This document shows, piece by piece, positions 1 to 64,000 of a stretch of DNA of 64,000 nucleotides. This DNA is from Oscillospiraceae bacterium. GTDB lineage: Bacteria; Bacillota; Clostridia; UBA1212. Made by a program: the position numbers and the translations under genes. Under the pieces are notes generated by a model. The model did no database searches, was not told the DNA's origin, and saw only the letters and a list, made by a program, of their open reading frames with translations. The first letter of the stretch is position 1. Every line of letters begins with the position of its first letter. The stretch spans positions 62,001-126,000 of the forward strand of contig SVJA01000002.1 of assembly GCA_015069195.1 (NCBI GenBank), given 5' to 3'.

Positions 1-68
1 ATGGCGACAAGTGCCAAAGAACCTATCGGAAATGATTCTTCAGACATATGAACTCTGTCAGCGCTCAT
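1..68 (-). CDS. 5' end of an unidentified gene, cut by the window border
   Basis: An ATG at 66-68 on the minus strand is preceded by a perfect AGGAGG (about 75-80), so a gene clearly starts here and runs out of the window. Only about 22 codons are visible; they begin MSADRVHMSEESFPIG and then turn hydrophobic, perhaps the start of a membrane segment. This is too little to assign a family. It is transcribed away from the acyltransferase gene and has its own promoter-like sequence upstream. Confidence 0.7.
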   Translation of the reverse strand, partial: MSADRVHMSEESFPIGSLALVA

Positions 69-140
69 AAATTACCTCCTGGTATCTATATAAAAAATCT
101 TGTATAATCGTTCTCTTTTGTAAATTCCAAAGACAAGGAT

Positions 141-169
141 ATTGTACCATTATCTGCCGTTTCATTCAA
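141..169 (-). promoter_or_regulatory. Sigma-A promoter for the gene at the left border
   Basis: On the minus strand TTGAAT (164-169) and TACAAT (141-146) are separated by exactly 17 bp. The predicted transcription start near 134 lies about 65 nt before the ATG at 68. Seen directly; use as a promoter is inferred. Confidence 0.55.
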
Positions 170-264
170 TAAGCGTATTGACAATTTTGTAAAATTTTTC
201 TTGATTCGGTACGAAAAAATTGCAGATGAATTATTTTAGTATTTCCCCTGCAATTAAATAGAAC

Positions 265-804
265 TTATGCTTTTTTGAACTTATCTTCATTTGCTAATAA
301 GTATTTTTTCTTTTCTTCAAAGGACATGCCCCATGTATTTAAACAATACTTTTTATTTTTTTCTCTTAATTCATCTACAGTGCAAATCTTTTTAGCAGGA
401 TTACCGGCTATAACAGAATTCGGTTCCATAAAACTTTTTGTAACAACACTTCCAGCACCCACTATACAGTTATCAGCAATAGTGACACCTGGCAATATAA
501 TAGCATGCATTCCTATAAAACAATTATTTCCAATATTTATTCTACCAAACAAATCACTCGCACCTTCAACATAATAACTCAATGAAGCATCATGTGCAGT
601 AAAGCTTACAGCACCAGAAATCATAACATGATCTCCTATCGTTATTAGATATGCCTCTCGCTCACCTAAATCATCAGAAAATATCCAACAATTATCACCA
701 ATTGTCATACCCATTTTACGATAATTCGCTATCCTTATTTCATGCTGACGCATTTTCAATATCCTTTTCTGATAAAAATTCTTAAGAAAACTTCTCACAC
801 CCAC
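265..804 (-). CDS. Left-handed beta-helix (hexapeptide repeat) acyltransferase
   Basis: A 179-aa protein of the LacA/WbbJ/CysE-like O-acetyltransferase superfamily, expected to transfer an acetyl group from acetyl-CoA to a sugar or similar acceptor in the cytoplasm. Isoleucine-rich hexapeptide turns run through roughly residues 35-140 (ITIGDHVMIS, INIGNNCFIG, VTIADNCIVGAGSVVTKS), followed by the usual AGNPAKKI end of the helix. The start is GTG at 804, eight bases after a perfect AGGAGG; the next downstream ATG has no such site. It is a monocistron or a late gene after metG (38-bp gap). The acceptor is unknown. A role in surface polysaccharide modification is likely from the family but not shown by neighbours on this side. 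Confidence 0.85.
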   Translation of the reverse strand: MGVRSFLKNFYQKRILKMRQHEIRIANYRKMGMTIGDNCWIFSDDLGEREAYLITIGDHVMISGAVSFTAHDASLSYYVEGASDLFGRINIGNNCFIGMHAIILPGVTIADNCIVGAGSVVTKSFMEPNSVIAGNPAKKICTVDELREKNKKYCLNTWGMSFEEKKKYLLANEDKFKKA

Positions 805-842
805 TTGTATCGCCTCCTAGAAAACACATTTATATGAAACAT

Positions 843-2831
843 TTACGAAATCTTACTTCCCGCCGGTAGGTCACCATCGATTGTGAGCAAGCTGAGCTTT
901 TTGCCCTTTGTCGCCGCCAGAATCATTCCCTGAGACTCTACTCCGCAAAGAACGGCAGGCTTTAAGTTTGCAACGAATACAACCTTTTTGCCTATCATAT
1001 CCTCAGGTGAATAGAACTTTGCTATACCTGAAACAACCTGCTTTGTTTCGTTGCCTACATTTAACTGCATTTTGAGAAGCTTTTCGGAATTTTCAACACG
1101 CTCTGCCTCAATAACTTCTGCAACCACGAGTTTTACTTTACAGAAATCATCAATCGTTATCAATCCGTCTTCGTTAATCTCTGTTGCGGATTTCGGTTCT
1201 TCCTTCTTATCTGCAGCAACCTTTGCAGCTTCGGCAGCAGCCTTCTTTGCGGCATCAATTTTAGCAAGTTCTTCTAATTCTTTTACGGCATCAATACGGG
1301 GAAATATCGGATCACCTTTTACAACAGTTGTACCGTCTTTATAAAGTCCCCATGTAAATGCACTCTGCCATGAAGTGACATCCTCATCACCCGATATACC
1401 GAGCTGTGCCCAGATTTTTTCGGGAGTCTTAGGCATAAAGGGCTGCAGGAGCACGGATACAATTCTGATACCCTCAATAAGCACATACATCACCTGAGCC
1501 AAACGATTCTTTGAAGCTTCGTCTTTTGAAAGAATCCACGGAGCAGTCTCGTCGATGTATTTGTTAAGTCTTGAAACACACTTCCAGATTTCAACTAGTG
1601 CGTTCGGGAACTGCATTGCATCAAGATATTCGGATGCGGTCGTTGCGATTGACGAAAGCATAGAAATCACTTCATTGTCAAGCTCTTCCGACTCTCTGTC
1701 AGCCTTAGCGGGCATTGCGCCGCCGAAATATTTGAGCTGCATTGCTACAGTTCTTGAAACAAGGTTTCCGAGGTCATTTGCAAGGTCGGCATTTATACGG
1801 TTTATGAGAGCTTCATTGCTGAAGAAACCATCTGAACCAAACGGAACTTCTCTCAAAAGGAAGTATCTTATCGCGTCAGAACCGTATTTGTCGATAAGTA
1901 CAACGGGATCTACGACGTTACCCTTTGACTTTGACATCTTACCGCCGTCAAGGAGAAGCCAACCGTGTCCGTAAACTTTTTCCGGAAGCGGAAGATCAAG
2001 TGCCATAAGGATAGCCGGCCATATAATTGTATGGAATCTGATAATTTCCTTACCTACAAGATGCACCTGTGCAGGCCAATATTTTTTGAAATCCTCGCTG
2101 TCTTTTCCGTACCCGAGAGCTGTGATATAGTTTGAAAGAGCGTCAACCCAAACGTATACAATATGTTTGTCATCAAATGTAACCGGAATACCCCAGTCAA
2201 AAGTCGTTCTCGATACGCAAAGGTCCTCAAGTCCGGGACGGAGGAAGTTGTTAAGCATCTCGTTCTTTCTTGTGACAGGCTGAATGAAGTCGGGATGTGA
2301 CTCAATATAATCAATAAGTCTGTCCTGATATTTAGAAAGCTTGAAGAAATAGCTCTCCTCTTTCATTATCTCTACATCGCCGCCGCAATCGGGACACTTG
2401 CCGTCTACGAGTTGTGTCTCTGTCCAGAAAGACTCACACGGTGTACAGTAGTGACCTGAATATTCACTCTTATAAATATCTCCCTTCTCGTAAAGAGCCT
2501 TGAAAATTTTCTGAACTGCCTCTACGTGATAGTCATCAGTAGTTCTGATGAAGCGGTCGTTTGTTATATCAAGAAGCTTCCAGAGATCTTTTATACCTGC
2601 AACGATGTCGTCAACATACTGCTTAGGTGTAACGCCTTTAGCCTCTGCTTTTCTCTGAATCTTCTGACCGTGCTCATCGGTACCGGTAAGGAACATTACA
2701 TCCTCACCCTTTAATCTTCTGTAACGGGCCTCTGTATCAGCCGCAACTGTAGTATATGCATGTCCTATATGAAGATTATCACTGGGATAATAAATAGGAG
2801 TCGTTATATAGTAAGTTTTCTTGTCTGCCAT
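843..2831 (-). CDS. metG: Methionyl-tRNA synthetase
   Basis: Class I aminoacyl-tRNA synthetase that charges tRNA-Met in the cytoplasm. The 662-aa protein has the HIGH signature (LHIGHAY, residue ~22), a zinc knuckle with two CxxC pairs (CTPC and CPDC, around residues 128-148), the KMSKS loop (GGKMSKSKGN, ~297), and a C-terminal EMAP-like tRNA-binding OB domain (about 555-662: DFCKVKLVVAEV, ANLKPA). An Ala/Lys-rich linker at about 520-545 joins the catalytic part to the OB domain. This full length is normal for Firmicutes MetG with a fused C-terminal domain. The ATG follows GAGGTGAG at good spacing. It lies 75 bp behind the acyl-CoA ligase and is not part of the usual metG-tatD pair. Confidence 0.98.
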   Translation of the reverse strand: MADKKTYYITTPIYYPSDNLHIGHAYTTVAADTEARYRRLKGEDVMFLTGTDEHGQKIQRKAEAKGVTPKQYVDDIVAGIKDLWKLLDITNDRFIRTTDDYHVEAVQKIFKALYEKGDIYKSEYSGHYCTPCESFWTETQLVDGKCPDCGGDVEIMKEESYFFKLSKYQDRLIDYIESHPDFIQPVTRKNEMLNNFLRPGLEDLCVSRTTFDWGIPVTFDDKHIVYVWVDALSNYITALGYGKDSEDFKKYWPAQVHLVGKEIIRFHTIIWPAILMALDLPLPEKVYGHGWLLLDGGKMSKSKGNVVDPVVLIDKYGSDAIRYFLLREVPFGSDGFFSNEALINRINADLANDLGNLVSRTVAMQLKYFGGAMPAKADRESEELDNEVISMLSSIATTASEYLDAMQFPNALVEIWKCVSRLNKYIDETAPWILSKDEASKNRLAQVMYVLIEGIRIVSVLLQPFMPKTPEKIWAQLGISGDEDVTSWQSAFTWGLYKDGTTVVKGDPIFPRIDAVKELEELAKIDAAKKAAAEAAKVAADKKEEPKSATEINEDGLITIDDFCKVKLVVAEVIEAERVENSEKLLKMQLNVGNETKQVVSGIAKFYSPEDMIGKKVVFVANLKPAVLCGVESQGMILAATKGKKLSLLTIDGDLPAGSKIS

Positions 2832-2906
2832 TTAGCTCACCTCATTTAGTTTTAACAATATAAATATTAACGCTTTTATTCGAATTTGTACAGAGAAACA
2901 ATCTTC

Positions 2907-4634
2907 TCATACGTGTATTTTAAGAGTTTTTGCTCTTTTTTCTTCCTCTTCTTCTAAAATTCTGTAAGCAACCTTTCCTACCAATGTTTTAGGAAGTTCT
3001 TGTCTGAATTCTATATCATAAGGCATGGAATATTTTGCAATATGTTTTCTGCAGTAATCAAAAAGTTCTTTCTTTAATCCTTCGCCCGGCTCAATTCCCT
3101 GCGCAGGAACAACAAAAGCTTTTATTTTTTGCATTTTGTAATCATCTTTGACGCCGATTACACAACTTATTGAAACTTTTTCATGACCGTCGATAATATT
3201 TTCAAGCTGCGACGGATATACATTGTATCCCGATGTGACAATCATACGCTTTATTCTCTGTTTGAAATAAACAAATCCGTCCTCGTCCATAAAACCGAGG
3301 TCTCCTGTATGGAGCCATATGTGTCCGTCAGCGTGCATTCGCAATGTCTGTGCCGTTTCTTTCGGATTGTCCATATATCCGAGCATCACGGATGGACCTC
3401 TTAAACATATCTCTCCATCTGCTCCGACAGTAACCGGATTTTCAGTACCCTGTTCAACAATTGTGTAAAATGTATCAAGGAAAGGAACACCTATACTTCC
3501 TTCGCGATTAAAATCTTTAGGCGTAAGACAACTCGCCGTTACACATTCCGTCGCACCGTAGCCCTCTCTTATCTGCACGGTCGCATTATGTTCTTTCAAA
3601 AATTTATCAACCGTTTTTTTAAGTTCAACAGAGAGTGAATCGCCGCCGCAGAAAACACCTTTCAAAAACGACAAATCTACTCCGTCAAGTTCCTTGCATC
3701 TTAAAAGCGCTTCGAACAATGTCGGAACTCCCGGTATAAAATTCGGTTTCTTCTTCTTAAGTAATTTAGCATATGTTTTTATACTGAAACGCGGAACAAG
3801 TATACATTGTGCGCCGCTTATAAGTGCCGTATGAATACCGACACCCAAACCAAATCCGTGAAATATCGGCATCACAGAGAGCATTTTCATTTCTGATAAA
3901 TTTGTATAACCGCTTGCTGCGGCAGTCTGCAAACCTAAAGCGTTTATATTCATATTTGAAAGCAATATGCCTTTTGTCGTGCCTGTTGTACCGCCGCTGT
4001 AAAGAATCGCAGCAACATCATCCGCCTTCGAGTCGTCTTTTGGCAGTTCCTCTTTGTAATTCTTTCCGCTCTTTATAAAATCTTTCCAACGCAAAATATT
4101 TTCAGAAGTTTTTATTCCTCTGAATTTTCTGCCGTTTGTAAATGAATATCCGACTTGCAGCGAGAACGGAAATTCGTCTTGTATTCTTGCAACAATTATT
4201 TTTATCGGTTGTTTTACATCGGGAATTATGTCATTTATTTTCTGATAAAACTGATCGAGAGTAAGTATCGCAACACTCTTTGATGCATTTAAATAAAAAG
4301 CAATTTCTCTTTCTGCAGAAAGCGGATGAATCATATTTCCGATGGCACCGATTCGGTTGAGTGCATAAAACATATTCACCGCCTGCGGTGAATTAGGCAT
4401 TGCAATCGTTACCCTGTCGCCTTTTTGTATCCCTGCAGAAAGCAATGCCTTTGCAGTAATGTCAATTTTATTTGCAAATTCCTTGAATTTTGTTTTCTTG
4501 CCCATAAAATCATAAGCAATATTTTCAGGATATTTTTCCGCGGTTTCCAAAATAAGTTGAGAAATGGTCTTATCCGGATATTCAAGTGAATGAGGTATAT
4601 CCCCATAGTACTTAAACCAAGGCTGTTCACTCAT
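2907..4634 (-). CDS. AMP-forming acyl-CoA synthetase (long-chain fatty acid-CoA ligase type)
   Basis: A 575-aa member of the ANL adenylating superfamily, activating a carboxylic acid with ATP and then CoA. The P-loop AILYSGGTTGTTKG lies near residue 210, the A5 motif GYGATE near 360, the A7 motif HTGDLGF near 440, and the final A10 lysine in LPKTLVGKVAYR near 553. The middle of the protein resembles long-chain FadD-type enzymes more than acetate or aryl ligases, but the substrate cannot be read off. The start ATG follows GAGGA that lies in the last codons of the upstream gene (4-bp gap), so the two are probably translationally coupled. The lipid or acyl substrate may be linked to the papain-like protein, which is inference. 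Confidence 0.92.
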   Translation of the reverse strand: MSEQPWFKYYGDIPHSLEYPDKTISQLILETAEKYPENIAYDFMGKKTKFKEFANKIDITAKALLSAGIQKGDRVTIAMPNSPQAVNMFYALNRIGAIGNMIHPLSAEREIAFYLNASKSVAILTLDQFYQKINDIIPDVKQPIKIIVARIQDEFPFSLQVGYSFTNGRKFRGIKTSENILRWKDFIKSGKNYKEELPKDDSKADDVAAILYSGGTTGTTKGILLSNMNINALGLQTAAASGYTNLSEMKMLSVMPIFHGFGLGVGIHTALISGAQCILVPRFSIKTYAKLLKKKKPNFIPGVPTLFEALLRCKELDGVDLSFLKGVFCGGDSLSVELKKTVDKFLKEHNATVQIREGYGATECVTASCLTPKDFNREGSIGVPFLDTFYTIVEQGTENPVTVGADGEICLRGPSVMLGYMDNPKETAQTLRMHADGHIWLHTGDLGFMDEDGFVYFKQRIKRMIVTSGYNVYPSQLENIIDGHEKVSISCVIGVKDDYKMQKIKAFVVPAQGIEPGEGLKKELFDYCRKHIAKYSMPYDIEFRQELPKTLVGKVAYRILEEEEEKRAKTLKIHV

Positions 4635-4638
4635 TTTA

Positions 4639-5331
4639 TCATTTCCTCACAATTCCTTTTGCAAATACTCGATAAATCAATTTCCAAAGCACGGACATAC
4701 TTCCGCCTGTCACAGTGAAAAAACCAACAGTGGAAAAATAGTCAATATTGTCACGGTTGCTTTCTGCCATCAACGGAATTATATCACCTTCGTAGAAAAC
4801 ATATTCCTTCAATTCTTCGTGAAGATGCCACGGAGTATAACAGCTGAGTCTTCTGCTTCCTATGTCTACATGCATCGAACGCAATATATGAGCTACAAAT
4901 TCGGAGCAAGAATACGCCTTTGGGGTACTGAAACCATGCAATACAGGATATGCAAGCACCGAATACAAATTGTACAAGTACTTATCCCTGTCCCCCATTA
5001 TGCCGTTTACCATTCGGAGTCCTATATCGTACTGACTTTCACTTACCGGTACTTTATATATCACACAAGGAACATTTACCTTCTGTTTAAGACACAATCT
5101 GTCCGAATACTCTTTTATAGGACCCGCCATTATGGGAGTGGTATGCCTGTATCTGCCCATCGTATAAACATCTTTCAAATCTTCGGTAAAAGATATCGAT
5201 GCATGATTATATTTTTTTCGCATCATTTTTCTTATAAGACCGGCAAACTTTGTATGAGTACGAGTCAGTATGATATAAACATATTTTGTTGTATCAACTT
5301 TTTGAATTTCTTCTTCAACCTGTTTTGACAT
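4639..5331 (-). CDS. Permuted papain-like (YiiX/NlpC-P60-type) protein, function unknown
   Basis: A 230-aa protein whose arrangement fits circularly permuted papain-fold amidases: a histidine in YNHASISF near residue 42 precedes the likely nucleophile cysteine in YSCSEFVAHIL near residue 142. There is no signal peptide, so it may act in the cytoplasm or at the membrane. Members of this fold cut or transfer acyl or peptide groups; here the gene sits directly upstream of an acyl-CoA ligase with a 4-bp gap, hinting at a shared lipid or acyl substrate, but this is inference. An alternative view is a plain conserved hypothetical protein, common in Clostridia, with no assigned substrate. Confidence 0.65.
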   Translation of the reverse strand: MSKQVEEEIQKVDTTKYVYIILTRTHTKFAGLIRKMMRKKYNHASISFTEDLKDVYTMGRYRHTTPIMAGPIKEYSDRLCLKQKVNVPCVIYKVPVSESQYDIGLRMVNGIMGDRDKYLYNLYSVLAYPVLHGFSTPKAYSCSEFVAHILRSMHVDIGSRRLSCYTPWHLHEELKEYVFYEGDIIPLMAESNRDNIDYFSTVGFFTVTGGSMSVLWKLIYRVFAKGIVRK

Positions 5332-5350
5332 AATTCCAAATCTAAATAGG

Positions 5351-5389
5351 AAGCAAGGCGAGCGGCGTTTTTCGTCGCTCGCCTTGCTT
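5351..5389. terminator. Strong GC-rich hairpin between genes
   Basis: A 14-bp perfect stem (AAGCAAGGCGAGCG and its complement) extends by three more pairs around a TTTTT loop. A short T run follows on the plus strand only. It lies between the end of the Fe-S flavoprotein gene (5431) and the start of the papain-like gene (5331). A smaller GCCGCC/GGCGGC hairpin sits just before it at about 5401-5415. It probably ends or attenuates minus-strand transcription of the transhydrogenase operon. Confidence 0.6.
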
Positions 5390-5430
5390 TTATCGACTGA
5401 GCCGCCTTCGGCGGCATTAAAAACAATTTA

Positions 5431-7686
5431 TTATTTCTTTAACGGATCTTTTCCGTCAACCAAGGCAAAACGACCTTCTGCACAGAGAAGTTTTCCGCCT
5501 TCTTTCGGAAGTACACGAAGAGGTGTATTTCCGTGGTAAGTAACTTTAACTTCACACTCTTTGTCGCAAAGTACGCAGATACCTTCTTTTACGGTTTCCT
5601 TGAGCGGAACAGCCTTTGCAAGAGGAAGCTGCTCTGAAAGAGCTCCTGTCGGACATACTGATACACAAAGTCCACAGTTGTTACATTTTGTAGACTCAAG
5701 TGCCAATCCCATCTCGGGAAGAACTACTGTATCAAATCCACGACCTACAAGACCAAGTGCCGTGATACCCATAACTTCTTCACAAGTTCTTACGCAGAGA
5801 CCGCAAAGGATACATTTTTCAGGCTCACGAACGATGTACTTAGTCTTAACGGCAGGTCTCTGATGTTTTGAGCCTGCAACTCTTTCGTAGTCTGCATCGT
5901 ATTTGTCAGCATATTTTATGAGTTTACATTCAAAGTAGTCACGGCAACCGCACTCGAGACATCTTTCAGCTTCTTTCTTTGCAGCTTCTGCATCAAATAT
6001 ATCAACATACTCTTTGAAGTTTGTTTTTCTTTCTTCTGCACTTCTCTGAGCGGGAGCAAGTCTCGCCTCGATAGGTCTGTGAGCGTTTGCCTCACGAATC
6101 TGCTCGTCTGTGGGTTTTCTGATTGAGTAAATATCATATTCAGAAGTCTCCTCAAATGCAGGTTTTGCACCGCCAAGATAAAGGTGCATAGCTGCAGCAG
6201 CTTTCTTTGCCTCTCCGATAGCTGCGATAGCGATACCGGCACCACGGTTTGTAACGTCACCGCACGCAAATACTCCGTCAAGCGATGTCGTGAACAAAGT
6301 TTCGTCTGCAACGATTGTGCCTTTCTTTGTAAGTTCTACAGATTCGAAGCCTTTGTTGTTTATGCTCTGACCGATAGCCATAATTACGTTATCAACAGCG
6401 ATTTCTTCGAATGCACCTTCTACCGGTACAGGTTTGCATCTGCCGCTTGCGTCAGGCTCTCCGAGTTCCATCTTCTGAGCTTTGATAGCTGTAACTTTGC
6501 CGTCAGCGCCGAGAATCTCTACGGGATTGCAGAGGAATTTGTAGATTACGCCTTCTTCTTCAGCTTCTTCTATTTCAACTTTTTCAGCAGGCATTTCGTC
6601 ACGTGTACGTCTGTAAATTACGTATACTTCATCAGCACCTACTCTTACGGCACTTCTGCAAGCATCCATTGCAGTGTTACCACCACCTACAACGGCTACT
6701 TTCTTTCCGAGCGGAAGTGTCTCTCCGAGTGCTATGCTACGTAGGAAATCAATACCGCCGTACACGCCCTCGAGATCTTCTCCGGGGATACGCATCTTAC
6801 TGCTGGTCCAAGCACCGATTGCGATAAGTACCGCATCGTTTTCTTTTCTGAGATTTTCAAACATCTCGGCATCGGTAAGTACGTTGTTAACCATTTTAAC
6901 ACCCATACCCTCGATAGCTTCGATTTCGATATCAAGGACAGCCTTCGGGAGACGATACTCCGGAATTCCGTATCTGAGCATACCACCCATTTTAGGCATC
7001 TTGTCATAGATTGTAACATCGTGACCTTTAGCTCTGAGGAAATACGCCGCAGAAAGTCCTGCAGGACCGCCACCGATGACAGCAACTTTCTTTCCAGTCT
7101 CTACTGCAACGGCAGGTGCATACGCCTTTCCACCGTTGTTTGCAATAGATGTATCTGCTGCAAATCTCTTGAGTTGCATTATGGATACAGGCTCTTCGAG
7201 TGCTTTTCTTCTGCAGGCTGTCTCACACGGATGAGGACATACACGACCGATAGATGCAGGAAGCGGAAGCTTTTCTTTTATAAGCTCATTTGCTTCTTCG
7301 AAAAGTCCGTTTGCAATCAAACCTACATAACCCTGACAGTCTGTACCTGCCGGACACTCTCTTACACAAGGGGGACGACAATCACCGCTGTGGTCTGAAA
7401 GCATAAGCGAAAGTGCTGTCTTTCTTGCTCTCTTTACACGGTCTGTTTCGGTATTTACTACCATGCCGTCTGTAATCTTTGTGGCACAAGCTCTGAAAAG
7501 CTTCGGAGCGCCCTCTACTTCTACTACGCAGACACCGCAAGAACCGTATACCTTTACCATTTCGCTGTAACAGAGGTTAGGAATATCGATACCGTTCTCT
7601 GTTGCGACCTGAAGGATGCTTTTGCCTGCTTCTGCTTCTATCTGTTTTCCGTTAATTGTAATATTAAACATTTTCTTATCTTCCAT
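5431..7686 (-). CDS. NADPH-binding GltD-like/NuoG-N-terminal/ferredoxin fusion subunit of an Stn-type transhydrogenase
   Basis: A 751-aa multidomain Fe-S flavoprotein. In order: a plant-type [2Fe-2S] domain (about 5-80, with NLCYSEM, SCGVCV); a NuoG-type His-Cys3 [4Fe-4S] site (HSGDCRPPCVRECPAGTDC, ~97); a GltD/NfnB-like part with CPHPC..C, FAD motif VAVIGGGPAG (~201) and NAD(P) motif VAVVGGGNTAMDA (~332) followed by YRR; a 2x[4Fe-4S] ferredoxin (CILCGLCVRTC, CNNCGLCVSVCPTGA, ~640-695); and a short C-terminal Cys-rich piece (CVLCDKEC). No H-cluster motifs (TSCCPAW, MPC, ACPGGC types) are present, so it is not a hydrogenase. With the NuoE- and NuoF-like genes upstream it matches the Stn family that couples NADH and ferredoxin to NADP. 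Subunit letters are left open. ATG follows GAGGCATACAA; 13-bp gap to the NuoF-like gene. Confidence 0.85.
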   Translation of the reverse strand: MEDKKMFNITINGKQIEAEAGKSILQVATENGIDIPNLCYSEMVKVYGSCGVCVVEVEGAPKLFRACATKITDGMVVNTETDRVKRARKTALSLMLSDHSGDCRPPCVRECPAGTDCQGYVGLIANGLFEEANELIKEKLPLPASIGRVCPHPCETACRRKALEEPVSIMQLKRFAADTSIANNGGKAYAPAVAVETGKKVAVIGGGPAGLSAAYFLRAKGHDVTIYDKMPKMGGMLRYGIPEYRLPKAVLDIEIEAIEGMGVKMVNNVLTDAEMFENLRKENDAVLIAIGAWTSSKMRIPGEDLEGVYGGIDFLRSIALGETLPLGKKVAVVGGGNTAMDACRSAVRVGADEVYVIYRRTRDEMPAEKVEIEEAEEEGVIYKFLCNPVEILGADGKVTAIKAQKMELGEPDASGRCKPVPVEGAFEEIAVDNVIMAIGQSINNKGFESVELTKKGTIVADETLFTTSLDGVFACGDVTNRGAGIAIAAIGEAKKAAAAMHLYLGGAKPAFEETSEYDIYSIRKPTDEQIREANAHRPIEARLAPAQRSAEERKTNFKEYVDIFDAEAAKKEAERCLECGCRDYFECKLIKYADKYDADYERVAGSKHQRPAVKTKYIVREPEKCILCGLCVRTCEEVMGITALGLVGRGFDTVVLPEMGLALESTKCNNCGLCVSVCPTGALSEQLPLAKAVPLKETVKEGICVLCDKECEVKVTYHGNTPLRVLPKEGGKLLCAEGRFALVDGKDPLKK

Positions 7687-7699
7687 TTGTATGCCTCCG

Positions 7700-9478
7700 T
7701 CAGTTTACGCTGATTGCACCGAATTTACAGTTTGCAATACATTTTCCGCACTTGATACACTTCTCTGTGTCAATGACATGCGGGTTCTTTACGCTGCCCG
7801 AAATTGCCTGTACGGGACACTGTCTTGCACACAATGTACAACCTTTACACTTATCTGCGTCAATTGTATATGTAACAAGGCTTCTGCACTGTCCGGCAGG
7901 ACACTTTTTGTCGTAAATGTGAGCCTCATATTCGTGTCTGAAATATTTGAGTGTTGTAAGAACCGGGTTCGGAGCAGTCTGTCCGAGTCCGCAGAGCGCA
8001 CCGTCTTTTATAGATACGCAAAGCTCTTCCAAAAGCTCGATGTCTCCGTCTTTACCTTCGCCGTTTACGATACGCTCAAGAATTTCAAGCATTCTCTTTG
8101 TACCGAGTCGGCAATGTGCACATTTACCGCAAGACTCTTTTGCAGTAAAGTCAAGGAAAAATCTCGCCATATCAACCATACATGTACTTTCATCCATAAC
8201 AACCATACCGCCGGAACCCATGATAGCACCTGTTGCGGAAAGCTTCTTGTAGTCGATTACGGTATCAAGCAAGTCTGCAGGAATACATCCGCCTGAAGGA
8301 CCGCCCATCTGTACGGCTTTGAATTTCTTGTTATCTCTGATGCCGCCGCCGATACCGTAAATAACATCACGGAGTGTGCTTCCCATAGGAATTTCAACAA
8401 GACCGCCTTTGTTTATCTTACCTGTAAGAGCGAATACCTTTGTACCCTTGCTATCCTGTGTACCCATAGCTGCGAATGCTTCGCCGCCGTTGTTTATAAT
8501 CCATGCAACGTTTGCAAAAGTTTCAACGTTGTTTATATTGGAAGGTTTCTGGAAATAACCGCTTGCTGCCGGGAACGGAGGTTTAAGTCTCGGCATACCT
8601 CTCTGACCTTCGAGTGATTCGATAAGAGCAGTTTCCTCACCGCACACGAACGCACCTGCACCTGCTTTTATACGCATTTTGCAAGAGAAGTTTGAACCCA
8701 TAATGTTATCGCCGAGATAACCGCGCTCGTTTGCCTGCTTTATAGCATTTTTAAGACGGATGATAGCAAGAGGATACTCTGCACGCACGTATACGATAGC
8801 TTCTTTAGCACCGATAGCATACGCACCGATAAGCATACCTTCTATTAAAGTATGCGGGTCTCCCTCGATAACCGCTCTGTCCATAAATGCACCCGGGTCT
8901 CCCTCGTCGGCATTACATATAAGGTACTTTTCTTCTCCGGGAGAAGATTTCGCAGCATTCCATTTGAACCATGTGGGGAATCCTGCACCGCCACGACCTG
9001 CAAGTCCTGAAACTTTTATAACGTCAATAACGTCTTCCTGTGTCATTCCGCTGACAACTTTTTTGAGGGCTTCGTAACCGCCTGTTGCGATATAAGCATC
9101 AATGCTCTCCGGATCAATGTTACCGCAGTTTCTGAGCGCAACTCTTGTCTGGCTCTTCAAGTTATTTTTGTCCTCTTCGGAAATCTCGTATTTCTTTACT
9201 TTTTCATTTTCGAAATCTCCCTGTGCAATGAGAGTGAAAACTTCTTCTGCATCTTTGCCGTTTAACTGTACGTATGTACGTTTTACAACCTCTCCGTTTT
9301 CTTCTGTAAAAACATCTGCGATAGGCTCAAGGTAACACATACCGATACAACCGGTAATCGAAAGCTCGGCATCAAATTTTCCATCTTTTATAGCATTCTC
9401 GATAGCATCGTACACTTTTGCCGCACCTGCCGCAATACCACAGCTACCCTGACCGATAACTATTTTCAAATTACTCAT
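7700..9478 (-). CDS. NuoF/HydB-like NADH-binding FMN subunit with ferredoxin tail
   Basis: A 592-aa protein with a thioredoxin-like [2Fe-2S] N-terminal domain (C13, then CIGMC around residue 46), the NuoF Rossmann core that binds NADH and FMN (GRGGAGFPTWFKW near 161; CNADEGDPGAFMDRAVIEGDP near 187), the [4Fe-4S] site ESCGKCAHCRLGTKRM (~448), and a C-terminal two-cluster ferredoxin (CKGCTLCARQCPV, CIKCGKCIANCKFG). This is the domain order of bifurcating HydB/StnB-type subunits, where the FMN is the bifurcation site. It overlaps the upstream NuoE-like gene by ATGA (9475-9478), which implies coupled translation and a fixed subunit ratio. No deviation from the family is obvious. Confidence 0.93.
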   Translation of the reverse strand: MSNLKIVIGQGSCGIAAGAAKVYDAIENAIKDGKFDAELSITGCIGMCYLEPIADVFTEENGEVVKRTYVQLNGKDAEEVFTLIAQGDFENEKVKKYEISEEDKNNLKSQTRVALRNCGNIDPESIDAYIATGGYEALKKVVSGMTQEDVIDVIKVSGLAGRGGAGFPTWFKWNAAKSSPGEEKYLICNADEGDPGAFMDRAVIEGDPHTLIEGMLIGAYAIGAKEAIVYVRAEYPLAIIRLKNAIKQANERGYLGDNIMGSNFSCKMRIKAGAGAFVCGEETALIESLEGQRGMPRLKPPFPAASGYFQKPSNINNVETFANVAWIINNGGEAFAAMGTQDSKGTKVFALTGKINKGGLVEIPMGSTLRDVIYGIGGGIRDNKKFKAVQMGGPSGGCIPADLLDTVIDYKKLSATGAIMGSGGMVVMDESTCMVDMARFFLDFTAKESCGKCAHCRLGTKRMLEILERIVNGEGKDGDIELLEELCVSIKDGALCGLGQTAPNPVLTTLKYFRHEYEAHIYDKKCPAGQCRSLVTYTIDADKCKGCTLCARQCPVQAISGSVKNPHVIDTEKCIKCGKCIANCKFGAISVN

Positions 9479-9990
9479 TGTGCCGCACCCCCGTTTGCTT
9501 CGGATTCTTTTATGTCACGGAGTATCTGTACTGCCTTTGTGGGAGTAAGAGTACCGTATGTTTCTTCATTTATCATCATAACAGGAGACAAGCTGCAACA
9601 ACCGAGACATGCAACGCATTTGATTGAGAACAATCCGTCGTCGGTCGTATCTCCGTCACCAATTCCAAGCTCTGTACTGATGGCATCGAGTACCATATCT
9701 GCGCCGTTAACATGACAAGCAGTACCCTGGCAAAGCATTATCAAATACTTTCCTACAGGCTTGAATCTGAACTGTGTATAGAAAGTCGCAGTTCCGTAAA
9801 CCTTAGCAGGCTTTATGCCTGTTCTGTCAGCAATACATCTCAAAACATCTGTCGGCAAGTAGCCGTATATCTCCTGAGCCTGCTGCAATATTGCTATAAG
9901 ACTTCCCTTCTCGTTTGCCAATTCTGCAAAAACAGGCTCTAAAAGGGACAAATCACTTTTGTTGTTTTGACACTCGGGACAACAATCCAT
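9475..9990 (-). CDS. NuoE/HydC-like thioredoxin-fold [2Fe-2S] subunit
   Basis: A 171-aa NuoE-family protein, the first gene of the transhydrogenase operon. The four cluster cysteines are visible as CQGTAC (~80) and CVACLGCC (~120), spaced as in 24-kDa subunits. The helical N-terminal half contains the typical IYGYLP and KVYGTATFYTQF stretch. The start is ATG at 9990 (MDCCPECQNNK), eight bases after GGAGG; a longer reading to 10056 adds 22 residues with no ribosome site and is rejected. The extra Cys-rich start (CCPEC) is unusual for plain NuoE proteins and may bind metal, which is inference. Confidence 0.92.
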   Translation of the reverse strand: MDCCPECQNNKSDLSLLEPVFAELANEKGSLIAILQQAQEIYGYLPTDVLRCIADRTGIKPAKVYGTATFYTQFRFKPVGKYLIMLCQGTACHVNGADMVLDAISTELGIGDGDTTDDGLFSIKCVACLGCCSLSPVMMINEETYGTLTPTKAVQILRDIKESEANGGAAQ

Positions 9991-10075
9991 TATGAAAACC
10001 TCCGAAATTACTAAGAATCTATGTGATAACCACTCTGCACAAATGTATTTAAACATCTATGCAGAGGCAAATCAA

Positions 10076-10103
10076 TGTATAAAAATTACTGTTAAAAATT
10101 GTA
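10076..10103 (-). promoter_or_regulatory. Possible promoter of the transhydrogenase operon
   Basis: Minus-strand TTACAA (98-103 of this kb) and TATACA (10076-10081) are spaced by 16 bp, about 85 nt upstream of the NuoE-like start. No terminator is visible between this point and the upstream gene end at 10124, so read-through is also possible. Confidence 0.4.
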
Positions 10104-10123
10104 AGCTTTTGCCCGGAAACAAA

Positions 10124-11701
10124 TCATTCGCCGCTTGGCGCATCGGTCGGCTGCGCAGGTGCTTCCGTAGACGGAGCCTCTGTGGTAGGTGCTTCTGTAG
10201 CCGGTGCTTCTGTAGCCGGTGCTTCCGTAGACGGAGCCTCTGTGGCAGGTGCTTCTGTAGCCGGTGTTTCCGTAGACGGAGCCTCTGTGGCAGGTGCTTC
10301 TGTGGACGGAACCTCCGTAGCAGGTGCTTCCGTGGAGGGCACTTCCGTAGACGGTGCCTCTGTAGACGGTGCAGTAGTTGCACTCGGTGTACTTGTAGTA
10401 CTACTTGTGCCGCTCGTAGCAGTCGGCTTTGTAGTGGAAGTAGCACCACCCGTAGGAGCAATAGTAGCACTATTGTTTATAATGCCCGAATTTGTACCCT
10501 CCGGAACTTCGGGAACTTCTGTCGCATCAGGCGTCGGAGTCGGCGCAAATGTACCGTACGGTGTGTCACCATTCGGCTCGGGAGCCTTGTTTTTGTTATA
10601 AATTTTTATTCCGTAAACAGTCAATATGATTACGAGTATCAGGCAAACGAGGAATACCAGAAGTGCAGGCCAGATCTGCTCGCTGTTTTCTCCGTCTTTT
10701 GAAGTGCCGATACCAAAGAACGATTTTATCGAATCGGAAAGCGAGCCGCTTTGAGGAGCTTCATCGAGAAGACCGTCTTCGTCATAAATATCCGTAGTCG
10801 TATTCTTCTTAACAGGAACACGTTCCGGAGTTTTTACACTCTCCGGAGCAGAATGAGCAGATACTCTAGTCGGAGCAGAAACAACAGGCGGAATAACCTT
10901 ATTCGGATCTTCTGCCATAACCGCCAAAACAGTTATATCCTCACGTGCACCCACGGAAACAGCCTCTGCAAAAACAGCCTTTACAAAATCGGCAACACCT
11001 TCACATTCGTCACTTATCTCAGCCATACGAGCCGCAGACACATTCTCGTAGCAACCGCATGAACAAATTACGTACAAATCCCCTGCCGTTGCAGTCTCCT
11101 CAAAAACTACAGGTTTGAATGACAACTCCTCAGGCATAACACCGAAGTATTGAGTCAATTTTTTGCGTTGCGGTGATGTAATTGCTTTCTCAGGAGTCAT
11201 AAGACCAATCTCAACCATTTTCTGTGCCTGTGTATGGTCTACCGAGAACAATTCAGCCACGCCGTCTCTGATACGGTAAATTCTGACATTACCGGTATTT
11301 GTAAAGATAAGTGATCTGCCGTTTATGTACATAAGTCCGAGTGAAGAATTCGGTTTCTTATCATGTGCCGCAGATCTTTTTTTAGCCGCCGCATAAGCCT
11401 CTCTGTTATAATCGTCAATTATATCCAATGCATCTGCATCCGGACTGTCAATCATGCGCGCATGAAACTTTTTAAGACCTCGAACAAGCATAAGCGATAT
11501 CTCATCTTTATATGAGTCCGCAGCGTTACCGTCTGTAACAGCATACATCTGGATTCCGGTCTGCTCTTTTTTGTGAGCAAGCATCACTTGTGAAGATGTC
11601 AATTCCTCTGTAATAAACTTAGAATTAAAATAAAAATTATCAGAGTTATGATTGCCTGATTTTTTGGGGCAGGAGGCTACTGCCGCTTTGAATGTAATCA
11701 T
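10124..11701 (-). CDS. Degenerate PP2C (PPM)-like protein with one membrane span and an extracellular pentapeptide-repeat tail
   Basis: A 525-aa protein in three parts. The cytoplasmic N-terminal ~270 residues follow the PPM phosphatase fold (NSDNFYF, AVTDGNAAD, TNTGNVRIYRIRDG, ICSCGCYENVSAARM, GAREDITVLAV). Several metal ligands are altered: the SDG aspartate is Cys (CSCG), GDSR-type Asp is Asn, and GMGG is GNAA. A single transmembrane helix (WPALLVFLVCLILVIILTVY, ~343) is followed by a Thr/Pro/Glu/Ser-rich tail with 14 five-residue units of the type APSTE/APATE. The start is taken as ATG at 11701; a GTG at 11716 in frame is also possible. It could be a sensor or pseudophosphatase paired with Ser/Thr kinase signalling at the wall, which is inference. 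No kinase gene is adjacent. Confidence 0.75.
   Translation of the reverse strand: MITFKAAVASCPKKSGNHNSDNFYFNSKFITEELTSSQVMLAHKKEQTGIQMYAVTDGNAADSYKDEISLMLVRGLKKFHARMIDSPDADALDIIDDYNREAYAAAKKRSAAHDKKPNSSLGLMYINGRSLIFTNTGNVRIYRIRDGVAELFSVDHTQAQKMVEIGLMTPEKAITSPQRKKLTQYFGVMPEELSFKPVVFEETATAGDLYVICSCGCYENVSAARMAEISDECEGVADFVKAVFAEAVSVGAREDITVLAVMAEDPNKVIPPVVSAPTRVSAHSAPESVKTPERVPVKKNTTTDIYDEDGLLDEAPQSGSLSDSIKSFFGIGTSKDGENSEQIWPALLVFLVCLILVIILTVYGIKIYNKNKAPEPNGDTPYGTFAPTPTPDATEVPEVPEGTNSGIINNSATIAPTGGATSTTKPTATSGTSSTTSTPSATTAPSTEAPSTEVPSTEAPATEVPSTEAPATEAPSTETPATEAPATEAPSTEAPATEAPATEAPTTEAPSTEAPAQPTDAPSGE
10163..10372 (-). repeat. 15-bp minisatellite encoding APSTE/APATE pentapeptides
   Basis: About 14 in-frame 15-bp units encode A/V/T-P-S/A/T-T-E. 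Because unit length is a multiple of three, unit gain or loss would keep the frame, so tail length probably varies among strains. The repeats also create long spurious open frames on the opposite strand. Confidence 0.9.
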
Positions 11702-11787
11702 AATGATTCGATTCACTCCGTCAATATTTTTATTTGTTATCTGTAAAATAGGTCACACTACCCACTATGACAATTACAGATAATGGC

Positions 11788-11816
11788 ATTATAGCACAAT
11801 ATTTTTTTATTTTAAA
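11788..11816 (-). promoter_or_regulatory. Promoter of the PP2C-like gene
   Basis: Minus-strand TATAAT at 11788-11793 with TTTAAA at 11811-11816, spacing 17 bp, in a very A-rich stretch. It sits 80-90 nt upstream of the start codon. Confidence 0.5.
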
Positions 11817-11840
11817 GTTTTTTCTTCATAACTTAACGAC

Positions 11841-11872
11841 AAAACCGCCGCGCAACAAGAGTTGCACGGCGG
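11841..11872 (-). terminator. Rho-independent terminator after the secreted protein gene
   Basis: A 12-bp GC-rich stem (CCGCCGTGCAAC with one G-T type mismatch on the return arm) with a 4-nt loop is followed by TTTTGTC on the minus strand, 30 nt past the stop at 11902. It closes the 13-18.8 kb operon. Confidence 0.85.
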
Positions 11873-11901
11873 CATAAAACGGAACTTTATTTCACTAAAA
11901 G

Positions 11902-13344
11902 TCAAAAAGCAACCGGATCATAAGAATCGATGTCACTGTATACAGTTATTTTTTCACCTATCGAATTTCTATAAATCAGATACGCTCTTGCATAAAACGC
12001 TTCGGTAAGATTGTGGCTAACAAGAGAAAATTGTGCATTGCGTGCATTCTTGTCTGCACGATATGATATCGTAGATGCTCCGTTAAGCACAAACATATCT
12101 GCCGATTTACCTACACCTGCGGTTTTCGTCACAATGATACCCGAACCCGAATATGAATAACCCTCCGGAATATAATTCTCGCTTGTGAAAATTACGCCTT
12201 CGGAATTTGCGACACAATCAAACAAAACAGTTTGAGGCAAGGATGTTTTCGGGCTTTCAGAAAACACAGGAGTTATCTTTACACTACCGGACACAAGGAA
12301 ACTGTACGTTTTATTGTAGCTTACAATCTTATCAGAACCGCTCTTTTTCCAGCCTACAAAATATGTTCCTTCGGGAATAGACACATCGTCCATTTTTACC
12401 ACAACGCAGTCGTCATATCTGGCTTTTATAGGCTCATACGAACCGTTTACGGTTCCGCCCATCACTTCTATAGTATAGAGGGTTTCACTACGTTCGTATA
12501 CGGCAGTTACCTGCATATCTGATGTAACATTCTTTAAAGTACCTTCACTCACATGCCAACCTACAAAATCATATCCCGGTCTGTAAGGTGATTTGTAATT
12601 TACTGCCAAACCACCCTCTTTTACTTTTTCCGTTGTAATAACTCTGCCGTTTGTATCAAGATATGTCACGGTGTAGAATTTCACATCCGAATTTTCCTCG
12701 TTGTTGCCGATTTCCGGTGTACCGATTGGCGTTTCGGTTTCTGCCGGCGAGATTGTTTGTATCGGTGCAATACTTGAAGGTGGTGTCGTCGTAGGAACAT
12801 TTTCTTTTTCTGAAAGCGGCAAACACTTTATAACAGGAGAGGAATAGGTAACATCATATCTGTTGTTATCCGCATCCAATACCATCGCAAGTGTAACATT
12901 GAGCTGAACATCTGTAGCTTTTTCAAAATCTCTGTTTAGTTTCAGAGTAAAATTACAGATATCTTTGCTGTCTTTCGGAAGACTTCCGGCAGTATTAAAA
13001 TAAATTGTCTTTATTTTATTTTCCCCGGAATTAAATTTTGTGGTATACATCATAGCGCCTGTTCCGTCAAGAGTACACTTCATCGACTCCGCAGTAAATA
13101 TCTCGGGGTCAATGTAAACATCAAGCTGGAATGCCGTACAAGCAATATTTGCGTCGGCAAAATTTTTAAAGAAAAATTTTACGGTAACAGTATCACCTTT
13201 GCAAACCGATGACGCAGTAGTGGTATATCCGATATCAACCGGCGATGCACTCTCTGCAACGGCAGCGCGGTACGAAACAAACATACCGGCAGTAATTACC
13301 GTAACCAAAATCAAACTTAATGCTTTTCTCAATAATCCGTTCAT
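11902..13344 (-). CDS. Secreted protein with a cohesin-like domain and InlB-type repeat
   Basis: A 480-aa exported protein. A signal peptide is clear (positively charged start, LSLILVTVITAGMF core, cleavage near VAESA ~32). Residues ~35-175 resemble the cohesin-like jelly-roll seen in surface proteins (KGDTVTVKFFFKN, FQLDVYIDPEIF). A Thr/Pro-rich linker (~180-215) leads to an InlB B-repeat (YTVTYLDTNGR, RPGYDFVGWHV, ~225-285) and a second beta-rich GWK-type unit (~290-350). There is no LPXTG motif, dockerin or C-terminal membrane span, so attachment to the cell is unclear. It overlaps the PHP gene by ATGA, so it is the last gene of the sugar operon. A polysaccharide- or protein-binding role is inferred from domains only. 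Confidence 0.75.
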   Translation of the reverse strand: MNGLLRKALSLILVTVITAGMFVSYRAAVAESASPVDIGYTTTASSVCKGDTVTVKFFFKNFADANIACTAFQLDVYIDPEIFTAESMKCTLDGTGAMMYTTKFNSGENKIKTIYFNTAGSLPKDSKDICNFTLKLNRDFEKATDVQLNVTLAMVLDADNNRYDVTYSSPVIKCLPLSEKENVPTTTPPSSIAPIQTISPAETETPIGTPEIGNNEENSDVKFYTVTYLDTNGRVITTEKVKEGGLAVNYKSPYRPGYDFVGWHVSEGTLKNVTSDMQVTAVYERSETLYTIEVMGGTVNGSYEPIKARYDDCVVVKMDDVSIPEGTYFVGWKKSGSDKIVSYNKTYSFLVSGSVKITPVFSESPKTSLPQTVLFDCVANSEGVIFTSENYIPEGYSYSGSGIIVTKTAGVGKSADMFVLNGASTISYRADKNARNAQFSLVSHNLTEAFYARAYLIYRNSIGEKITVYSDIDSYDPVAF

Positions 13345-14030
13345 AAATTTAAATCTCCAAAAGGCATTTCAATTTTTTTCTCTTCAAGGAATTTGCACAT
13401 CTTAATCACACGCGAAGGATCATAGTCCTCAACTCTGTGTCCGTCAAATCCCACGCTTATTTTAACACCGCTTCTGCGAATTATGTCCTGCTGTTCTTCG
13501 CTTGCGACAAAATTCTTTACATATTGGTGCTCGTTATAACCGTGAATAGAATCATAGTTTACATTCATTTCCCAGAAAATATTGTTCTCCGCAAGTCTGC
13601 TGAAAAAATCGTAAGCAGGCTGACCAAACCGTTCTGCCAATGCAAACAAATCAGTATGTGCGATACCTACATTTTTACAACCGGCTCTCTTTGCATACTC
13701 GGGGAAAGAATTTCCTACAATGCTGTCAGGCCAGTCAATGTGCTCAATAAGGCAATAATCATAAAAAGATACATCCTCATCGTCGCGAAGCCACAGATTA
13801 TGTATAGTTGCCAACTCCAGACCGCAAAGCAATTTTATCTTTCCGGCATATTTCTCTTTGAATCCGCAGATGTATTTGTAATATTCTCTTTTTCGCTCAG
13901 CAATTCCGTGGTTGTGGTCTGATATTCCGAAAATCTCTACACCGCCGTCTATCGCAGCTTGTATTGTCTTATCCGGATGATCTCTGCCGCACTTTGAGAA
14001 AAACGTGTGCGAATGAATGTCCATTATCAT
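13341..14030 (-). CDS. PHP-domain phosphoesterase (histidinol-phosphatase-like)
   Basis: A 229-aa PHP-family metal-dependent phosphoesterase. Motif I MDIHSHTFFS (residue 3), motif II ISDHNHG (~37), HxD-like downstream histidines (CLIEHIDW, GIAHTDLFA) and SVGFDGHR near the C terminus supply the usual trinuclear site ligands. The family includes histidinol phosphatases and nucleoside 5',3'-phosphatases; the substrate here is not evident. No his genes are nearby, so histidine synthesis is unlikely; its place behind the cupin and alcohol dehydrogenase genes suggests dephosphorylating a sugar or nucleotide product. Start ATG at 14030 follows AGAGAGG. Confidence 0.8.
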   Translation of the reverse strand: MIMDIHSHTFFSKCGRDHPDKTIQAAIDGGVEIFGISDHNHGIAERKREYYKYICGFKEKYAGKIKLLCGLELATIHNLWLRDDEDVSFYDYCLIEHIDWPDSIVGNSFPEYAKRAGCKNVGIAHTDLFALAERFGQPAYDFFSRLAENNIFWEMNVNYDSIHGYNEHQYVKNFVASEEQQDIIRRSGVKISVGFDGHRVEDYDPSRVIKMCKFLEEKKIEMPFGDLNL

Positions 14031-14062
14031 AACTTAAAACCTCTCTTGACCGAAAAAATTAA

Positions 14063-14488
14063 TCAGTCCTCATCGATAGTCTTGAAAGATTTACCCCACT
14101 GTCTTACACGCTCAGCGTAAGCTTCGTTATCTCTGTAGTCTTTCCAGAACGTGAGGATTGTCATTTCCTCGTCACTCTCTGTGTTATCAAGAGCGTGGAA
14201 ACATCCTGCGGGAATGAAAATTACCTGTCCGCCGTAAACATCAACGATGTCATCGTTAAGTTTGATTTTTCCTTTACCGGAAAGAATGTAATAAATCTCA
14301 TCCTCATCATGTACACCGCCGCCCAAAGCAGAGCGGGGAGCAACCGTACCGTGGTTCATCTGGATGACACCGTCGCGACCTGTTATAACATGGTCAAGTA
14401 TCATTCTGGATTGATATTCAGCACCCATCTGAAGAGGTTTAACCTTTGCAACATCTACTACCAACGGATCAAGTTTTTTTTTTATCAC
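14063..14488 (-). CDS. Single-domain cupin protein with start-site frameshift in a poly-A run
   Basis: A 141-aa small cupin. The two cupin motifs are visible: G(X)5HxHxxxxE-like around GGGVHDEDEIYYILSGKGKI (~58) and the PxGxxH-type IPAGCFHAL (~93). Such proteins bind a metal and either a sugar or carboxylate, or isomerise or epimerise sugars; none can be chosen here. The in-frame start is GTG at 14488, poorly spaced from the ribosome site. A much better start, ATG at 14492 ten bases after AAAGGA, reads MSDKKK but is out of frame because the following run has 10 A; with 9 A it would join this frame. It lies in the operon between alcohol dehydrogenase and PHP genes (32-37 bp gaps). Confidence 0.8.
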   Translation of the reverse strand: MIKKKLDPLVVDVAKVKPLQMGAEYQSRMILDHVITGRDGVIQMNHGTVAPRSALGGGVHDEDEIYYILSGKGKIKLNDDIVDVYGGQVIFIPAGCFHALDNTESDEEMTILTFWKDYRDNEAYAERVRQWGKSFKTIDED

Positions 14489-14525
14489 TCATTTTATTCA
14501 AGTCCTTTCAATGTCAAAATAAATT

Positions 14526-15581
14526 TTAATCAAATTTAACAAGCGCTTTAATTCTGGTGCTTGCAGTATCTTTATAGTTGCGGATGAAGTCCACACACTC
14601 GTCAAAAGAAATTTCGTGTGTGATTATTCCGTTCAGCGGAAGACCTTTTTCCATAATCTTTCCGGCCTCCTCGACCAAACCGAATTCACCCATAACACCC
14701 TTCAATATCTGCTCTTTTCCTACGAAAACATCAATATCGAAGTTGTTTATCATTTTCTCATAGAATGCAAGGAATGCAATAGTGCCGCGTTTCTTTGTAA
14801 AATTAACGCAGTTCATAATAGTCTCCTCACCGCCTGATGTTTCGATAGCAAAGTCAACGCCCTCTCCGTCCGTCAAATCCATAACCTGTTTGACAACGTC
14901 GCCGTCGTGCGTGCTGACTGCCACATCAATTCCGCATTTGAGCGCAGATTCGAGTTTAGCCTTGCCTCTGCCGATGATTATGACTTGTTTTGCACCGAAA
15001 TTCTTTGCAAGAACAGCTGCACCGATACCGATAGCACCAGTTCCGACAACTGCAACTCTGCTGTCGCTTGTGATGTCGTATTTTTTTACACCCGCCAAAG
15101 CGATAGACATCGGCTCAACCAATGCCGCATCCTTAAGAGTCATAGAATCGTCAATATGGTATGTATGGCGCTCGGGCATATACATATACTCCGCAAAACA
15201 ACCGTCCCAGCAGTCAATAGTTCCTACTGATTTGTTGTTCAGGCAATGACCGTAGTCACCCTCCTGACATTTCTCGCAATAACCGCAGGATACACCGTTA
15301 TCGGTTATAACACGGTCTCCCGGTTTGAAATCTTTAACTTCCCTTCCGCACTCGCATACAACGCCCGACCATTCGTGACCGATACGGCAAGGGTACTTTA
15401 TCTGACCGCTTTTTACAAAACTGCAATCGCCTGTGTAAATCGCAAGGTCTGTAGCGCAAATGCCCGTATATGCAACCTTTATAAGCATCTCATCAGGCTT
15501 TAAAGGGCGAAGCTTTACGGTCTCCATTCTTATGTCTCCGGGGCCATATACCGTGACAGCTTTCATTTCTTCTATCATCAT
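14526..15581 (-). CDS. Zinc-dependent medium-chain alcohol/polyol dehydrogenase
   Basis: A 351-aa MDR-family enzyme oxidising or reducing an alcohol with NAD(P). Catalytic zinc ligands occur in TGICATD (~37) and GHEW (~66); the structural zinc site is CGYCEKCQEGDYGHC (~97-111). The Rossmann motif is VAVVGTGAIGIGAA (~175). It resembles sorbitol/threonine-dehydrogenase-like members. In this operon it could reduce acetaldehyde released by DeoC or oxidise a sugar; both are inference. ATG at 15581 (or 15578) follows GGAG; the upstream TTG is rejected. The 21-bp gap to the kinase gene supports co-transcription. Confidence 0.9.
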   Translation of the reverse strand: MMIEEMKAVTVYGPGDIRMETVKLRPLKPDEMLIKVAYTGICATDLAIYTGDCSFVKSGQIKYPCRIGHEWSGVVCECGREVKDFKPGDRVITDNGVSCGYCEKCQEGDYGHCLNNKSVGTIDCWDGCFAEYMYMPERHTYHIDDSMTLKDAALVEPMSIALAGVKKYDITSDSRVAVVGTGAIGIGAAVLAKNFGAKQVIIIGRGKAKLESALKCGIDVAVSTHDGDVVKQVMDLTDGEGVDFAIETSGGEETIMNCVNFTKKRGTIAFLAFYEKMINNFDIDVFVGKEQILKGVMGEFGLVEEAGKIMEKGLPLNGIITHEISFDECVDFIRNYKDTASTRIKALVKFD

Positions 15582-15602
15582 CAAATCTCCGTCCGAATTT
15601 TA

Positions 15603-16526
15603 TTACGCACGCTCTGCCAAAAATGCGTCGATTTCTTCTCTGTAAGGCATAGCAGGTGAAGTGCCCGGTCTCGTTACCGAAATAGCGGCAAGAGCACTTG
15701 CAAACTTAACTGCGGAAATAATGTCTTTTCCCTCACTGAGAGCCGCGCAGAAACCACCGTTGAACGCATCACCGGCACCTGTTGTATCTACCGCCTTTAC
15801 TGTAAACGGAGGAACTATCTCGTCGATATCGCCCGCATTTACGTAAGAACCTGCTTTACCCAAAGTGATAAGTACGTTTTTAGCACCCATTTCTTTGAAT
15901 TTTGCGGCAGCCTGTCTTGCAGTCTCAAGGTCAACAACCTTAACGCCTGAATAATACTCTGCTTCTGTTTCGTTAGGTGTTACAAAATCAACCTTTGCAA
16001 AAAGCGAACGGTCAACTTCACGCATAGGAGCTGTATTCAATATTATTTTCTTGTTGTACTTGTTTCCGAGTTCAATAGCAGCGGCCAAAGATTCAGGGCT
16101 TGTTTCGTGCTGGAGAAGAACTACGTCACACTCTGCAAATTCTTTCTCTGCAGCAAAAACTTCCTCTCTTGTGATTTTTTCGTTTGCTGCTGTCATAACA
16201 ATAATTCTGTTTTCTGCAGTTTCTTTATTAATCTCAATAATAGCACTGCCTGTCTCACATTCAGCATCACGATAAACATACTTCATATCCATTTTTTCGT
16301 TTTCGTAATGGTCAATTGCGATCTGTGCCATAAAATCGCCGCCGAGTTTTGTAATCATAGTAACTTCCGCACCAGCACGGTGTGCAGCGGTAGCCTGGTT
16401 TGAACCTTTTCCTCCGGGACCGAATTTCAATCTGTCACCCATTACTGTTTCACCGTCAACTGGAAATCTCGGTGTGTATACTGCTATGTCGGTAATAAAC
16501 GAACCGACAACAACTACTTTACCCAT
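15603..16526 (-). CDS. Ribokinase-family sugar kinase (ribo- or deoxyribokinase)
   Basis: A 307-aa PfkB-family kinase phosphorylating a pentose at O5. The first signature GPGGKGSNQATAA (~42) and the second DTTGAGDAFNGGF (~249, with catalytic Asp) are intact, and the N-terminal lid strand pattern fits RbsK. The start is ATG at 16526 six bases after AGGAGG; the frame upstream (to 16601) overlaps deoC and has no ribosome site. Next to deoC the natural substrate may be 2-deoxyribose as well as ribose. The family cannot be split by eye, so the symbol is left empty. No pentose transporter is in the operon. Confidence 0.9.
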   Translation of the reverse strand: MGKVVVVGSFITDIAVYTPRFPVDGETVMGDRLKFGPGGKGSNQATAAHRAGAEVTMITKLGGDFMAQIAIDHYENEKMDMKYVYRDAECETGSAIIEINKETAENRIIVMTAANEKITREEVFAAEKEFAECDVVLLQHETSPESLAAAIELGNKYNKKIILNTAPMREVDRSLFAKVDFVTPNETEAEYYSGVKVVDLETARQAAAKFKEMGAKNVLITLGKAGSYVNAGDIDEIVPPFTVKAVDTTGAGDAFNGGFCAALSEGKDIISAVKFASALAAISVTRPGTSPAMPYREEIDAFLAERA

Positions 16527-16539
16527 ATTGGTCCTCCTA

Positions 16540-17193
16540 TTATTGTGCACCTTCGATAATTGCAATACCTGCAGATGTACCGAGTCTTTCAGCACCTGCA
16601 TTTATAAGAGCCTCAGCCTTTGCAAAGTCTCTGATACCGGATGAAGCTTTTACTTTTACACCCTCTGTGACATTAGCCTTCATAAGAGCAATGTCTTCAA
16701 CCTCTGCAACGCCTTCGGCAAAACCTGTGCAAGTCTTTACGAAGTGAGCACCTGCTTCGCAGGAAAGCTTTGTAGCCATAACTTTTTCTTCTTCTGTGAG
16801 GAGTCCTGTCTCGATGATAACTTTAACTGTCTTACCCTTAGCAGCCTCTACAACAGCCTTGATATCGTCTCTTACGAGGTCATACTTCTTATCTTTGAGA
16901 GCACCGATATTTATAACCATATCAAACTCATCACAACCCTTAGCATATGCGTCTGCTGTCTCGAAAGCTTTAACAGCCGTAGTATTTGCTCCCAAAGGGA
17001 AACCGATAACTGTACAAACCATTACATTTGTACCCGCAAGAAGTTTTTTTGCAAGCTCGATGTTGCAAGGATTAATACAAACTGATGCAAAATCCCATTT
17101 AGCAGCCTCTGCGCAAAGTTTCTCAATAGCAGCCTGCTGAGCAAAAGGTTTAAGAATTGTGTGGTCAACATACTTGTTCAAATTTTCAATCAT
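16540..17193 (-). CDS. deoC: Deoxyribose-phosphate aldolase
   Basis: A 217-aa class I aldolase that splits 2-deoxyribose 5-phosphate into glyceraldehyde 3-phosphate and acetaldehyde. Visible are YVDHTILKP at the start, MVINIGALK (~93), the [10 protein letters not shown] strand, the Schiff-base lysine in HFVKTCTGF (~151) and KASSGIRD (~181). Length is typical of the short bacterial type. ATG follows CGGAGG. It is 13 bp upstream of the kinase, so kinase and aldolase act in sequence. The acetaldehyde could be taken by the alcohol dehydrogenase in the same operon. Confidence 0.97.
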
Positions 17194-17256
17194 TTTAAAT
17201 TCCTCCGTTTTTAAGACGGCAAATTTGTCTGCCGCCTGTGTTTTATTTTTAATTTT

Positions 17257-18021
17257 TTAAATCAGTATAAATTCGCCCTGATGCATAAGTTTATAATTTA
17301 CGCCCAAAGCTTTTGCCTTTTCCATAAATTTCATCGGGTCGCCGCCGTGTTCTGCAAAGTTCCAGAAATGGCAAGGTACGGTAATACCTGCTTTTATTTC
17401 CGAGGCAATCTCAGCGCCTTCCGTTTCGTTAAGGTTTCCGAATGCACCGTTTATCGGAAGCGCCGCAAAATCACAGCCTGTTGTCTTTTCATTTACAAGC
17501 TCCTGCGGTCTGTAAGCAGTATCTCCCGCAAAATAAATTTTCTTTCCTGCAATGTCAAAGACAGTACCGACTGCAAAAGGCGCAAGTTCACCGTGATCGC
17601 AGTAAACAAAAGAAGCCTTTATCGAGCCGCCGAACAGTTCGAGCGTTCCGCCTCTTTCTATGAGTGTCGCACGCTCTGCAGGTATACCGAGAGCTACAAG
17701 CTCGTCAATACCGTCTTTCGTTGTATAAAGAGCAGTCTTTGCGTCCTTAATAAGTTCCGGAATCGCATCCTTGTCAAAGTGGTCATAGTGACCGTGACTG
17801 CATATGATCGCATCGAAAGTTATGTCATAAGGTTCAAGAAGTTTGGCAAGCATTCTCTTGAAACCGAACTCTCTTTCACAGCAATCGGAAAGGTAAATAT
17901 CATATGCCACAAGATGTCCTTCCGAATCCTTAATTATAAATCCGGCTTGTCCCATAAAGAAAATTCCGGCATGGCCTTCAGGTACATTTGTATTCTTCAA
18001 AATTTCTGCAAAATCTTTCAT
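17257..18021 (-). CDS. MBL-fold metal-dependent hydrolase, UlaG-like
   Basis: A 254-aa metallo-beta-lactamase fold protein. The metal motif is SHGHYDHFD (~78), with further ligands YCDHGE (~140) and FAGDTAYR (~162), and CHFWNFAEHGG near the end. UlaG-like members include lactonases and phosphodiesterases; a sugar lactonase role would fit an operon with two dehydrogenases but is inference. Start ATG at 18021, seven bases after AAGGAG; the frame upstream into the SDR gene is rejected. 63 bp separate it from deoC. Confidence 0.88.
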   Translation of the reverse strand: MKDFAEILKNTNVPEGHAGIFFMGQAGFIIKDSEGHLVAYDIYLSDCCEREFGFKRMLAKLLEPYDITFDAIICSHGHYDHFDKDAIPELIKDAKTALYTTKDGIDELVALGIPAERATLIERGGTLELFGGSIKASFVYCDHGELAPFAVGTVFDIAGKKIYFAGDTAYRPQELVNEKTTGCDFAALPINGAFGNLNETEGAEIASEIKAGITVPCHFWNFAEHGGDPMKFMEKAKALGVNYKLMHQGEFILI

Positions 18022-18041
18022 TATGTATCTCCTTGGGATAA

Positions 18042-18830
18042 TCAGAAATCTCTTGCAAATCCGCAAGTCCAACCGCCGTCAACTACGAGGGAAGCACCTG
18101 TTACGTAACTTGCATCAGCGTCTGAACCGAGATAAAGTGCAGCGTTTGAAATATCATCGCCACTGCCTGCTCTGTGCTGAGGAATGTTTACGAGCATCTT
18201 CTCAGCCTTCTCTTTGTCAGCGTAGAAGAGCGCCTTTGTGCCCTCGAAAAGAATTGATCCGGGAGCAATAACGTTTACACGGATATTTTCGGGAGCAAGC
18301 TCAATAGCCATAGCCTTTGTCAAGTTAACAACTGCTGCTTTACAAGCTGCAAACGCACACTGATTACGGAGCGGAACAACACCAACGATAGAGCTGATAT
18401 TGATAATGTTTCCCGCACCTGTCTTTTTAAGATAAGGAATAAATACCTTTGCACAGTTATAAACACCGTCAAGGTCAACACTTCTGATCCAATCCCATTT
18501 ATCCTCTTTGAACTCATGGATCGGGCCTCTGTCATCGGGACCTACGTTAACGCCTGCATTGTTTATAAGAACGTCAATAGTTCCGAATGCTTTCTCTATG
18601 GCAGCAGCACACTCGGGTATCTGGTTACGATCTGTAACGTCGAGTTTGAACGCCTCTGCAATACCGCCTGCTGCTTTTATTTTGTCAGCAACTTCCTGTC
18701 CTTTTGCAACATTTCTTCCGCAAACCGCAACCTTTGCACCGTTTGCAGCAAATGCCTCTGCCATTGCAGAACCGATAGCACCTGCACCGCCTGTAATGAC
18801 TACTGTTTTTCCGCTGTAATCAACTTTCAT
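18042..18830 (-). CDS. Short-chain dehydrogenase-like protein lacking the catalytic tyrosine
   Basis: A 262-aa SDR of the gluconate 5-dehydrogenase/FabG-like group. The coenzyme motif TGGAGAIGSAMA (~14), NNAGVNVG (~90) and the active-site serine (NISSIVG, ~142) are present, and PG after the YxxxK region is normal. The YxxxK motif itself reads FAACK: the tyrosine that donates the proton is Phe, confirmed in the DNA codon TTT near 18354. The rest of the fold looks intact through GGW near the C terminus. The protein may therefore be a binding or regulatory protein, or use an unusual mechanism. It is the first gene of the operon, with its own promoter upstream. Confidence 0.88.
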   Translation of the reverse strand: MKVDYSGKTVVITGGAGAIGSAMAEAFAANGAKVAVCGRNVAKGQEVADKIKAAGGIAEAFKLDVTDRNQIPECAAAIEKAFGTIDVLINNAGVNVGPDDRGPIHEFKEDKWDWIRSVDLDGVYNCAKVFIPYLKKTGAGNIINISSIVGVVPLRNQCAFAACKAAVVNLTKAMAIELAPENIRVNVIAPGSILFEGTKALFYADKEKAEKMLVNIPQHRAGSGDDISNAALYLGSDADASYVTGASLVVDGGWTCGFARDF

Positions 18831-18876
18831 TTAATATACTTCCTTTCCTTAAATTAAGCATACACATACATATTGA

Positions 18877-18906
18877 AGTATATAACATCGGCACATTAAA
18901 TTGCAA
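18877..18906 (-). promoter_or_regulatory. Promoter of the sugar operon
   Basis: Minus-strand TTGCAA (18901-18906) and TATACT (18877-18882) with an 18-bp spacer, about 45 nt upstream of the SDR start. The SD is AAGGAAAGGAAG-like. Confidence 0.55.
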
Positions 18907-18977
18907 CAAATAATTGCCAGAAGAAGCAAGATTTGATAATATTATTTTACAGTAACTTATTCGTGAGGTGGCTTTGC

Positions 18978-20399
18978 TTGAATAAAAAATCATTATTGGT
19001 TTTCGGCGGAATATTGGTCGCAATTCTCGCGGCTATTGTTGTGATAGGAGTCTTTGCAGGCGGAGACTCTTCCTCACCGGGAAGTAACCCTTCGGTAAAT
19101 ACTCCCGCCCCCGTCACGGAAAACGAGTACGGTGCTATGTGTATAACGGTTTCCGCCGGAGAAAACGCACATACAACAAAAAATTTCTGCTGGCAGACAT
19201 TTGATGACTACACTGCAGGAGCATTGCAGTACATCGAAACAGGCTCCTCTGCAGATTTATCCGCAGCCTTTTCAGAAGCAAACTCACAGAAAATAACCAC
19301 GGTAAATTCTTCATCGGAACCTATGTCTATCTTCTTGCCGATAGGAGAAAGCAATCTTAAAAATCCCCCGTTAGAAGAAAAATCGGGACTTGTTCACCGA
19401 GTATGGTTAAGCGGTCTCACGCCCGGCAAAACATACGCATACCGAGTCGGTGACAAAACAGAAAACAAATGGTCTGAAGCCGCAACTTTCACAACGATAC
19501 CGGAATCAGAAAAAACTTCATTTATATATGTCACAGACCCGCAAGGATTCACCCAGTCTGATTACAATATCTGGGGAAACCTTATTGCTAATGCGGCAGA
19601 AAACCATAAAGACACCGACTTCATATTAAACTTGGGTGATGTCGTAGAAGAAGACGCAAATCAAAACCAGTGGAAGATGTTCACCGAAACAGTACCGGAC
19701 GTCATAAGAAACAATACATTTTTATCGGTCGCAGGTAACAAAGACAAAAAGAGTGTTATGAATCATTTCACATTCGGCACCAAAGAGAACCGAACCGCCT
19801 GGATATCAGGTTATTATTCTTTTGAGTGCAACAACATCCATTTCTCCGTACTCTATACAGGCGACAACGAAAAAGACCTGCCGAAAAGTCAACTGAAATG
19901 GCTTGAATCAGACTTGCAAAACAGTACCGCAAAGTGGAACATTGTTCTCATGCACAAATCACCTGTTTCAAATGCAAACCATTACAACGACGCAGAAATT
20001 CTTGCCCTTAAAGAACAAGTCATTCCCGTAATTGACAAATACAACGTTGACGCAGTCATCACAGGTCACGATCACTATTTCTTCCGCTCTGTACCGATGA
20101 CAGCAAACGGCCCGGCAGAATGTACATCAGAAGAAATTACAATAGACGGCGACACTGTTAAAATGCTTTCCGACATCAAGGACGGAACAGTTTATTTTAT
20201 GAACGGCAGTTCCGGTGCAAAGCAACATAACGGAAAGATTTACGAATCAGAAGGCGTGTATCCCGACGAAGCATTCTTAACACAGCTTCCGAGCTACAGT
20301 TATTGTACCGTAGAAGGAAACCGTCTTGTGATAAAAACTTACACGGCGGACATCGAAGGAAACGAAACACTTATAGATGCGTGGGGAATCACAAAGTAA
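18978..20399 (+). CDS. Membrane-anchored or secreted purple-acid-phosphatase-like metallophosphoesterase
   Basis: A 473-aa exported calcineurin-like phosphoesterase with an N-terminal fibronectin-like PAP domain. The start is TTG at 18978 following GAGGTGG, giving MNKKSLLVFGG and a hydrophobic span (ILVAILAAIVVIGVF) without a clear cleavage site, so it is probably anchored. Residues ~40-165 form the PAP N-terminal domain (WLSGLTPGKTYAYRVGD). Metal motifs follow: VTDPQG (~176; D-x-Q instead of DxH), NLGDVVE (~210), AGNKD (~242), LMHKSP (~318) and TGHDHYF (~352). It likely removes phosphate from extracellular substrates. Gene is divergent from the sugar operon and ends before the Crp/Fnr promoter. 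Confidence 0.85.
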   Translation: MNKKSLLVFGGILVAILAAIVVIGVFAGGDSSSPGSNPSVNTPAPVTENEYGAMCITVSAGENAHTTKNFCWQTFDDYTAGALQYIETGSSADLSAAFSEANSQKITTVNSSSEPMSIFLPIGESNLKNPPLEEKSGLVHRVWLSGLTPGKTYAYRVGDKTENKWSEAATFTTIPESEKTSFIYVTDPQGFTQSDYNIWGNLIANAAENHKDTDFILNLGDVVEEDANQNQWKMFTETVPDVIRNNTFLSVAGNKDKKSVMNHFTFGTKENRTAWISGYYSFECNNIHFSVLYTGDNEKDLPKSQLKWLESDLQNSTAKWNIVLMHKSPVSNANHYNDAEILALKEQVIPVIDKYNVDAVITGHDHYFFRSVPMTANGPAECTSEEITIDGDTVKMLSDIKDGTVYFMNGSSGAKQHNGKIYESEGVYPDEAFLTQLPSYSYCTVEGNRLVIKTYTADIEGNETLIDAWGITK

Positions 20400-20417
20400 T
20401 TTCACTTGCGATTATAC

Positions 20418-20447
20418 TTGACAATAATAATTATATGTGTTTACAAT
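20418..20447 (+). promoter_or_regulatory. Promoter of the Crp/Fnr-ABC importer operon
   Basis: TTGACA (20418-20423) and TACAAT (20442-20447) with 18-bp spacing, 60 nt upstream of the regulator start. The -10 box runs straight into a 34-bp palindrome. Confidence 0.75.
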
Positions 20448-20478
20448 AGGGTGTGTCTCAAATGAGACACACCCTATT
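20445..20478 (+). promoter_or_regulatory. 34-bp perfect palindrome at the transcription start, candidate operator
   Basis: Two 16-bp perfectly complementary arms (core GTGTGTCTCA / TGAGACACAC) flank a 2-bp centre. It covers the 3' half of the -10 box and about the first 25 transcribed bases. The position suits a repressor or autoregulator site for the Crp/Fnr-family protein encoded next, or an RNA hairpin ending the upstream gene; the T-tail is poor. Confidence 0.7.
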
Positions 20479-20507
20479 TCAGATTTCAGGAAAGGAGAAC
20501 CCGAAAA

Positions 20508-21170
20508 ATGATACGAGACGATATTGATTTTATCCGGCAGATTCTTGCCGATACGGTTCTCTTTCGAGGGACTGACAAACAATCGATAAAAATGCTCTCC
20601 GAACAGACGGACGCTGTTAAATTCATAAAAAAAGGCGAAACTATCTATACGCCCGAAGAGTTTGCACACAGCCTCGGAATAGTCATTGACGGTGTCTGCA
20701 GAGCGAAAAATATTTGCGGAAACAAAACGGTTCTTTTAAACGAGTTCGGACAAGGAGATATTTTCGGAGCGGCCGCACTTTTCACCGATGACGTTTGCTA
20801 TGTTTCCGAAATTGTTGCTGCAACCGACTGTACCATCGTTTTTATTTCACAGCAGCTTGCAGAGAAGTTCATCGAAACCGACAGCACTTTTGCAAAAAAT
20901 TATATAGTTTTTCTTTCGGACAAGATAAGATTTCTCAATAAAAAAATAAATCGCTTTACCGCAAAGACACCGGAAGACAGAGTTTTAGAGTATCTCAAAG
21001 CACAGCCGGTCGCAGAAGACGGTCACACACTTATAAAAGTAGACATGAAAAATCTTGCAAGCGTACTCGGAATCAGCAGAGCCACACTTTACAGAGCACT
21101 TGACACGCTTCAGGAAGAAAACAAAATCACAAAAAACGGCACGCTCATCAGCCTGCCGCAAAATAAATAA
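20508..21170 (+). CDS. Crp/Fnr-family transcriptional regulator
   Basis: A 220-aa cytoplasmic regulator: cyclic-nucleotide-binding-type beta-roll at about 15-130 (GETIYTPEEFAHSLGIVIDG, GQGDIFGAAALF), long dimer helix (~130-155), and a C-terminal winged helix (VDMKNLASVLGISRATLYRALDTL, ~178-205). There is no Cys cluster typical of FNR, and the cAMP-binding RES motif is absent, so the signal is unknown. It heads an operon with a three-gene ABC importer and probably controls it, perhaps through the adjacent palindrome (inference). ATG follows AAAGGAGAACCCGAAAA. Confidence 0.92.
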   Translation: MIRDDIDFIRQILADTVLFRGTDKQSIKMLSEQTDAVKFIKKGETIYTPEEFAHSLGIVIDGVCRAKNICGNKTVLLNEFGQGDIFGAAALFTDDVCYVSEIVAATDCTIVFISQQLAEKFIETDSTFAKNYIVFLSDKIRFLNKKINRFTAKTPEDRVLEYLKAQPVAEDGHTLIKVDMKNLASVLGISRATLYRALDTLQEENKITKNGTLISLPQNK

Positions 21171-21194
21171 ATCACTTTGAAAGGATGATAAACT

Positions 21195-22226
21195 ATGAAG
21201 AAAATTATAAAATTTATATCAATAGTGCTTACATTTGTTATGGTGTGCGGAATGTTCGCATGCACAGATTATGAAACAGGCTATAACGAAACGCCGGCAC
21301 CCACAAGTACCCAAGAAAATGTTCCTGCAGAGAAAACAACCGTTCACGTAACTGCTCTCAAAGGACCTACAGGTATGGGTATGGCAAAACTTTTCAAAGG
21401 CTCCGACAACAACTCAGCACTCAACAAATACGAAAAGACAATAGAATCTGACCCGACACTCGTTTCAGCAGCAGTTCTCAAGGGCAACTTTGATATTGCG
21501 GCAGTTCCTACAAACCTCGCAGCTACACTTTTCAACAAAGGCGCAGACATGCAGGTGCTCGCACTCAACACACTCGGTGTTCTCTATGTACTTGAAAACG
21601 GAAACACAATAAACTCCATAGAAGATCTCCGCGGAAAGACAATTTACGCAACAGGTCAGGCATCAACACCTGAATATATTTTGAACTACATTCTTCGCGA
21701 AAACGGCATTGAGCCCGGAAAAGATATCACCGTTGAATACTTCACAGAACACGCAGAACTCGTAACACAGATGGTTTCAAACAAAGTGGCAATCGGTATG
21801 CTCCCGCAGCCCAATGTCACAACCGCTATGACAAAAAACAAAGACCTCAGAATCGCACTTGATCTCACAAAAGAGTTCAACGCAGTATCAGACGGCAAAA
21901 GCGATGTTGTACAAGGATGTATCGTGGTAAACAAAACATTTGCAAAAAACAACCCGGAAGCGGTACAGAACTTCCTTAAAGATTATGCAGCTTCTGTTGA
22001 TTTTGTTAATAACTCTCCCGAAGAAGCCGCTTTGCACATCGAAGAATACGGAATCATTCCCGCAGCCGCTATAGCAAAACAGGCTATTCCTACCTGTAAT
22101 ATCTGCTGTATCACAGGCGATGATATGAAAACAAAACTCAATGATTTCCTTAAAGTTCTTTTTGATGCAAACCCCAAGTCGGTAGGCGGTAAATTACCGA
22201 CAGATGATATTTACTATGCAGGATAA
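21195..22226 (+). CDS. Lipoprotein substrate-binding protein of an SsuA/NMT1-type ABC importer
   Basis: A 343-aa exported binding protein. A lipoprotein signal is visible with the lipobox GMFAC (Cys ~24), followed by a Thr/Pro-rich linker. The mature part has the type II periplasmic-binding fold of the SsuA/TauA/ThiY/NMT1 group (GPTGMGMAKLF near 56, DIAAVPTNLAATLFNKG near 98, EDLRGKTIYATG near 141, VGGKLPTDDIYY at the end). The ligand cannot be deduced: sulfonates, pyrimidine precursors and nitrate are all transported by this class. It is coupled to the permease gene (about 20 bp downstream) and regulated with the Crp/Fnr gene. Confidence 0.9.
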   Translation: MKKIIKFISIVLTFVMVCGMFACTDYETGYNETPAPTSTQENVPAEKTTVHVTALKGPTGMGMAKLFKGSDNNSALNKYEKTIESDPTLVSAAVLKGNFDIAAVPTNLAATLFNKGADMQVLALNTLGVLYVLENGNTINSIEDLRGKTIYATGQASTPEYILNYILRENGIEPGKDITVEYFTEHAELVTQMVSNKVAIGMLPQPNVTTAMTKNKDLRIALDLTKEFNAVSDGKSDVVQGCIVVNKTFAKNNPEAVQNFLKDYAASVDFVNNSPEEAALHIEEYGIIPAAAIAKQAIPTCNICCITGDDMKTKLNDFLKVLFDANPKSVGGKLPTDDIYYAG

Positions 22227-22245
22227 TAATTTTAAGACTACAACA

Positions 22246-22998
22246 ATGAAATTTATAAAAAAACTCTCAATTTTTTTAGCAGTTGCCGCATTCTGGATAG
22301 CGGTGTGGCAACTGCTGTACCTTTATATCGGCAATATGTATATACTGCCGTCGCCTTTATCGGTAGGGGCGACGGCAGCAGAACTCGCCGCAAGCGGCGA
22401 GTTCTGGCTCACAGTTGCCACATCATTTGTCAATATATTCAAAGGCTTTTTACTGGCACATCTGACAGGCATACTGCTGGCAGTCGTTACCGCAAAATCT
22501 AAAGTTGTAGATGCGGTTTTTGCACCGATTATGGCAATTGTGAAAGCAACACCTATTGCATCGTTTATTATTCTCTTGCTCGTTATGCTCGGCAAAGATG
22601 CAGTACCGGAGACAGCAGCGTTTTTAATTGTTGTGCCGACTGTCTGGGAAAATATGTTGTCAGGCATAAAGTCCCTTGACAAAAAGCTTTGGGAAGTCAC
22701 AAAAATATACAACTTCTCATTGAAGAAAAAAATTAAATTCTTTTATATTCCGTCGATTATGCCTTTTTTTGTACCGGCATTCAAAGCGACTCTCGGTATG
22801 GCCTGGAAGGCAGGCATTGCCGCAGAAGTTATATGCAACATTGCAAACACCATCGGCGGAAAAATATACGATACAAAAGTTTACCTTGAGATACCCGAGC
22901 TTTTTGCTTGGACGGCTGTTACCGTCATTGTGAGCATAATTCTCGAAAAATTACTTATGCTTCTGATAAACGCAGTAGGCGGAAAGGATAAAAGGTGA
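22246..22998 (+). CDS. ABC importer permease, SsuC/TauC type
   Basis: A ~250-aa integral membrane permease with six predicted helices and the EAA-type loop where the ATPase docks (EVTKIYNFSLKKKIKFFYIPSIMPFF, given here as its start EVTKIYNFSLKK, ~165). The hydrophobic N terminus FLAVAAFWIAVWQLLYLY and PSP motif after it are typical of BPD_transp_1 family members. Start is uncertain: ATGs at 22204, 22216 and 22246 are in frame, none with a strong ribosome site; 22246 aligns best with the family. Translation is probably coupled to the end of the binding-protein gene. Confidence 0.9.
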   Translation: MKFIKKLSIFLAVAAFWIAVWQLLYLYIGNMYILPSPLSVGATAAELAASGEFWLTVATSFVNIFKGFLLAHLTGILLAVVTAKSKVVDAVFAPIMAIVKATPIASFIILLLVMLGKDAVPETAAFLIVVPTVWENMLSGIKSLDKKLWEVTKIYNFSLKKKIKFFYIPSIMPFFVPAFKATLGMAWKAGIAAEVICNIANTIGGKIYDTKVYLEIPELFAWTAVTVIVSIILEKLLMLLINAVGGKDKR

Positions 22999-23003
22999 TT
23001 CCA

Positions 23004-23579
23004 ATGGGTGAAAAATACATTTTGAAATTAAACAACATCAGTAAATCCTTTGATAAAAAATCGGTTATCACAGACTTTTCGTACTCTTTTCCCGCAAACG
23101 GAATTGTCGCGATTATGGGTGCTTCGGGGTGCGGAAAAACCACTCTCCTGCGTATAATTACAGATCTTGAAAAGCCAAACAACGGCACTATAGAAAAAGC
23201 ACCGAATACAAGGATTTCGTATGTTTTTCAGGAAGATCGCCTGTTTCCGACAATCTCAGCATTGAAAAATGTTGAATGTTGTTGCGATGACACCGAAAAA
23301 GCAAAAGAATTGCTTGTGAAAGTGAATTTAGGTGAATTTATTGATTATCTTCCCGCAGAACTTTCCGGCGGTATGAAACAACGAGTCGCATTTGCAAGAG
23401 CATTGTCTATGGATGCAGATATAATCTTACTTGACGAAGCTTTCAAAAGTCAGGACGAACATACACGTGAATTACTCTACGAAATCATTCGTGAAGAAGC
23501 AAAAAAACATTTAATCATAATGGTTACTCACGACATTGATGAGGCAGGAAACTTAAACGCAAGAATCATCAATTTGTGA
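23004..23579 (+). CDS. ABC importer ATPase, SsuB/TauB type, short form
   Basis: A 191-aa ABC ATPase powering the importer. Walker A GASGCGKTT (~36), Q-loop YVFQEDRLFP (~72), signature LSGGMKQRVAFARAL (~120), Walker B IILLDEAF (~143) and switch His VTHDIDEA (~175) are all present. It is about 50 residues shorter than usual SsuB-type proteins, ending soon after the H-loop, so the C-terminal regulatory tail is absent. ATG at 23004 lies eight bases after AAGG at the permease stop; an upstream GTG is less well placed. Last gene of the operon. Confidence 0.92.
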   Translation: MGEKYILKLNNISKSFDKKSVITDFSYSFPANGIVAIMGASGCGKTTLLRIITDLEKPNNGTIEKAPNTRISYVFQEDRLFPTISALKNVECCCDDTEKAKELLVKVNLGEFIDYLPAELSGGMKQRVAFARALSMDADIILLDEAFKSQDEHTRELLYEIIREEAKKHLIIMVTHDIDEAGNLNARIINL

Positions 23580-23600
23580 AAATTTGACACATTTTCAGCA

Positions 23601-23629
23601 TTGCTAAAAAGGGTTCCGTGTGGTATTAT
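23601..23629 (+). promoter_or_regulatory. Promoter upstream of the unknown 414-aa protein
   Basis: TTGCTA (23601-23606) and TATTAT (23624-23629) with a 17-bp spacer, about 58 nt before the start codon. Confidence 0.5.
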
Positions 23630-23686
23630 TTACAGTGATTTTTGTTTGTATTTACAGTAGATGAATTTTCTGAAGGGATGTATTTT

Positions 23687-24931
23687 ATGAACGACAAATG
23701 TATCAGCTATTCTGCAAACGGTTTGACCGCAAAATTCGACAACGAAACTACCGTATATGTCGGTATGAATGATGACGATGGTTTTAACCGCTATATGTTC
23801 GATTATACAAGCAACAACCCTCTCAGGGTTTCTATCACATATATCTACAATGAGTCAAAATACAAGGAAACCCTTTTCCTCGAAGCGACAAATACAGAAA
23901 AAACTTTCAGAAGCTTTATAGATTCTTTTCTCACGGAAGGCAAGGCTCACGGTATCGAAGAATTCACGTTCACAAATCTCGGCACCAGTGAATGTATTGT
24001 AAACATTTCAGGGCTCACAACAGAGCTTGTTCCAGTACTTTCAAAAAGTATGGCCTACATTGAAAATGACTATTTCTGTGTCGGAGCATTCCTTGCATGG
24101 GGCGGTGGTCTCAGCCACATAAGTTATAAAAAGGATTGTCCTTACGGAATGTGCAATCTTCTCAACCGTTACGATGCAGGACGATTGGTACAGCAGTCAT
24201 ATTACGGAATTATTCACGAGCCTTACAGAGTTGAATCGTATATGAATAACAAATGGCCTTACAACCCTGTTCAAGGCGGTGACCAGTACAATAATAAGAG
24301 CAAACTCATTGACTACGAGCTGTCAGATACAAAGCTTTATATAAAGTGCAGACCGAGAGATTGGGCAAAGAGAGGCGCCTTTACAGACTCTTATATGGAA
24401 AACGTTTATAGTCTGGAAGGCAAATACATAAAAGTTGACAATCGTTTTGTGGATTTCAGCGGCTATAAACACGACAGCAACAGACAGCAGAAACTTCCTG
24501 CATTCTATACAATCAGCGCACTCAAAAAGTTTTCATTCTACGACGGTGTAAATCCGTGGCAGGGCGAAGCTCTCCGAGAAGAGAGAGAACTTAACTATTG
24601 GATGTACTATGACGGTTACTTTAATCTTAAACCGGAAAATACCGAAACTTGGTGTGCATGGACAAATGATGATCCGGAATTCGACTTTGGTTTAGGTCTT
24701 TTTGTTCCGCAGATTACAACCTACCTTGCAGGACGTTTTATGTATGACGGATCAGCAGACTCAGCAGATCCTTCTACAAGTTTTGTGGCGCCACTCAGAA
24801 GTATGATTATGAAATCATACAAACCGATTGAGTACAGCTACCTCATAACAGCAGGCAGTATTGACGAAATCAGAAACATTTTTACCGAAAATGCGGAACT
24901 TATTGACAACAAAGCATTAGCGGAATATTAA
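23687..24931 (+). CDS. Uncharacterised 414-aa protein, probably beta-sandwich
   Basis: I do not recognise this family. The protein has no signal peptide or membrane span. It is rich in aromatic residues and alternating beta-type strands (TAKFDNETTVYVGMN, LRVSITYIYNESKY) and has a compact central block with Gly, Trp, Cys and His (AWGGGLSHISYKKDC, GRLVQQSYYGIIHEPYRVES, ~125-185), which looks like a sugar- or metal-binding surface. The ATG follows AAGGGA at 8 bases; a longer frame from 23642 is rejected. It has its own promoter and sits between an ABC importer and a flavodoxin. A carbohydrate-related role is only a guess. Confidence 0.6.
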   Translation: MNDKCISYSANGLTAKFDNETTVYVGMNDDDGFNRYMFDYTSNNPLRVSITYIYNESKYKETLFLEATNTEKTFRSFIDSFLTEGKAHGIEEFTFTNLGTSECIVNISGLTTELVPVLSKSMAYIENDYFCVGAFLAWGGGLSHISYKKDCPYGMCNLLNRYDAGRLVQQSYYGIIHEPYRVESYMNNKWPYNPVQGGDQYNNKSKLIDYELSDTKLYIKCRPRDWAKRGAFTDSYMENVYSLEGKYIKVDNRFVDFSGYKHDSNRQQKLPAFYTISALKKFSFYDGVNPWQGEALREERELNYWMYYDGYFNLKPENTETWCAWTNDDPEFDFGLGLFVPQITTYLAGRFMYDGSADSADPSTSFVAPLRSMIMKSYKPIEYSYLITAGSIDEIRNIFTENAELIDNKALAEY

Positions 24932-24945
24932 AATATTAATATAAA

Positions 24946-24974
24946 TTGACAAATACTTCAAAAAGTTGTACATT
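24946..24974 (+). promoter_or_regulatory. Promoter of the flavodoxin gene
   Basis: TTGACA (24946-24951) and TACATT (24969-24974), 17-bp spacing, followed by GAAAGGAG before the ATG at 25033. Confidence 0.6.
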
Positions 24975-25032
24975 TAAGTAGTCTGATTGGCACGTATTTT
25001 TTATATCTATTGAAAGGAGTTTTTCATTCATT

Positions 25033-25584
25033 ATGAAGATTCTTATATTATATAATACAGTTGACGGTAATACAGCAGCAGTTGCTAAGAGCATCGCTGA
25101 CAAAGTAGGCGCGGATATGTCTCAGATTGTCCGCGTAAATAAGAGATACGGGTACGGTTTCTTTAATATGCTTAAGAGCCGTTTGGAGGTTATATTCAAA
25201 AGACGTCCCGGCATATTCCCCTTCAAGCATGACCCTCGTGACTATGACTTGATATTCATTGGAACACCGGTATGGTATGATTCATATAACCCTGTATTTA
25301 ATACACTTTTCGAAGTTATAAAAATTTACGACAGAAAGATTGCTATATTCTCCACAGGTGAAACAGAAAGCGAAAAAGCTCTCGATAAGTTGGCAGAGAA
25401 ACTTCACGAATCAGTTCTTTTGGGAAGATTCCATTGCGTAGAGCCGATTTGGGAGGATGATGAAGCTGTTACAGAGAAAATTCTTGCTGACGCTGCAGAG
25501 TGGGCTCAGGGCATTGCCGACGAAGCAGAGAAAATGATTGAGCAAGAAGAATTTGAGCGTCGTAAGACTATCTACAAGTTCTGA
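25033..25584 (+). CDS. Flavodoxin-fold protein
   Basis: A 183-aa FMN-binding flavodoxin-like protein, cytoplasmic electron carrier or FMN-dependent reductase. The phosphate-binding loop is NTVDGNTAAVAKSIA (~8), the FMN side-loop is GTPVWYDSYNPVF (~76) and IFSTGETES (~108) corresponds to the third FMN contact. It is longer than short-chain flavodoxins, with an acidic, Arg/Glu-rich tail. GAAAGGAG precedes the ATG. Its partner is unknown. Confidence 0.85.
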   Translation: MKILILYNTVDGNTAAVAKSIADKVGADMSQIVRVNKRYGYGFFNMLKSRLEVIFKRRPGIFPFKHDPRDYDLIFIGTPVWYDSYNPVFNTLFEVIKIYDRKIAIFSTGETESEKALDKLAEKLHESVLLGRFHCVEPIWEDDEAVTEKILADAAEWAQGIADEAEKMIEQEEFERRKTIYKF

Positions 25585-25603
25585 TAAAAACTGTTTGCAC
25601 AAG

Positions 25604-26371
25604 ATGTCAGATTTTGAAACAAACAATAATGATATGAGATTAAAACCCTACCGGAAAGATTTTACATATTCTTATTCCTGTGGGGTTTTTCCCACGATTG
25701 AGCTTATAACTTCACGCCCTGAGGAAGTTATAAAACTTATAATCACCGAAAAAGGTCTTTCAAACAGCGGTGTTCTGAAACTTATGACCATTGCGGAAGA
25801 AAAAAATATTCCCTATGTAATTGATAACAAAACTGCCGAAAGACTTTATCCGAAAGAAAACAGTTACGCTATCGGAGCATTCAGAAAATATACTTGTACT
25901 CTTCGTTCAGACAAAAATCACATTGTTCTTGTAAACCCATCCGACAAAGGAAATTTGGGCACAATACTTAGGACACTCACTGCATTCGGAATAGAAGACA
26001 TTGCCATCATTACTCCGGCGGCAGACATATATGACCCAAAAGTCATACGTGCCTCTATGGGTGCGGTGTTTAAGACACGCTTTCAAATGTTTGCATCATT
26101 TGAGGAGTATTTAAATTCACTTGCCGACACTGTGCAGAGAGACTACTACCCTTTTATGCTTAACGGTCAGCCGCTTGAAACAGCGCAAAAACAGCCCGGA
26201 AATGTTTTTTCTCTCATATTCGGCAACGAAGCCAGCGGTCTTGATGATAGTTTTCTGTCGGTAGGCACTCCGGTCAGGATAATGCACCTTGACACGGTAG
26301 ACTCACTTAATTTAACTATTGCTGCCGCTATAGGCATCTACAACTTTACACAAGGAGCTTTTCAAAAATGA
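25604..26371 (+). CDS. SpoU/TrmH-family RNA methyltransferase (paralogue 1)
   Basis: A ~255-aa SPOUT-class 2'-O-ribose methyltransferase using S-adenosylmethionine. The trefoil-knot motifs are visible: NPSDKGNLGTILRTLTAFG (motif 1, ~108), IFGNEASGLDD (motif 2, ~208) and LDTVDSLNLTIAAAI (motif 3, ~230). The N at motif 1 (GNLGTILR) carries the catalytic Arg. The start is uncertain (ATG 25604 or 25634; no strong ribosome site). It overlaps the next paralogue by ATGA. The target RNA position is unknown. Confidence 0.87.
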   Translation: MSDFETNNNDMRLKPYRKDFTYSYSCGVFPTIELITSRPEEVIKLIITEKGLSNSGVLKLMTIAEEKNIPYVIDNKTAERLYPKENSYAIGAFRKYTCTLRSDKNHIVLVNPSDKGNLGTILRTLTAFGIEDIAIITPAADIYDPKVIRASMGAVFKTRFQMFASFEEYLNSLADTVQRDYYPFMLNGQPLETAQKQPGNVFSLIFGNEASGLDDSFLSVGTPVRIMHLDTVDSLNLTIAAAIGIYNFTQGAFQK

Positions 26372-27216
26372 ACCCTGTCTGCATAGGAATATCGGCGCCT
26401 GAGGTAAAACTCGCAAAAGCGCTTCACTCAAATAAAAAAATACCGAGCGAGATCGAGATACCAAAAGGTGTTAAGGCAGACCGCCTTTTTATATGCGAAG
26501 GTATCTGGGCGGCACAAAAACTCATCGAAAAGAATATTCCGGTGCCGTACTTCTTCTATTGTCCCGAGATGATCAGAAGCGACAGAGAACGCACCGATGT
26601 AGAGTCACTCGGTCGCTATGCCGCGAAAACTTTTACAATCTCACAGAAAATTTGCAGCAAGATATCAGACCGCGACGGTGCAGACGGATTCTTTATCATC
26701 GCAGAACTTCCGCGATACACGCTCGACGATATCAAATTAAAAGACAATATGACTGCAATAATTCTTGACGGACAAGAACAACCCGGAAATGTCGGAGCGA
26801 TAGTCCGCTCACTGGACGGTGCCGGCGGTGACTTTGCAGTAATGACAAATCAACGTGTCAAAATGACTCACAGCAGACTTATCCGTTCAAGCTTAGGTGC
26901 GGCATTCACAATGCCGGTTGCAGAAGTCGATATGGATACTCTCGCAAAATGGCTTCACGAAAATGACTTTAAGATAGTGCTTACCGATTTGACGGCTACA
27001 CAGAATTATTGCGACGTTGATTACAATGGTCGAGTAGCTATCGTTGCAGGCAACGAGTTCAACGGAATTTCAGCCGACTGGCGCTTAATGCCTAACGCTA
27101 TTCCGATAATCATCCCGATGCTCGGAAGCTGTGAATCATTAAACGTAGGTTTTGCATCTACGCTTGTCGCTTACGAGTGTTCTCTTACCCAGAAGGGATT
27201 ATTGAAAAGAAATTAA
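26368..27216 (+). CDS. SpoU/TrmH-family RNA methyltransferase (paralogue 2)
   Basis: A 282-aa SPOUT methyltransferase with an N-terminal L30e-like substrate-binding part (about 30-115) and the knot motifs DGQEQPGNVGAIVRSLDG (~130), VAGNEFNGISADW (~226) and MLGSCESLNVGFAST (~250). It starts within the ATGA overlap with paralogue 1, so the two are co-translated. The pairs are divergent in sequence and probably modify different positions. Confidence 0.9.
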   Translation: MNPVCIGISAPEVKLAKALHSNKKIPSEIEIPKGVKADRLFICEGIWAAQKLIEKNIPVPYFFYCPEMIRSDRERTDVESLGRYAAKTFTISQKICSKISDRDGADGFFIIAELPRYTLDDIKLKDNMTAIILDGQEQPGNVGAIVRSLDGAGGDFAVMTNQRVKMTHSRLIRSSLGAAFTMPVAEVDMDTLAKWLHENDFKIVLTDLTATQNYCDVDYNGRVAIVAGNEFNGISADWRLMPNAIPIIIPMLGSCESLNVGFASTLVAYECSLTQKGLLKRN

Positions 27217-27237
27217 TAAAATTTCTTATTAAACCTA

Positions 27238-27266
27238 TTGACAATTACTGTCAGCAGGTTTAAAAT
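27238..27266 (+). promoter_or_regulatory. Promoter of feoA
   Basis: TTGACA (27238-27243) and TAAAAT (27261-27266) with a 17-bp spacer. The first DtxR-type box begins at about +1. Confidence 0.75.
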
Positions 27267-27273
27267 AGCCTTC

Positions 27274-27291
27274 GGTTAGCGGTGGCTAATC
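27274..27291 (+). promoter_or_regulatory. DtxR-family operator box 1 (feo)
   Basis: GGTTAGC-GGTG-GCTAATC, an inverted repeat matching GGTTAGC-N4-GCTAACC, located at the predicted transcription start of feoA. Half-sites resemble those bound by iron-responsive DtxR/IdeR-type repressors. Confidence 0.75.
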
Positions 27292-27307
27292 TTTTTTTGA
27301 CAATCCC

Positions 27308-27325
27308 GGTTAGCAATAGCTAATC
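27308..27325 (+). promoter_or_regulatory. DtxR-family operator box 2 (feo)
   Basis: GGTTAGC-AATA-GCTAATC, same architecture as box 1 and centred 34 bp downstream, in the feoA leader just before the ribosome site. Confidence 0.75.
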
Positions 27326-27348
27326 ACAAACTTTACAGGGTGAGCAAT

Positions 27349-27561
27349 ATGAATTTGAAAAGTGCAGAAGAAGGAAAAGAATATATCATCAAACAGATTG
27401 AAACCGATGATGAAGAGTTGAATGCATTCCTTTTCTCGCTCGGTTGCTACAGCGGGGAGGAGATCACCGTAGTTTCACATCTGAAAGGCGGTTGCATCGT
27501 TTCCATAAAAGACGGACGCTACAATATCGACAACCAATTAGCCGAAGCTATTATTGTTTAA
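27349..27561 (+). CDS. feoA: FeoA-family ferrous iron transport accessory protein
   Basis: A 70-aa SH3-like FeoA protein that assists FeoB in Fe(II) uptake on the cytoplasmic side. Typical features are the early GKEYIIKQIE, LFSLGCYSGEEITVVSHLKGGCIVSIKDGRYNID, given here only as LGCYSGEEITVV (~30), and the final AEAIIV. ATG at 27349 follows AGGGTGAG; a GTG nine bases upstream is in frame but less well placed. It lies under two DtxR-type boxes and is followed by a terminator-like hairpin before feoB. Confidence 0.93.
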   Translation: MNLKSAEEGKEYIIKQIETDDEELNAFLFSLGCYSGEEITVVSHLKGGCIVSIKDGRYNIDNQLAEAIIV

Positions 27562-27567
27562 AATTTT

Positions 27568-27595
27568 CGGCAGAGTTTTCTGCTGATTATTTTTT
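27568..27595 (+). terminator. Intrinsic terminator or attenuator between feoA and feoB
   Basis: A 7-bp stem (CGGCAGA/TCTGCTG with one wobble) with a GTTT loop is followed by ATTATTTTTT. Since feoB lies just downstream, it may reduce rather than abolish read-through. Confidence 0.55.
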
Positions 27596-27602
27596 GCCCG
27601 TC

Positions 27603-27620
27603 GGTTAGCATCCGCTAACC
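27603..27620 (+). promoter_or_regulatory. DtxR-family operator box 3 (feoB)
   Basis: GGTTAGC-ATCC-GCTAACC, a perfect version of the box, between the hairpin and feoB. No good promoter is visible with it, but its presence suggests separate control of feoB. Confidence 0.75.
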
Positions 27621-27700
27621 ACATAATAAACCGTTTTTGATCCGAAAGGATTTAAAAATAAACTTTATCAAAAAATCATTGATAGCAGGAGGAACCTCAA

Positions 27701-29719
27701 ATGAGAATCGCATTAACCGGTAACCCAAACTCCGGTAAAACTACGATGTTTAACGCTCTTACAGGCCGTAACGAAAAAGTCGGCAACTGGGCAGGCGTTA
27801 CCGTAGAAAAAAAAGAACATCCTATAAAAAAGTCATACTACGAAGGGGATATGCAACTTGTTGCAGTTGACCTTCCCGGTGCATACTCTATGTCACCGTT
27901 CACAAGCGAGGAAAGCATCACAAGCTCGTATGTAAGAAAAGAAAACCCTGATGTCATCATAAATATCGTGGACGCTACGAACTTAAGCAGAAGCCTTTTC
28001 TTCACAACCCAGCTTTTAGAACTAGGCGTTCCGGTTGTCGTAGCACTCAACAAGAGCGACATCAACGAAAAGAAAGAAACTAAAATTGACACCGAAGCTT
28101 TGTCAAAGAAACTCGGCTGTCCCGTTATAAAAACAATTTCCACCTCTGCCGACGGACTTAAAGCAGTAATCGAAGCAGCAGTTACCCTTGCAAACTCGGA
28201 GCAGATTGCACCTTACAATCAGGGCGATGTTGACTTGACTGACAAGAACGCAGTTGAAGCGGCAGACCGCAAAAGATTTGAATTCGTAAACAAAATCGTC
28301 AAAGAGGTTGAAACCAGAAAAGTTGCAACAAAAGAGCGAAACTTCGGCGATAAAATCGATGCAATTCTTACAAACAAATGGCTTGGTATTCCGATATTTG
28401 CAATCGTTATGTGGGCAGTGTTCTGGATATCACAGGTCGGTGTGGGACCCTGGATTGCAGAAGGATATGAATTTTCAAACGGAACTACAATTCCCGGACT
28501 TGTTACACTTATTGAAATGTTCGGTGAATGGGTCGGCGGTTTAATGGAAAACGTAGCTCCGATCCTTCAGACAATAGTTCTCGACGGTATCATCGGCGGC
28601 GTAGGCGCTGTTATCGGATTCCTTCCTTTGGTAATGGTAATGTATTTCTTGCTCGCACTTTTGGAAGACTGTGGTTATATGTCACGTGTTGCGGTTATCC
28701 TTGACCCCATCTTCAAAAAAGTAGGTCTTTCCGGTAAATCGGTTATTCCTTTCGTTATCGGAACAGGGTGTGCAATCCCCGGCATCATGGCTTGTCGTAC
28801 AATCCGCGACGAAAGAGAACGCAGAGCAACAGCGATGCTCACACCTTTCATCCCCTGCGGAGCAAAAATTCCCGTAATCGCTCTCTTTGCAGGAGCATTC
28901 TTCCCCGAATCATCATGGGTAGCTCCCGTAATGTACTTCCTCGGAATTGTGCTTATATTCTTCGGCGCATTACTCATCAAATGGATTTCGGGCTACAAAT
29001 ACAGAAAGTCCTTCTTCATCATCGAACTCCCCGAATACAAAGTTCCGTCTTTGTGGGGCGCTGTCAAATCAATGTGCAGCAGAGGCTGGGCTTACATAGT
29101 TAAAGCAGGTACAATAATTCTCGTGTGCAACGCACTCGTTACAATCATGGCAAACTACAGCTGGACATTCAAAGCAGTTGAACATGATCACTCAATACTC
29201 CACGACCTTGCGTCACCGTTTGCGGTACTTTTGATTCCGCTCGGATTCGGAATGTGGCAGATGGCAGCTGCAGCAATCACAGGATTCATCGCAAAAGAAG
29301 AAGTTGTCGGAACACTTGCAGCAGTATTTGTAATTTCAGAAGAAATCATCAACGGTGATTTTGAATTCTTGTCAACAGGCGGCGGACAGGAATTGTTCGG
29401 AATCACAGCAGTTGCAGCGCTTTCATACCTGATGTTTAACCTCTTCACACCGCCCTGCTTTGCGGCAATCGGTGCAATGAACTCAGAAATTAAGAGTAAA
29501 AAATGGCTCTTCGCAGGAATAGGGCTTCAATTCTCGATTGCATATGTGTTATCATACTTTGTGTACCAAGTGGGAACACTTATTACAGACGGCAAACTCG
29601 GTGACGGATTCCTTCCCGGACTTATTGCAGTTACAGCGATAATTGCAGTTGTAACATTCCTCGCAATCAGATCCAACGCGAAAGTCAAGAAAGAATACGC
29701 CGCTAAAAATAAAGCGTAA
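27701..29719 (+). CDS. feoB: Ferrous iron transporter FeoB
   Basis: A 672-aa Fe(II) permease with a cytosolic GTPase. G1 GNPNSGKTT (residue 7), G2 WAGVTVEKKE (~30), G3 DLPGAYSM (~56), G4 NKSD (~118) are clear, followed by a guanine-nucleotide dissociation domain and about eight to ten membrane helices with FeoB core motifs (IGTGCAIPGIMACRTI, IPCGAKIPV). The ATG follows CAGGAGG. It is under DtxR-type control with feoA and followed by the small Cys-rich protein. Confidence 0.98.
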   Translation: MRIALTGNPNSGKTTMFNALTGRNEKVGNWAGVTVEKKEHPIKKSYYEGDMQLVAVDLPGAYSMSPFTSEESITSSYVRKENPDVIINIVDATNLSRSLFFTTQLLELGVPVVVALNKSDINEKKETKIDTEALSKKLGCPVIKTISTSADGLKAVIEAAVTLANSEQIAPYNQGDVDLTDKNAVEAADRKRFEFVNKIVKEVETRKVATKERNFGDKIDAILTNKWLGIPIFAIVMWAVFWISQVGVGPWIAEGYEFSNGTTIPGLVTLIEMFGEWVGGLMENVAPILQTIVLDGIIGGVGAVIGFLPLVMVMYFLLALLEDCGYMSRVAVILDPIFKKVGLSGKSVIPFVIGTGCAIPGIMACRTIRDERERRATAMLTPFIPCGAKIPVIALFAGAFFPESSWVAPVMYFLGIVLIFFGALLIKWISGYKYRKSFFIIELPEYKVPSLWGAVKSMCSRGWAYIVKAGTIILVCNALVTIMANYSWTFKAVEHDHSILHDLASPFAVLLIPLGFGMWQMAAAAITGFIAKEEVVGTLAAVFVISEEIINGDFEFLSTGGGQELFGITAVAALSYLMFNLFTPPCFAAIGAMNSEIKSKKWLFAGIGLQFSIAYVLSYFVYQVGTLITDGKLGDGFLPGLIAVTAIIAVVTFLAIRSNAKVKKEYAAKNKA

Positions 29720-29731
29720 AGGACGATACTT

Positions 29732-29956
29732 ATGAATTTAGTAGATATTATAGTCATTGCTATACTTGCCGTGCTTATCGGAGGCGCAATAGCATATATA
29801 ATAAAAGCAAAAAAAAACGGACAAAAATGCATAGGTTGTCCTCATTCAAAACAATGCAGCAGTGCTCAAAGCGGCAAAGGTTGCAGCGGCAGTTGCCACA
29901 GCGACGGCAACAACAAATACGACGAAGATTGTTACAAAATCAAAGTCGATATCTGA
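29732..29956 (+). CDS. FeoB-associated Cys-rich membrane protein
   Basis: A 74-aa protein with one N-terminal membrane helix (IIVIAILAVLIGGAIAYII) and a cytosolic Cys-rich tail (CIGCPHSKQC, CSGSCH, CYKI). Such small proteins commonly follow feoB and are thought to help iron delivery. Starts 12 bp after the feoB stop with AAAGGACGATACTT before the ATG. Confidence 0.85.
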   Translation: MNLVDIIVIAILAVLIGGAIAYIIKAKKNGQKCIGCPHSKQCSSAQSGKGCSGSCHSDGNNKYDEDCYKIKVDI

Positions 29957-29990
29957 AAAAGGTGCAGTCCTTTGCGGACTGCACCTTTTT
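29956..29990 (+). terminator. Rho-independent terminator of the feo operon
   Basis: Ten-base-pair perfect stem GGTGCAGTCC/GGACTGCACC with loop TTTGC, followed by TTTTTG. Confidence 0.97.
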
Positions 29991-30087
29991 GTCATTACCA
30001 ATTAAAATAAATTCTGTCCAAAGTAAAAAACTTGCCGATAGCAAGAGCTCACTATTAAAATTCTTTTTAGCGTAGCTAAAACACGCA

Positions 30088-30164
30088 ATTAATCAAGAGA
30101 GTCCGTTAAAATTTCTTTTTAGCGAAAGCTAAACCAGAAATTTTAACGGACTCTCTTGATTAAT
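30088..30164. repeat. Long hairpin: two 29-bp perfect arms with a nested GAAA-loop stem
   Basis: Arms 30088-30116 and 30136-30164 are exactly complementary over 29 bp. The 19-nt loop contains a further stem TTTAGC-GAAA-GCTAAA. The right arm includes the stop codon of the AI-2E-type gene. A near copy of the inner part lies just upstream at about 30053-30084, as a partial direct repeat. It may act as a 3' end or RNA-stability structure for the minus gene, or be a mobile-element remnant. Confidence 0.85.
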
Positions 30165-31380
30165 CTTGAACAAAAATCCTATCTATCTCATCAACATCAT
30201 CTGTGTCATTATCACTATCTTCCGGTGGGATTTCAATCAAATCCCCTTTGCTTTTCTTTTCGATAGCTTTTCTCCTTCGTCTGATTTCAACATATGTATC
30301 ATAGAAGAATACCTTCACAATAGCGGCCATCGCATCACCTATTACCATACCCCATACACCGAAAAGTGCACCGCCGATACAAAGACCTATCAATACGAGA
30401 AGCGGACTCACTCCGATAGTGTCGCCGATAACTTTAGGACTAATGAGCCAGTTATCAATCGCCTGAATAATTAATATACAGATTACAGCAATCACGCCTG
30501 ACCAGAAACTATCCGCAAGACAAATAACAACAATCGGCACAGCACTGACCCAAGGTCCTATGTAAGGAATCATATTGAGCAATGCAAGTACAACCGCAAA
30601 GAGTATCGCATACGGAAGTCCGGCAATCAAAAATACGATATATGCTATTATCATTACACAGAATGCCTGAAGAAGCTTTCCTGATAAATACTTTTGGAAT
30701 ATCATATTTATCTTCCTAGCCGCCCATCTTATGCGAAGAGCTGTTTTATCATGGAACAACGAAAAAATAATTCTTTCGGAAGCACCGATAGCAGCCTCTT
30801 TTTCGATGAGCATATAAACCGATATTATGATACCCATAACAGCATTAAAAATAACACTTGTGGTAGTAGTCACAATGTTCGTAATCGTAGCAAAGTCTAC
30901 CAGCGAAATTACGACATCTCCCACCATTCCAAGCACTGTTTCTATCATTTGATTGAGAGTCTTTGCTAGCACCGACTCCGAAGCAATGATATTATCATAG
31001 TGCTTTATAAGATAATCTATAAGATTCGGAATTTCTTTGCCCAGTGATGTGATACTCGAATAAAGTGCCGGGATAATAGCGAACAAAAACAATGCAACAA
31101 TCGCCGCAAATGACACATATCCGATAATTATCGTTAAATATTTCTTTGCTTTTTGGTTTTTAGTCCATTTTTTCAAAATTCTGTTGCGCCATACATTTAT
31201 ATACGAGTTTATAATGTAAGCAATGACAAAACCGATCAAAATATATCCGAGCAATGACACTATAGCCGAACCGGCAAGTGAGAAGAGCTCCCAGAAGCCG
31301 TCAAAATCAAATATCATTTTTGCAGCAAGCAATACCGCAACTACAAGTCCGAAAATTTTTATGTAAGGAATTTTTTTCAT
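30160..31380 (-). CDS. AI-2E-family (PerM/TqsA-like) membrane protein
   Basis: A 406-aa integral membrane protein with about seven to eight helices and the family's central block (GLPYAILFAVVLALLNMIPYIGPW, given here as MIPYIGPW near 270, and PKVIGDTIGVSPLLVLIGL near 305). The family includes AI-2 exporters, Na+/H+ antiporters and putative permeases, so the substrate is open. A charged C-terminal tail (Asp/Arg-rich) extends into the cytosol. Start ATG follows GGAGAACCAATG. Confidence 0.9.
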   Translation of the reverse strand: MKKIPYIKIFGLVVAVLLAAKMIFDFDGFWELFSLAGSAIVSLLGYILIGFVIAYIINSYINVWRNRILKKWTKNQKAKKYLTIIIGYVSFAAIVALFLFAIIPALYSSITSLGKEIPNLIDYLIKHYDNIIASESVLAKTLNQMIETVLGMVGDVVISLVDFATITNIVTTTTSVIFNAVMGIIISVYMLIEKEAAIGASERIIFSLFHDKTALRIRWAARKINMIFQKYLSGKLLQAFCVMIIAYIVFLIAGLPYAILFAVVLALLNMIPYIGPWVSAVPIVVICLADSFWSGVIAVICILIIQAIDNWLISPKVIGDTIGVSPLLVLIGLCIGGALFGVWGMVIGDAMAAIVKVFFYDTYVEIRRRRKAIEKKSKGDLIEIPPEDSDNDTDDVDEIDRIFVQD

Positions 31381-31449
31381 TGGTTCTCCTTTCTATTGTT
31401 CGCAACTTTTTATAGATTATAACAAATATATATTCGGTTGTGAATTATT

Positions 31450-32505
31450 TTAACCGATTATCACACCGCCGCCGAGAATTTTTTCTCCGTCGTAAAAAAC
31501 AGCCGTCTGACCGGGAGTCACAGCTCTCTGCGGATTATCAAAATAAACCTTTACCGTTTTACTCAAATCATCATACATAATCGACGCAGGTATATCTTTT
31601 TGATTATATCTTGTCTTTGCAGTAACATTAACCGGCTCTGTCAACATTTCCACGGAAATAAAATTAGGATTTGCGATAGTCAATTCTTTTTTGAAGAGCA
31701 ATTCATCAGATCCCATAATTATACGATTTTTCGCCGCATCTTTTTCGACGACATATAAAGGAATACCTGCGCCAAGCGACATGCCTACACCTTTACGCTG
31801 TCCGATTGTGTACCCTGCAATTCCGTTATGTTTACCGATAACATTTCCTTCAGTATCGACAAACTTGCCCGGCTTCTGTTGCAACCCTCTCTCAGCAAGA
31901 TAACCGTCAATAAATTCAATATATTTCCCCTGTTGAACAAAGCATATATCCTGACTGTCCTTCTGCTCTGCATTTGACAATCCGCTCGCTACAGCAATCG
32001 CCCTCACATCATCTTTCTCCAAAGATTCGAGAGGGAAAATAGTCCTTTCAAGCTGGTGTTGCGTCATTCCGTACAAAAAATACGACTGGTCTTTTTTCAG
32101 ATTGTCAGAGCGTTTCAACATCATACGCCCCGATGAATCCTTTCCGATTTTGGCATAGTGACCGGTGGCAATAAAATCATAACCAAGTTCTTCGGCTTTG
32201 TCGAGAAAACGTCCGAATTTGAACTTCTGATTACACATAACACACGGATTCGGCGTCTCACCGCTTAAATATGACTCAACAAAATAACTTATGACATCCT
32301 CTTCGAATTCTTTTATAAAATCAAACACATAAAAGTCTATGCCGAGTTTTTCGGCGACGCTCCGCGCCTTTTCTACGCGAACCTCGTCATCCGGCAATAA
32401 AACCATTGTTGCGGCAGCAACTTCATATCCTTTTTCAATCAATATCTTAGCGGCAACAGAGCTGTCAACGCCTCCGCTTATCGCCACCAATACTTTTTCT
32501 TTCAT
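31450..32505 (-). CDS. mnmA: tRNA 2-thiouridylase MnmA
   Basis: A 351-aa enzyme that thiolates U34 of tRNA-Lys/Glu/Gln in the cytoplasm. The PP-loop is SGGVDSS (~11), the active-site Cys pair CNQKFKFG (~100) and SQDICFV (~195) with the catalytic Cys, and the GQRKGVGM motif (~227). Start ATG at 32505 is chosen from homology and TAGGT upstream; the frame extending to 32625 overlaps gyrA and its terminator and is rejected. It lies downstream of gyrA with a strong hairpin between. Confidence 0.97.
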   Translation of the reverse strand: MKEKVLVAISGGVDSSVAAKILIEKGYEVAAATMVLLPDDEVRVEKARSVAEKLGIDFYVFDFIKEFEEDVISYFVESYLSGETPNPCVMCNQKFKFGRFLDKAEELGYDFIATGHYAKIGKDSSGRMMLKRSDNLKKDQSYFLYGMTQHQLERTIFPLESLEKDDVRAIAVASGLSNAEQKDSQDICFVQQGKYIEFIDGYLAERGLQQKPGKFVDTEGNVIGKHNGIAGYTIGQRKGVGMSLGAGIPLYVVEKDAAKNRIIMGSDELLFKKELTIANPNFISVEMLTEPVNVTAKTRYNQKDIPASIMYDDLSKTVKVYFDNPQRAVTPGQTAVFYDGEKILGGGVIIG

Positions 32506-32519
32506 ATTTTTACCTAAAC

Positions 32520-32566
32520 ATTGCGGCGGCGCACAAAGCCAAGTGCTTTGATGTGCCGCCGCAATA
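32520..32566. terminator. GC-rich hairpin between gyrA and mnmA
   Basis: Arms TTGCGGCGGC and GCCGCCGCAA bracket a second imperfect stem of CACAAAGC/GCTTTG. On the minus strand it follows the gyrA stop by about 16 nt. There is no poly-T tail, so it may terminate poorly or serve as a processing structure. Confidence 0.55.
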
Positions 32567-32581
32567 AAACTATCAAAAATT

Positions 32582-35188
32582 TTATTCGTCAAGTCCGAGC
32601 TTTTGCAAAATCTCTTGACCTGCATCTGTATCAGGAGTCATCTCCTCGTCCGAAACATTCTCTGAATCAGCATCTTCCGAAACCTCACCGAGTTCTTCGT
32701 CAGACTCCTCGTCTTCTCTGGCGGTCTTTGCACAACCTACGATAAGATTTTCATCACTCGTCTTCATAAGAATTACGCCTCGTGTAGCACGACCTATCGT
32801 ACTTACATCAGATACATGGAATCTGATGATTACGCCGCTCGATGTGATAAGCATAATATCGTCTTCGTCATGTACCATAAGCATTCCGACGAGTTCACCT
32901 GTTTTATCACTGACTTTGTATGTGATAAGACCTTTACCGCCTCTGTTCTGAATCTTATATTCATCAACAGAAGTTTTCTTACCGAAGCCCTTCTCCGTGA
33001 CTATCATCAAAGTATCTTCTGGGTTGTTGCAAACGTCCATACCAATTACATAATCGTCACCTTTGAGTTCTATACCTCTTACACCGATAGATGCACGGCC
33101 GGTAGCTCTGACATCGCTTTCACTAAATCTGATAGCCATACCCTTTCTGGTAGCAAACATTACAGTATCATTTTCATCTGCAAGTCTTGCGTTTATAAGT
33201 TCATCATCTTCACGAAGTTCTATCGCAATCAGACCGCTCTTACGGATATTTACATAATCACTAAGCGCAGTTTTCTTCACAGTACCAAGCTTTGTACCCA
33301 TTATGATGTACTTTGCATCTTCGAAAGTCTTTATCGGGATAATGGTAGCAACTTTTTCTTCCGGAGCAAGCTGGAGCAAGTTTACGATAGCCATACCTCT
33401 TGCGGTTCTGCCGGAATCCGGAATCTGGTAACCCTTGAGCGAATATACACGACCTTTGTTTGTGATAAAGAGCAATAAATCGTGTGAAGATGTAATAATG
33501 AGCTGTTCTACAAAGTCCTCATCACGTGCAGAAAGTCCCATAACTCCTCTGCCACCTCTGTTCTGAGCTCTGTATGTGCTGGCTGCAGTTCTCTTAATAT
33601 AACCGAAGTGCGTAAGAGTTATAGCAACATTCTGCTCATTTATAAGATCATCAATATCGATTTCTCCCTCAAACGGCACGATTCTTGTCTTTCTGTCATC
33701 TGCATATTTAGCTTTTATTGCAAGAATTTCTTCTTTTATAACGCCGAACAATTTAACCTCATCTGCGAGTATCTCACGGTAATAAGCAATGCTCTTCCGC
33801 TTTTCCTCATACTCGTGGAGTACTTTATCTCTTTCAAGTCCTGTAAGTCTACCGAGTCGGAGATCTACGATGTACTGCGCCTGTCTTTCGGTAAATCCGA
33901 AGCGCTCCATAAGTCCGGCTTTAGCATCAGCCTCTGTGCGAGCATTTCTGATAATATTTATAACCTCATCGATATGATCAAGGGCTGTAAGTGTACCCTC
34001 CAAAATATGTGCTCTGTCGAGGTCCTTTTGCAAATCAAACTGAGTTCTTCTTGTAACAACATCTTTCTGATGTGCAATGTAGTATCCGAGAACTTCCTTG
34101 AGATTGAGAAGCTTCGGCTCATACGATTTTCCGTCAGGTCCTGCCGGTACAACAGCAAGCATATTAACATTAAATGCAGACTGCAAATCGGTATATTTGT
34201 AAAGCTGATTGAGTATAACGTTTGCATTAGCCTCACGCTTGAGCTCTATAACAATTCTGATACCCTTTTTACTGTACTCGTCACGAAGATCCGAAATACC
34301 CTCAATACGCTTTTCTTTGTGAAGTTCTGCTATACGTTCAACAAGTTTAGCATTGTTTACCTGATAAGGGATCTCTGTAACTATAATCTGCTGTCTGCCG
34401 TTTGAAAGTTCTTCTATTTTGGCTTCCGCACGTACTAAAATTCTGCCCTTACCTGTCCTGTAAGCTTCGCGTATACCCTGCTTGCCCAAAATATTGCAAG
34501 CAGTCGGGAAGTCAGGACCTTTTATATACTGCATAAGCTCGTCGATAGAAATCTCCGGATTATCAATCATCGCAACAACACCGTCGATAACTTCTCCGAG
34601 GTTGTGTGTAGGGATATTTGTCGCCATACCTACGGCAATACCCGATGAACCATTTACAAGAAGATTCGGGAATCTTGCAGGAAGAACAGAAGGCTCCACC
34701 TCGTGATCATCATAGTTCGGTCTGAAATCAACGGTATCTTTATTTATATCAGAAAGAAGCTCCGTTGTGATCTTTGCCATACGACACTCTGTATAACGCT
34801 GTGCGGCCGGCGGATCGGCATCTCTCGAACCAAAGTTACCGTTACCGTCAACAAGTGTATATCTCATAGAGAAATCCTGGGCAAGACGTACCAAACTATC
34901 ATAAATAGCAGCATCACCGTGCGGGTGATATTTACCCATCGCATAACCTACAGTAGTAGCACACTTACGGTACGGTTTCTCGGGAGTAAATCCCTGCTCA
35001 TAAAGAGAAAACAATATTCTTCTGTGAACAGGCTTAAGACCGTCTCTTACGTCAGGCAAAGCTCTGTCCACGATAACACTCATAGAATAGTCAATAAAGT
35101 AACGTTTCATTTCGCTGTCAACATCGACAGGAATAAGTACACCTTTTGACTCATTTTCAACATTTTCTAAATTTTCATTTTCGGCCAT
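32582..35188 (-). CDS. gyrA: DNA gyrase subunit A
   Basis: An 868-aa type IIA topoisomerase subunit that breaks and rejoins DNA and wraps it for negative supercoiling. The catalytic tyrosine lies in AAQRYTECRM (~120), the quinolone-determining region in KYHPHGDAAIYDSLVRLAQDF, given as HPHGDAAIYDSLVRLAQ (~78), and the GyrA box is QNRGGRGVMG (~555), which separates it from ParC. Six C-terminal pinwheel blades and a very acidic tail follow. In the region corresponding to E. coli Ser83 the residue is Ala (GDAAI). ATG at 35188 follows AAGGAT; a longer frame is rejected. gyrB is not adjacent. Confidence 0.97.
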   Translation of the reverse strand: MAENENLENVENESKGVLIPVDVDSEMKRYFIDYSMSVIVDRALPDVRDGLKPVHRRILFSLYEQGFTPEKPYRKCATTVGYAMGKYHPHGDAAIYDSLVRLAQDFSMRYTLVDGNGNFGSRDADPPAAQRYTECRMAKITTELLSDINKDTVDFRPNYDDHEVEPSVLPARFPNLLVNGSSGIAVGMATNIPTHNLGEVIDGVVAMIDNPEISIDELMQYIKGPDFPTACNILGKQGIREAYRTGKGRILVRAEAKIEELSNGRQQIIVTEIPYQVNNAKLVERIAELHKEKRIEGISDLRDEYSKKGIRIVIELKREANANVILNQLYKYTDLQSAFNVNMLAVVPAGPDGKSYEPKLLNLKEVLGYYIAHQKDVVTRRTQFDLQKDLDRAHILEGTLTALDHIDEVINIIRNARTEADAKAGLMERFGFTERQAQYIVDLRLGRLTGLERDKVLHEYEEKRKSIAYYREILADEVKLFGVIKEEILAIKAKYADDRKTRIVPFEGEIDIDDLINEQNVAITLTHFGYIKRTAASTYRAQNRGGRGVMGLSARDEDFVEQLIITSSHDLLLFITNKGRVYSLKGYQIPDSGRTARGMAIVNLLQLAPEEKVATIIPIKTFEDAKYIIMGTKLGTVKKTALSDYVNIRKSGLIAIELREDDELINARLADENDTVMFATRKGMAIRFSESDVRATGRASIGVRGIELKGDDYVIGMDVCNNPEDTLMIVTEKGFGKKTSVDEYKIQNRGGKGLITYKVSDKTGELVGMLMVHDEDDIMLITSSGVIIRFHVSDVSTIGRATRGVILMKTSDENLIVGCAKTAREDEESDEELGEVSEDADSENVSDEEMTPDTDAGQEILQKLGLDE

Positions 35189-35231
35189 ACTAAAAATCCT
35201 TTCTTGTCGCATACGCCAAATTAACGTTAAA

Positions 35232-35260
35232 ATTATATCATATTTCAATTGTTTTGTCCA
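35232..35260 (-). promoter_or_regulatory. Promoter of gyrA
   Basis: Minus-strand TGGACA (35255-35260) and TATAAT (35232-35237), spacing 17 bp; about 45 nt from the start codon. Confidence 0.75.
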
Positions 35261-35343
35261 GCTCGACCTCCTGTCGAGCAAAGCCAAAAACGAGCAAAAC
35301 AGGGCAATTTCAGTTATCTGTCACGATTTGCCCGTTTTTTGAT

Positions 35344-35393
35344 AAAAACCTGCCCGAGCGCCGCCATCGTATCAGCGACATCTCGGGCAGGTT
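35344..35393 (-). terminator. Rho-independent terminator of the mannosyltransferase gene
   Basis: Stem AACCTGCCCGAG/CTCGGGCAGGTT (12 bp) with a 23-nt loop is followed by TTTTTATC on the minus strand, 30 nt after the stop codon at 35424. Confidence 0.85.
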
Positions 35394-35423
35394 CCAAACC
35401 ATTAAATTTAATATGAAATTAAA

Positions 35424-36842
35424 TTACCATACTTGCCAACGCATCACAAATGCGTAAAGATAAAAAACAGAAGCAGCGGTAAATACAATTGTGAATATCG
35501 TATCAGCTTTTCTGTTTTCCGTTAAAGTTGAGATACCAACCGGAATTACAAACAATGCCAGAAGATATCTCGGTCCGCTGAGAAGCCATGTTGCACCTAT
35601 TGCAGCAACAAAGTATGCTATAGCGTACGCCGAATAACTCGCACGCAGTTTTTTCACCGTAAATATCAACAAAACAAGTGTAGAAAAACTACTTAAGAGG
35701 TTCGGAATCCAAAGACCAAGCATCGTTGAAAAATTATCTTTTGCAGACGAAATCAGATGCTCGGTCTGATAGGATGCGGTATTAAAAAACCAGCCGAATT
35801 CCTGACTCCAATGTTCCTTTTGGTAATACAAAAACTTGAAAGGATCGCCGGATACTTTATAGTTTATATAACAATACACCGCAAAGCCGGCAGGTATAAG
35901 AAAAATTGAAAATGCATTGAGAAAAACAAAAACTTTTTCACGCACATGCGGTGTTCGTCTTTCCTCCACATACTCTTTGTTTACAAGGTAGTTTATAAAT
36001 TCCATAATAAGAGGAACTATAAGCACCAGTCCGAGAGTACGCGTAAACGCGGCATAACCACCGAAAACACATGCAAAAAACCACTTTCTTTTTCTTGCAA
36101 AATAGATACATGAAACGCTGCATAACAAAAACAAACTCTCGCTCATAGGTGCAACAAAGAAGAATATGCCCGGAATGAGGCATAAAAATTTCAAGGCCCG
36201 AAGCGAAGTCTGTTTGTCACAATCAATGCGCATCAGTTTATAAAACATCGCACCTGCAGCGCCGAAACAAATTGATGAAACCGCAAGGCTTGCGTATAAA
36301 TAATTATCAAATAATACATTAAAAATTTTTATAATCAACGGATAACCCGGCAGGAAAACAAGCTGAACCAAACGATCCCATTCACCGTCGGATAAATACC
36401 AATCTTTTGCTATATCAAGGTAGTGCCCGCTGTCAAGACATTCCCAAAACGTCAATGACTCACTGAGCGGTTGTACACCGTGCAGAGCACAGCGAAGTGC
36501 ATATACAATAATAATTATAAAAAAACATACAAAATTTAATAAGAAAAATACTTTTAGAGCAGTTATATTTATTTCCTTTTTATCGGTCTTTATTTCTGTG
36601 TAAATTTTATTATCAGGCGGAGCCTTCATCCTCCAGAATTCCGTAAACTCGGGAACGAATCTCAAACATACAATTACAAAAAGAAGAAAACTCAATACTG
36701 CGGCAATTCCGCCTTCTACTGATATATTTTCAGTCCCAAAAAACCAACTTATAAAAATTGCCGTCGCTGTTATAATACCGGCAATTGAAATCCATATTTC
36801 AATTTTTTTCAGTTCTTCCAGAAATTTTTGTTTAAAATTCAT
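35424..36842 (-). CDS. Gpi18/PIG-V-like membrane mannosyltransferase
   Basis: A 472-aa polytopic membrane protein with about ten helices and the signatures of lipid-linked mannosyltransferases of the Gpi18/PIG-V type: an acidic loop with WECLDSGHYLDIAKDWY (~136-152, D-x-G-HY) and QLVFLPGYPLIIK (~165). It would transfer a sugar from a polyprenyl carrier on the outside of the membrane. ATG at 36842 follows GAGGAG by 7 bases; an upstream ATG lies before it. No partner glycan genes are adjacent. Confidence 0.8.
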   Translation of the reverse strand: MNFKQKFLEELKKIEIWISIAGIITATAIFISWFFGTENISVEGGIAAVLSFLLFVIVCLRFVPEFTEFWRMKAPPDNKIYTEIKTDKKEINITALKVFFLLNFVCFFIIIIVYALRCALHGVQPLSESLTFWECLDSGHYLDIAKDWYLSDGEWDRLVQLVFLPGYPLIIKIFNVLFDNYLYASLAVSSICFGAAGAMFYKLMRIDCDKQTSLRALKFLCLIPGIFFFVAPMSESLFLLCSVSCIYFARKRKWFFACVFGGYAAFTRTLGLVLIVPLIMEFINYLVNKEYVEERRTPHVREKVFVFLNAFSIFLIPAGFAVYCYINYKVSGDPFKFLYYQKEHWSQEFGWFFNTASYQTEHLISSAKDNFSTMLGLWIPNLLSSFSTLVLLIFTVKKLRASYSAYAIAYFVAAIGATWLLSGPRYLLALFVIPVGISTLTENRKADTIFTIVFTAASVFYLYAFVMRWQVW

Positions 36843-36866
36843 AGCAATTCTCCTCATTGTTGTTTT

Positions 36867-36895
36867 AGAATATCACAACACCGATTGCTACGCAA
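36867..36895 (-). promoter_or_regulatory. Promoter of the mannosyltransferase gene
   Basis: Minus-strand TTGCGT (36890-36895) and TATTCT (36867-36872), spacing 17 bp, about 20 nt upstream of the start. Confidence 0.45.
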
Positions 36896-36902
36896 TTATA
36901 TT

Positions 36903-37433
36903 TTAATCGTCCATCATCAATGCAACAAGACTTATAAATTGCAACGGAGTTAGCTCTTCGTCTTTACCAAACGAAACTATTTTTGTTTCTCGTTCAAACA
37001 GTCTCATTGCGCTTTCCGACACCTCCTCGTTAAAAGCCGTCCGCATTGCACGTTCAACACTTTTGTGCGACACATTATAATGTTCGGCTATCACCATATA
37101 AATATTCTTTTGTGCATTTGTAGTTGCCAGAGCATCATTCATGCAAATAAGTATCGCCGTATAAAAATAATGAAACCCAACACTGGTAATACTAATTCCA
37201 ATACCGTAAAGCAACCTTATTATTCTTAAATTTTCGCCAACATTCTTTTCCTTCGTACTCTGAGTTGTAACAGTTCTGCAACCTATGGCGCCGTACCGAT
37301 TGTATATATCATCACAACCGGGAACCGTTATCGTCCCATTTCTCATCATATCACCCTCCGATTCAATATATTTGGCGTCAAAACCAACATTATATACTAT
37401 ATATTGTACCTTTGGCGATATCAATCTTTCCAA
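36903..37433 (-). CDS. Spo0A C-terminal-domain protein without receiver domain
   Basis: A ~176-aa protein whose C-terminal ~115 residues match the Spo0A DNA-binding domain, especially YMVIAEHYNVSHKSVERAMR (~113-132), where the recognition helix sits, and LTPLQFISLVALMMDD at the end. The receiver domain of Spo0A is missing; the N-terminal ~60 residues do not resemble one. Such proteins in Clostridia may be regulators of phase or sporulation outside the phosphorelay, or simply bind 0A-box-like sites; the role is unknown. Start is uncertain: TTG at 37433 after AGGAG (chosen) or ATG 37349/37346 after GGAGGG, giving about 147 residues. Confidence 0.8.
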   Translation of the reverse strand: MERLISPKVQYIVYNVGFDAKYIESEGDMMRNGTITVPGCDDIYNRYGAIGCRTVTTQSTKEKNVGENLRIIRLLYGIGISITSVGFHYFYTAILICMNDALATTNAQKNIYMVIAEHYNVSHKSVERAMRTAFNEEVSESAMRLFERETKIVSFGKDEELTPLQFISLVALMMDD

Positions 37434-37488
37434 TTCGGTCTCCTGCAAAATTAAAATAGTCTATTTAACGCAAAAAATAATTTTTTAT

Positions 37489-37517
37489 TTGTAAAAGTAT
37501 GTATTCGATGTTATAAT
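37489..37517 (+). promoter_or_regulatory. Promoter of tRNA-Thr
   Basis: TTGTAA (37489-37494) and TATAAT (37512-37517) with 17-bp spacing. Predicted start is about 7 nt upstream of the mature tRNA. Confidence 0.75.
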
Positions 37518-37530
37518 TTCGCTTGTACTT

Positions 37531-37602
37531 GCCAATGTGGCTCAGGGGTAGAGCAATTCACTCGTAATGAATAGGCCGTGGGTTCGATTCCCACCATTGG
37601 CT
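37531..37602 (+). tRNA. tRNA-Thr (anticodon CGT)
   Basis: Full cloverleaf: 7-bp acceptor GCCAATG/CATTGGC, D-arm GCTC/GAGC, anticodon stem ATTCA/TGAAT with loop CTCGTAA (anticodon CGT, reading ACG), T-arm GTGGG/CCCAC with TTCGATT loop. CCA is not encoded. It has its own promoter and terminator, so it is a single-gene unit. Confidence 0.95.
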
Positions 37603-37603
37603 T

Positions 37604-37641
37604 AAAAAGCCTTCGATGTGTTCATCATCGAAGGCTTTTTT
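37604..37641 (+). terminator. Terminator of tRNA-Thr
   Basis: Stem AAAGCCTTCGATG/CATCGAAGGCTTT with a short loop is followed by TTTTTTC immediately after the tRNA. It is also placed to act on the DUF89 gene from the other side, where a matching A-run gives a shorter T-run. Confidence 0.9.
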
Positions 37642-37645
37642 CATC

Positions 37646-38527
37646 TTATTTTAAATCTTTATCATTCACGATTATTCCAGTGTACTTCTCTACGCTGAAC
37701 TCTCTCGCAAAAAGATTGCATTTGCACATAAAAATATAATAGATATTTCTGCCGCACATTCTGAGCGTTTCAAAGTTTGCCTGACCTTTTGCGACGATTA
37801 CATCTGCGGAATTTATTACAGAGCGAGCCTCGTCCGAAAGTTTATCTTCATACGTTCCTGCTATGTTGTTTCCGTTATCGATAACATCCGCTACCGACAT
37901 CAAATCAATTTGCTTTGCATCTGCCAGTGTAGCATCGTTTAAAACATCACCACCGCGTACTATTGCCGTAACTTTTGCCGCAGGATTTACTTTGCGAATT
38001 TGCTCCATAAGGAGTTTGTCAAGTACAACCTCTCCGCAGTTATCTGTAAGGAAAACTATCTCTTTTGCTGAAATCAAATCATTTTTGAGCGCATCATATA
38101 CATCGGGCAAAACCGGATGCTTGTATGACTCATCGAGAAATCTTTGGAGTTCGTTCTCATCAACATTATTTAAAGTACCGAAGTCAATATAGTTTCCGGT
38201 CATAGTATACTTTATCGCTGCAAGCAAAGGATCATCAGAAGACTCTATCGATTTACGTATAGCGTCTGACTTTTCAAGCATAACATTGTTGAAATATCTT
38301 TTCGTTTCAGTAAAATCTTTTTTAATTTTGAACATGTCCCACAGTAATTTGTCAATCTTGTCAAGCAGCACCGGCGCACTCAAGCTATCGTCGGCATTCT
38401 GCATTATCGAAAGAAGTCTTTTGACATATTCCAGTTTTTCCGATTCTTTTGCATCCGCAGGATATGAGTAAATGTATTTTTTTATCATACAGGCAACACA
38501 TTCTGCCCGTAGTCTCTTAATCTTCAT
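37646..38527 (-). CDS. DUF89/ARMT1-like metal-dependent phosphatase
   Basis: A 293-aa member of the DUF89 (damage-control phosphatase) family, thought to hydrolyse phosphometabolites. Visible features are the paired cysteines at the start (ECVACMIKK, ~9), the block DNCGEVVLDKLL (~161, metal ligand Asp and Asn), VRGGDVLNDATLADA (~187), DNGNNIAGT (~216) and KGQANFETL (~248). Substrate is unknown. It is followed by a small zinc-ribbon gene upstream in the same orientation with a 24-bp gap. Confidence 0.9.
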   Translation of the reverse strand: MKIKRLRAECVACMIKKYIYSYPADAKESEKLEYVKRLLSIMQNADDSLSAPVLLDKIDKLLWDMFKIKKDFTETKRYFNNVMLEKSDAIRKSIESSDDPLLAAIKYTMTGNYIDFGTLNNVDENELQRFLDESYKHPVLPDVYDALKNDLISAKEIVFLTDNCGEVVLDKLLMEQIRKVNPAAKVTAIVRGGDVLNDATLADAKQIDLMSVADVIDNGNNIAGTYEDKLSDEARSVINSADVIVAKGQANFETLRMCGRNIYYIFMCKCNLFAREFSVEKYTGIIVNDKDLK

Positions 38528-38551
38528 AATACAAGTAAATATCCTTTGTTT

Positions 38552-38887
38552 TTATCTTTTATTTCCGCACTTCGCACAAAAGCGATCATTTTCGCCGAAT
38601 TTATTTCCGCACTGCGTACAGAATAAAACTACACCTGCCGGTTGCGCCGCAATAGTTTCCGCAGGCACCTCAGTCGGCAATGAAAGAGACGCACCTGTCG
38701 CCGGATCAACAGCATATTTTTCACTATGTCTCAACGGGGTTTTACATCTCGGACAATATACAAACCCATCTGGATACCATGGTCTGAAATCCAGCTTATC
38801 ATCCATATACTCAACACCTGTTTTACACTCTTCACAAATCTGACGATAAACAAGGCCACTATGCCACTCAGCTCTTTTAAAACCCAT
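38552..38887 (-). CDS. Small zinc-ribbon protein
   Basis: A 111-aa protein with three Cys pairs: CEEC (~18), CPRC (~45) and a C-terminal zinc ribbon CTQCGNKFGENDRFCAKCG (~90). The N-terminal part has Trp- and Tyr-rich sequence. Function unknown; likely a zinc-binding adaptor. Upstream of the DUF89 gene and probably co-transcribed. Confidence 0.75.
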   Translation of the reverse strand: MGFKRAEWHSGLVYRQICEECKTGVEYMDDKLDFRPWYPDGFVYCPRCKTPLRHSEKYAVDPATGASLSLPTEVPAETIAAQPAGVVLFCTQCGNKFGENDRFCAKCGNKR

Positions 38888-38963
38888 ATTTTTTGCACTC
38901 CTTTACATTTTTACAATATGTTACCATATCTGCCTAAACTTTACCACAGAATATCACATAAAG

Positions 38964-39004
38964 CAAAAAGCCGTATGCAAAGTCAGAAAACTTTACATAC
39001 GGCT
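38964..39004 (-). terminator. Terminator of putP
   Basis: Stem AGCCGTATG(T/C)AAAG with an 8-nt loop is followed by TTTTTGC on the minus strand, 20 nt after the putP stop codon. Confidence 0.85.
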
Positions 39005-39023
39005 AATCTTTAAATCTTTAACA

Positions 39024-40592
39024 TTAAGCCTGCTCTGTTATACATGCCTTAGCAGCCTCAAAATCAGCCTCAATTTCCGCTGACGGACGAGGTGTGATAA
39101 GAGAAACCACAACAATACAAACTGACGAGAATATGAATGCAGGAAGCAATTCATATATTGCAAACGCACCGCCGAGACCGCTGATAACGAGCTTCCAGAG
39201 GAAGACCATTCCGGCACCGCCTACCATACCTGCAACAGCACCAGCTCTTGTTGTACGCTTCCAGAAAAGCGAGAACAACATAAGAGGTCCGAATGTAGCA
39301 CCGAAGCCTGCCCATGCAAATGATACAACCTTGAATATTACGCTGTTTTCATCAAGTGCAATAACGATAGCGATGAGTGCGATAAGCATAAGAATTATTC
39401 TTGTTACCCACATAACTTCTTTGTCTGTAGCTTTTTTCTTCACGATACCCTGATAGATATTCTTTGAGAAAGCAGAAGCTGCAATGAGAAGGTACGAGTC
39501 CGAAGAGCTTATCGTCGCAGCCAGAATACCTGCCATTACAAAACCTGCAAGTATCGGCGGGAAGAAGCTTGTCGAAAGTACGATAAAGATGCTTTCCGCA
39601 CTTGATGCGGTTGTAAGAGTTGTCGGGAAAAGATGTCTTCCCATTATTCCTATAAATACTGCAATCGCAAGAGAAATAATTACCCAGATCATAGCGATAC
39701 GTCTTGACTGTTTAAGTTCAGACTCTTTACGAATAGCCATAAATCTCAGAAGAACCTGAGGCATACCGAAATAACCAAGTCCCCAGGCAAGCATAGAGAA
39801 CACGCTCAATATTCCGTAATCCTTTGCTTCGCCGAATTGAGGTACACCGTCAACAACAGCCTGAACTCCGTCTGCATCTACGGTCGGGTTTGCCAAACCG
39901 AAAAACTCAAAAAATCCGGGGATGGATTGTGCATTTTCCACAATTGCACCGAGGCTGCCGGCTTTGAAAATACCGACAATTACAACAACGGCCAAAGCAA
40001 TAAACATTACAATACCCTGCATAAAGTCAGACGCACTCTCTGCGAGGAAGCCTCCGAGGATTGTGTAGACCAATACGAATACTGCACCGAGAATCATCAT
40101 CCAAGTATAGTCAAGTCCGAACAATGTCGAGAAAAGTTTACCGCATGTTACAAAACAACTTGATGCATAAACGGTGAAGAACACCAATATAAACAACGCT
40201 GCGATGGACATAACAACTTTCTTTTTCTCTCTGAATCTGTTTGAGAAAAAGTCGGGCAATGTAATCGAATTATTCGCAACAACACTGTAACGGCGAAGTC
40301 TTTTTGACACAATAAGCCAGTTGAAATATGTACCGACTGCAAGACCTATTGCAGTCCATGCTGCATCTGCCAAACCACACCAATACGCAACACCCGGCAA
40401 TCCCATCAAAAGCCAGCCGCTCATATCCGATGCCTCTGCACTCATAGCAGTTACCCAAGGGCCGAGTGATCTTCCGCCCAAGAAATATTCTTCTGAATTT
40501 TTGTTTGCTCTCTTTGCGTATACAAGACCGATAATGACAACGGCAGCCATATACACAATCATAGCAATCAAGATCTGTACTTCTTTACTCAT
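39024..40592 (-). CDS. putP: Sodium/proline symporter (SSS family)
   Basis: A 522-aa membrane symporter with about 13 helices, importing proline with Na+. The SSS signature regions are clear: EEYFLGGRSLGPWVTAMSAEASDMSGWLLMG, given here as GGRSLGPWVTAMSAEASDMS (~38-57), then LPGVAYWCGL, and the conserved GGFLAESASDFMQG block (~190). It belongs to the PutP branch by these motifs. ATG at 40592 follows AAGGAAAC; a start 7 codons upstream is rejected. Single gene with its own terminator. Confidence 0.93.
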   Translation of the reverse strand: MSKEVQILIAMIVYMAAVVIIGLVYAKRANKNSEEYFLGGRSLGPWVTAMSAEASDMSGWLLMGLPGVAYWCGLADAAWTAIGLAVGTYFNWLIVSKRLRRYSVVANNSITLPDFFSNRFREKKKVVMSIAALFILVFFTVYASSCFVTCGKLFSTLFGLDYTWMMILGAVFVLVYTILGGFLAESASDFMQGIVMFIALAVVVIVGIFKAGSLGAIVENAQSIPGFFEFFGLANPTVDADGVQAVVDGVPQFGEAKDYGILSVFSMLAWGLGYFGMPQVLLRFMAIRKESELKQSRRIAMIWVIISLAIAVFIGIMGRHLFPTTLTTASSAESIFIVLSTSFFPPILAGFVMAGILAATISSSDSYLLIAASAFSKNIYQGIVKKKATDKEVMWVTRIILMLIALIAIVIALDENSVIFKVVSFAWAGFGATFGPLMLFSLFWKRTTRAGAVAGMVGGAGMVFLWKLVISGLGGAFAIYELLPAFIFSSVCIVVVSLITPRPSAEIEADFEAAKACITEQA

Positions 40593-40697
40593 TTTGTTTC
40601 CTTTCACAAACAAGCAAGGTAAATATTATAAAACCCTCTTGTTTTTAGTAGTATTGGAATAATATAACACTATTTTTACAAATTTGCAAAAAAAACT

Positions 40698-41519
40698 CTA
40701 TACACCCAAAAGTGCAGACCATGTTTTTATACCGCATAGCCCGTCAGCTCCAATATTTCTTGACTTCTGGAACGCTTTAACGGCACTCACCGTTGCCGCA
40801 CCAAACGAACCGTCCGCACCGGAAGGACCGCAATCAAATCCTTTTGCAATCAGAAGTTGTTGCATTGATTTTACCTGGCTTGTATAAGGACTTTCTTGAT
40901 ACATACCCGACCGGAGTTCTGTCAATGTTATATTTACTTTCGGTGCACCGGTTTCCGCAACTACCGTCTTTTCGACATCTGTCATCATTTCAATGAGTCT
41001 TTCACCGTATGCATTGGTCGAATAATTCGGTGCCCACGTAAGAACGGTTTTACCGATTCCGAAACACCAATCAAAATGCCTCGGGTCATTTGTCTCTTCC
41101 GGATATTTTTTAGGATAACCGACAAGCCCTGCATAGAGCGCAGAATGATCCACCTGTGCGTTTATACTGTCTTCCCATGAAGGAAATTTCATATGGCATT
41201 CCGCAACTGTATCCGACGAAGTTTCATTCGGATATTTAGCCATTATAAGTTTAATTTCTTCATCGGTTTTCTTAATGCCTGCCGTATTTTTATACGAAGC
41301 ATCAAGCAACGTTCCTCGAAAATTCATATATCCCGTTTCATACGCCGTCTGGCAATATGAAAACACCGGATTTATTCCTTTTAATATTGCAATCTCCCAG
41401 AATTTCGGTGCAAGATCAATCATAATCTGTGCCGCACCCATTTTCTTTGCCCATGCAATGCCCTGTGCCACCGTCGCAGTTGGCTTTGTCGCAATCTGTC
41501 TGTCAACAATTTCACTCAT
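40698..41519 (-). CDS. Glucosaminidase (GH73-type) with C-terminal peptidoglycan-binding domain
   Basis: A ~273-aa cell-wall hydrolase. Residues ~30-190 resemble the endo-beta-N-acetylglucosaminidase fold with the catalytic glutamate in QTAYETGYMNF (~65) and KNTAGIK. A Lys/Glu-rich linker precedes a PG_binding_1 domain (LLIAKGFDCGPSGADGSFG, AVKAFQKSRNIGADG, ~215-270). There is no signal peptide, so secretion would need an alternative route or holin; phage-type endolysins look like this, but no other phage gene is near. Start uncertain: ATG 41519 or 41540. Confidence 0.8.
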   Translation of the reverse strand: MSEIVDRQIATKPTATVAQGIAWAKKMGAAQIMIDLAPKFWEIAILKGINPVFSYCQTAYETGYMNFRGTLLDASYKNTAGIKKTDEEIKLIMAKYPNETSSDTVAECHMKFPSWEDSINAQVDHSALYAGLVGYPKKYPEETNDPRHFDWCFGIGKTVLTWAPNYSTNAYGERLIEMMTDVEKTVVAETGAPKVNITLTELRSGMYQESPYTSQVKSMQQLLIAKGFDCGPSGADGSFGAATVSAVKAFQKSRNIGADGLCGIKTWSALLGV

Positions 41520-41810
41520 TTTTATCATTCTCACTTTCATTTTCTTTATATTTACTGCAAGCCTTTACTCTAAGCAGATTGACAGCGCAAAAGTTTGCAG
41601 AAAGGATCGTATTACTTTGTAAAAACAGCTCTTTTTATTCCATTCTTTTTTTAGCTACTTAAACATTTTCATCACCTTTAATTACAAATTATGTTTTTTA
41701 AATTCAGAGTGTTAACGTTGGGAAAAATCAATTGTGCAACCGTAAAATTTGCTGTAATATGGTGTCGTATATATACAGACTTTTTAAATAAACAGATGGG
41801 ATGAAATAAA
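41520..41810. other. 290-bp AT-rich intergenic region between divergent genes
   Basis: Holds the plus-strand promoter for the P-loop kinase gene (41749-41777). On the minus side I see only weak promoter-like matches for the glucosaminidase gene. No hairpin or coding potential is evident in the rest. Confidence 0.5.
41749..41777 (+). promoter_or_regulatory. Promoter of the P-loop kinase-like gene
   Basis: TTGCTG (41749-41754) and TATACA (41772-41777), 17-bp spacing; about 33 nt before the ATG at 41811. Confidence 0.5.
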
Positions 41811-42320
41811 ATGATTATCTTAATAACCGGTGCATCACATACCGGCAAAACAGCGCTTGCTCAAAAATTGCTTGAAAAATACAAATACCCTTACCTTTCA
41901 ATCGACCATTTGAAAATGGGCTTGATTCGCAGTAAAAATACTACACTTACGCCGCTGAGTGACGATGACAATCTGACAGCCTTCCTGTGGCCTATCGTAC
42001 GCGAAATAATTAAAACTGCCGTTGAAAATAATCAAAACTTGATTGTCGAAGGTTGCTATATTCCGTTTGATTGGGAAAAAGATTTTGAACAAGAATATTT
42101 GGACAATATAAAATACTATTGCCTTGTAATGAGTGAAAATTACATAAGAAATCACTTTTCAGATATAAAGAAGTTTGCGAACGTGATAGAAAATCGTCTT
42201 GATGACGATGATTGCACGATAGAAAGTGTTTTAGAAGACAATACTAAAACGTTGGAACTTGCAAAAAAGTATAATGTTAATTATGTGCTGATTGATGATA
42301 AGTATGAGATTGATGTGTGA
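41811..42320 (+). CDS. P-loop nucleotide kinase-like protein
   Basis: A 169-aa P-loop protein of the adenylate-kinase/2-phosphoglycerate-kinase type. Walker A is GASHTGKTAL (~7), the Walker B-like strand with Asp lies near IVEGCYIPF (~75), and there is an Arg-rich lid region (ENRLDDDD). It probably phosphorylates a small molecule; the substrate cannot be assigned. Single gene with its own promoter. Confidence 0.7.
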   Translation: MIILITGASHTGKTALAQKLLEKYKYPYLSIDHLKMGLIRSKNTTLTPLSDDDNLTAFLWPIVREIIKTAVENNQNLIVEGCYIPFDWEKDFEQEYLDNIKYYCLVMSENYIRNHFSDIKKFANVIENRLDDDDCTIESVLEDNTKTLELAKKYNVNYVLIDDKYEIDV

Positions 42321-42384
42321 AATTAGTAAAGCCGCAACGAACCTTAAAATTTCGCTGCAGCTTATATAATAATTATTCTGAATA

Positions 42385-42912
42385 TTAACCGATTTCATCC
42401 ATCGAAAAAACACAATAAAAATACGGACATTCCTTTGCTTTTTCAAACCGTTCAGCATCAGTAATATCATCATAAAAAAGCAAGTACTTTGCAGACATAG
42501 ATTGGTGTTCCGGCTTTAAAAACTCCGTATCAATTTGGAGCGATTCTTGTATTGATTGTTTGGTCTCATCGCCTAAATCAAAATACCACTCACCGTCTGT
42601 CTCTTCAAACATATCAAAGCTCCAACCGCAAAGAAGAACCTCTCCGTCTTTTACGAAATATTCAAGCTCGTTGTGCTTTACATATTCAATAGACAACTTC
42701 TTTCGGACAATGTAATTATAAAATCTTACTACATTTCTTGATGTGAGAAATAAACAATATTTAACTTTCAAATTTTTATAATACGGCATCCGATGATAAC
42801 GGATTATATCAATCGGAAGGAACAGCAAATAGCAAAGACATACAACCAATACAATCGGTATAAATATAATTGTTGCAATTATTGTTCCGATGGCTGACAA
42901 AAATTTTTTCAT
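42385..42912 (-). CDS. Uncharacterised membrane-anchored protein
   Basis: A 175-aa protein I do not recognise. One N-terminal membrane helix (ATIIFIPIVLVVCLCYLLFL, ~12-33) is followed by a soluble part of about 140 residues with several aromatic/acidic stretches and no known motif. It has its own promoter. Immunity-protein-like size and composition (Tyr/Glu/Asp-rich) are suggestive but not evidence. Confidence 0.6.
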   Translation of the reverse strand: MKKFLSAIGTIIATIIFIPIVLVVCLCYLLFLPIDIIRYHRMPYYKNLKVKYCLFLTSRNVVRFYNYIVRKKLSIEYVKHNELEYFVKDGEVLLCGWSFDMFEETDGEWYFDLGDETKQSIQESLQIDTEFLKPEHQSMSAKYLLFYDDITDAERFEKAKECPYFYCVFSMDEIG

Positions 42913-42988
42913 TAAATCACCGTCCTTTCATACCGGTAGTTTTTGTATTGCTATAAGTAAAATATAAAGCAAACTTTAAATTGGTTAA

Positions 42989-43018
42989 ATTATAGCACAC
43001 TGAAAACACAAATGTAAA
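42989..43018 (-). promoter_or_regulatory. Promoter of the 175-aa membrane protein gene
   Basis: Minus-strand TTTACA (43013-43018) and TATAAT (42989-42994) with an 18-bp spacer, about 75 nt upstream of the ATG. Confidence 0.65.
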
Positions 43019-43041
43019 ATCACTTGCCTGCCTTAAAATTA

Positions 43042-43302
43042 TACACCGGCTTTATAACCCTTCAAGTTGTCTACGGTCGAAAATCCAAATACTTGTGACG
43101 GGAACAGTTTGGTGCAACTTATGCGTAAAAGAAACAAAAAGCTCCCCACATAATGTAGGAAGCCGGATAAGCATTGTAGCTTTTTATCTCTTTGAGAACT
43201 TAAGTGAGACACCTTGAAGCCGAGCCATTGCGATGGCTGAACGGCAATGTCGAACATATGTGTAGAAACGAAAAAAACTCCGTAAAAACGGAGTTTTTTT
43301 TT
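43042..43302 (+). ncRNA. Candidate structured RNA next to rpsI (unassigned; 6S-like rod possible)
   Basis: About 220 nt without a credible gene but with extensive complementarity: TACAC (43042) with GTGTA (43260); CTTCAAG-TTGTCT (43060) with AGACAC-CTTGAAG (43207); AAAAAGCT (43136) with AGCTTTTT (43178); and a hairpin GCCG-AGCCAT-TGCG-ATGGCT-GAA-CGGC (43219-43245). The last nearby element is an intrinsic terminator with nine T on the plus strand (43271-43302). A long rod with a small hairpin in the 3' strand of a bulge resembles 6S RNA, but the sequence match is not verified and the plus promoter is unclear. Confidence 0.5.
43271..43302. terminator. Bidirectional terminator between the structured RNA and rpsI
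   Basis: ACTCCGT-AAAA-ACGGAGT stem with T9 on the plus side and T7 on the minus side, 11 nt past the rpsI stop. Confidence 0.93.
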
Positions 43303-43312
43303 GATAAATTGA

Positions 43313-43702
43313 TTAACGTTTTGAGAACTGTGGAGCTCTTCTCGCTTTTTTCAAGCCGTATTTCTTTCTCTCTTTCATTCTCGGGTCTCTTGTGAGGTAA
43401 CCCTCTTTCTTTAGCTCAGGTCTGTACTCAGCATCAGCCTCGAGGAGTGCTCTGGCTATACCGAGACGGATAGCGCCTGCCTGACCTGTGTAACCGCCAC
43501 CCTGTACTTTACAGATGACGTCAAATTTTGTTTCGTTGTTTGTAGCTGTCAAAGGCTGACGAACAATAATCTTAAGAGTCTCAAGACCGAAATATTCATC
43601 CATACTCTTGCCGTTAATAGTAACATTACCTGTACCGGGAACGAGAGCTACTCTTGCAACGGATTTTTTTCTTCTGCCTGTACCGCAAAATCTATCTGCC
43701 AT
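43313..43702 (-). CDS. rpsI: Ribosomal protein S9 (uS9)
   Basis: A 129-aa 30S subunit protein. The [12 protein letters not shown] start and the [14 protein letters not shown] core are standard, and the C-terminal extension ends in [12 protein letters not shown], the tail that reaches the P-site tRNA. Length normal. Follows rplM by 19 bp in the usual order. Confidence 0.99.
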
Positions 43703-43721
43703 GATAATATCCTCCTACCAA

Positions 43722-44150
43722 TTAAAATTCGTAAACTTCAGGCTTCTGAGCAGCGTTCTTATGATCGGGACCTGCGTAAACCTTGAGTTTCTTGAACATC
43801 TGTCTGCCCAAAGAGTTCTTCGGGAGCATACCTTTTACTGCATACTCAACAGCATAAGTAGGGTGCTTCTCGAGAAGAGTCTTAAGGTTTGTTTCCTTAA
43901 GTCCGCCCGGATAACCGCTGTGGCTTCTGTAGAGTTTGTCTGTCATTTTCTTACCTGTTACAGCAATCTTTTCTGCATTTACAACGATAACGTAATCGCC
44001 TGTATCAAGGAAAGGTGTGTAAGTAGGTTTTCTTTTACCGGAAAGAATCATAGCGATCTCAGATGCGAGACGACCGAGTGTCTTACCTTCTGCATCGATA
44101 ACATACCATTTTCTATCCAGCTCATTAATGTTTGCTACATAAGTTTTCAT
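43722..44150 (-). CDS. rplM: Ribosomal protein L13 (uL13)
   Basis: A 142-aa 50S subunit protein with the standard [16 protein letters not shown] start and [13 protein letters not shown]-like block ([13 protein letters not shown]). Length normal. First gene of the rplM-rpsI operon; ATG is preceded by a good AGGAGG. Confidence 0.99.
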
Positions 44151-44223
44151 AGCTTACTAATCCTCCTGAATAATGTATCAAGTCAATTCAAAATCTAATG
44201 CCGTCTTTTCAAACAGCCTACGA

Positions 44224-44252
44224 ATATTAACATAAGCAAAACCCTTCGTCAA
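44224..44252 (-). promoter_or_regulatory. Promoter of rplM-rpsI with an A-rich UP-element
   Basis: Minus-strand TTGACG (44247-44252) and TAATAT (44224-44229), spacing 17 bp. Upstream of it on the minus strand is an A/G-rich stretch of more than 80 bp (44253-44349), which would suit an UP element of a strong ribosomal promoter. Confidence 0.8.
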
Positions 44253-44390
44253 GGTCATTTTGCGTTTTTTTGTAAATATATCTTTAATTCTCTTTGTTTC
44301 TCTCTTTTTTTCTCGTTTTCTCTCATTTTCTTGAGTTTCATTTCATTTTTGCAAAACATCAAAAAAGGCCCTAAATATAGTGGTTTGGAC

Positions 44391-44419
44391 TTGCAAAACA
44401 TACAATTTAATTATAAAAT
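44391..44419 (+). promoter_or_regulatory. Promoter of the ROK kinase-truA operon
   Basis: TTGCAA (44391-44396) and TAAAAT (44414-44419), 17-bp spacing. Confidence 0.65.
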
Positions 44420-44422
44420 CAA

Positions 44423-44440
44423 TTTACGAAATTTCGTAAA
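44423..44440 (+). promoter_or_regulatory. 18-bp perfect palindrome at the +1 of the ROK gene
   Basis: TTTACGAAATTTCGTAAA, fully self-complementary, spans the predicted transcription start and lies before the ribosome site. A dimeric regulator site is likely; the factor is unknown. Confidence 0.6.
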
Positions 44441-44454
44441 AAGGCGGTTTTGAT

Positions 44455-45396
44455 ATGTACAGAATAGGAATAGATTTGGGCGGTACAAATATCGCGACAG
44501 GACTTGTAACGGAGGACGGCAAGCTCTTAAAGAAAATCAGCACTCTGACAAGAGGAGAAAGAAGTGCCGAGGAGATTACCATTGATATGGCGGAAACTGC
44601 ATTCAAGTTGATTGACGGTGAAAATATTTCCCGGGAAGAAATTATTTCTATAGGAATAGGTGTTCCCGGTGCCGTAGATGACGATAACGGAATTTGCGTC
44701 CTGACGGCAAATCTTCCCTATAAGAATTTCAATATAGCAGAAGTATTTAAACGTTATGCCGATATACCGGTAAGACTTGCCAATGACGCAAATTGCGCGG
44801 CGCTCGGCGAGGCAATATCCGGCGCCGCGCGCGGTCGCCGCTCTGTTGTCGTAGTTACACTCGGAACAGGTGTAGGAGGCGGCGTTATAATGGACGGCAA
44901 AGTATATGCAGGATTTAATTTCGCAGGCGGCGAGCTTGGCCATATGGTTACACATAAAGGCGGCAGGCAGTGCGGTTGCGGAAGAAAAGGTTGTTTGGAA
45001 GCATACGCATCAGCTACGGCTCTCATAAAAGATACACGAGAAGCTGCTGAAAATAATCCCGATTCTTACCTTTACAGAATATGCAACGGCGACTTAGAAA
45101 AGCTTAACGGCAAGTCAGCATTTGACGGAAAAGAAGCCGGAGACAAAATTTCAGCAGATGTCGTAGAAAATTATATTGATGAACTCGCAATCGGAGTTAT
45201 AAATTATATAAATATCTTCCAGCCCGAAATATTGCTTTTGGGCGGTGGTGTTGCAAACCAGAAAGAAAATCTTTTGAAGCCTCTCCGTGAAAAAGTCTTC
45301 AAAGAAGTTTACGGAGCTGACTTTTTACCGCGAACAGAAATTGCTTGCACCGTTCTTGGAAATGACGCAGGTATCATAGGAGCAGCTATGTTATGA
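44455..45396 (+). CDS. ROK-family sugar kinase (glucokinase type)
   Basis: A 313-aa ROK kinase phosphorylating a hexose, most often glucose. Visible are DLGGTNIATGLV (ATP loop, ~6), the catalytic Asp in LANDANCAALGEA (~106), TLGTGVGGGVI (~139), and the zinc motif CGCGRKGCLEAYAS (~177). There is no N-terminal HTH, so it is an enzyme rather than a repressor. ATG follows AGGCGG by 7 bases. It overlaps truA by ATGA. Confidence 0.93.
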   Translation: MYRIGIDLGGTNIATGLVTEDGKLLKKISTLTRGERSAEEITIDMAETAFKLIDGENISREEIISIGIGVPGAVDDDNGICVLTANLPYKNFNIAEVFKRYADIPVRLANDANCAALGEAISGAARGRRSVVVVTLGTGVGGGVIMDGKVYAGFNFAGGELGHMVTHKGGRQCGCGRKGCLEAYASATALIKDTREAAENNPDSYLYRICNGDLEKLNGKSAFDGKEAGDKISADVVENYIDELAIGVINYINIFQPEILLLGGGVANQKENLLKPLREKVFKEVYGADFLPRTEIACTVLGNDAGIIGAAML

Positions 45397-46199
45397 ATAT
45401 AGCACTTTTTTTAGAATACGACGGCTCCGAATTTTACGGTTGGCAGATACAAAACAAAAACGGCGAAGTCGCAGAAAACCTTCCGACTGTGCAGGGTGTT
45501 TTAAATCGTGCGCTTTCTGAATTGCTCGGCGAGAAAATTGAAGTTGCAGGTTCAAGCAGAACCGATGCCGGTGTTCATGCGACAAAATACTGTGCAAGCT
45601 TTCATACAGCGAATGAGTTAATACCGCCGGAGCGGATAGCGGAGGCGGTAAGGCATCTTTTGCCGGAAACCATAGTTGTGAAAAGTTCGGCAAAAGTGCC
45701 GGATGAATTTCATGCACGTTTTGACTGCAAAGGCAAAACGTACCGATATATTTTTTATACAGGTAAAACAGCTTTGCCGCTCTTGAGAAACAGAGCTTGG
45801 TACATAAAAAGCGAACTTCATATCAATAAGATGCAAAAGGCAGTCAGCCACTATGTGGGAAGTCACTTTTTTGATGCTTTTATGGCAGCAGGAGCAACTC
45901 CCGGTGCCACAACTGAACGTACTATATTCAGTGCACAGATAAAAGAAATACCTGCGCCCTGTTATGAACAGGACACAGGTGAGAACAACGAAAATAAAAA
46001 TCGTTTTTATTGTTTTGAAGTTACAGGCGACGGATTCCTTTACAATATGGTAAGAATTATGGCAGGAACCGCTGTGTATGCCGGTATGGGTAAAATATTA
46101 CCCAATGACATTCCTAAGATAATAGAAAGCCGAGACAGAAGAAAAGCAGGTATTACTGCTCCGCCCCAGGGACTTTATCTTGCGGATGTTCTGTATTAA
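45393..46199 (+). CDS. truA: tRNA pseudouridine synthase A
   Basis: A 268-aa enzyme forming pseudouridine at positions 38-40 of tRNAs. The catalytic Asp lies in SSRTDAGVHA (~55), followed by FHARFDCKGKTYRY (~107) and the C-terminal FYCFEVTGDGFLYNMVRIM region. Typical length. ATG overlaps the ROK stop. Its last 47 bp overlap the convergent membrane-protein gene. Confidence 0.97.
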   Translation: MNIALFLEYDGSEFYGWQIQNKNGEVAENLPTVQGVLNRALSELLGEKIEVAGSSRTDAGVHATKYCASFHTANELIPPERIAEAVRHLLPETIVVKSSAKVPDEFHARFDCKGKTYRYIFYTGKTALPLLRNRAWYIKSELHINKMQKAVSHYVGSHFFDAFMAAGATPGATTERTIFSAQIKEIPAPCYEQDTGENNENKNRFYCFEVTGDGFLYNMVRIMAGTAVYAGMGKILPNDIPKIIESRDRRKAGITAPPQGLYLADVLY

Positions 46200-46968
46200 G
46201 AACTTTGCACCTTTCGGCAAAAAACAGTGCTAAAAATATAGTCTGCAATGCAGATATAAATTCACCGATTATTGTGACGGCGGCACCCAAAACCGCCGTT
46301 ATTATTTTGCCTCCCGAAATAAGTGTTATAAGTGCACTGAGTCCGTATGCTGATGCAGCCGAAAACACAAGAAAAAGAAGCAAGGACACCCCAACAGTAA
46401 ATACTTCATTTTTAACTGTAACGAACGAAAGTCTTACTGCCTGCATACCTTTGGCACCGGCTAAAACCACTGCGCTGATTGAGAGAGACGACATCACATA
46501 AATGTATATTCCGGGAAATACAAACATCATAAGTCCGATGAATATCATAGAAACGGTTAATATATATACCCACAACACACGCGGAAGAAGCGATATTGCC
46601 TCAGAAAAAACATCGCTTATACCGAGAGAGATTTTTTTGAATCCGTTTTTTTGCGATTCTCCTGCAATTTTTATTATTCCTATCTGTGACACGGTTCCGA
46701 GAAGTGAAATAACAAATGTCATCGCAAAATATATAATCGTAGTCTTGTTATAAACAAGTTCAGCATCCTGATACTCCGGTGTGCCTTTAAGTTCTTTGTT
46801 ATTCAGAATTTCAATGATACCGTCAATCTCAACCGATGGCTCTATAAGCACCGCATTTACGACTACAAGCGGTATCCACACTAAAAGAATTATCGCAATG
46901 ATTTTCAGAAAATTGTTTTTGTAAACTTTAAGTGTTTTCTTAAGTAAGTCTTTTATCGTATCAATCAT
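46153..46968 (-). CDS. Polytopic membrane protein (six-helix, glycerophosphodiester-like membrane domain)
   Basis: A 271-aa membrane protein with about six helices and no catalytic motif that I can name. The pattern resembles YciC/GDPD-membrane-domain-type proteins (IYIYVMSSLSISAVVLAGAKGMQAVRLS, given as SSLSISAVVLAGAKG near 160). Function unknown. Its 3' end overlaps truA on the opposite strand by 47 bp. Linked by ATGA to the downstream gene below. Confidence 0.7.
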   Translation of the reverse strand: MIDTIKDLLKKTLKVYKNNFLKIIAIILLVWIPLVVVNAVLIEPSVEIDGIIEILNNKELKGTPEYQDAELVYNKTTIIYFAMTFVISLLGTVSQIGIIKIAGESQKNGFKKISLGISDVFSEAISLLPRVLWVYILTVSMIFIGLMMFVFPGIYIYVMSSLSISAVVLAGAKGMQAVRLSFVTVKNEVFTVGVSLLLFLVFSAASAYGLSALITLISGGKIITAVLGAAVTIIGEFISALQTIFLALFFAERCKVLNTEHPQDKVPGAEQ

Positions 46969-47519
46969 TTATTTTTATTCTTTCTTCCTTTTTGTGAAGC
47001 GCCTTTTGTACCGGGAAACATCACTGCGTGAATTTTTTCTGCCCCAAATACGATATATGCTCCGATCAATGAACAGATAACATAAGTAATATATAACGTC
47101 CATATTTCAAACTTGCCGCCTTCTGTAGGAAGTGCCACACCGTTTTCTTGAATTCTGTATAAATTTATACCGCCCACTGAAAAAAATCTGTAAAAAGTCT
47201 TTGCAATCGCACCCATCGGCTTATCCGGAACTTCGAACTGGTCTGCATAACAAAAAGCAAAGTCTGCCATCTGCGATATGAGCGTTCCGACCAATATTGA
47301 TAAATCAACAGCTATATGTGATCCTATCGTACGCTCCTCTTTTTCTATAAAGTTCATATAAAAAATAACTGCAACGAATCCGGTCAGGAGATACAGTACG
47401 CCACCTGTGAAATCGAGAAAATGATGTATCACTATAATGAAAACACCGCCGGCAAGACAACCGAGCAAACCTATCCCGAAAGTTCTCAGCCAAAATTTAA
47501 TTTTTTCACCTTTATCCAT
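46965..47519 (-). CDS. Uncharacterised membrane protein
   Basis: A 184-aa protein with about four membrane helices and a basic tail (KGASQKGRKNKNK). Its stop overlaps the start of the six-helix protein (ATGA), so the two are probably co-translated. No known family recognised. Confidence 0.65.
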   Translation of the reverse strand: MDKGEKIKFWLRTFGIGLLGCLAGGVFIIVIHHFLDFTGGVLYLLTGFVAVIFYMNFIEKEERTIGSHIAVDLSILVGTLISQMADFAFCYADQFEVPDKPMGAIAKTFYRFFSVGGINLYRIQENGVALPTEGGKFEIWTLYITYVICSLIGAYIVFGAEKIHAVMFPGTKGASQKGRKNKNK

Positions 47520-47660
47520 AAAATCACCCTTATACCCATATCAAAATATAAATACAACATTCAAAAAAAAGTATACTTTGAAGTCTTTATAGTATATACT
47601 ACGCTTAGTAATATTTCAAGCAAGCACCGTTTTCAGGTCGCAATTATAAAGGAGAAAATT

Positions 47661-49157
47661 ATGCAACAGGACAAGCTTAAGAAAATCACCGAAGTATTTG
47701 AAAAAACATTCGGAAACACAGAAGGTCTAAGATATTTTGCAGCACCGGGAAGAGTAAATCTTATCGGTGAGCACATAGATTATTGCGGTGGATTTGTATT
47801 CCCTGCAGCACTTACTCTCGACACTATAGTTGCGGCAAAGCCAAACGGTACCCGCAAACTCAGAATGGCAGCTACCACGCTTGATGGTATTTATGAAGCT
47901 GACCTTGACAACATTGACGCCGCACAGGATCTCAAGTGGGGAAATTATCAGGCAGGCGTTGCAAAAGAGCTTATGCTTGCAGGATACAAATTAGAAGGAC
48001 TTGATATGGTATATATGGTTACCGTACCCTTCGGAAGCGGTCTTTCATCGTCAGCATCTATCGAACTTGCCACGGGAATCGCCCTTACTAAAATTTTTGA
48101 CGGTACTATGGACAACGTTCAGCTTGCACAGGCAGGTCAGCGTGCCGAAAACAAATTCTGCGGTGTAAACTGCGGCATTATGGATCAATTTGCCTCTGCT
48201 ATGGGTAAAAAGGACCACGCTATATTGCTCAACTGCGCTACCCTTGAATACCAATATGTGCCGGTTTCGCTCGGAGACAATGTTCTCGTCCTTGCAAACA
48301 CAAACAAAAAACACAAACTCGGCGAGTCAAAATACAATGAAAGACGCGCAGAGGTCGAGGAAGGTCTCAAGATTATACAGGGCGCAGAGATTGCGGAAGG
48401 AGTCTCCCCCGACGCCGTAAAGAAAGATTTGTGCAGCTATGGTACAGAAGATTTCAAAAAACTTTTAAAATATATAGAGAATCCTATTATCGCTAAGCGT
48501 GTTGAACACGTTATCTGCGAAAATGCCAGAGTAAAAACTGCTGTTGAAACACTCAAAGCCGGCGACTTAAATAAATTCGGTGAACTTTTGAGAGAAGCAA
48601 ACCAGTCTATCAGATATTTGTACGAAGCTACAGGCGACGAACTCGATGCGATGTTTGATGCGGCACAGGGGCTCGATTACTGTATCGGAAGTAGAATGAC
48701 AGGCGGCGGTTTCGGCGGTTGTACGGTAAACATTGTAAACAAAGACCATGTAGAAGATTTCAAGGAAACCGTCGGCAAAAAATATTTTGATGCCACAGGA
48801 AACGAAGCACTTTTCTACGTGTGCGAAATCGGTGACGGTGCGAGAGAAATATTTATTCAGGAGTCAAAATCAATTGATATGGAAGATGAAGAACTTGACG
48901 GAATTATTATTCTTGAAGACGAAGAAGGTCATGAAGAAACTTTCGAATTCGTCGATATGATAGAATATGAAGGCATAGAATATGCAGTACTTCTCCCTGT
49001 TGACGAAACCGACAACGATGTTATTATCCTTCGTGTTGAAAACAGCGCAAACGGTGAAGATGAGGCATATTTTGAAGTCGAAAATACAGAAACCTTGAAA
49101 GCAGTTTTTGAAATATTCAAAGAAAGAGCAAAAGACGATTTCGATTTTGCTGATTGA
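47661..49157 (+). CDS. galK: Galactokinase fused to a C-terminal DUF1292 domain
   Basis: A 498-aa protein. Residues 1-395 are a galactokinase (galactose plus ATP to galactose 1-phosphate): signature GRVNLIGEHIDYCGG (~28), ATP motif VPFGSGLSSSAS (~121), GIMDQFASAMG (~172) and GSRMTGGGFGGC (~344). The family normally ends shortly after GDGARE, but here the frame continues without a stop through IFIQESKSIDMEDEELDG into a ~90-residue acidic domain with the DUF1292 pattern (EDEEGHEETFEFVDMIEYEG near 415; EYAVLLPVDETDNDVIILRVE, given in part; LKAVFEIFKER near the end). ATG at 47661 follows AAGGAG. An internal ATG at 48879 could also start the small domain. Confidence 0.9.
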   Translation: MQQDKLKKITEVFEKTFGNTEGLRYFAAPGRVNLIGEHIDYCGGFVFPAALTLDTIVAAKPNGTRKLRMAATTLDGIYEADLDNIDAAQDLKWGNYQAGVAKELMLAGYKLEGLDMVYMVTVPFGSGLSSSASIELATGIALTKIFDGTMDNVQLAQAGQRAENKFCGVNCGIMDQFASAMGKKDHAILLNCATLEYQYVPVSLGDNVLVLANTNKKHKLGESKYNERRAEVEEGLKIIQGAEIAEGVSPDAVKKDLCSYGTEDFKKLLKYIENPIIAKRVEHVICENARVKTAVETLKAGDLNKFGELLREANQSIRYLYEATGDELDAMFDAAQGLDYCIGSRMTGGGFGGCTVNIVNKDHVEDFKETVGKKYFDATGNEALFYVCEIGDGAREIFIQESKSIDMEDEELDGIIILEDEEGHEETFEFVDMIEYEGIEYAVLLPVDETDNDVIILRVENSANGEDEAYFEVENTETLKAVFEIFKERAKDDFDFAD

Positions 49158-49184
49158 TAACAAATTTTTAGCGATTATACAGAC

Positions 49185-49216
49185 AGCGGCGGTGCGAGTA
49201 CACTCGCACCGCCGCT
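49185..49216. terminator. GC-rich bidirectional hairpin between galK and the DJ-1 gene
   Basis: AGCGGCGGTGCGAG/CTCGCACCGCCGCT, a 14-bp perfect stem with a 4-nt loop. T-tails on either side are poor. Confidence 0.7.
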
Positions 49217-49236
49217 TCATTAATCCGACATCTATA

Positions 49237-49803
49237 TCAGCAGTTGTACAAAATCGCTTTAGCGATTTGCTTTGCCTTGTCAGCATAGCCGAGCTCGGTT
49301 ATAAGAGTCAAAGCAAAATCGATGGCCGTTCCGACACCGCGGCTCGTAATCACTTTGCCGGAAACAACGCTTTTCACATCATCACGGTAAATGCAAGAAG
49401 TTTCATCAATGCAATCGGGATATGAGGTTGCTTCAATACCCTTTAAAAGACCCGCTTTTTCAAGAGCCATAGGGGCTGCACAAATAGCCGCCATTATTTT
49501 CTCTGCAGAAGCAAAAGTCTGAACGAAACTTATTACTCTTTCATCATCACGCAGATTTGTCGAGTTCGGCATACCTCCGGGGAGAATCACGCCGTCGTAC
49601 ATTTCCGCACATTCGTCTGCGCGTCCGATATTCTCTATAAGGCAGTCCGCTTCAACATTGATTTTATGTGCACCTTTTAATATCTTTTCACCGGTCACGC
49701 TGCACACATCTACCTGTATATCTGCACGTCTGAGCAGGTCCACAGTGCAAAGTGCCTCTACTTCTTCAAAACCGTTTGATATTAGCATCAATACTTTTGT
49801 CAT
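49237..49803 (-). CDS. DJ-1/PfpI-family protein
   Basis: A 188-aa class I glutamine amidotransferase-like protein. The nucleophile Cys is in AAICAAPMALEK (~96), Glu in SNGFEEVEAL (~11), and the His-bearing region follows. The family includes deglycases, chaperones and proteases; members of this length in Firmicutes are usually annotated as DJ-1 family. ATG at 49803 after GGAG; GTG and ATG a few codons upstream are less well placed. Confidence 0.9.
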   Translation of the reverse strand: MTKVLMLISNGFEEVEALCTVDLLRRADIQVDVCSVTGEKILKGAHKINVEADCLIENIGRADECAEMYDGVILPGGMPNSTNLRDDERVISFVQTFASAEKIMAAICAAPMALEKAGLLKGIEATSYPDCIDETSCIYRDDVKSVVSGKVITSRGVGTAIDFALTLITELGYADKAKQIAKAILYNC

Positions 49804-49944
49804 TTTCATCACTCCGATATCTTTTTGTTACAGTATACCCTTACGGTGAAAAATATCAAATATTTTATTGATAATACACCTTCAAAGTTTTATAATCATC
49901 TATGCATTTGATTTAGTTTTACTTTATTTTAAGGAGTTTTCAAA

Positions 49945-50754
49945 GTGCCACAGAATACTTTCATATACGATATGCACACACATATATTTCCTGAAAAAAT
50001 TGCCGAAAAAGCGGTTTCTTCCATAGGTAGATTTTATGACATCCCTATGGACGGTTGCGGTACTACGCAGAACCTTCTGAACAGCGGAAAAGTCATCGGT
50101 GTAAAAAAATACCTTGTTTGCTCTACCGCCACTACCGCTCATCAGGTTGAGTCGATAAATAATTTTATTGCAGAGGAGCAAAAATCACATCCCGAATTTA
50201 TCGCTTACGGTTCGCTACACCCTGATTACGAGAATGTGGAAGCCGAGGTCGAAAGAATGATCAGTCTCGGTTTAAAAGGAATAAAGCTTCATCCGGATTT
50301 TCAGAATTTTGCTATTGACGACCCTAAAGTCGATGCCATTTACAGTGCCGCACAAGGCAAACTTCCGATTCTTTTTCATATGGGCGACAACCGTTACGAC
50401 CGGACCAAGCCTTACAGACTTCTTACGGTTATGAAAAAATTCCCCAAACTCACCTGTATTGGTGCACATCTCGGCGGTTACAGAAGCTGGGAAGACGTCA
50501 TAAATCTCCCCGGTTATCTTTCAAATCCCCAGATGTACATAGACACCTGCAGCGCTCTTGCATTTCTCCCGCCCGAAGAGGCAGTCAAAATCATAAGGAA
50601 GCACGGTGTTGACAGAGTTTTCTGGGGAACGGACTTTCCTATGTGGTCGCACGCATCAGAATTTGACCGTTTTATGTCACTTAAGCTCACAGACGACGAA
50701 CGTGATAAAATTTTCTGGGAAAACGCCGCTGAGTTTGTCGGTGAGAATAAATAA
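49945..50754 (+). CDS. Amidohydrolase-family protein (COG2159 type)
   Basis: A 269-aa TIM-barrel metal-dependent hydrolase. The start has the metal pair DMHTHIFP (~9), a Lys-bearing strand GIKLHPDFQNF (~111), ILFHMGDNRYDRTK (~146), IGAHLGGYRS (~172) and the catalytic Asp in FWGTDFPMWSH (~231). Substrates of the group are decarboxylated or hydrolysed aromatic/organic acids; this one is unassigned. Start GTG follows AAGGAG by eight bases. Confidence 0.9.
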   Translation: MPQNTFIYDMHTHIFPEKIAEKAVSSIGRFYDIPMDGCGTTQNLLNSGKVIGVKKYLVCSTATTAHQVESINNFIAEEQKSHPEFIAYGSLHPDYENVEAEVERMISLGLKGIKLHPDFQNFAIDDPKVDAIYSAAQGKLPILFHMGDNRYDRTKPYRLLTVMKKFPKLTCIGAHLGGYRSWEDVINLPGYLSNPQMYIDTCSALAFLPPEEAVKIIRKHGVDRVFWGTDFPMWSHASEFDRFMSLKLTDDERDKIFWENAAEFVGENK

Positions 50755-50774
50755 TTGTTTGAATATTGACGAAA

Positions 50775-50808
50775 CAGCGCCGCGACATCCTTGCGATGCC
50801 GCGGCGCT
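50775..50808. terminator. GC-rich bidirectional hairpin between convergent genes
   Basis: AGCGCCGCG and CGCGGCGCT arms around CATCCTTGCGATG, followed by TTTCAT on the plus strand. It separates the amidohydrolase from the membrane LuxR gene. Confidence 0.75.
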
Positions 50809-50821
50809 TTCATATCTTTTA

Positions 50822-51931
50822 CTAATTATCAGTATTTTGTATTATTTCTTTCACGGATTTTATATGCTTGTGAATTTCCAAAAGTTCCTTTCGGGATTTT
50901 ACACCAAGCTTTCCGTACAGATTATGGCTATGGTATTTCAAGGTAGATTCCTTAATATTCAGATTTGCCATAATTTCTTTTGTAGTAACTCTGGCAATAT
51001 ATGCATCACAGATTGCTTTTTCAGCAGGTGTCAGTTTCTGTAAACCTGCCATAAAACTTTCAATTCGTTCAGGAGCGATTGTCTCTGCACCCAACGGCTT
51101 TTCAAGCATTGTTTCCTGCGCAGTCGTCTCTTCTTCGGAATAAGTCTGCACTGTCTCCACTTGTTTTACGATGTCTCTGAGGCGTTGAGTCTCCTGCATA
51201 ACAAGATGAACTCCTAGCAAAAACAACTCGCTTATTATGTATGAAATCGAAAGCATTTCAAAAGGTATATTTGATATTTGCTCAATAAACCATACCCCGA
51301 TATTCACAAACACCGCAATGGCAATGATGACAGCATGAGTTGTGGTATCAATTGTTTTTTTGACGGATGCACGAATAATAACGGTGACCATTGCAAAGAA
51401 ATATCCGAGCAAATAAACAAGATACAAAGGATGAAGAGGACCATACTCTTTTTCCAACATCGATACACCATCGACGACCTGGAAAGAAACATCTTTATAA
51501 TAGATATCGAGTATACCCGGACTTGCCGCAATCAAGAACATTACAATTGCGATTATTAAAAGTGAAACCGGCACCCACTTCCTGTATGCTGTATTTGTAA
51601 CTTTAAGAATAATCATCAACATCGCAAACGGCAGAAAAACCGAGCCGAGATATGCAATGCGGTTTGCGAGCAACGCCATATCAAGACACGAAGACACCGA
51701 CAGTAAAGTATATCCTGTGTTCACCACCAAAACAGAAGAGAATAAAACGATAAACCAATAATTCTTTTTGCGTACTAAAAAGACACAACCCACCAGAAGC
51801 AGCAACGATACAATCGCCGCTACTCCGTAAATGATGGACAGACTGGCATTTTTCTCACCGACTGCGGTGCATCCCGAAAGTCCCAATATAATCAATAACA
51901 GGGAGAAAACTCCCAACAAGTACTTCTTCAT
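50822..51931 (-). CDS. Membrane-bound LuxR-type transcriptional regulator
   Basis: A 369-aa protein. The N terminus has a lipoprotein-like or signal region (LLLIILGLSGC), followed by seven or so membrane helices (about 35-245, resembling the 7TM sensory region of histidine kinases). A linker (~250-295) leads to a C-terminal GerE/LuxR HTH domain (LTPAEKAICDAYIARVTTKEIMANLNIKESTLKYHSHNLYGKLG, given as TPAEKAICDAYIA and KEIMANLNIKESTLKYHSHN). It could sense an external signal and act on promoters near the membrane. Single gene. The divergent Cys-rich protein is a possible target. Confidence 0.85.
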   Translation of the reverse strand: MKKYLLGVFSLLLIILGLSGCTAVGEKNASLSIIYGVAAIVSLLLLVGCVFLVRKKNYWFIVLFSSVLVVNTGYTLLSVSSCLDMALLANRIAYLGSVFLPFAMLMIILKVTNTAYRKWVPVSLLIIAIVMFLIAASPGILDIYYKDVSFQVVDGVSMLEKEYGPLHPLYLVYLLGYFFAMVTVIIRASVKKTIDTTTHAVIIAIAVFVNIGVWFIEQISNIPFEMLSISYIISELFLLGVHLVMQETQRLRDIVKQVETVQTYSEEETTAQETMLEKPLGAETIAPERIESFMAGLQKLTPAEKAICDAYIARVTTKEIMANLNIKESTLKYHSHNLYGKLGVKSRKELLEIHKHIKSVKEIIQNTDN

Positions 51932-51977
51932 GTATATCTTCTCCGACCGTCATTTTTAACTGTTTTTTTACGGTCAT

Positions 51978-52026
51978 CCCATACTTTTTTTCAAAAAAAC
52001 ACCCTTTCCCATACTTTTAGTATGGG
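51978..52026 (-). promoter_or_regulatory. Candidate operators upstream of the LuxR-type gene
   Basis: CCCATACTTTT occurs twice (51978-51988 and 52008-52018), 30 bp apart, and the second copy extends into a perfect inverted repeat CCCATAC-TTTTA-GTATGGG (52008-52026). This lies in the leader/promoter region between two divergent genes. Confidence 0.5.
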
Positions 52027-52181
52027 GACAAATGAAACTTTTTACATTACAGTTATAATGTAATTTTGTAGCGTAAAACTAACACCCTACAAAATTATTA
52101 TAAATAATATATCACAAATCGTTAATATTTCCAATAGCGGATGAATTTTTAATCAGAACAAAAAAGAACAGAATTACAAAA

Positions 52182-52910
52182 ATGAAAAGTAAAATCCTTT
52201 CGACATGGGGAAATGTAGCAGCACTCGGACATATAGCATCTGACATCCGTTCAAATTCCACAGACCACTTCAAAGTCTGTACACGTTGCTACGAACAAAT
52301 CAGCGGAAGCAAAGCATCCCACAGCGGCGGCAAAGCGACCTGTCTCACACAGGCAAAATGTTCCGCCTGCAATGTATCATACGGTAAATTGGCAGCGCAC
52401 AGTCTTGCAACAGATGTATGGGGATTTATTGATGCAGCAGGTCACGCACATCTCTGTACAGTGCAGGGCTGTCCTCACAGAGGCGATGTCATACCGCACA
52501 AATCAAGCGGACCGGCAACGGACGACACTGATGAAGTTTGTATTGACTGCGGATATGTAATCACATTGGCACTCAATCATACTCATACGGCAATTGAAGG
52601 TTATCAGTACGACAACGAAAGCCACTGGCAGATTTGCGGTTGCCTTGAAATTATGGACAAGGAAAACCATGTAGACAGCGATGGCGACAACAAATGTGAC
52701 GTATGCGGATATTTGCCGGAAGACGGTGAAATAGGCGATAACGCCGATAACAACGGCAACAATGCAAATCCAAGCAAGGACAAAGGCAAAAACAAGGGCA
52801 AAGGAAACAAATCCTATGTCATATGGATTGTCGTAGCATCTGTGATAGTAGTTCTGGGTGCCGGCGGCGGAGTAACATATTTTATCATTAAAAAGAAAAA
52901 GAAAGTTTAA
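52182..52910 (+). CDS. Cys-rich surface protein with C-terminal membrane anchor
   Basis: A 242-aa protein with five Cys-pair modules (CTRC, CSAC, CPHRG-type, CIDC, CDVC) in the first 190 residues, an Asn/Lys-rich linker, and one C-terminal hydrophobic helix (VIWIVVASVIVVLGAGGGV) followed by a Lys tail. The modules look like the zinc-binding Cys/His repeats seen in some Clostridial extracellular proteins. There is no N-terminal signal peptide: residues 1-25 are polar, which suggests a truncated gene, an upstream start not seen, or an unusual export. ATG has only a weak ribosome site. Confidence 0.6.
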   Translation: MKSKILSTWGNVAALGHIASDIRSNSTDHFKVCTRCYEQISGSKASHSGGKATCLTQAKCSACNVSYGKLAAHSLATDVWGFIDAAGHAHLCTVQGCPHRGDVIPHKSSGPATDDTDEVCIDCGYVITLALNHTHTAIEGYQYDNESHWQICGCLEIMDKENHVDSDGDNKCDVCGYLPEDGEIGDNADNNGNNANPSKDKGKNKGKGNKSYVIWIVVASVIVVLGAGGGVTYFIIKKKKKV

Positions 52911-52925
52911 TTAAAAGAATAACGC

Positions 52926-52973
52926 AACAAGCGGAGCGGCAAGGCTTTTAAAAGCCTTGCCGCTCCGCTTGTT
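52926..52973. terminator. Perfect 48-bp palindromic terminator between convergent genes
   Basis: AACAAGCGGAGCGGCAAGGC with its exact complement, 24-bp arms and no loop to speak of, then TTTTAC on the plus side. It ends the Cys-rich gene and the PAP2 gene. Confidence 0.95.
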
Positions 52974-52985
52974 TTACAATAATTT

Positions 52986-53594
52986 TTATATCAGCCCAAA
53001 CACTAACACACCGATAAAAAACGCCGTCGCACTCGTGAGCGAACCGAAGACAAACTCTTTCAATGTGTGCCGCTTCATTGCAAGCGAAGCCCACAATATG
53101 AGAGCGTACACAACCGCTCCGCCGACTATTCCCCACATTCCTAAGTAATAAGAGATTATCACTATCGGACCTGTTACGGCACAAGCATGGCCACTTGCAC
53201 GGAATTTGAGAACTTTGTTGAACAACAACAGCACTATAACCGACAAGAGATACGCCGTGTATATTATCATTAAATCTTTGCCTGCACGGCTTATAAGTCC
53301 ATATGCGAATGCAATTATATAGCCGACAGGATTGAGTGCAAATGCGAGGTTGCGTTGACCCTCTCTGCCCTTTGCACGAAGCTTTGGAATTATCCACGAT
53401 ATCGGGTATGCAAGAACCGGTATTACAGCCAATGACATTATCGAAACAACGCCATCTATCCACGAACGAAATATTCCTTCACGAAGGAAATACAGTAAAA
53501 TTATTAAAATTGTGACCATTACAGGCGGCACTGAACTAACCCTTACGATTTTTGCAATCTTAAGGGCAACATTATTCTTTTTTTCTTCTTTCAT
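52986..53594 (-). CDS. PAP2-family phosphatase
   Basis: A 202-aa membrane PAP2-type protein. The three acid phosphatase blocks can be traced as KLRAKGREGQRN (~72), FRASGHACAVTGP (~132) and KRHTLKEFVFGS (~176), where SGH and R/H-x5-H are the catalytic residues; six membrane helices surround them. It likely dephosphorylates a lipid phosphate such as undecaprenyl diphosphate or phosphatidate. ATG at 53594 follows GGAG; a TTG just upstream is rejected. Confidence 0.85.
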   Translation of the reverse strand: MKEEKKNNVALKIAKIVRVSSVPPVMVTILIILLYFLREGIFRSWIDGVVSIMSLAVIPVLAYPISWIIPKLRAKGREGQRNLAFALNPVGYIIAFAYGLISRAGKDLMIIYTAYLLSVIVLLLFNKVLKFRASGHACAVTGPIVIISYYLGMWGIVGGAVVYALILWASLAMKRHTLKEFVFGSLTSATAFFIGVLVFGLI

Positions 53595-53646
53595 TTTTTG
53601 AATCTCCAATCGACTGCGAGCTTATAAAACAGCTCGCATTTTTAAA

Positions 53647-55344
53647 TTATTCGGCTACGAAGATGAACGGATATACGTCCTGACCGCCTTCGGCAAAATA
53701 TGCTTCCACATCGGGGAACTCTTCTGCTACGGCACTTTCAAGTTCAGCAACCTCTGCAGCAGTTGCGTCTTTACCGGTGAAAACCGTAAGCATTGATTTT
53801 TCTCCGCCGTCAAATATTGAATGAAGCACAATCTTTGCGGTATCAATCTTGTTTGCCGCCGATGCCGTAATCTGCTTTGCCATTATTCCGATGAATTCGC
53901 CTTTGTTTACGTGAACACCGTTCATATCAGCATCTCTTATGGAAGGAGAGATACTTGCGGTCACAGCACCTTTCATTGAATCATAAATCTGGGCTTCTAT
54001 ATCTTCGGGCTTTTCAGCCTCAAAATCTATCAAAGAGAGTCCTATATAACCTGCACCGAGGTCTTTGCTCTCAATTACGTGTATTTCAGCATCCTCATAT
54101 ATCTCGGCAGCTTGTTTTGCAGCCATAACTATGTTTCCGTTGTTCGGGAAAACAAATATGTGCTCTGCTTTTACTTTTTTGAACGCATCAAGGAAATCAG
54201 AAGTCGAAGGATTCTGCGTCTGACCACCGTTTACAATGACATCGACACCCATTTCTGTAAATATCTGTGCAATGCCGTCGCCCTGTGCTACAGATACAAT
54301 ACCGTATTTTTTAGCAGGTGCGTTGTCAATCTGCTGTTTGTCTGACACTTCTTTGCTCTCGTTATGCTGTACTGACATATTTTCTATCTTTACTGTCAGA
54401 AGCTCACCGAACTGTCTGCAATACTCTATCACCGCACCCGGTGTCATTGTGTGAACGTGAACCTTTACAATACTGTCAGTTTTGAATGAAACTATCGAGT
54501 TTCCTATTCCCTGCAAATATTCTGTAATAGTGTCTGCGTCAAATGCTTCCACATCAACTTTTTTATTCTGGAGCTGGAGCAAGAATTCTGTGCAATAACC
54601 GAATTCCATCTCGCTGTCAGGGTCGAATGAACTGAGATCTACCGTAGCCTGAGGTTTCATCGCAGGCTTGCTCTCCATAAGGGCATCAAGCTGCTGACCG
54701 TTGAGAACTTTATTGAATCCGTCCATTATATAGAAAAGTCCTGCACCGCCGCTGTCAACAACGGACGCCTCTCTGAGTGCCGCCAAAAGATCAGGTGTTC
54801 TCTGAAGCGAAGCGTACATCTCTGTAAGCAAATCATCAAAAAGCGACTTTATCGTGCTGTTTTCGTTAAGTTTGGATACAGCAACTTCAACAGCCTCACG
54901 TGCGACAGTAAGGATTGTACCCTCGGTAGGAGTAAGAACGGACGCATACGCCTGCTTTACACCGCGCATCAATGCTTTTCCGACTGAATCAACATCTGCA
55001 ACAACACAACCCTCAAGTTCTACAGCCATTCCTGCAAACAACTGCGACAATATAACACCGGAGTTTCCTCTTGCGCCGAGCAACATTCCTTTTGAAAGAG
55101 ACTTCATAACATCTGCAAGGCCGTCATACTGCGAAACGCTGTCAAGCGCCGCAACTCCGCCCTCGATTGTCATACACATATTGTCACCCGTGTCACCGTC
55201 AGGTACGGGGAATACATTCAAATTATTTACCTCTTCGGCATTGGAACGAAGCTGTGCCGCTCCGCCTCTTACCATTTTGGCAAAAGTTTCTCCGTCAAGG
55301 AACTTCTCACTGTCATTTTTTGTATTGTTATTTTCAGAATTCAT
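53647..55344 (-). CDS. DAK2-domain fatty acid kinase-like protein (FakA)
   Basis: A 565-aa protein. Residues ~1-210 carry the DAK2/DhaL-like kinase domain with the Mg-ATP motif NVFPVPDGDTGDNM (~40) and LLGARGNSGVILSQ (~86). A middle domain and a C-terminal DegV-associated FakA domain (NNGNIVMAAKQAAE, DLGAGYIGLSLID) follow. FakA phosphorylates fatty acids bound to FakB; a FakB gene is not in this window. ATG at 55344 follows AGGAGAG. Confidence 0.9.
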   Translation of the reverse strand: MNSENNNTKNDSEKFLDGETFAKMVRGGAAQLRSNAEEVNNLNVFPVPDGDTGDNMCMTIEGGVAALDSVSQYDGLADVMKSLSKGMLLGARGNSGVILSQLFAGMAVELEGCVVADVDSVGKALMRGVKQAYASVLTPTEGTILTVAREAVEVAVSKLNENSTIKSLFDDLLTEMYASLQRTPDLLAALREASVVDSGGAGLFYIMDGFNKVLNGQQLDALMESKPAMKPQATVDLSSFDPDSEMEFGYCTEFLLQLQNKKVDVEAFDADTITEYLQGIGNSIVSFKTDSIVKVHVHTMTPGAVIEYCRQFGELLTVKIENMSVQHNESKEVSDKQQIDNAPAKKYGIVSVAQGDGIAQIFTEMGVDVIVNGGQTQNPSTSDFLDAFKKVKAEHIFVFPNNGNIVMAAKQAAEIYEDAEIHVIESKDLGAGYIGLSLIDFEAEKPEDIEAQIYDSMKGAVTASISPSIRDADMNGVHVNKGEFIGIMAKQITASAANKIDTAKIVLHSIFDGGEKSMLTVFTGKDATAAEVAELESAVAEEFPDVEAYFAEGGQDVYPFIFVAE

Positions 55345-55422
55345 ATTTTCTCTCCTGACTTTTATAATCATCTTTGTATCGCGGTCGCCATAAAACGATT
55401 TTCGCAACAACCGACCGACAAT

Positions 55423-55451
55423 ATAGTAATCAACTTTGGAAATAAATGCAA
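55423..55451 (-). promoter_or_regulatory. Promoter of the fakA-like gene
   Basis: Minus-strand TTGCAT (55446-55451) and TACTAT (55423-55428), spacing 17 bp. Confidence 0.5.
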
Positions 55452-55544
55452 TCTACACGATTGGTTTTCGAGTATTCCGTGCGAATACAGAGCAGTAGAG
55501 TTGATTTTTATTAATTCTACTGTCGGGAGAGTCGCTGTTTTTGC

Positions 55545-55574
55545 TTGTATTAAAGGCTTTTTTCGTGTTATAAT
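55545..55574 (+). promoter_or_regulatory. Promoter of the membrane XRE regulator
   Basis: TTGTAT (55545-55550) and TATAAT (55569-55574), 18-bp spacing, about 40 nt before the ATG at 55615. Confidence 0.65.
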
Positions 55575-55614
55575 GGAAAAAATTACTTTTTATAAATCTT
55601 CGGCGGTTTTTAAA

Positions 55615-56283
55615 ATGAAAGAATTAAAACTTATTATCGCAGACAATATAAGCGATTTGAGAAAGAAAAAAGGTATAACACAGGCAGAGCTTGCCGAAAA
55701 ACTCAACTACACGGACAAAGCTGTTTCCAAGTGGGAGCGCGGCGAATCCGTGCCTGACATCGCTGTACTTAAATCCATCGCGGATTTATTCGGAGTATCT
55801 CTTGATTATTTAGTTTCCGAATACCATGAAAAAGAAAACACAAAAAAGACTTATGACAGGACACAGAAGAACAACCACATTGCCATCACTATTATAAGCA
55901 TTTTCCTCGTAGTACTTGTCGCTACATTGTTGTTCGTGATCCTTAACTCTTCTGTTTCACTTGATGCATCGTTTCTCGCATTTATCTATGCAATACCGGT
56001 AGCATTTATTGTGTGGCTCGTGTTCAACAGTCTTTGGTTTAACAGGCGCCGAAATTTCATAATAATATCACTTCTCATGTGGACAGTTTTGTTCGCAGTA
56101 TACGGTACACTGCTGTTTTGCGAAATAAACTTCTGGCAATTATTCCTGCTCGGAATACCCGGCCAGGCCATTATCATATGTTGGTCATTTATAAAATCAA
56201 AAGTAAAAGCCGGTTCCGATTACATAAAAGCAAAATCCGCAAAAAAAGATAATGCTTCTTCACAAAAAGAAATGCAGCCCTGA
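55615..56283 (+). CDS. XRE-family regulator with C-terminal membrane helices
   Basis: A 222-aa protein: N-terminal helix-turn-helix (LRKKKGITQAELAEKLNYTDKAVSKWERG, given as GITQAELAEKLNYTDKAVSK, ~18-40), then a Lys-rich linker and four hydrophobic segments in residues 90-195. Such membrane-bound XRE regulators are common in Clostridia. Start ATG at 55615; upstream frame is rejected for lack of support. Signal and targets unknown. Confidence 0.85.
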   Translation: MKELKLIIADNISDLRKKKGITQAELAEKLNYTDKAVSKWERGESVPDIAVLKSIADLFGVSLDYLVSEYHEKENTKKTYDRTQKNNHIAITIISIFLVVLVATLLFVILNSSVSLDASFLAFIYAIPVAFIVWLVFNSLWFNRRRNFIIISLLMWTVLFAVYGTLLFCEINFWQLFLLGIPGQAIIICWSFIKSKVKAGSDYIKAKSAKKDNASSQKEMQP

Positions 56284-56285
56284 TT

Positions 56286-56798
56286 TCAGAGCTGCATTAT
56301 TTCATATTTTATAAGTTTTCTTCCTTCGGGAGTACCGGTAAACTTCCTGAATTCAAAAACGGTCTTAAAACCGTTTTTTTCGTATACACGCTTTGCGCGG
56401 TTGTTGTTTGAGGCAACGGTAAGTCTGAGTCCATCTTCAGGAAATTCGGCCTTTAAAAAGCTCATACAGGCGTTTAAAAGGCTTTCGCCGTATCCTTTTC
56501 CCAAACCGCATAAATCGGGTCTTAAACCAAGCGCAAAATCGGTAAAACTCTCGTCGGCATAAATCACGGCAGACTTTTTGTTCAGAACCTGACCGGCAGG
56601 CCCTACCGCGATAAACCCGGCAAGCTCTCCGCTGTCACAAAATACCGCAGGCAAATGAAGACCATTCATAACCTGCCGGAATTCCTCTTCATCGCCGTCA
56701 AAACTATACATAGCGTACTCACCGTCATACTTCCAGCAAGATATTTCCCGGGCAATATCCTCTGTCATTTCAATTATTTTAAAAATGTTTTCGCTCAT
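56286..56798 (-). CDS. GNAT-family N-acetyltransferase
   Basis: A 170-aa GNAT enzyme. The acetyl-CoA binding motif A is LGLRPDLCGLGKGYGESLLNA, cited as RPDLCGLGKGYGESL (~95-110), with the usual V-loop LRLTVASNNNRAKRVYEKNGF (given in part, ~127). It may act on a small amine or protein N terminus. ATG at 56798 follows AAAGGA; an upstream ATG starts in the toxin gene's end. It lies 26 bp downstream of the type III toxin gene and may be co-transcribed. Confidence 0.9.
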   Translation of the reverse strand: MSENIFKIIEMTEDIAREISCWKYDGEYAMYSFDGDEEEFRQVMNGLHLPAVFCDSGELAGFIAVGPAGQVLNKKSAVIYADESFTDFALGLRPDLCGLGKGYGESLLNACMSFLKAEFPEDGLRLTVASNNNRAKRVYEKNGFKTVFEFRKFTGTPEGRKLIKYEIMQL

Positions 56799-56824
56799 AA
56801 AATCAATCCTTTGTGCTATAGCAA

Positions 56825-57292
56825 TCATCTACTGGTTAGTTTTTCCATTATTTTCAAAATATCCGGTTGAGTAGGCGTGAATTTAACGCCTCTTTTTAAC
56901 ATACCCATCACTTTTCGCGCTTTTTGTTCAACCGTTTTTACAACATGCTCACTGGTCAATGTCATATGATTACCTGCAACGGTATATTCTCTTTCTATAT
57001 ATTCTTCTGTAACAGGAAACATATCCTGAATCAGGAAAGCACATTCCTTATCGTCATCCAGCTTTATAATATGTATAATATCGCACGGTTTGCCTTCTTT
57101 TTTCTTATTTTCCATGATTTTTCTGTACTTATCTATCTTACTCGATAACGGAACCATCCAATATAAATACAGATCCAAATCCGCAAAACAATAGTAATGC
57201 GGTCGGTTTCCATCTTTATTACATTTAAGATACGGATCTGCCATATCCTCAAAAAAGGACTCTTTTATCATATAAAAACCCGCTCTCTTCAT
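56825..57292 (-). CDS. cptN: Type III toxin-antitoxin endoribonuclease toxin (CptN-like)
   Basis: A 155-aa protein directly downstream of tandem 45-nt repeats and a terminator. Its features fit the ToxN/AbiQ/CptN RNase group: an early basic strand (MKRAGFYMIKESF), the YYCFADLDLYLYWMVPLSSK block (~33-52) that corresponds to the family's 'W/Y-M-VPLSS' region, and FTPTQPDILKIMEKL at the end. The toxin cleaves RNA and is bound and neutralised by the small repeat RNA. ATG at 57292 follows AGGGG; an upstream TTG is less plausible. Sequence identity to known CptN was not computed. Confidence 0.8.
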   Translation of the reverse strand: MKRAGFYMIKESFFEDMADPYLKCNKDGNRPHYYCFADLDLYLYWMVPLSSKIDKYRKIMENKKKEGKPCDIIHIIKLDDDKECAFLIQDMFPVTEEYIEREYTVAGNHMTLTSEHVVKTVEQKARKVMGMLKRGVKFTPTQPDILKIMEKLTSR

Positions 57293-57308
57293 TCTACTCA
57301 ACCCCTAT

Positions 57309-57340
57309 AAAAAAGACCCCCACCTATGCCGGCGGAGGTC
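57309..57340 (-). terminator. Terminator between antitoxin repeats and toxin gene
   Basis: Ten-bp stem GACCTCCGCC/GGTGGGGGTC (two wobbles) with a 6-nt loop is followed by TTTTTT on the minus strand. In type III systems such a terminator sits exactly here and sets the RNA:toxin ratio. Confidence 0.9.
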
Positions 57341-57442
57341 AACACTTTCAACCCAACCATTTATATACCGCATATTGGTCAGCGGTAAACTTTCAACCCA
57401 ACCACTTATATACCGCATATTGGTCAGCGGTAAACTTTCACT
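57341..57442 (-). ncRNA. Type III antitoxin RNA (CptI-like) with two 45-nt repeats
   Basis: Two direct repeats of exactly 45 nt (57345-57389 and 57390-57434) differ at one base, and a six-base start of a third copy (57435-57440) lies at the 5' end. The predicted transcription start is near 57442. The repeats contain ACCGCTGACC and GCGGTATATAA elements that could form pseudoknots, the usual toxin-binding fold. The promoter and terminator are in the expected places. Confidence 0.85.
57345..57440 (-). repeat. 2.1 copies of a 45-nt direct repeat
   Basis: Two full copies plus the first six bases of a third. Single T/C difference between the two full copies at unit position 16. Confidence 0.97.
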
Positions 57443-57448
57443 ATCAAA

Positions 57449-57477
57449 AGATTATCAAATCTTTTTAAAAAAGTCAA
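57449..57477 (-). promoter_or_regulatory. Promoter of the type III toxin-antitoxin locus
   Basis: Minus-strand TTGACT (57472-57477) and TAATCT (57449-57454), spacing 17 bp, directly before the repeats. Confidence 0.7.
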
Positions 57478-57640
57478 TGCTTTAGTGTGTCTCTTACCAA
57501 GCTGTCAAAACTTTGTTTGCCATTATATTATGCTTATCTTTTCAAAATTTCAACCAAATTTCTTCTTGCCTCGTTCGACATTTTTCGACAAATTTCGCCA
57601 CCACCGCAGCTTACAAAAAAACAGCATCTAAAACTACCAC

Positions 57641-57676
57641 AAAAAATCGGGCGGACCTTTCTGTCCGCCCGATTAA
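57641..57676 (-). terminator. Terminator of serC-serA
   Basis: Stem AATCGGGCGGAC/GTCCGCCCGATT with a 6-nt loop followed by TTTTTT on the minus strand, about 20 nt past the serA stop. The stretch 57480-57640 between this and the toxin promoter shows no credible feature. Confidence 0.95.
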
Positions 57677-57696
57677 AAAACTTATAATCTTTTATA

Positions 57697-58860
57697 TTAC
57701 TTTATAACTCTTACACGGATAACACCGTCAACCTCTGAAAGTGAAGCGATGATGTCGGCAGGAGCGTCACCATTTATATCGAGAACAGTGTAAGCAAAAT
57801 CTTTCTTAGACTTACTTGTCATATGCTCGATGTTTATGTTGTTCTTAGAGAACGCACCGGAAAGAGTAGCAAGCATATTCGGAATATTCTTGTGGAAAAT
57901 GCAAACTCTGACATCGCAATCTCTTGCATCCTCGAAATCCGGGAAGTTTACGCTGTTCTTGATGATACCGTTCTTGATGTAGTTATCAAGTTCTTTAGCA
58001 GCCATAATAGCACAGTTTGTCTCAGACTCAGGAGTTGTAGCACCGAGATGAGGCATACAAATTGTATTAGGAAGCTCCAAAGACTCAACGTTAGCAAAGT
58101 CAGTTACATAGCAAGCAACTTTGCCTGACTCAAGAGCAGCACCGATAGCAGCATTGTTTACAACTTCGCCTCTTGAGCAGTTGATGATACGAACGCCGTC
58201 TTTCATAAGAGCGATAGCGTCAGCATTTATGTAATCCTTTGTAGCAGGCATATACGGAACGTGAATTGTGATGTAGTCACTGTTCTCATAGATTTCTTTC
58301 AAAGTATCAGCCTTGTGAACGCCTCTTGAAAGTCCCCAAGCAGCATTTACGGAAATATACGGGTCATAACCGTAAACGTCCATACCGAGCTCTTTAGCGG
58401 CATTTGCAACCATAACACCGATGGCACCGAGACCTATAACACCGAGCTTCTTACCGAGAATCTCAGGACCTTCGAATTTAGCTTTGCCTTTTTCTACGAG
58501 TTTAGCAGCGTCAGCCTCACCCTTAAGAGTCTTTGCCCACTCAATACCTGCAGTAATCTTTCTGGAAGAAAGAAGAAGTGCTGCGATAGTAAGCTCTTTA
58601 ACAGCGTTAGCGTTAGCACCGGGAGTGTTGAAAACAACGATACCCTGCTCTGCACACGCGTCAACGGGAATGTTATTTACGCCTGCACCGGCTCTTGCGA
58701 TTCCGAGCAACTCTTTATCAAATTCCATCTCATGGAGAGAAGCTGAACGCACCATAATACCTTCTGCGTTTGCAACATCCTCGCCTACTTCGTATCCGGC
58801 ATTTTTAAGAATATCAACACCGACAGAAGCAATTTTATTCATCAATTTAACTTTAGCCAT
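57697..58860 (-). CDS. serA: D-3-phosphoglycerate dehydrogenase
   Basis: A 387-aa enzyme of serine synthesis, oxidising 3-phosphoglycerate with NAD. The Rossmann motif is LGVIGLGAIGVMVANAA (~139), catalytic residues lie in GVNNIPVD (~77), INCSRGEVVN (~228) and the His in MPHLGATTPESE (~264). A C-terminal ACT domain (~320-387) suggests serine feedback. Immediately downstream of serC (2-bp gap), so pathway enzymes are co-transcribed. Confidence 0.97.
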   Translation of the reverse strand: MAKVKLMNKIASVGVDILKNAGYEVGEDVANAEGIMVRSASLHEMEFDKELLGIARAGAGVNNIPVDACAEQGIVVFNTPGANANAVKELTIAALLLSSRKITAGIEWAKTLKGEADAAKLVEKGKAKFEGPEILGKKLGVIGLGAIGVMVANAAKELGMDVYGYDPYISVNAAWGLSRGVHKADTLKEIYENSDYITIHVPYMPATKDYINADAIALMKDGVRIINCSRGEVVNNAAIGAALESGKVACYVTDFANVESLELPNTICMPHLGATTPESETNCAIMAAKELDNYIKNGIIKNSVNFPDFEDARDCDVRVCIFHKNIPNMLATLSGAFSKNNINIEHMTSKSKKDFAYTVLDINGDAPADIIASLSEVDGVIRVRVIK

Positions 58861-58862
58861 TA

Positions 58863-59957
58863 TCAGATAGCTCCCTTCTTATAATCGACTTCGTACTGCT
58901 TCATGAATTCAACAAGTGCCTTAACACCCTCGATAGGCATAGCGTTGTAGATAGAAGCTCTCATACCACCAACAGATCTGTGACCCTTGAGATTTACAAA
59001 ACCGCTTGCAGTTGCTTTCTTCACGAAATCTTTATCTATATCCTCGTTACCTGTAACGAAAGGAATGTTCATATATGAACGGTCAGCGCCCATAACAGTA
59101 GCATTGAAGAGTTCAGAAGAATCAAGGAAGTCATAGAACATAGCAGCCTTCTCATGATTTATCTTTTCCATAACTTCGATACCGCCGAGGTCACGGAGCC
59201 ACTCCAAAACGAGCTTGCACATATAGATAGCATACGTCGGAGGTGTGTTGTACATAGAACCGTTCTTTGCGTGAATCTCATAGTCAAACATAGTAGGAGT
59301 TATATCCATCTTGTTTCCGATAAGATCTTTTCTTACGATAACAACAGTAAGACCTGCAGGTCCCATGTTCTTCTGTGCACCTGCGAAGATAAGACCGTAT
59401 TTGGAAACATCAATCTTCTCAGACAAAATGCATGAAGACATATCTGCTACGAGCGGAACATTACCTACCTCAGGAAGCTCTGCAAAATGAGTTCCGTAGA
59501 TAGTGTTGTTTGAACAAATGTAGAAATAGTCTGCATCTTTATTAAAAGTAGCAGGATCAAGCTTCGGAATGTAGCTGTATGTCTTATCCTTACTGGAACC
59601 AACAACATTTACTTCACAATATTTAGAAGCCTCTGACAAAGCTTTAGAAGCCCACTGTCCTGTAAGAACGAGGTCAATCTTACCTGTCTTTGTAGCAAGA
59701 TTCATAGGAATCATAGCAAACTGTGATGAAGCACCGCCCTGAAGGAAAAGAACTTCATAATCGTCTGAAATACCGAGAGTCTGACGAAGGAGAGCTTCTG
59801 TCTCATCAATGATAGCCTGATAAACAGCTGATCTGTGGCTCATCTCCATAACCGACATACCGGCATCGCCGAAATTTACAAGCTCACTCTGAGCTTTCTT
59901 AAGTACGCTCTCTGCGATAACAGAAGGGCCTGCTGAAAAATTATATACGCGATCCAT
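58863..59957 (-). CDS. serC: Phosphoserine aminotransferase
   Basis: A 364-aa PLP enzyme, second step of serine synthesis. Typical features: NFSAGPSVIAESVLKKAQ start, EMSHRSAVYQ (~39), the PLP lysine in GLIFAGAQKNMGPAG (~185-198) and GHRSVGGMRASIYN near the end. ATG follows GGAGG-like GGAGGCG. First gene of the serC-serA operon. Confidence 0.97.
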   Translation of the reverse strand: MDRVYNFSAGPSVIAESVLKKAQSELVNFGDAGMSVMEMSHRSAVYQAIIDETEALLRQTLGISDDYEVLFLQGGASSQFAMIPMNLATKTGKIDLVLTGQWASKALSEASKYCEVNVVGSSKDKTYSYIPKLDPATFNKDADYFYICSNNTIYGTHFAELPEVGNVPLVADMSSCILSEKIDVSKYGLIFAGAQKNMGPAGLTVVIVRKDLIGNKMDITPTMFDYEIHAKNGSMYNTPPTYAIYMCKLVLEWLRDLGGIEVMEKINHEKAAMFYDFLDSSELFNATVMGADRSYMNIPFVTGNEDIDKDFVKKATASGFVNLKGHRSVGGMRASIYNAMPIEGVKALVEFMKQYEVDYKKGAI

Positions 59958-60050
59958 ATCAACGCCTCCAAAATTTTTGCAAATTTTTTAAATACATTTA
60001 ATTTTTTCTCAATCCGGCAATTATAGAAAATAAAACCAAATTGAAGTATT

Positions 60051-60079
60051 ATTATACTCCTTTAAATTTTCAAGGTCAA
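60051..60079 (-). promoter_or_regulatory. Promoter of serC-serA
   Basis: Minus-strand TTGACC (60074-60079) and TATAAT (60051-60056), spacing exactly 17 bp. Confidence 0.8.
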
Positions 60080-60139
60080 CACAACAATCACTTGTTGTTT
60101 AATATATTATATAAATCTTCCATCGAAAATTTAACAAAA

Positions 60140-61564
60140 TCACTCACCGAGGAAAATTCTGCGAATACTTGCAATTTCGTCAACGGTGACGCCGATAGAA
60201 AGAAGGTAGTTTTCTGCTTTTTCTTGGGTAGTAGCCCCTTCGTACATAGAAAGCATGGTTGTCAAACCTGCAAAAGATTCCAAATCTGAAAAACCATCAT
60301 TAAGCGCACTCAGATCATATTCGCGACGAAGGTCCTTATCCGACAAACCAAGCAACGCTTCAAGGATATAGCATACCGTACCGGTTCTGTCGCGACCGTA
60401 AGTACAATGCATATAAACAGGATAATTACTTTTATCGGCAAGATCTGAAAAGACCCTCCTTATACCCTCATAGTTTTGTTCTCTGAAAATTGTATCATAC
60501 ATGGTTACACCATAATAAATATGTTTTATATCATTGCCCAAAACATCCTTACCCTTCGGCGTATCTACTTTAGTGCGTAAATCCATATCTGTCTTGATTT
60601 TTAAAACAGAACGCATTTGCTCAATACCTTTTTCTGTCAAACAATATTTTGTCTCTATCGCACCGTCAATCTCGGTACCTCTGTATAAAAGCCCCTGTTT
60701 TACCTTTTTACCGGAGAGAGTTGTCCATCCGCCGATATCCCTCATATTGTAAGCTCCGTCAACATTCATAAAACGCGGCGAAACAGCCGTTTTGAACGAA
60801 CCGCAAGATCCTGCAAGCGCACCGTCAGAAAGAGTTAAGTTAAGTCTATAATAATACTGCGTCCCTGATTTAAGAAGATATACGTCTACCGCATCGTTTT
60901 TATTCTCAAGAACAATCTTTTGAGCATCCATATAAGAAGAAAACTCTGAAACTTCGAGTTCAGCAAACTCCACAGAAACGCCAGCCGGGATTCCTGTTAC
61001 AGTATAAGAAAAGCGAACAGGCAGTGCTGTATCCAAACGATTTTTCGAACCGTTAAAATTCTTGTAAAATTTGTCCGCTTTAACATTCTCTGCTGAATTC
61101 ATATATGCGGAAACTGCAGGATTCATAATACATACTTCCTCCGAATATAAAGAAGTCTCAATCCGTATATATCCTTTTGTTTCAGCGATATCAGAAACAG
61201 GGAATTGTTCTTTCTCATCAGACTTTTCAACCCACAAAAGAACGCAAAAAAACAACACGCCGACAAAAAGAATTATACTTAAATTTATCAATGCATTACG
61301 ATGTTTTTTTATAAAACGAACTATTTTATTATCCTTTTTATTACGGCGCGAGTAGTGTTTACCGCTGTGACTATGACTACCGTGATGATGGTGACTATGG
61401 TGATGATGGCTATGGTGGTGATGACTATGTGGATGGTGCATAGTCTCCGAAATTTCACCGTCCGAATCAGCAATATTTATAACCATATTTTCATTAGCAC
61501 CTGTATCCGTATCATTATTTAAACTTGTAGCAATTTTTATATCCTCTGTTATTATGTCATCCAT
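60140..61564 (-). CDS. His-rich, membrane-anchored tyrosine phosphatase-like protein
   Basis: A 474-aa protein. The N terminus is cytosolic and carries a run of about 20 His (HSHHHHSHHHHSHHHH, ~45-70), then a Lys/Arg-rich strip and one membrane helix (LINLSIILFVGVLFFCVLLW). The large outside part contains a beta-rich module and a C-terminal Y_phosphatase3-type domain with FMNVDGAYNMRDIGGW and the signature HCTYGRDRTG (Cys nucleophile). The His run may bind Ni or Zn. It lies in the exopolysaccharide cluster where phosphatases often control polymer length. ATG at 61564 follows GAGGAG; a longer frame is rejected. Confidence 0.8.
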   Translation of the reverse strand: MDDIITEDIKIATSLNNDTDTGANENMVINIADSDGEISETMHHPHSHHHHSHHHHSHHHHGSHSHSGKHYSRRNKKDNKIVRFIKKHRNALINLSIILFVGVLFFCVLLWVEKSDEKEQFPVSDIAETKGYIRIETSLYSEEVCIMNPAVSAYMNSAENVKADKFYKNFNGSKNRLDTALPVRFSYTVTGIPAGVSVEFAELEVSEFSSYMDAQKIVLENKNDAVDVYLLKSGTQYYYRLNLTLSDGALAGSCGSFKTAVSPRFMNVDGAYNMRDIGGWTTLSGKKVKQGLLYRGTEIDGAIETKYCLTEKGIEQMRSVLKIKTDMDLRTKVDTPKGKDVLGNDIKHIYYGVTMYDTIFREQNYEGIRRVFSDLADKSNYPVYMHCTYGRDRTGTVCYILEALLGLSDKDLRREYDLSALNDGFSDLESFAGLTTMLSMYEGATTQEKAENYLLSIGVTVDEIASIRRIFLGE

Positions 61565-61580
61565 AAAAAATCTCCTCAAA

Positions 61581-62774
61581 TCAACTTTCATATACCACTA
61601 CTTCTTCGTCAGGTTGTGACTTAATCTCTGCACCGACTGCTCCATATAAATTTAAAGTTCTCAAAGCAATGTCGTCCCAATTATATTTTTTACAAATGTA
61701 TTCAGTCGCTTTTGATTTATACTCGTCAACTTTATCAGGAAAATCGCATAAAGCCTTAAGAACACCTGCAAGTTCAGAGACATCGCTTTTCTTAAAAGTT
61801 ATACCGTGCTTTTCTATAACATCCGAACACTCGGGAATATCCGATGTCACGCAACAGTTTCCATAGCTCATCGCTTCCAAAAGACTGAGCGGCATACCCT
61901 CAAGATCTGAAGGGAGAACATAAATATACGCATTACTGTAAAGTTCTTCTAAAATTCTGCCCTGGACAAATCCTGTAAATATAATATCCGGATTGTTTCC
62001 GGCAAGTGCGTGAAGCTCTTCTTCGTATGTTTTTGTATCGGAAGAACCGCCCGCTATAACAAGTTTTTTGCCGGTATTTAAATTTTTATATGCATCTATA
62101 AGATATGTAATACCCTTCTCAGGAACAAGTCTTCCCAGATAAAGAATATATTCGTCCTTTGAAAGACCGAACTTTTCTTTTATCTGAGCAACCTCTGTTT
62201 TTTTAGCGGGTATAACTCCGTTCGGAATAAAAACAGTATTACGACCGTATGTATCGTTAAAATATAGCTGAACATTTCTGCTGAGAACGATTATCTCGTC
62301 AGCAAACTTTGCAGCACATTTTTCACCGCTTCTTATGTACCATGACGCAAACTTTCCCCACTTAGCACGCATATGATCAAGTCCGTGAATAGTAGCGATG
62401 CAACGCTTTCCGAAAAGTTTCGGAAGCCACAACATAAAACAAGGTCCTTCCGCGTGAAAATGAACAATGTCGTATCTTCCGAAAGCCGCACAAATTGCAG
62501 CAAAAAAAGATGACGACATCGCAGAGAGACCTTTTTTATCCAAGGTCCATACATTTTTAAGTTTTATATTTTTATATTCTTTGAGTTTTTTACTATCGTA
62601 ATCTGCACCGCTCACATGGTGACCGCGACGGTTGTAACAGGTAACATCATTTCCCTGCGATGCCATACGGCTCGCAAGTTCTTCTACAACTATCTCAACT
62701 CCGCCTTCGCGAGAAGGAATTCTCTTATGCCCAAGCATCGCTATTCGTAATTTTCTCTCGCGAGTCTGAGACAT
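61581..62774 (-). CDS. Family 4 glycosyltransferase
   Basis: A 397-aa GT-B fold glycosyltransferase of the GT4 type, adding a sugar to a polysaccharide precursor. The N-terminal Rossmann half has REGGVEIVVEELASRM (~22) and IVHFHAEGP (~107). The C-terminal donor half has LGRLVPEKGI (~222) and the EX7E motif PSDLEGMPLSLLEAMSYG (~298). The acceptor and donor are unknown. Starts in the TAATG overlap with the sugar transferase gene; 16 bp precede the phosphatase gene. Confidence 0.9.
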   Translation of the reverse strand: MSQTRERKLRIAMLGHKRIPSREGGVEIVVEELASRMASQGNDVTCYNRRGHHVSGADYDSKKLKEYKNIKLKNVWTLDKKGLSAMSSSFFAAICAAFGRYDIVHFHAEGPCFMLWLPKLFGKRCIATIHGLDHMRAKWGKFASWYIRSGEKCAAKFADEIIVLSRNVQLYFNDTYGRNTVFIPNGVIPAKKTEVAQIKEKFGLSKDEYILYLGRLVPEKGITYLIDAYKNLNTGKKLVIAGGSSDTKTYEEELHALAGNNPDIIFTGFVQGRILEELYSNAYIYVLPSDLEGMPLSLLEAMSYGNCCVTSDIPECSDVIEKHGITFKKSDVSELAGVLKALCDFPDKVDEYKSKATEYICKKYNWDDIALRTLNLYGAVGAEIKSQPDEEVVVYES

Positions 62775-63430
62775 TATTCACCCTCCATACCACATACTGC
62801 ACCAATAGTTTTAAATAAAATCGTTATATCTGTCTTTATACTTCTTTCACGGATATATTTCAAATCCAATTCTACCCATTCATCAAACGACAAACTGTTT
62901 CTTTGAGGCTGAATCTGCCAATAGCAAGTGATACCGGGAATAACAGCAAGTCTTTTATGCTGATGCTCGGTATACTGCTCTACTTCTCGCAAAAGTGGCG
63001 GTCTAGGACCGACCAAACTCATATCACCGCGCAAAACATTCCAAAACTGCGGAATTTCATCAAGTCCGGTTTTTCTCAGAAAACGACCGACACGGGTTAT
63101 CCGCGGATCATCCTTTATCTTAAACACAGGACCTTCCATCTCATTTTTGTGAAGAAGCTCTTCAAGTTTGTGGTCGGCATTCGGAATCATTGTTCTGAAC
63201 TTGTAAAACCTAAACTTTTTACCTTTGAAACCTATACGTTCCTGAACAAAGATCGGAGACGCTCCCGGACTGTCTATAATTATAATCAACGATATCACCA
63301 ATATAGGAACAGAAAGCATCACAATTGCTATTACCGAAAGAACAACATCGAAAAATCTCTTCCAAAAGCTATATCCGGACTTCTTTTCTGTATTCACTTC
63401 TATAAACGGTTCTTTTACATTCTTTGCCAC
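62774..63430 (-). CDS. Undecaprenyl-phosphate sugar phosphotransferase (initiating enzyme)
   Basis: A 218-aa short Bac_transf-type enzyme that transfers sugar 1-phosphate onto undecaprenyl phosphate and starts polymer synthesis. One N-terminal membrane helix (VVLSVIAIVMLSVPILVISL), then FVQERIGFKGKKF, YKFRTM, the KTGLDEIPQFWNVLRGDMSLVGPRPP block (given as KTGLDEIPQFW and GDMSLVGPRPP) and the C-terminal basic piece. It lacks the four-helix N-terminal half of WbaP-type enzymes, as short PglC-like ones do. Confidence 0.95.
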   Translation of the reverse strand: MAKNVKEPFIEVNTEKKSGYSFWKRFFDVVLSVIAIVMLSVPILVISLIIIIDSPGASPIFVQERIGFKGKKFRFYKFRTMIPNADHKLEELLHKNEMEGPVFKIKDDPRITRVGRFLRKTGLDEIPQFWNVLRGDMSLVGPRPPLLREVEQYTEHQHKRLAVIPGITCYWQIQPQRNSLSFDEWVELDLKYIRERSIKTDITILFKTIGAVCGMEGE

Positions 63431-63475
63431 GTCCGTATATAACCTCCAAAATCCAAAATAACCGACAATACTCTA

Positions 63476-64000
63476 TCAATTATTTTTAGGTTCGTAAAAT
63501 AAATCTACTACTAATTCTTTTACCGAATCCTCATCCGGATAAAACTCTACCCACTCGGTGCCTACTTTGTTTTCACCGTCGATGTATCTGATGCCTTTAA
63601 ACTCATATGTTGAAAGTTTTTCCGTAATCTCTTGTAACTGAGTCACAGAGCGATCGGAAACTATATGGTCAGAAATCGCCAATGAAGCCTCAGCAATAAA
63701 CTTATCATCCTCATTGATTTTTTCAAGCGTTTTTTCGTAAAGCGCAGTCAGATACTGTTTTTGACGTGCCATTCGCGAAGTGTTACTACTGTCAGCTACC
63801 CCCCAACGTGTGCGCACATAACGAAGAGCATGCTCGCCCATCAAATTAACAGTTTCACCCTTTACCAAAGTGTCATCTATGCCGGCAAAATCATCAAGCA
63901 CAGTAACCTCAACACCGCCGACCATATCATTAAAAACAGGAACAGCTTCCATTGTTACGGACATATAGTGGTTTACTTTTCTGCCCATAAGAAGTCCTGA
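63476..64000 (-). CDS. LytR-CpsA-Psr family protein, 5' end outside the window
   Basis: The visible 175 residues are the end of an LCP catalytic domain: MGRKVNHYMSVTMEAVPVF, GGVEVTVLDDF, TVNLMGEHALRYVRTR, and the SRMARQKQYLTALYEK helix. The open frame continues past 64000 (codons S-G-L-L before the Met), so this is the C-terminal portion. LCP enzymes attach polymers to peptidoglycan. It is followed by the sugar transferase and glycosyltransferase genes. Confidence 0.93.
   Translation of the reverse strand, partial: SGLLMGRKVNHYMSVTMEAVPVFNDMVGGVEVTVLDDFAGIDDTLVKGETVNLMGEHALRYVRTRWGVADSSNTSRMARQKQYLTALYEKTLEKINEDDKFIAEASLAISDHIVSDRSVTQLQEITEKLSTYEFKGIRYIDGENKVGTEWVEFYPDEDSVKELVVDLFYEPKNN

Follow-up and report, generated by a model that had tools for sequence, protein, structure and literature searches.

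The window, the whole stretch of 64,000 nucleotides of DNA that was analysed, carries the gene of 30S ribosomal protein S9, rpsI, and after the end of the gene an intergenic region whose features are given in Table 1. The segment 43042–43302 is a composite of unrelated parts: a promoter-like site and a fragment of an RtcB gene at the left end, a probable native terminator, and an insert. In the window rpsI ends CAG TTC TCA AAA CGT TAA. Past a terminator and a hairpin, the sequence AAG TTC TCA AAG AGA TAA is found, which again reads FSKR* (the asterisk is the stop codon).

Table 1. Features of the rpsI end and the adjoining intergenic region (positions in the window)
Feature	Position	Strand	Basis
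rpsI (30S ribosomal protein S9), host gene	43313–43702	-	NF001099, E 2.1e-57
New rpsI 3' end supplied by the insert, TTCTCAAAACGTTAA (FSKR*)	43313–43327	-	Sequence and family comparison
Direct repeat TTTGAGAACT, gene-proximal copy	43320–43329		Repeat search
Insert of 129 bp (unit 1), the distance between the starts of the repeat copies	43201–43329		Matched at 91% next to rpsI in G001
Terminator hairpin within the insert, now that of rpsI	43271–43302	-	Fold; kept in the far unit of G001
Structure-conserved hairpin, TAAGTG...CATATG	43201–43260	+	Alignments, covariance models
Direct repeat TTTGAGAACT, displaced copy	43191–43200		Repeat search
Displaced ancestral rpsI end, TTCTCAAAGAGATAA (FSKR*)	43184–43198	-	G002–G008 end AAGAGATRA
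Probable native rpsI terminator, displaced	43139–43164	-	Position by inference
Uncertain second hairpin, possibly decayed (CTTCAAGTTG...CAACTTATGCG)	43060–43125	+	Neither covariance model matches
Short fragment reading VIKPVYNFKAGK*, C-terminal end of RtcB gene	43020–43058	-	Match to rtcB of G044
Promoter-like site facing the minus-strand ORF 42385–42912	43038–43065	-	10/12 consensus positions

The window gene terminates AAACGTTAA, and the displaced copy is AAGAGATAA. In all seven examined genomes of the family outside the genus (G002–G008), rpsI ends AAG AGA TRA and other sequence follows directly; within the family the AAACGTTAA end is found, besides the window, only in the genus member G001. 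Since 7/7 family genomes keep AAGAGATRA, the distal FSKR* copy is ancestral, and it was the insert that supplied the end now borne by the gene. An insert of about 129 bp, without genes, has taken over the end of rpsI, and the end that it brought is synonymous with the ancestral one. Next to its rpsI, G001 has a stretch that is 91% identical to 43184–43312, and the hairpin is matched at five more places in that genome. Two units stand in tandem at rpsI of G001; between flanks shared with the other unit, the gene-adjacent one holds a different hairpin and a different terminator. The second unit is followed by the displaced AAGAGATAA. Read from the sequence, the rpsI arrangement has the pattern of serial site-specific integration with the target gene restored.

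Two other genomes have additional rpsI ends. In G008, a second FTKR* end (TTCACGAAGCGTTAA) lies within 20 bases directly after rpsI (L060, after position 1890), perhaps another short scar. In G021, contig C44 carries at its start a second rpsI 3' end (L072:60-122) unlike that of its own rpsI; the genes that follow look, by reading, like a type I CRISPR-Cas set.

On the left side of the window segment, the RtcB fragment comprises 12 codons and a stop and is 96% identical over 28 bp to the 3' end of rtcB in G044. No rtcB gene was seen beside it. Another integration may have left this fragment, too, as a displaced gene end beside the possible decayed hairpin at 43060–43125. We treat this reading as a lead only, because neither of the two covariance models described below matches that hairpin.

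The earlier note had described 43042–43302 as a non-coding structured RNA candidate of about 220 nt with long-range complementarity, a nested hairpin and a terminator, compatible with a rod such as 6S RNA. The stretch is indeed non-coding, being intergenic and adjoining rpsI, and the terminator is real. The nested hairpin is real as well, with an equal fold reached in 6/200 shuffles on the plus strand and 0/200 on the minus strand. The rod itself did not hold. Folds of the whole stretch beat chance (z −2.8 on the plus strand, −4.9 on the minus strand) mainly because terminators are in them. With the terminator removed (43042–43262), z is −0.2 on the plus strand, which is at chance, and −2.7 on the minus strand; the left part (43042–43184) folds at chance on both (0.0 and −0.9, respectively). 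G001, the one other genus genome examined, has the hairpin part at 91% identity and lacks the left half. Conservation of structure stands for a core of 60 nt, in which pairing is strongly conserved in homologous regions, and falls for the extent of 220 nt.

The covariance-model search proposed in the note, run here against Rfam with 6S and raiA among the families, gave no match at gathering threshold and none credible to E 10, so the view that no known RNA family fits the stretch was borne out. Both 6S RNA and raiA RNA remain below the gathering threshold of their Rfam models and are not among the matches to E 10; their common features with the stretch are length range and a terminator only. 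Rfam models found only tRNAs and one group II intron in 20 related loci. In a promoter scan, no site near the left end of the plus strand reached the threshold. A coding hairpin was rejected, as the copies differ in frame through 1- and 2-base indels.

The 60-nt core belongs to a family of hairpins with three sequence types, A (nine copies in alignment A1), B and C (one each), which have the common flanks TAAGTG...(C/A)ACGTATG. In all three types, an outer stem is followed by a 3-nt bulge on the 3' side, a 4-bp stem, a GA/GA internal loop, another 4-bp stem, a second internal loop and the apical stem. The window copy is without one inner pair (CCTT opposite ACGG). A descriptor of the shape finds five places in 314 kb, all in known units, and none in each of five Markov shuffles. 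In alignment A3 (10 sequences), 14 of the 21 pairs show double changes, and 0/500 shuffles reach any of the observed measures. In alignment A5 (85 matches), whose sequences were fitted to the covariance model and are hence biased towards it, 20/20 pairs covary, with 411 double-change cells as compared to 113 in shuffles. RNAalifold predicts 16 pairs for A5, all with double changes. The unpaired GA/GA loop is invariant, on one strand, in 80 of the 85 copies, and therefore selection acts on the folded single strand. The hairpin has the covarying pairs expected of a structured RNA; a selected single-stranded DNA would have them too.

The first covariance model (R1) was built from A3 and used to search the genomes of the class (n = 391). 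At E ≤ 0.01, it matches in 37 of these, referred to here as carriers; it also finds a third hairpin copy in G000, the genome to which the window belongs, at C17:205707. A second model of the hairpin (R2) matches in 53/391 at E ≤ 0.001, 16 of them outside the 37 carriers. Searching 41 control loci with the models gave the window locus, which was included in the search, as the sole match. An exact-pattern scan of the genome contigs for type A returned 11 stretches, of which three (RGIG4242) are credible copies by reading and the rest are chance-like. The family keeps its shape rather than its sequence across many gut Clostridia.

Many copies, though not all, sit at known integration sites (tRNA loops and the 3' ends of rumA and rpsI), at which the end of the host gene is found duplicated and restored. 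Among the tRNA genes, the T-loop is the site in tRNA-Leu (G000, G001) and tRNA-Lys (G200, with a 19-bp repeat), the D-loop in tRNA-Leu of G108, G156, G242 and G325, and the anticodon loop in G401. Further copies are located at tRNA-Tyr (G309), tRNA-Arg (G064) and tRNA-Glu (G259, the right-hand copy not seen), and G034 has, as read by eye, a tandem array beside a tRNA. Six genomes (G405, G255, G189, G372, G055 and G031) have units at the 3' end of rumA (family by TIGR00479). G189 repeats the rpsI scheme: the proximal end encodes ETVVMLTKSKATK, and the displaced end ETVCLLV. Units lie downstream of groEL in G351 and G230, the latter by protein similarity only. In G372, there is also a unit at the 3' end of a gene for a CcrB-like serine recombinase; the end encoded there, VETCCLL, is similar to that of rumA. 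This large serine recombinase (C1, L201:159-1859) ends NVETCCLLRK, and the hairpin units at its gene are the same as at rumA of that genome. Apart from rumA, groEL and a few recombinases, no common gene was seen beside the copies. The hairpin is antisense to rpsI in the window, to the tRNA in G034 and to tRNA-Arg in G064; it is sense to tRNA-Leu, tRNA-Lys and rumA.

The tRNA-Leu(TAG) gene of G001 (C6, L070:8860-9600) is followed by three tandem units of 223 bp, in each of which the tRNA 3' end is repeated together with a terminator, and then by the displaced tRNA end. The scheme of rpsI is seen here too, and at tRNA-Lys of G200. In G000 (C7:20870, L121), tRNA-Leu(TAG) is followed by the left part alone of a unit of this kind and then by other genes; the right end was not found on the contig stretch searched. 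Among the 62 distinct tRNA genes of the two genomes, long downstream copies of the gene's own 3' tail occur only at tRNA-Leu (16, 14 and 9 bp), in a test where adjacent tRNAs share up to 11 bp.

Direct repeats of at least 14 bp straddle 25/66 hairpins as against 5/330 control points in the same loci, a count that takes in tandem and near-identical copies. A second set consisted of 20 copies, most of which came from genomes not in the first; here such repeats straddle 3/20 (0/200 for the control points). A tRNA or rumA end is present for five or six of these 20; the rest are in plain intergenic sequence or within other repeats. Copies in G350 are embedded in other intergenic repeats. Units made up of two hairpins are found in G210 and in L221/L222; in the latter case a phage contig has two identical two-hairpin units within gene clusters, away from any tRNA (L221:3395-3497 and L222:2054-2156). 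Part of the family thus occupies integration sites; the remaining copies are scattered, some of them within other repeats and in phage contigs. Searching phage and plasmid collections with the window unit gave two 35-bp matches in Synechococcus phages, both to query positions 78–112 (the terminator region), and none in plasmids. Two more related units gave nothing in these collections.

In our view the window insert of about 129 bp is rather probably a mini integrative element that has no gene of its own and that a site-specific recombinase, acting in trans, moved to the rpsI 3' end. The unit would insert at the end of the gene with its hairpin at the junction, and rpsI would stay intact because the unit carries a replacement gene end and a terminator. 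Such units would be non-autonomous, cut and joined by tyrosine or large serine recombinases that are supplied in trans and act as for integrative conjugative elements (ICEs), integrative mobilisable elements (IMEs) and phages at the same sites. The hairpin might be recognised as folded single-stranded DNA during transfer or recombination; this is a guess and the weakest step.

The surroundings of the window copy yielded no recombinase, and the tyrosine-recombinase search of G000 gave two matches only, both Xer-like by reading. Recombinases of different types use the sites at which this one hairpin shape lies, and the shape by itself does not single out an enzyme. The unit at the gene of the CcrB-like recombinase of G372 offers the best lead, and that recombinase is a candidate helper enzyme. 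A XerD-like protein in both genus genomes (L078, L081) ends early (frames of 253 and 323 aa) and, by reading, is apparently without the C-terminal catalytic residues.

Several features of the insert are those of larger elements. In the part of PMC5704250 that we cite, ICEs and IMEs with tyrosine or serine recombinases integrate at rpsI, rumA and tRNA genes, a CIME (cis-mobilizable element) is a decayed element that keeps attL and attR without integration or transfer genes, and CIMEs are described as accreting in tandem with elements that arrive later. The units could therefore be remnants of larger ICEs, IMEs or prophages that have lost their genes at rpsI, tRNA and rumA, the hairpin being the conserved part of their ends. 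The window unit has the 10-bp repeat 129 bp apart and the displaced rpsI end, as retained attL and attR would give, and within its 129 bp there is no gene of any kind. With the CIMEs and IMEs described there (e.g., IMESag-rpsI) the units have in common the site at an rpsI or rumA 3' end, direct repeats, a restored gene end, tandem accretion and the lack of integration and transfer genes. A prophage-type contig with an integrase also adjoins a unit at a tRNA end (L220). The window unit differs in its size of about 0.13 kb (the smallest IME named in that part of the source has 1.7 kb, and most have 5–15 kb), in having no gene and in the same hairpin structure being present at unrelated sites. 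The size range of the units, about 120–230 bp, is constant over sites and families, the hairpin is present in 0/7 tyrosine-recombinase loci of G000 and G001, and no full-length autonomous member was found among the units. We regard decay from larger elements as unlikely. Because similar small sizes recur across sites and families and no longer version was seen, movement of the unit as such, that is, a mini integrative element, is the simplest reading.

A transcribed structured RNA, either a small RNA or a repeat RNA acting as a single strand, could have spread by duplication, with DNA mobility secondary. The retention of the unpaired GA/GA on one strand and the terminator after the hairpin on the plus strand are consistent with this. 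It is disfavoured by the missing promoter-like site at the left end of the plus strand and by copies in either orientation to host genes, and no Rfam family fits; we find it quite improbable. Relatives in both orientations fit mobile DNA better than a leader or housekeeping RNA.

If a Y1 (HUH) transposase directed a palindrome, of the REP/BIME type or derived from IS200/IS605, into the loops that single-stranded DNA forms on folding, those of tRNA genes among them, this would account for the many units with two neighbouring hairpins (G210, L221/L222) and for the insertion points in tRNA D-, anticodon and T-loops; in G378, a Y1 gene is also present at a distance of 190 bp from one weak match. 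Like REPs, CGTC- and GTAG-tagged palindromes and bacterial MITEs, the units are small, non-coding, multi-copy, imperfect palindromes and partly intergenic. They differ in their integration-site junctions with replaced gene ends, which such transposition is not expected to produce, and in having no association with Y1_Tnp. This domain is no commoner in carriers (22/37) than overall (213/391), was not found in the copy-rich G001 (69% complete), and the hairpin is present in 0/8 other Y1 loci. A REP with a RAYT, or an IS200-IS605 derivative, was rejected on these grounds and is very improbable. A text search of PMC3733652 gave no occurrence of Clostridi or Firmicutes.

An integron-type cassette site with its cassettes is largely refuted: like attC sites, the hairpins are at most variable in sequence and constant in structure within serial units, the newest of them apparently beside the gene, whereas the conserved loops are others, the junction repeats are long (up to 19 bp), and the integron integrase (TIGR02249) is over the cut-off in 0/391 genomes, with 19 weaker matches, none of them in the 37 carriers. 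To our knowledge, junction repeats of up to 19 bp are not a feature of integron cassettes.

No description of the element was found in searches of the open-licence literature, including the cited parts of PMC3733652, PMC2267715, PMC5704250 and PMC8040213; most subscription journals are outside this scope. Tentatively, the units might form an undescribed class of gene-less mobile cassettes of 0.1–0.23 kb, which would be defined by a hairpin of folded single strand, integrate at tRNA loops, rpsI and rumA by borrowing attachment sites that serve several unrelated recombinases, spare the host by replacement ends and terminators, and build up in tandem across Clostridia.

Mini units would explain why intergenic regions such as this one resemble structured RNA candidates. 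If units this small are mobile, the tRNA, rpsI and rumA hotspots hide a layer of elements, which annotation misses because they have no gene and structure is conserved instead of sequence. The units would then be natural reporters of the recombinases active in gut Clostridia, and the hairpin would provide a defined target for finding the enzyme.
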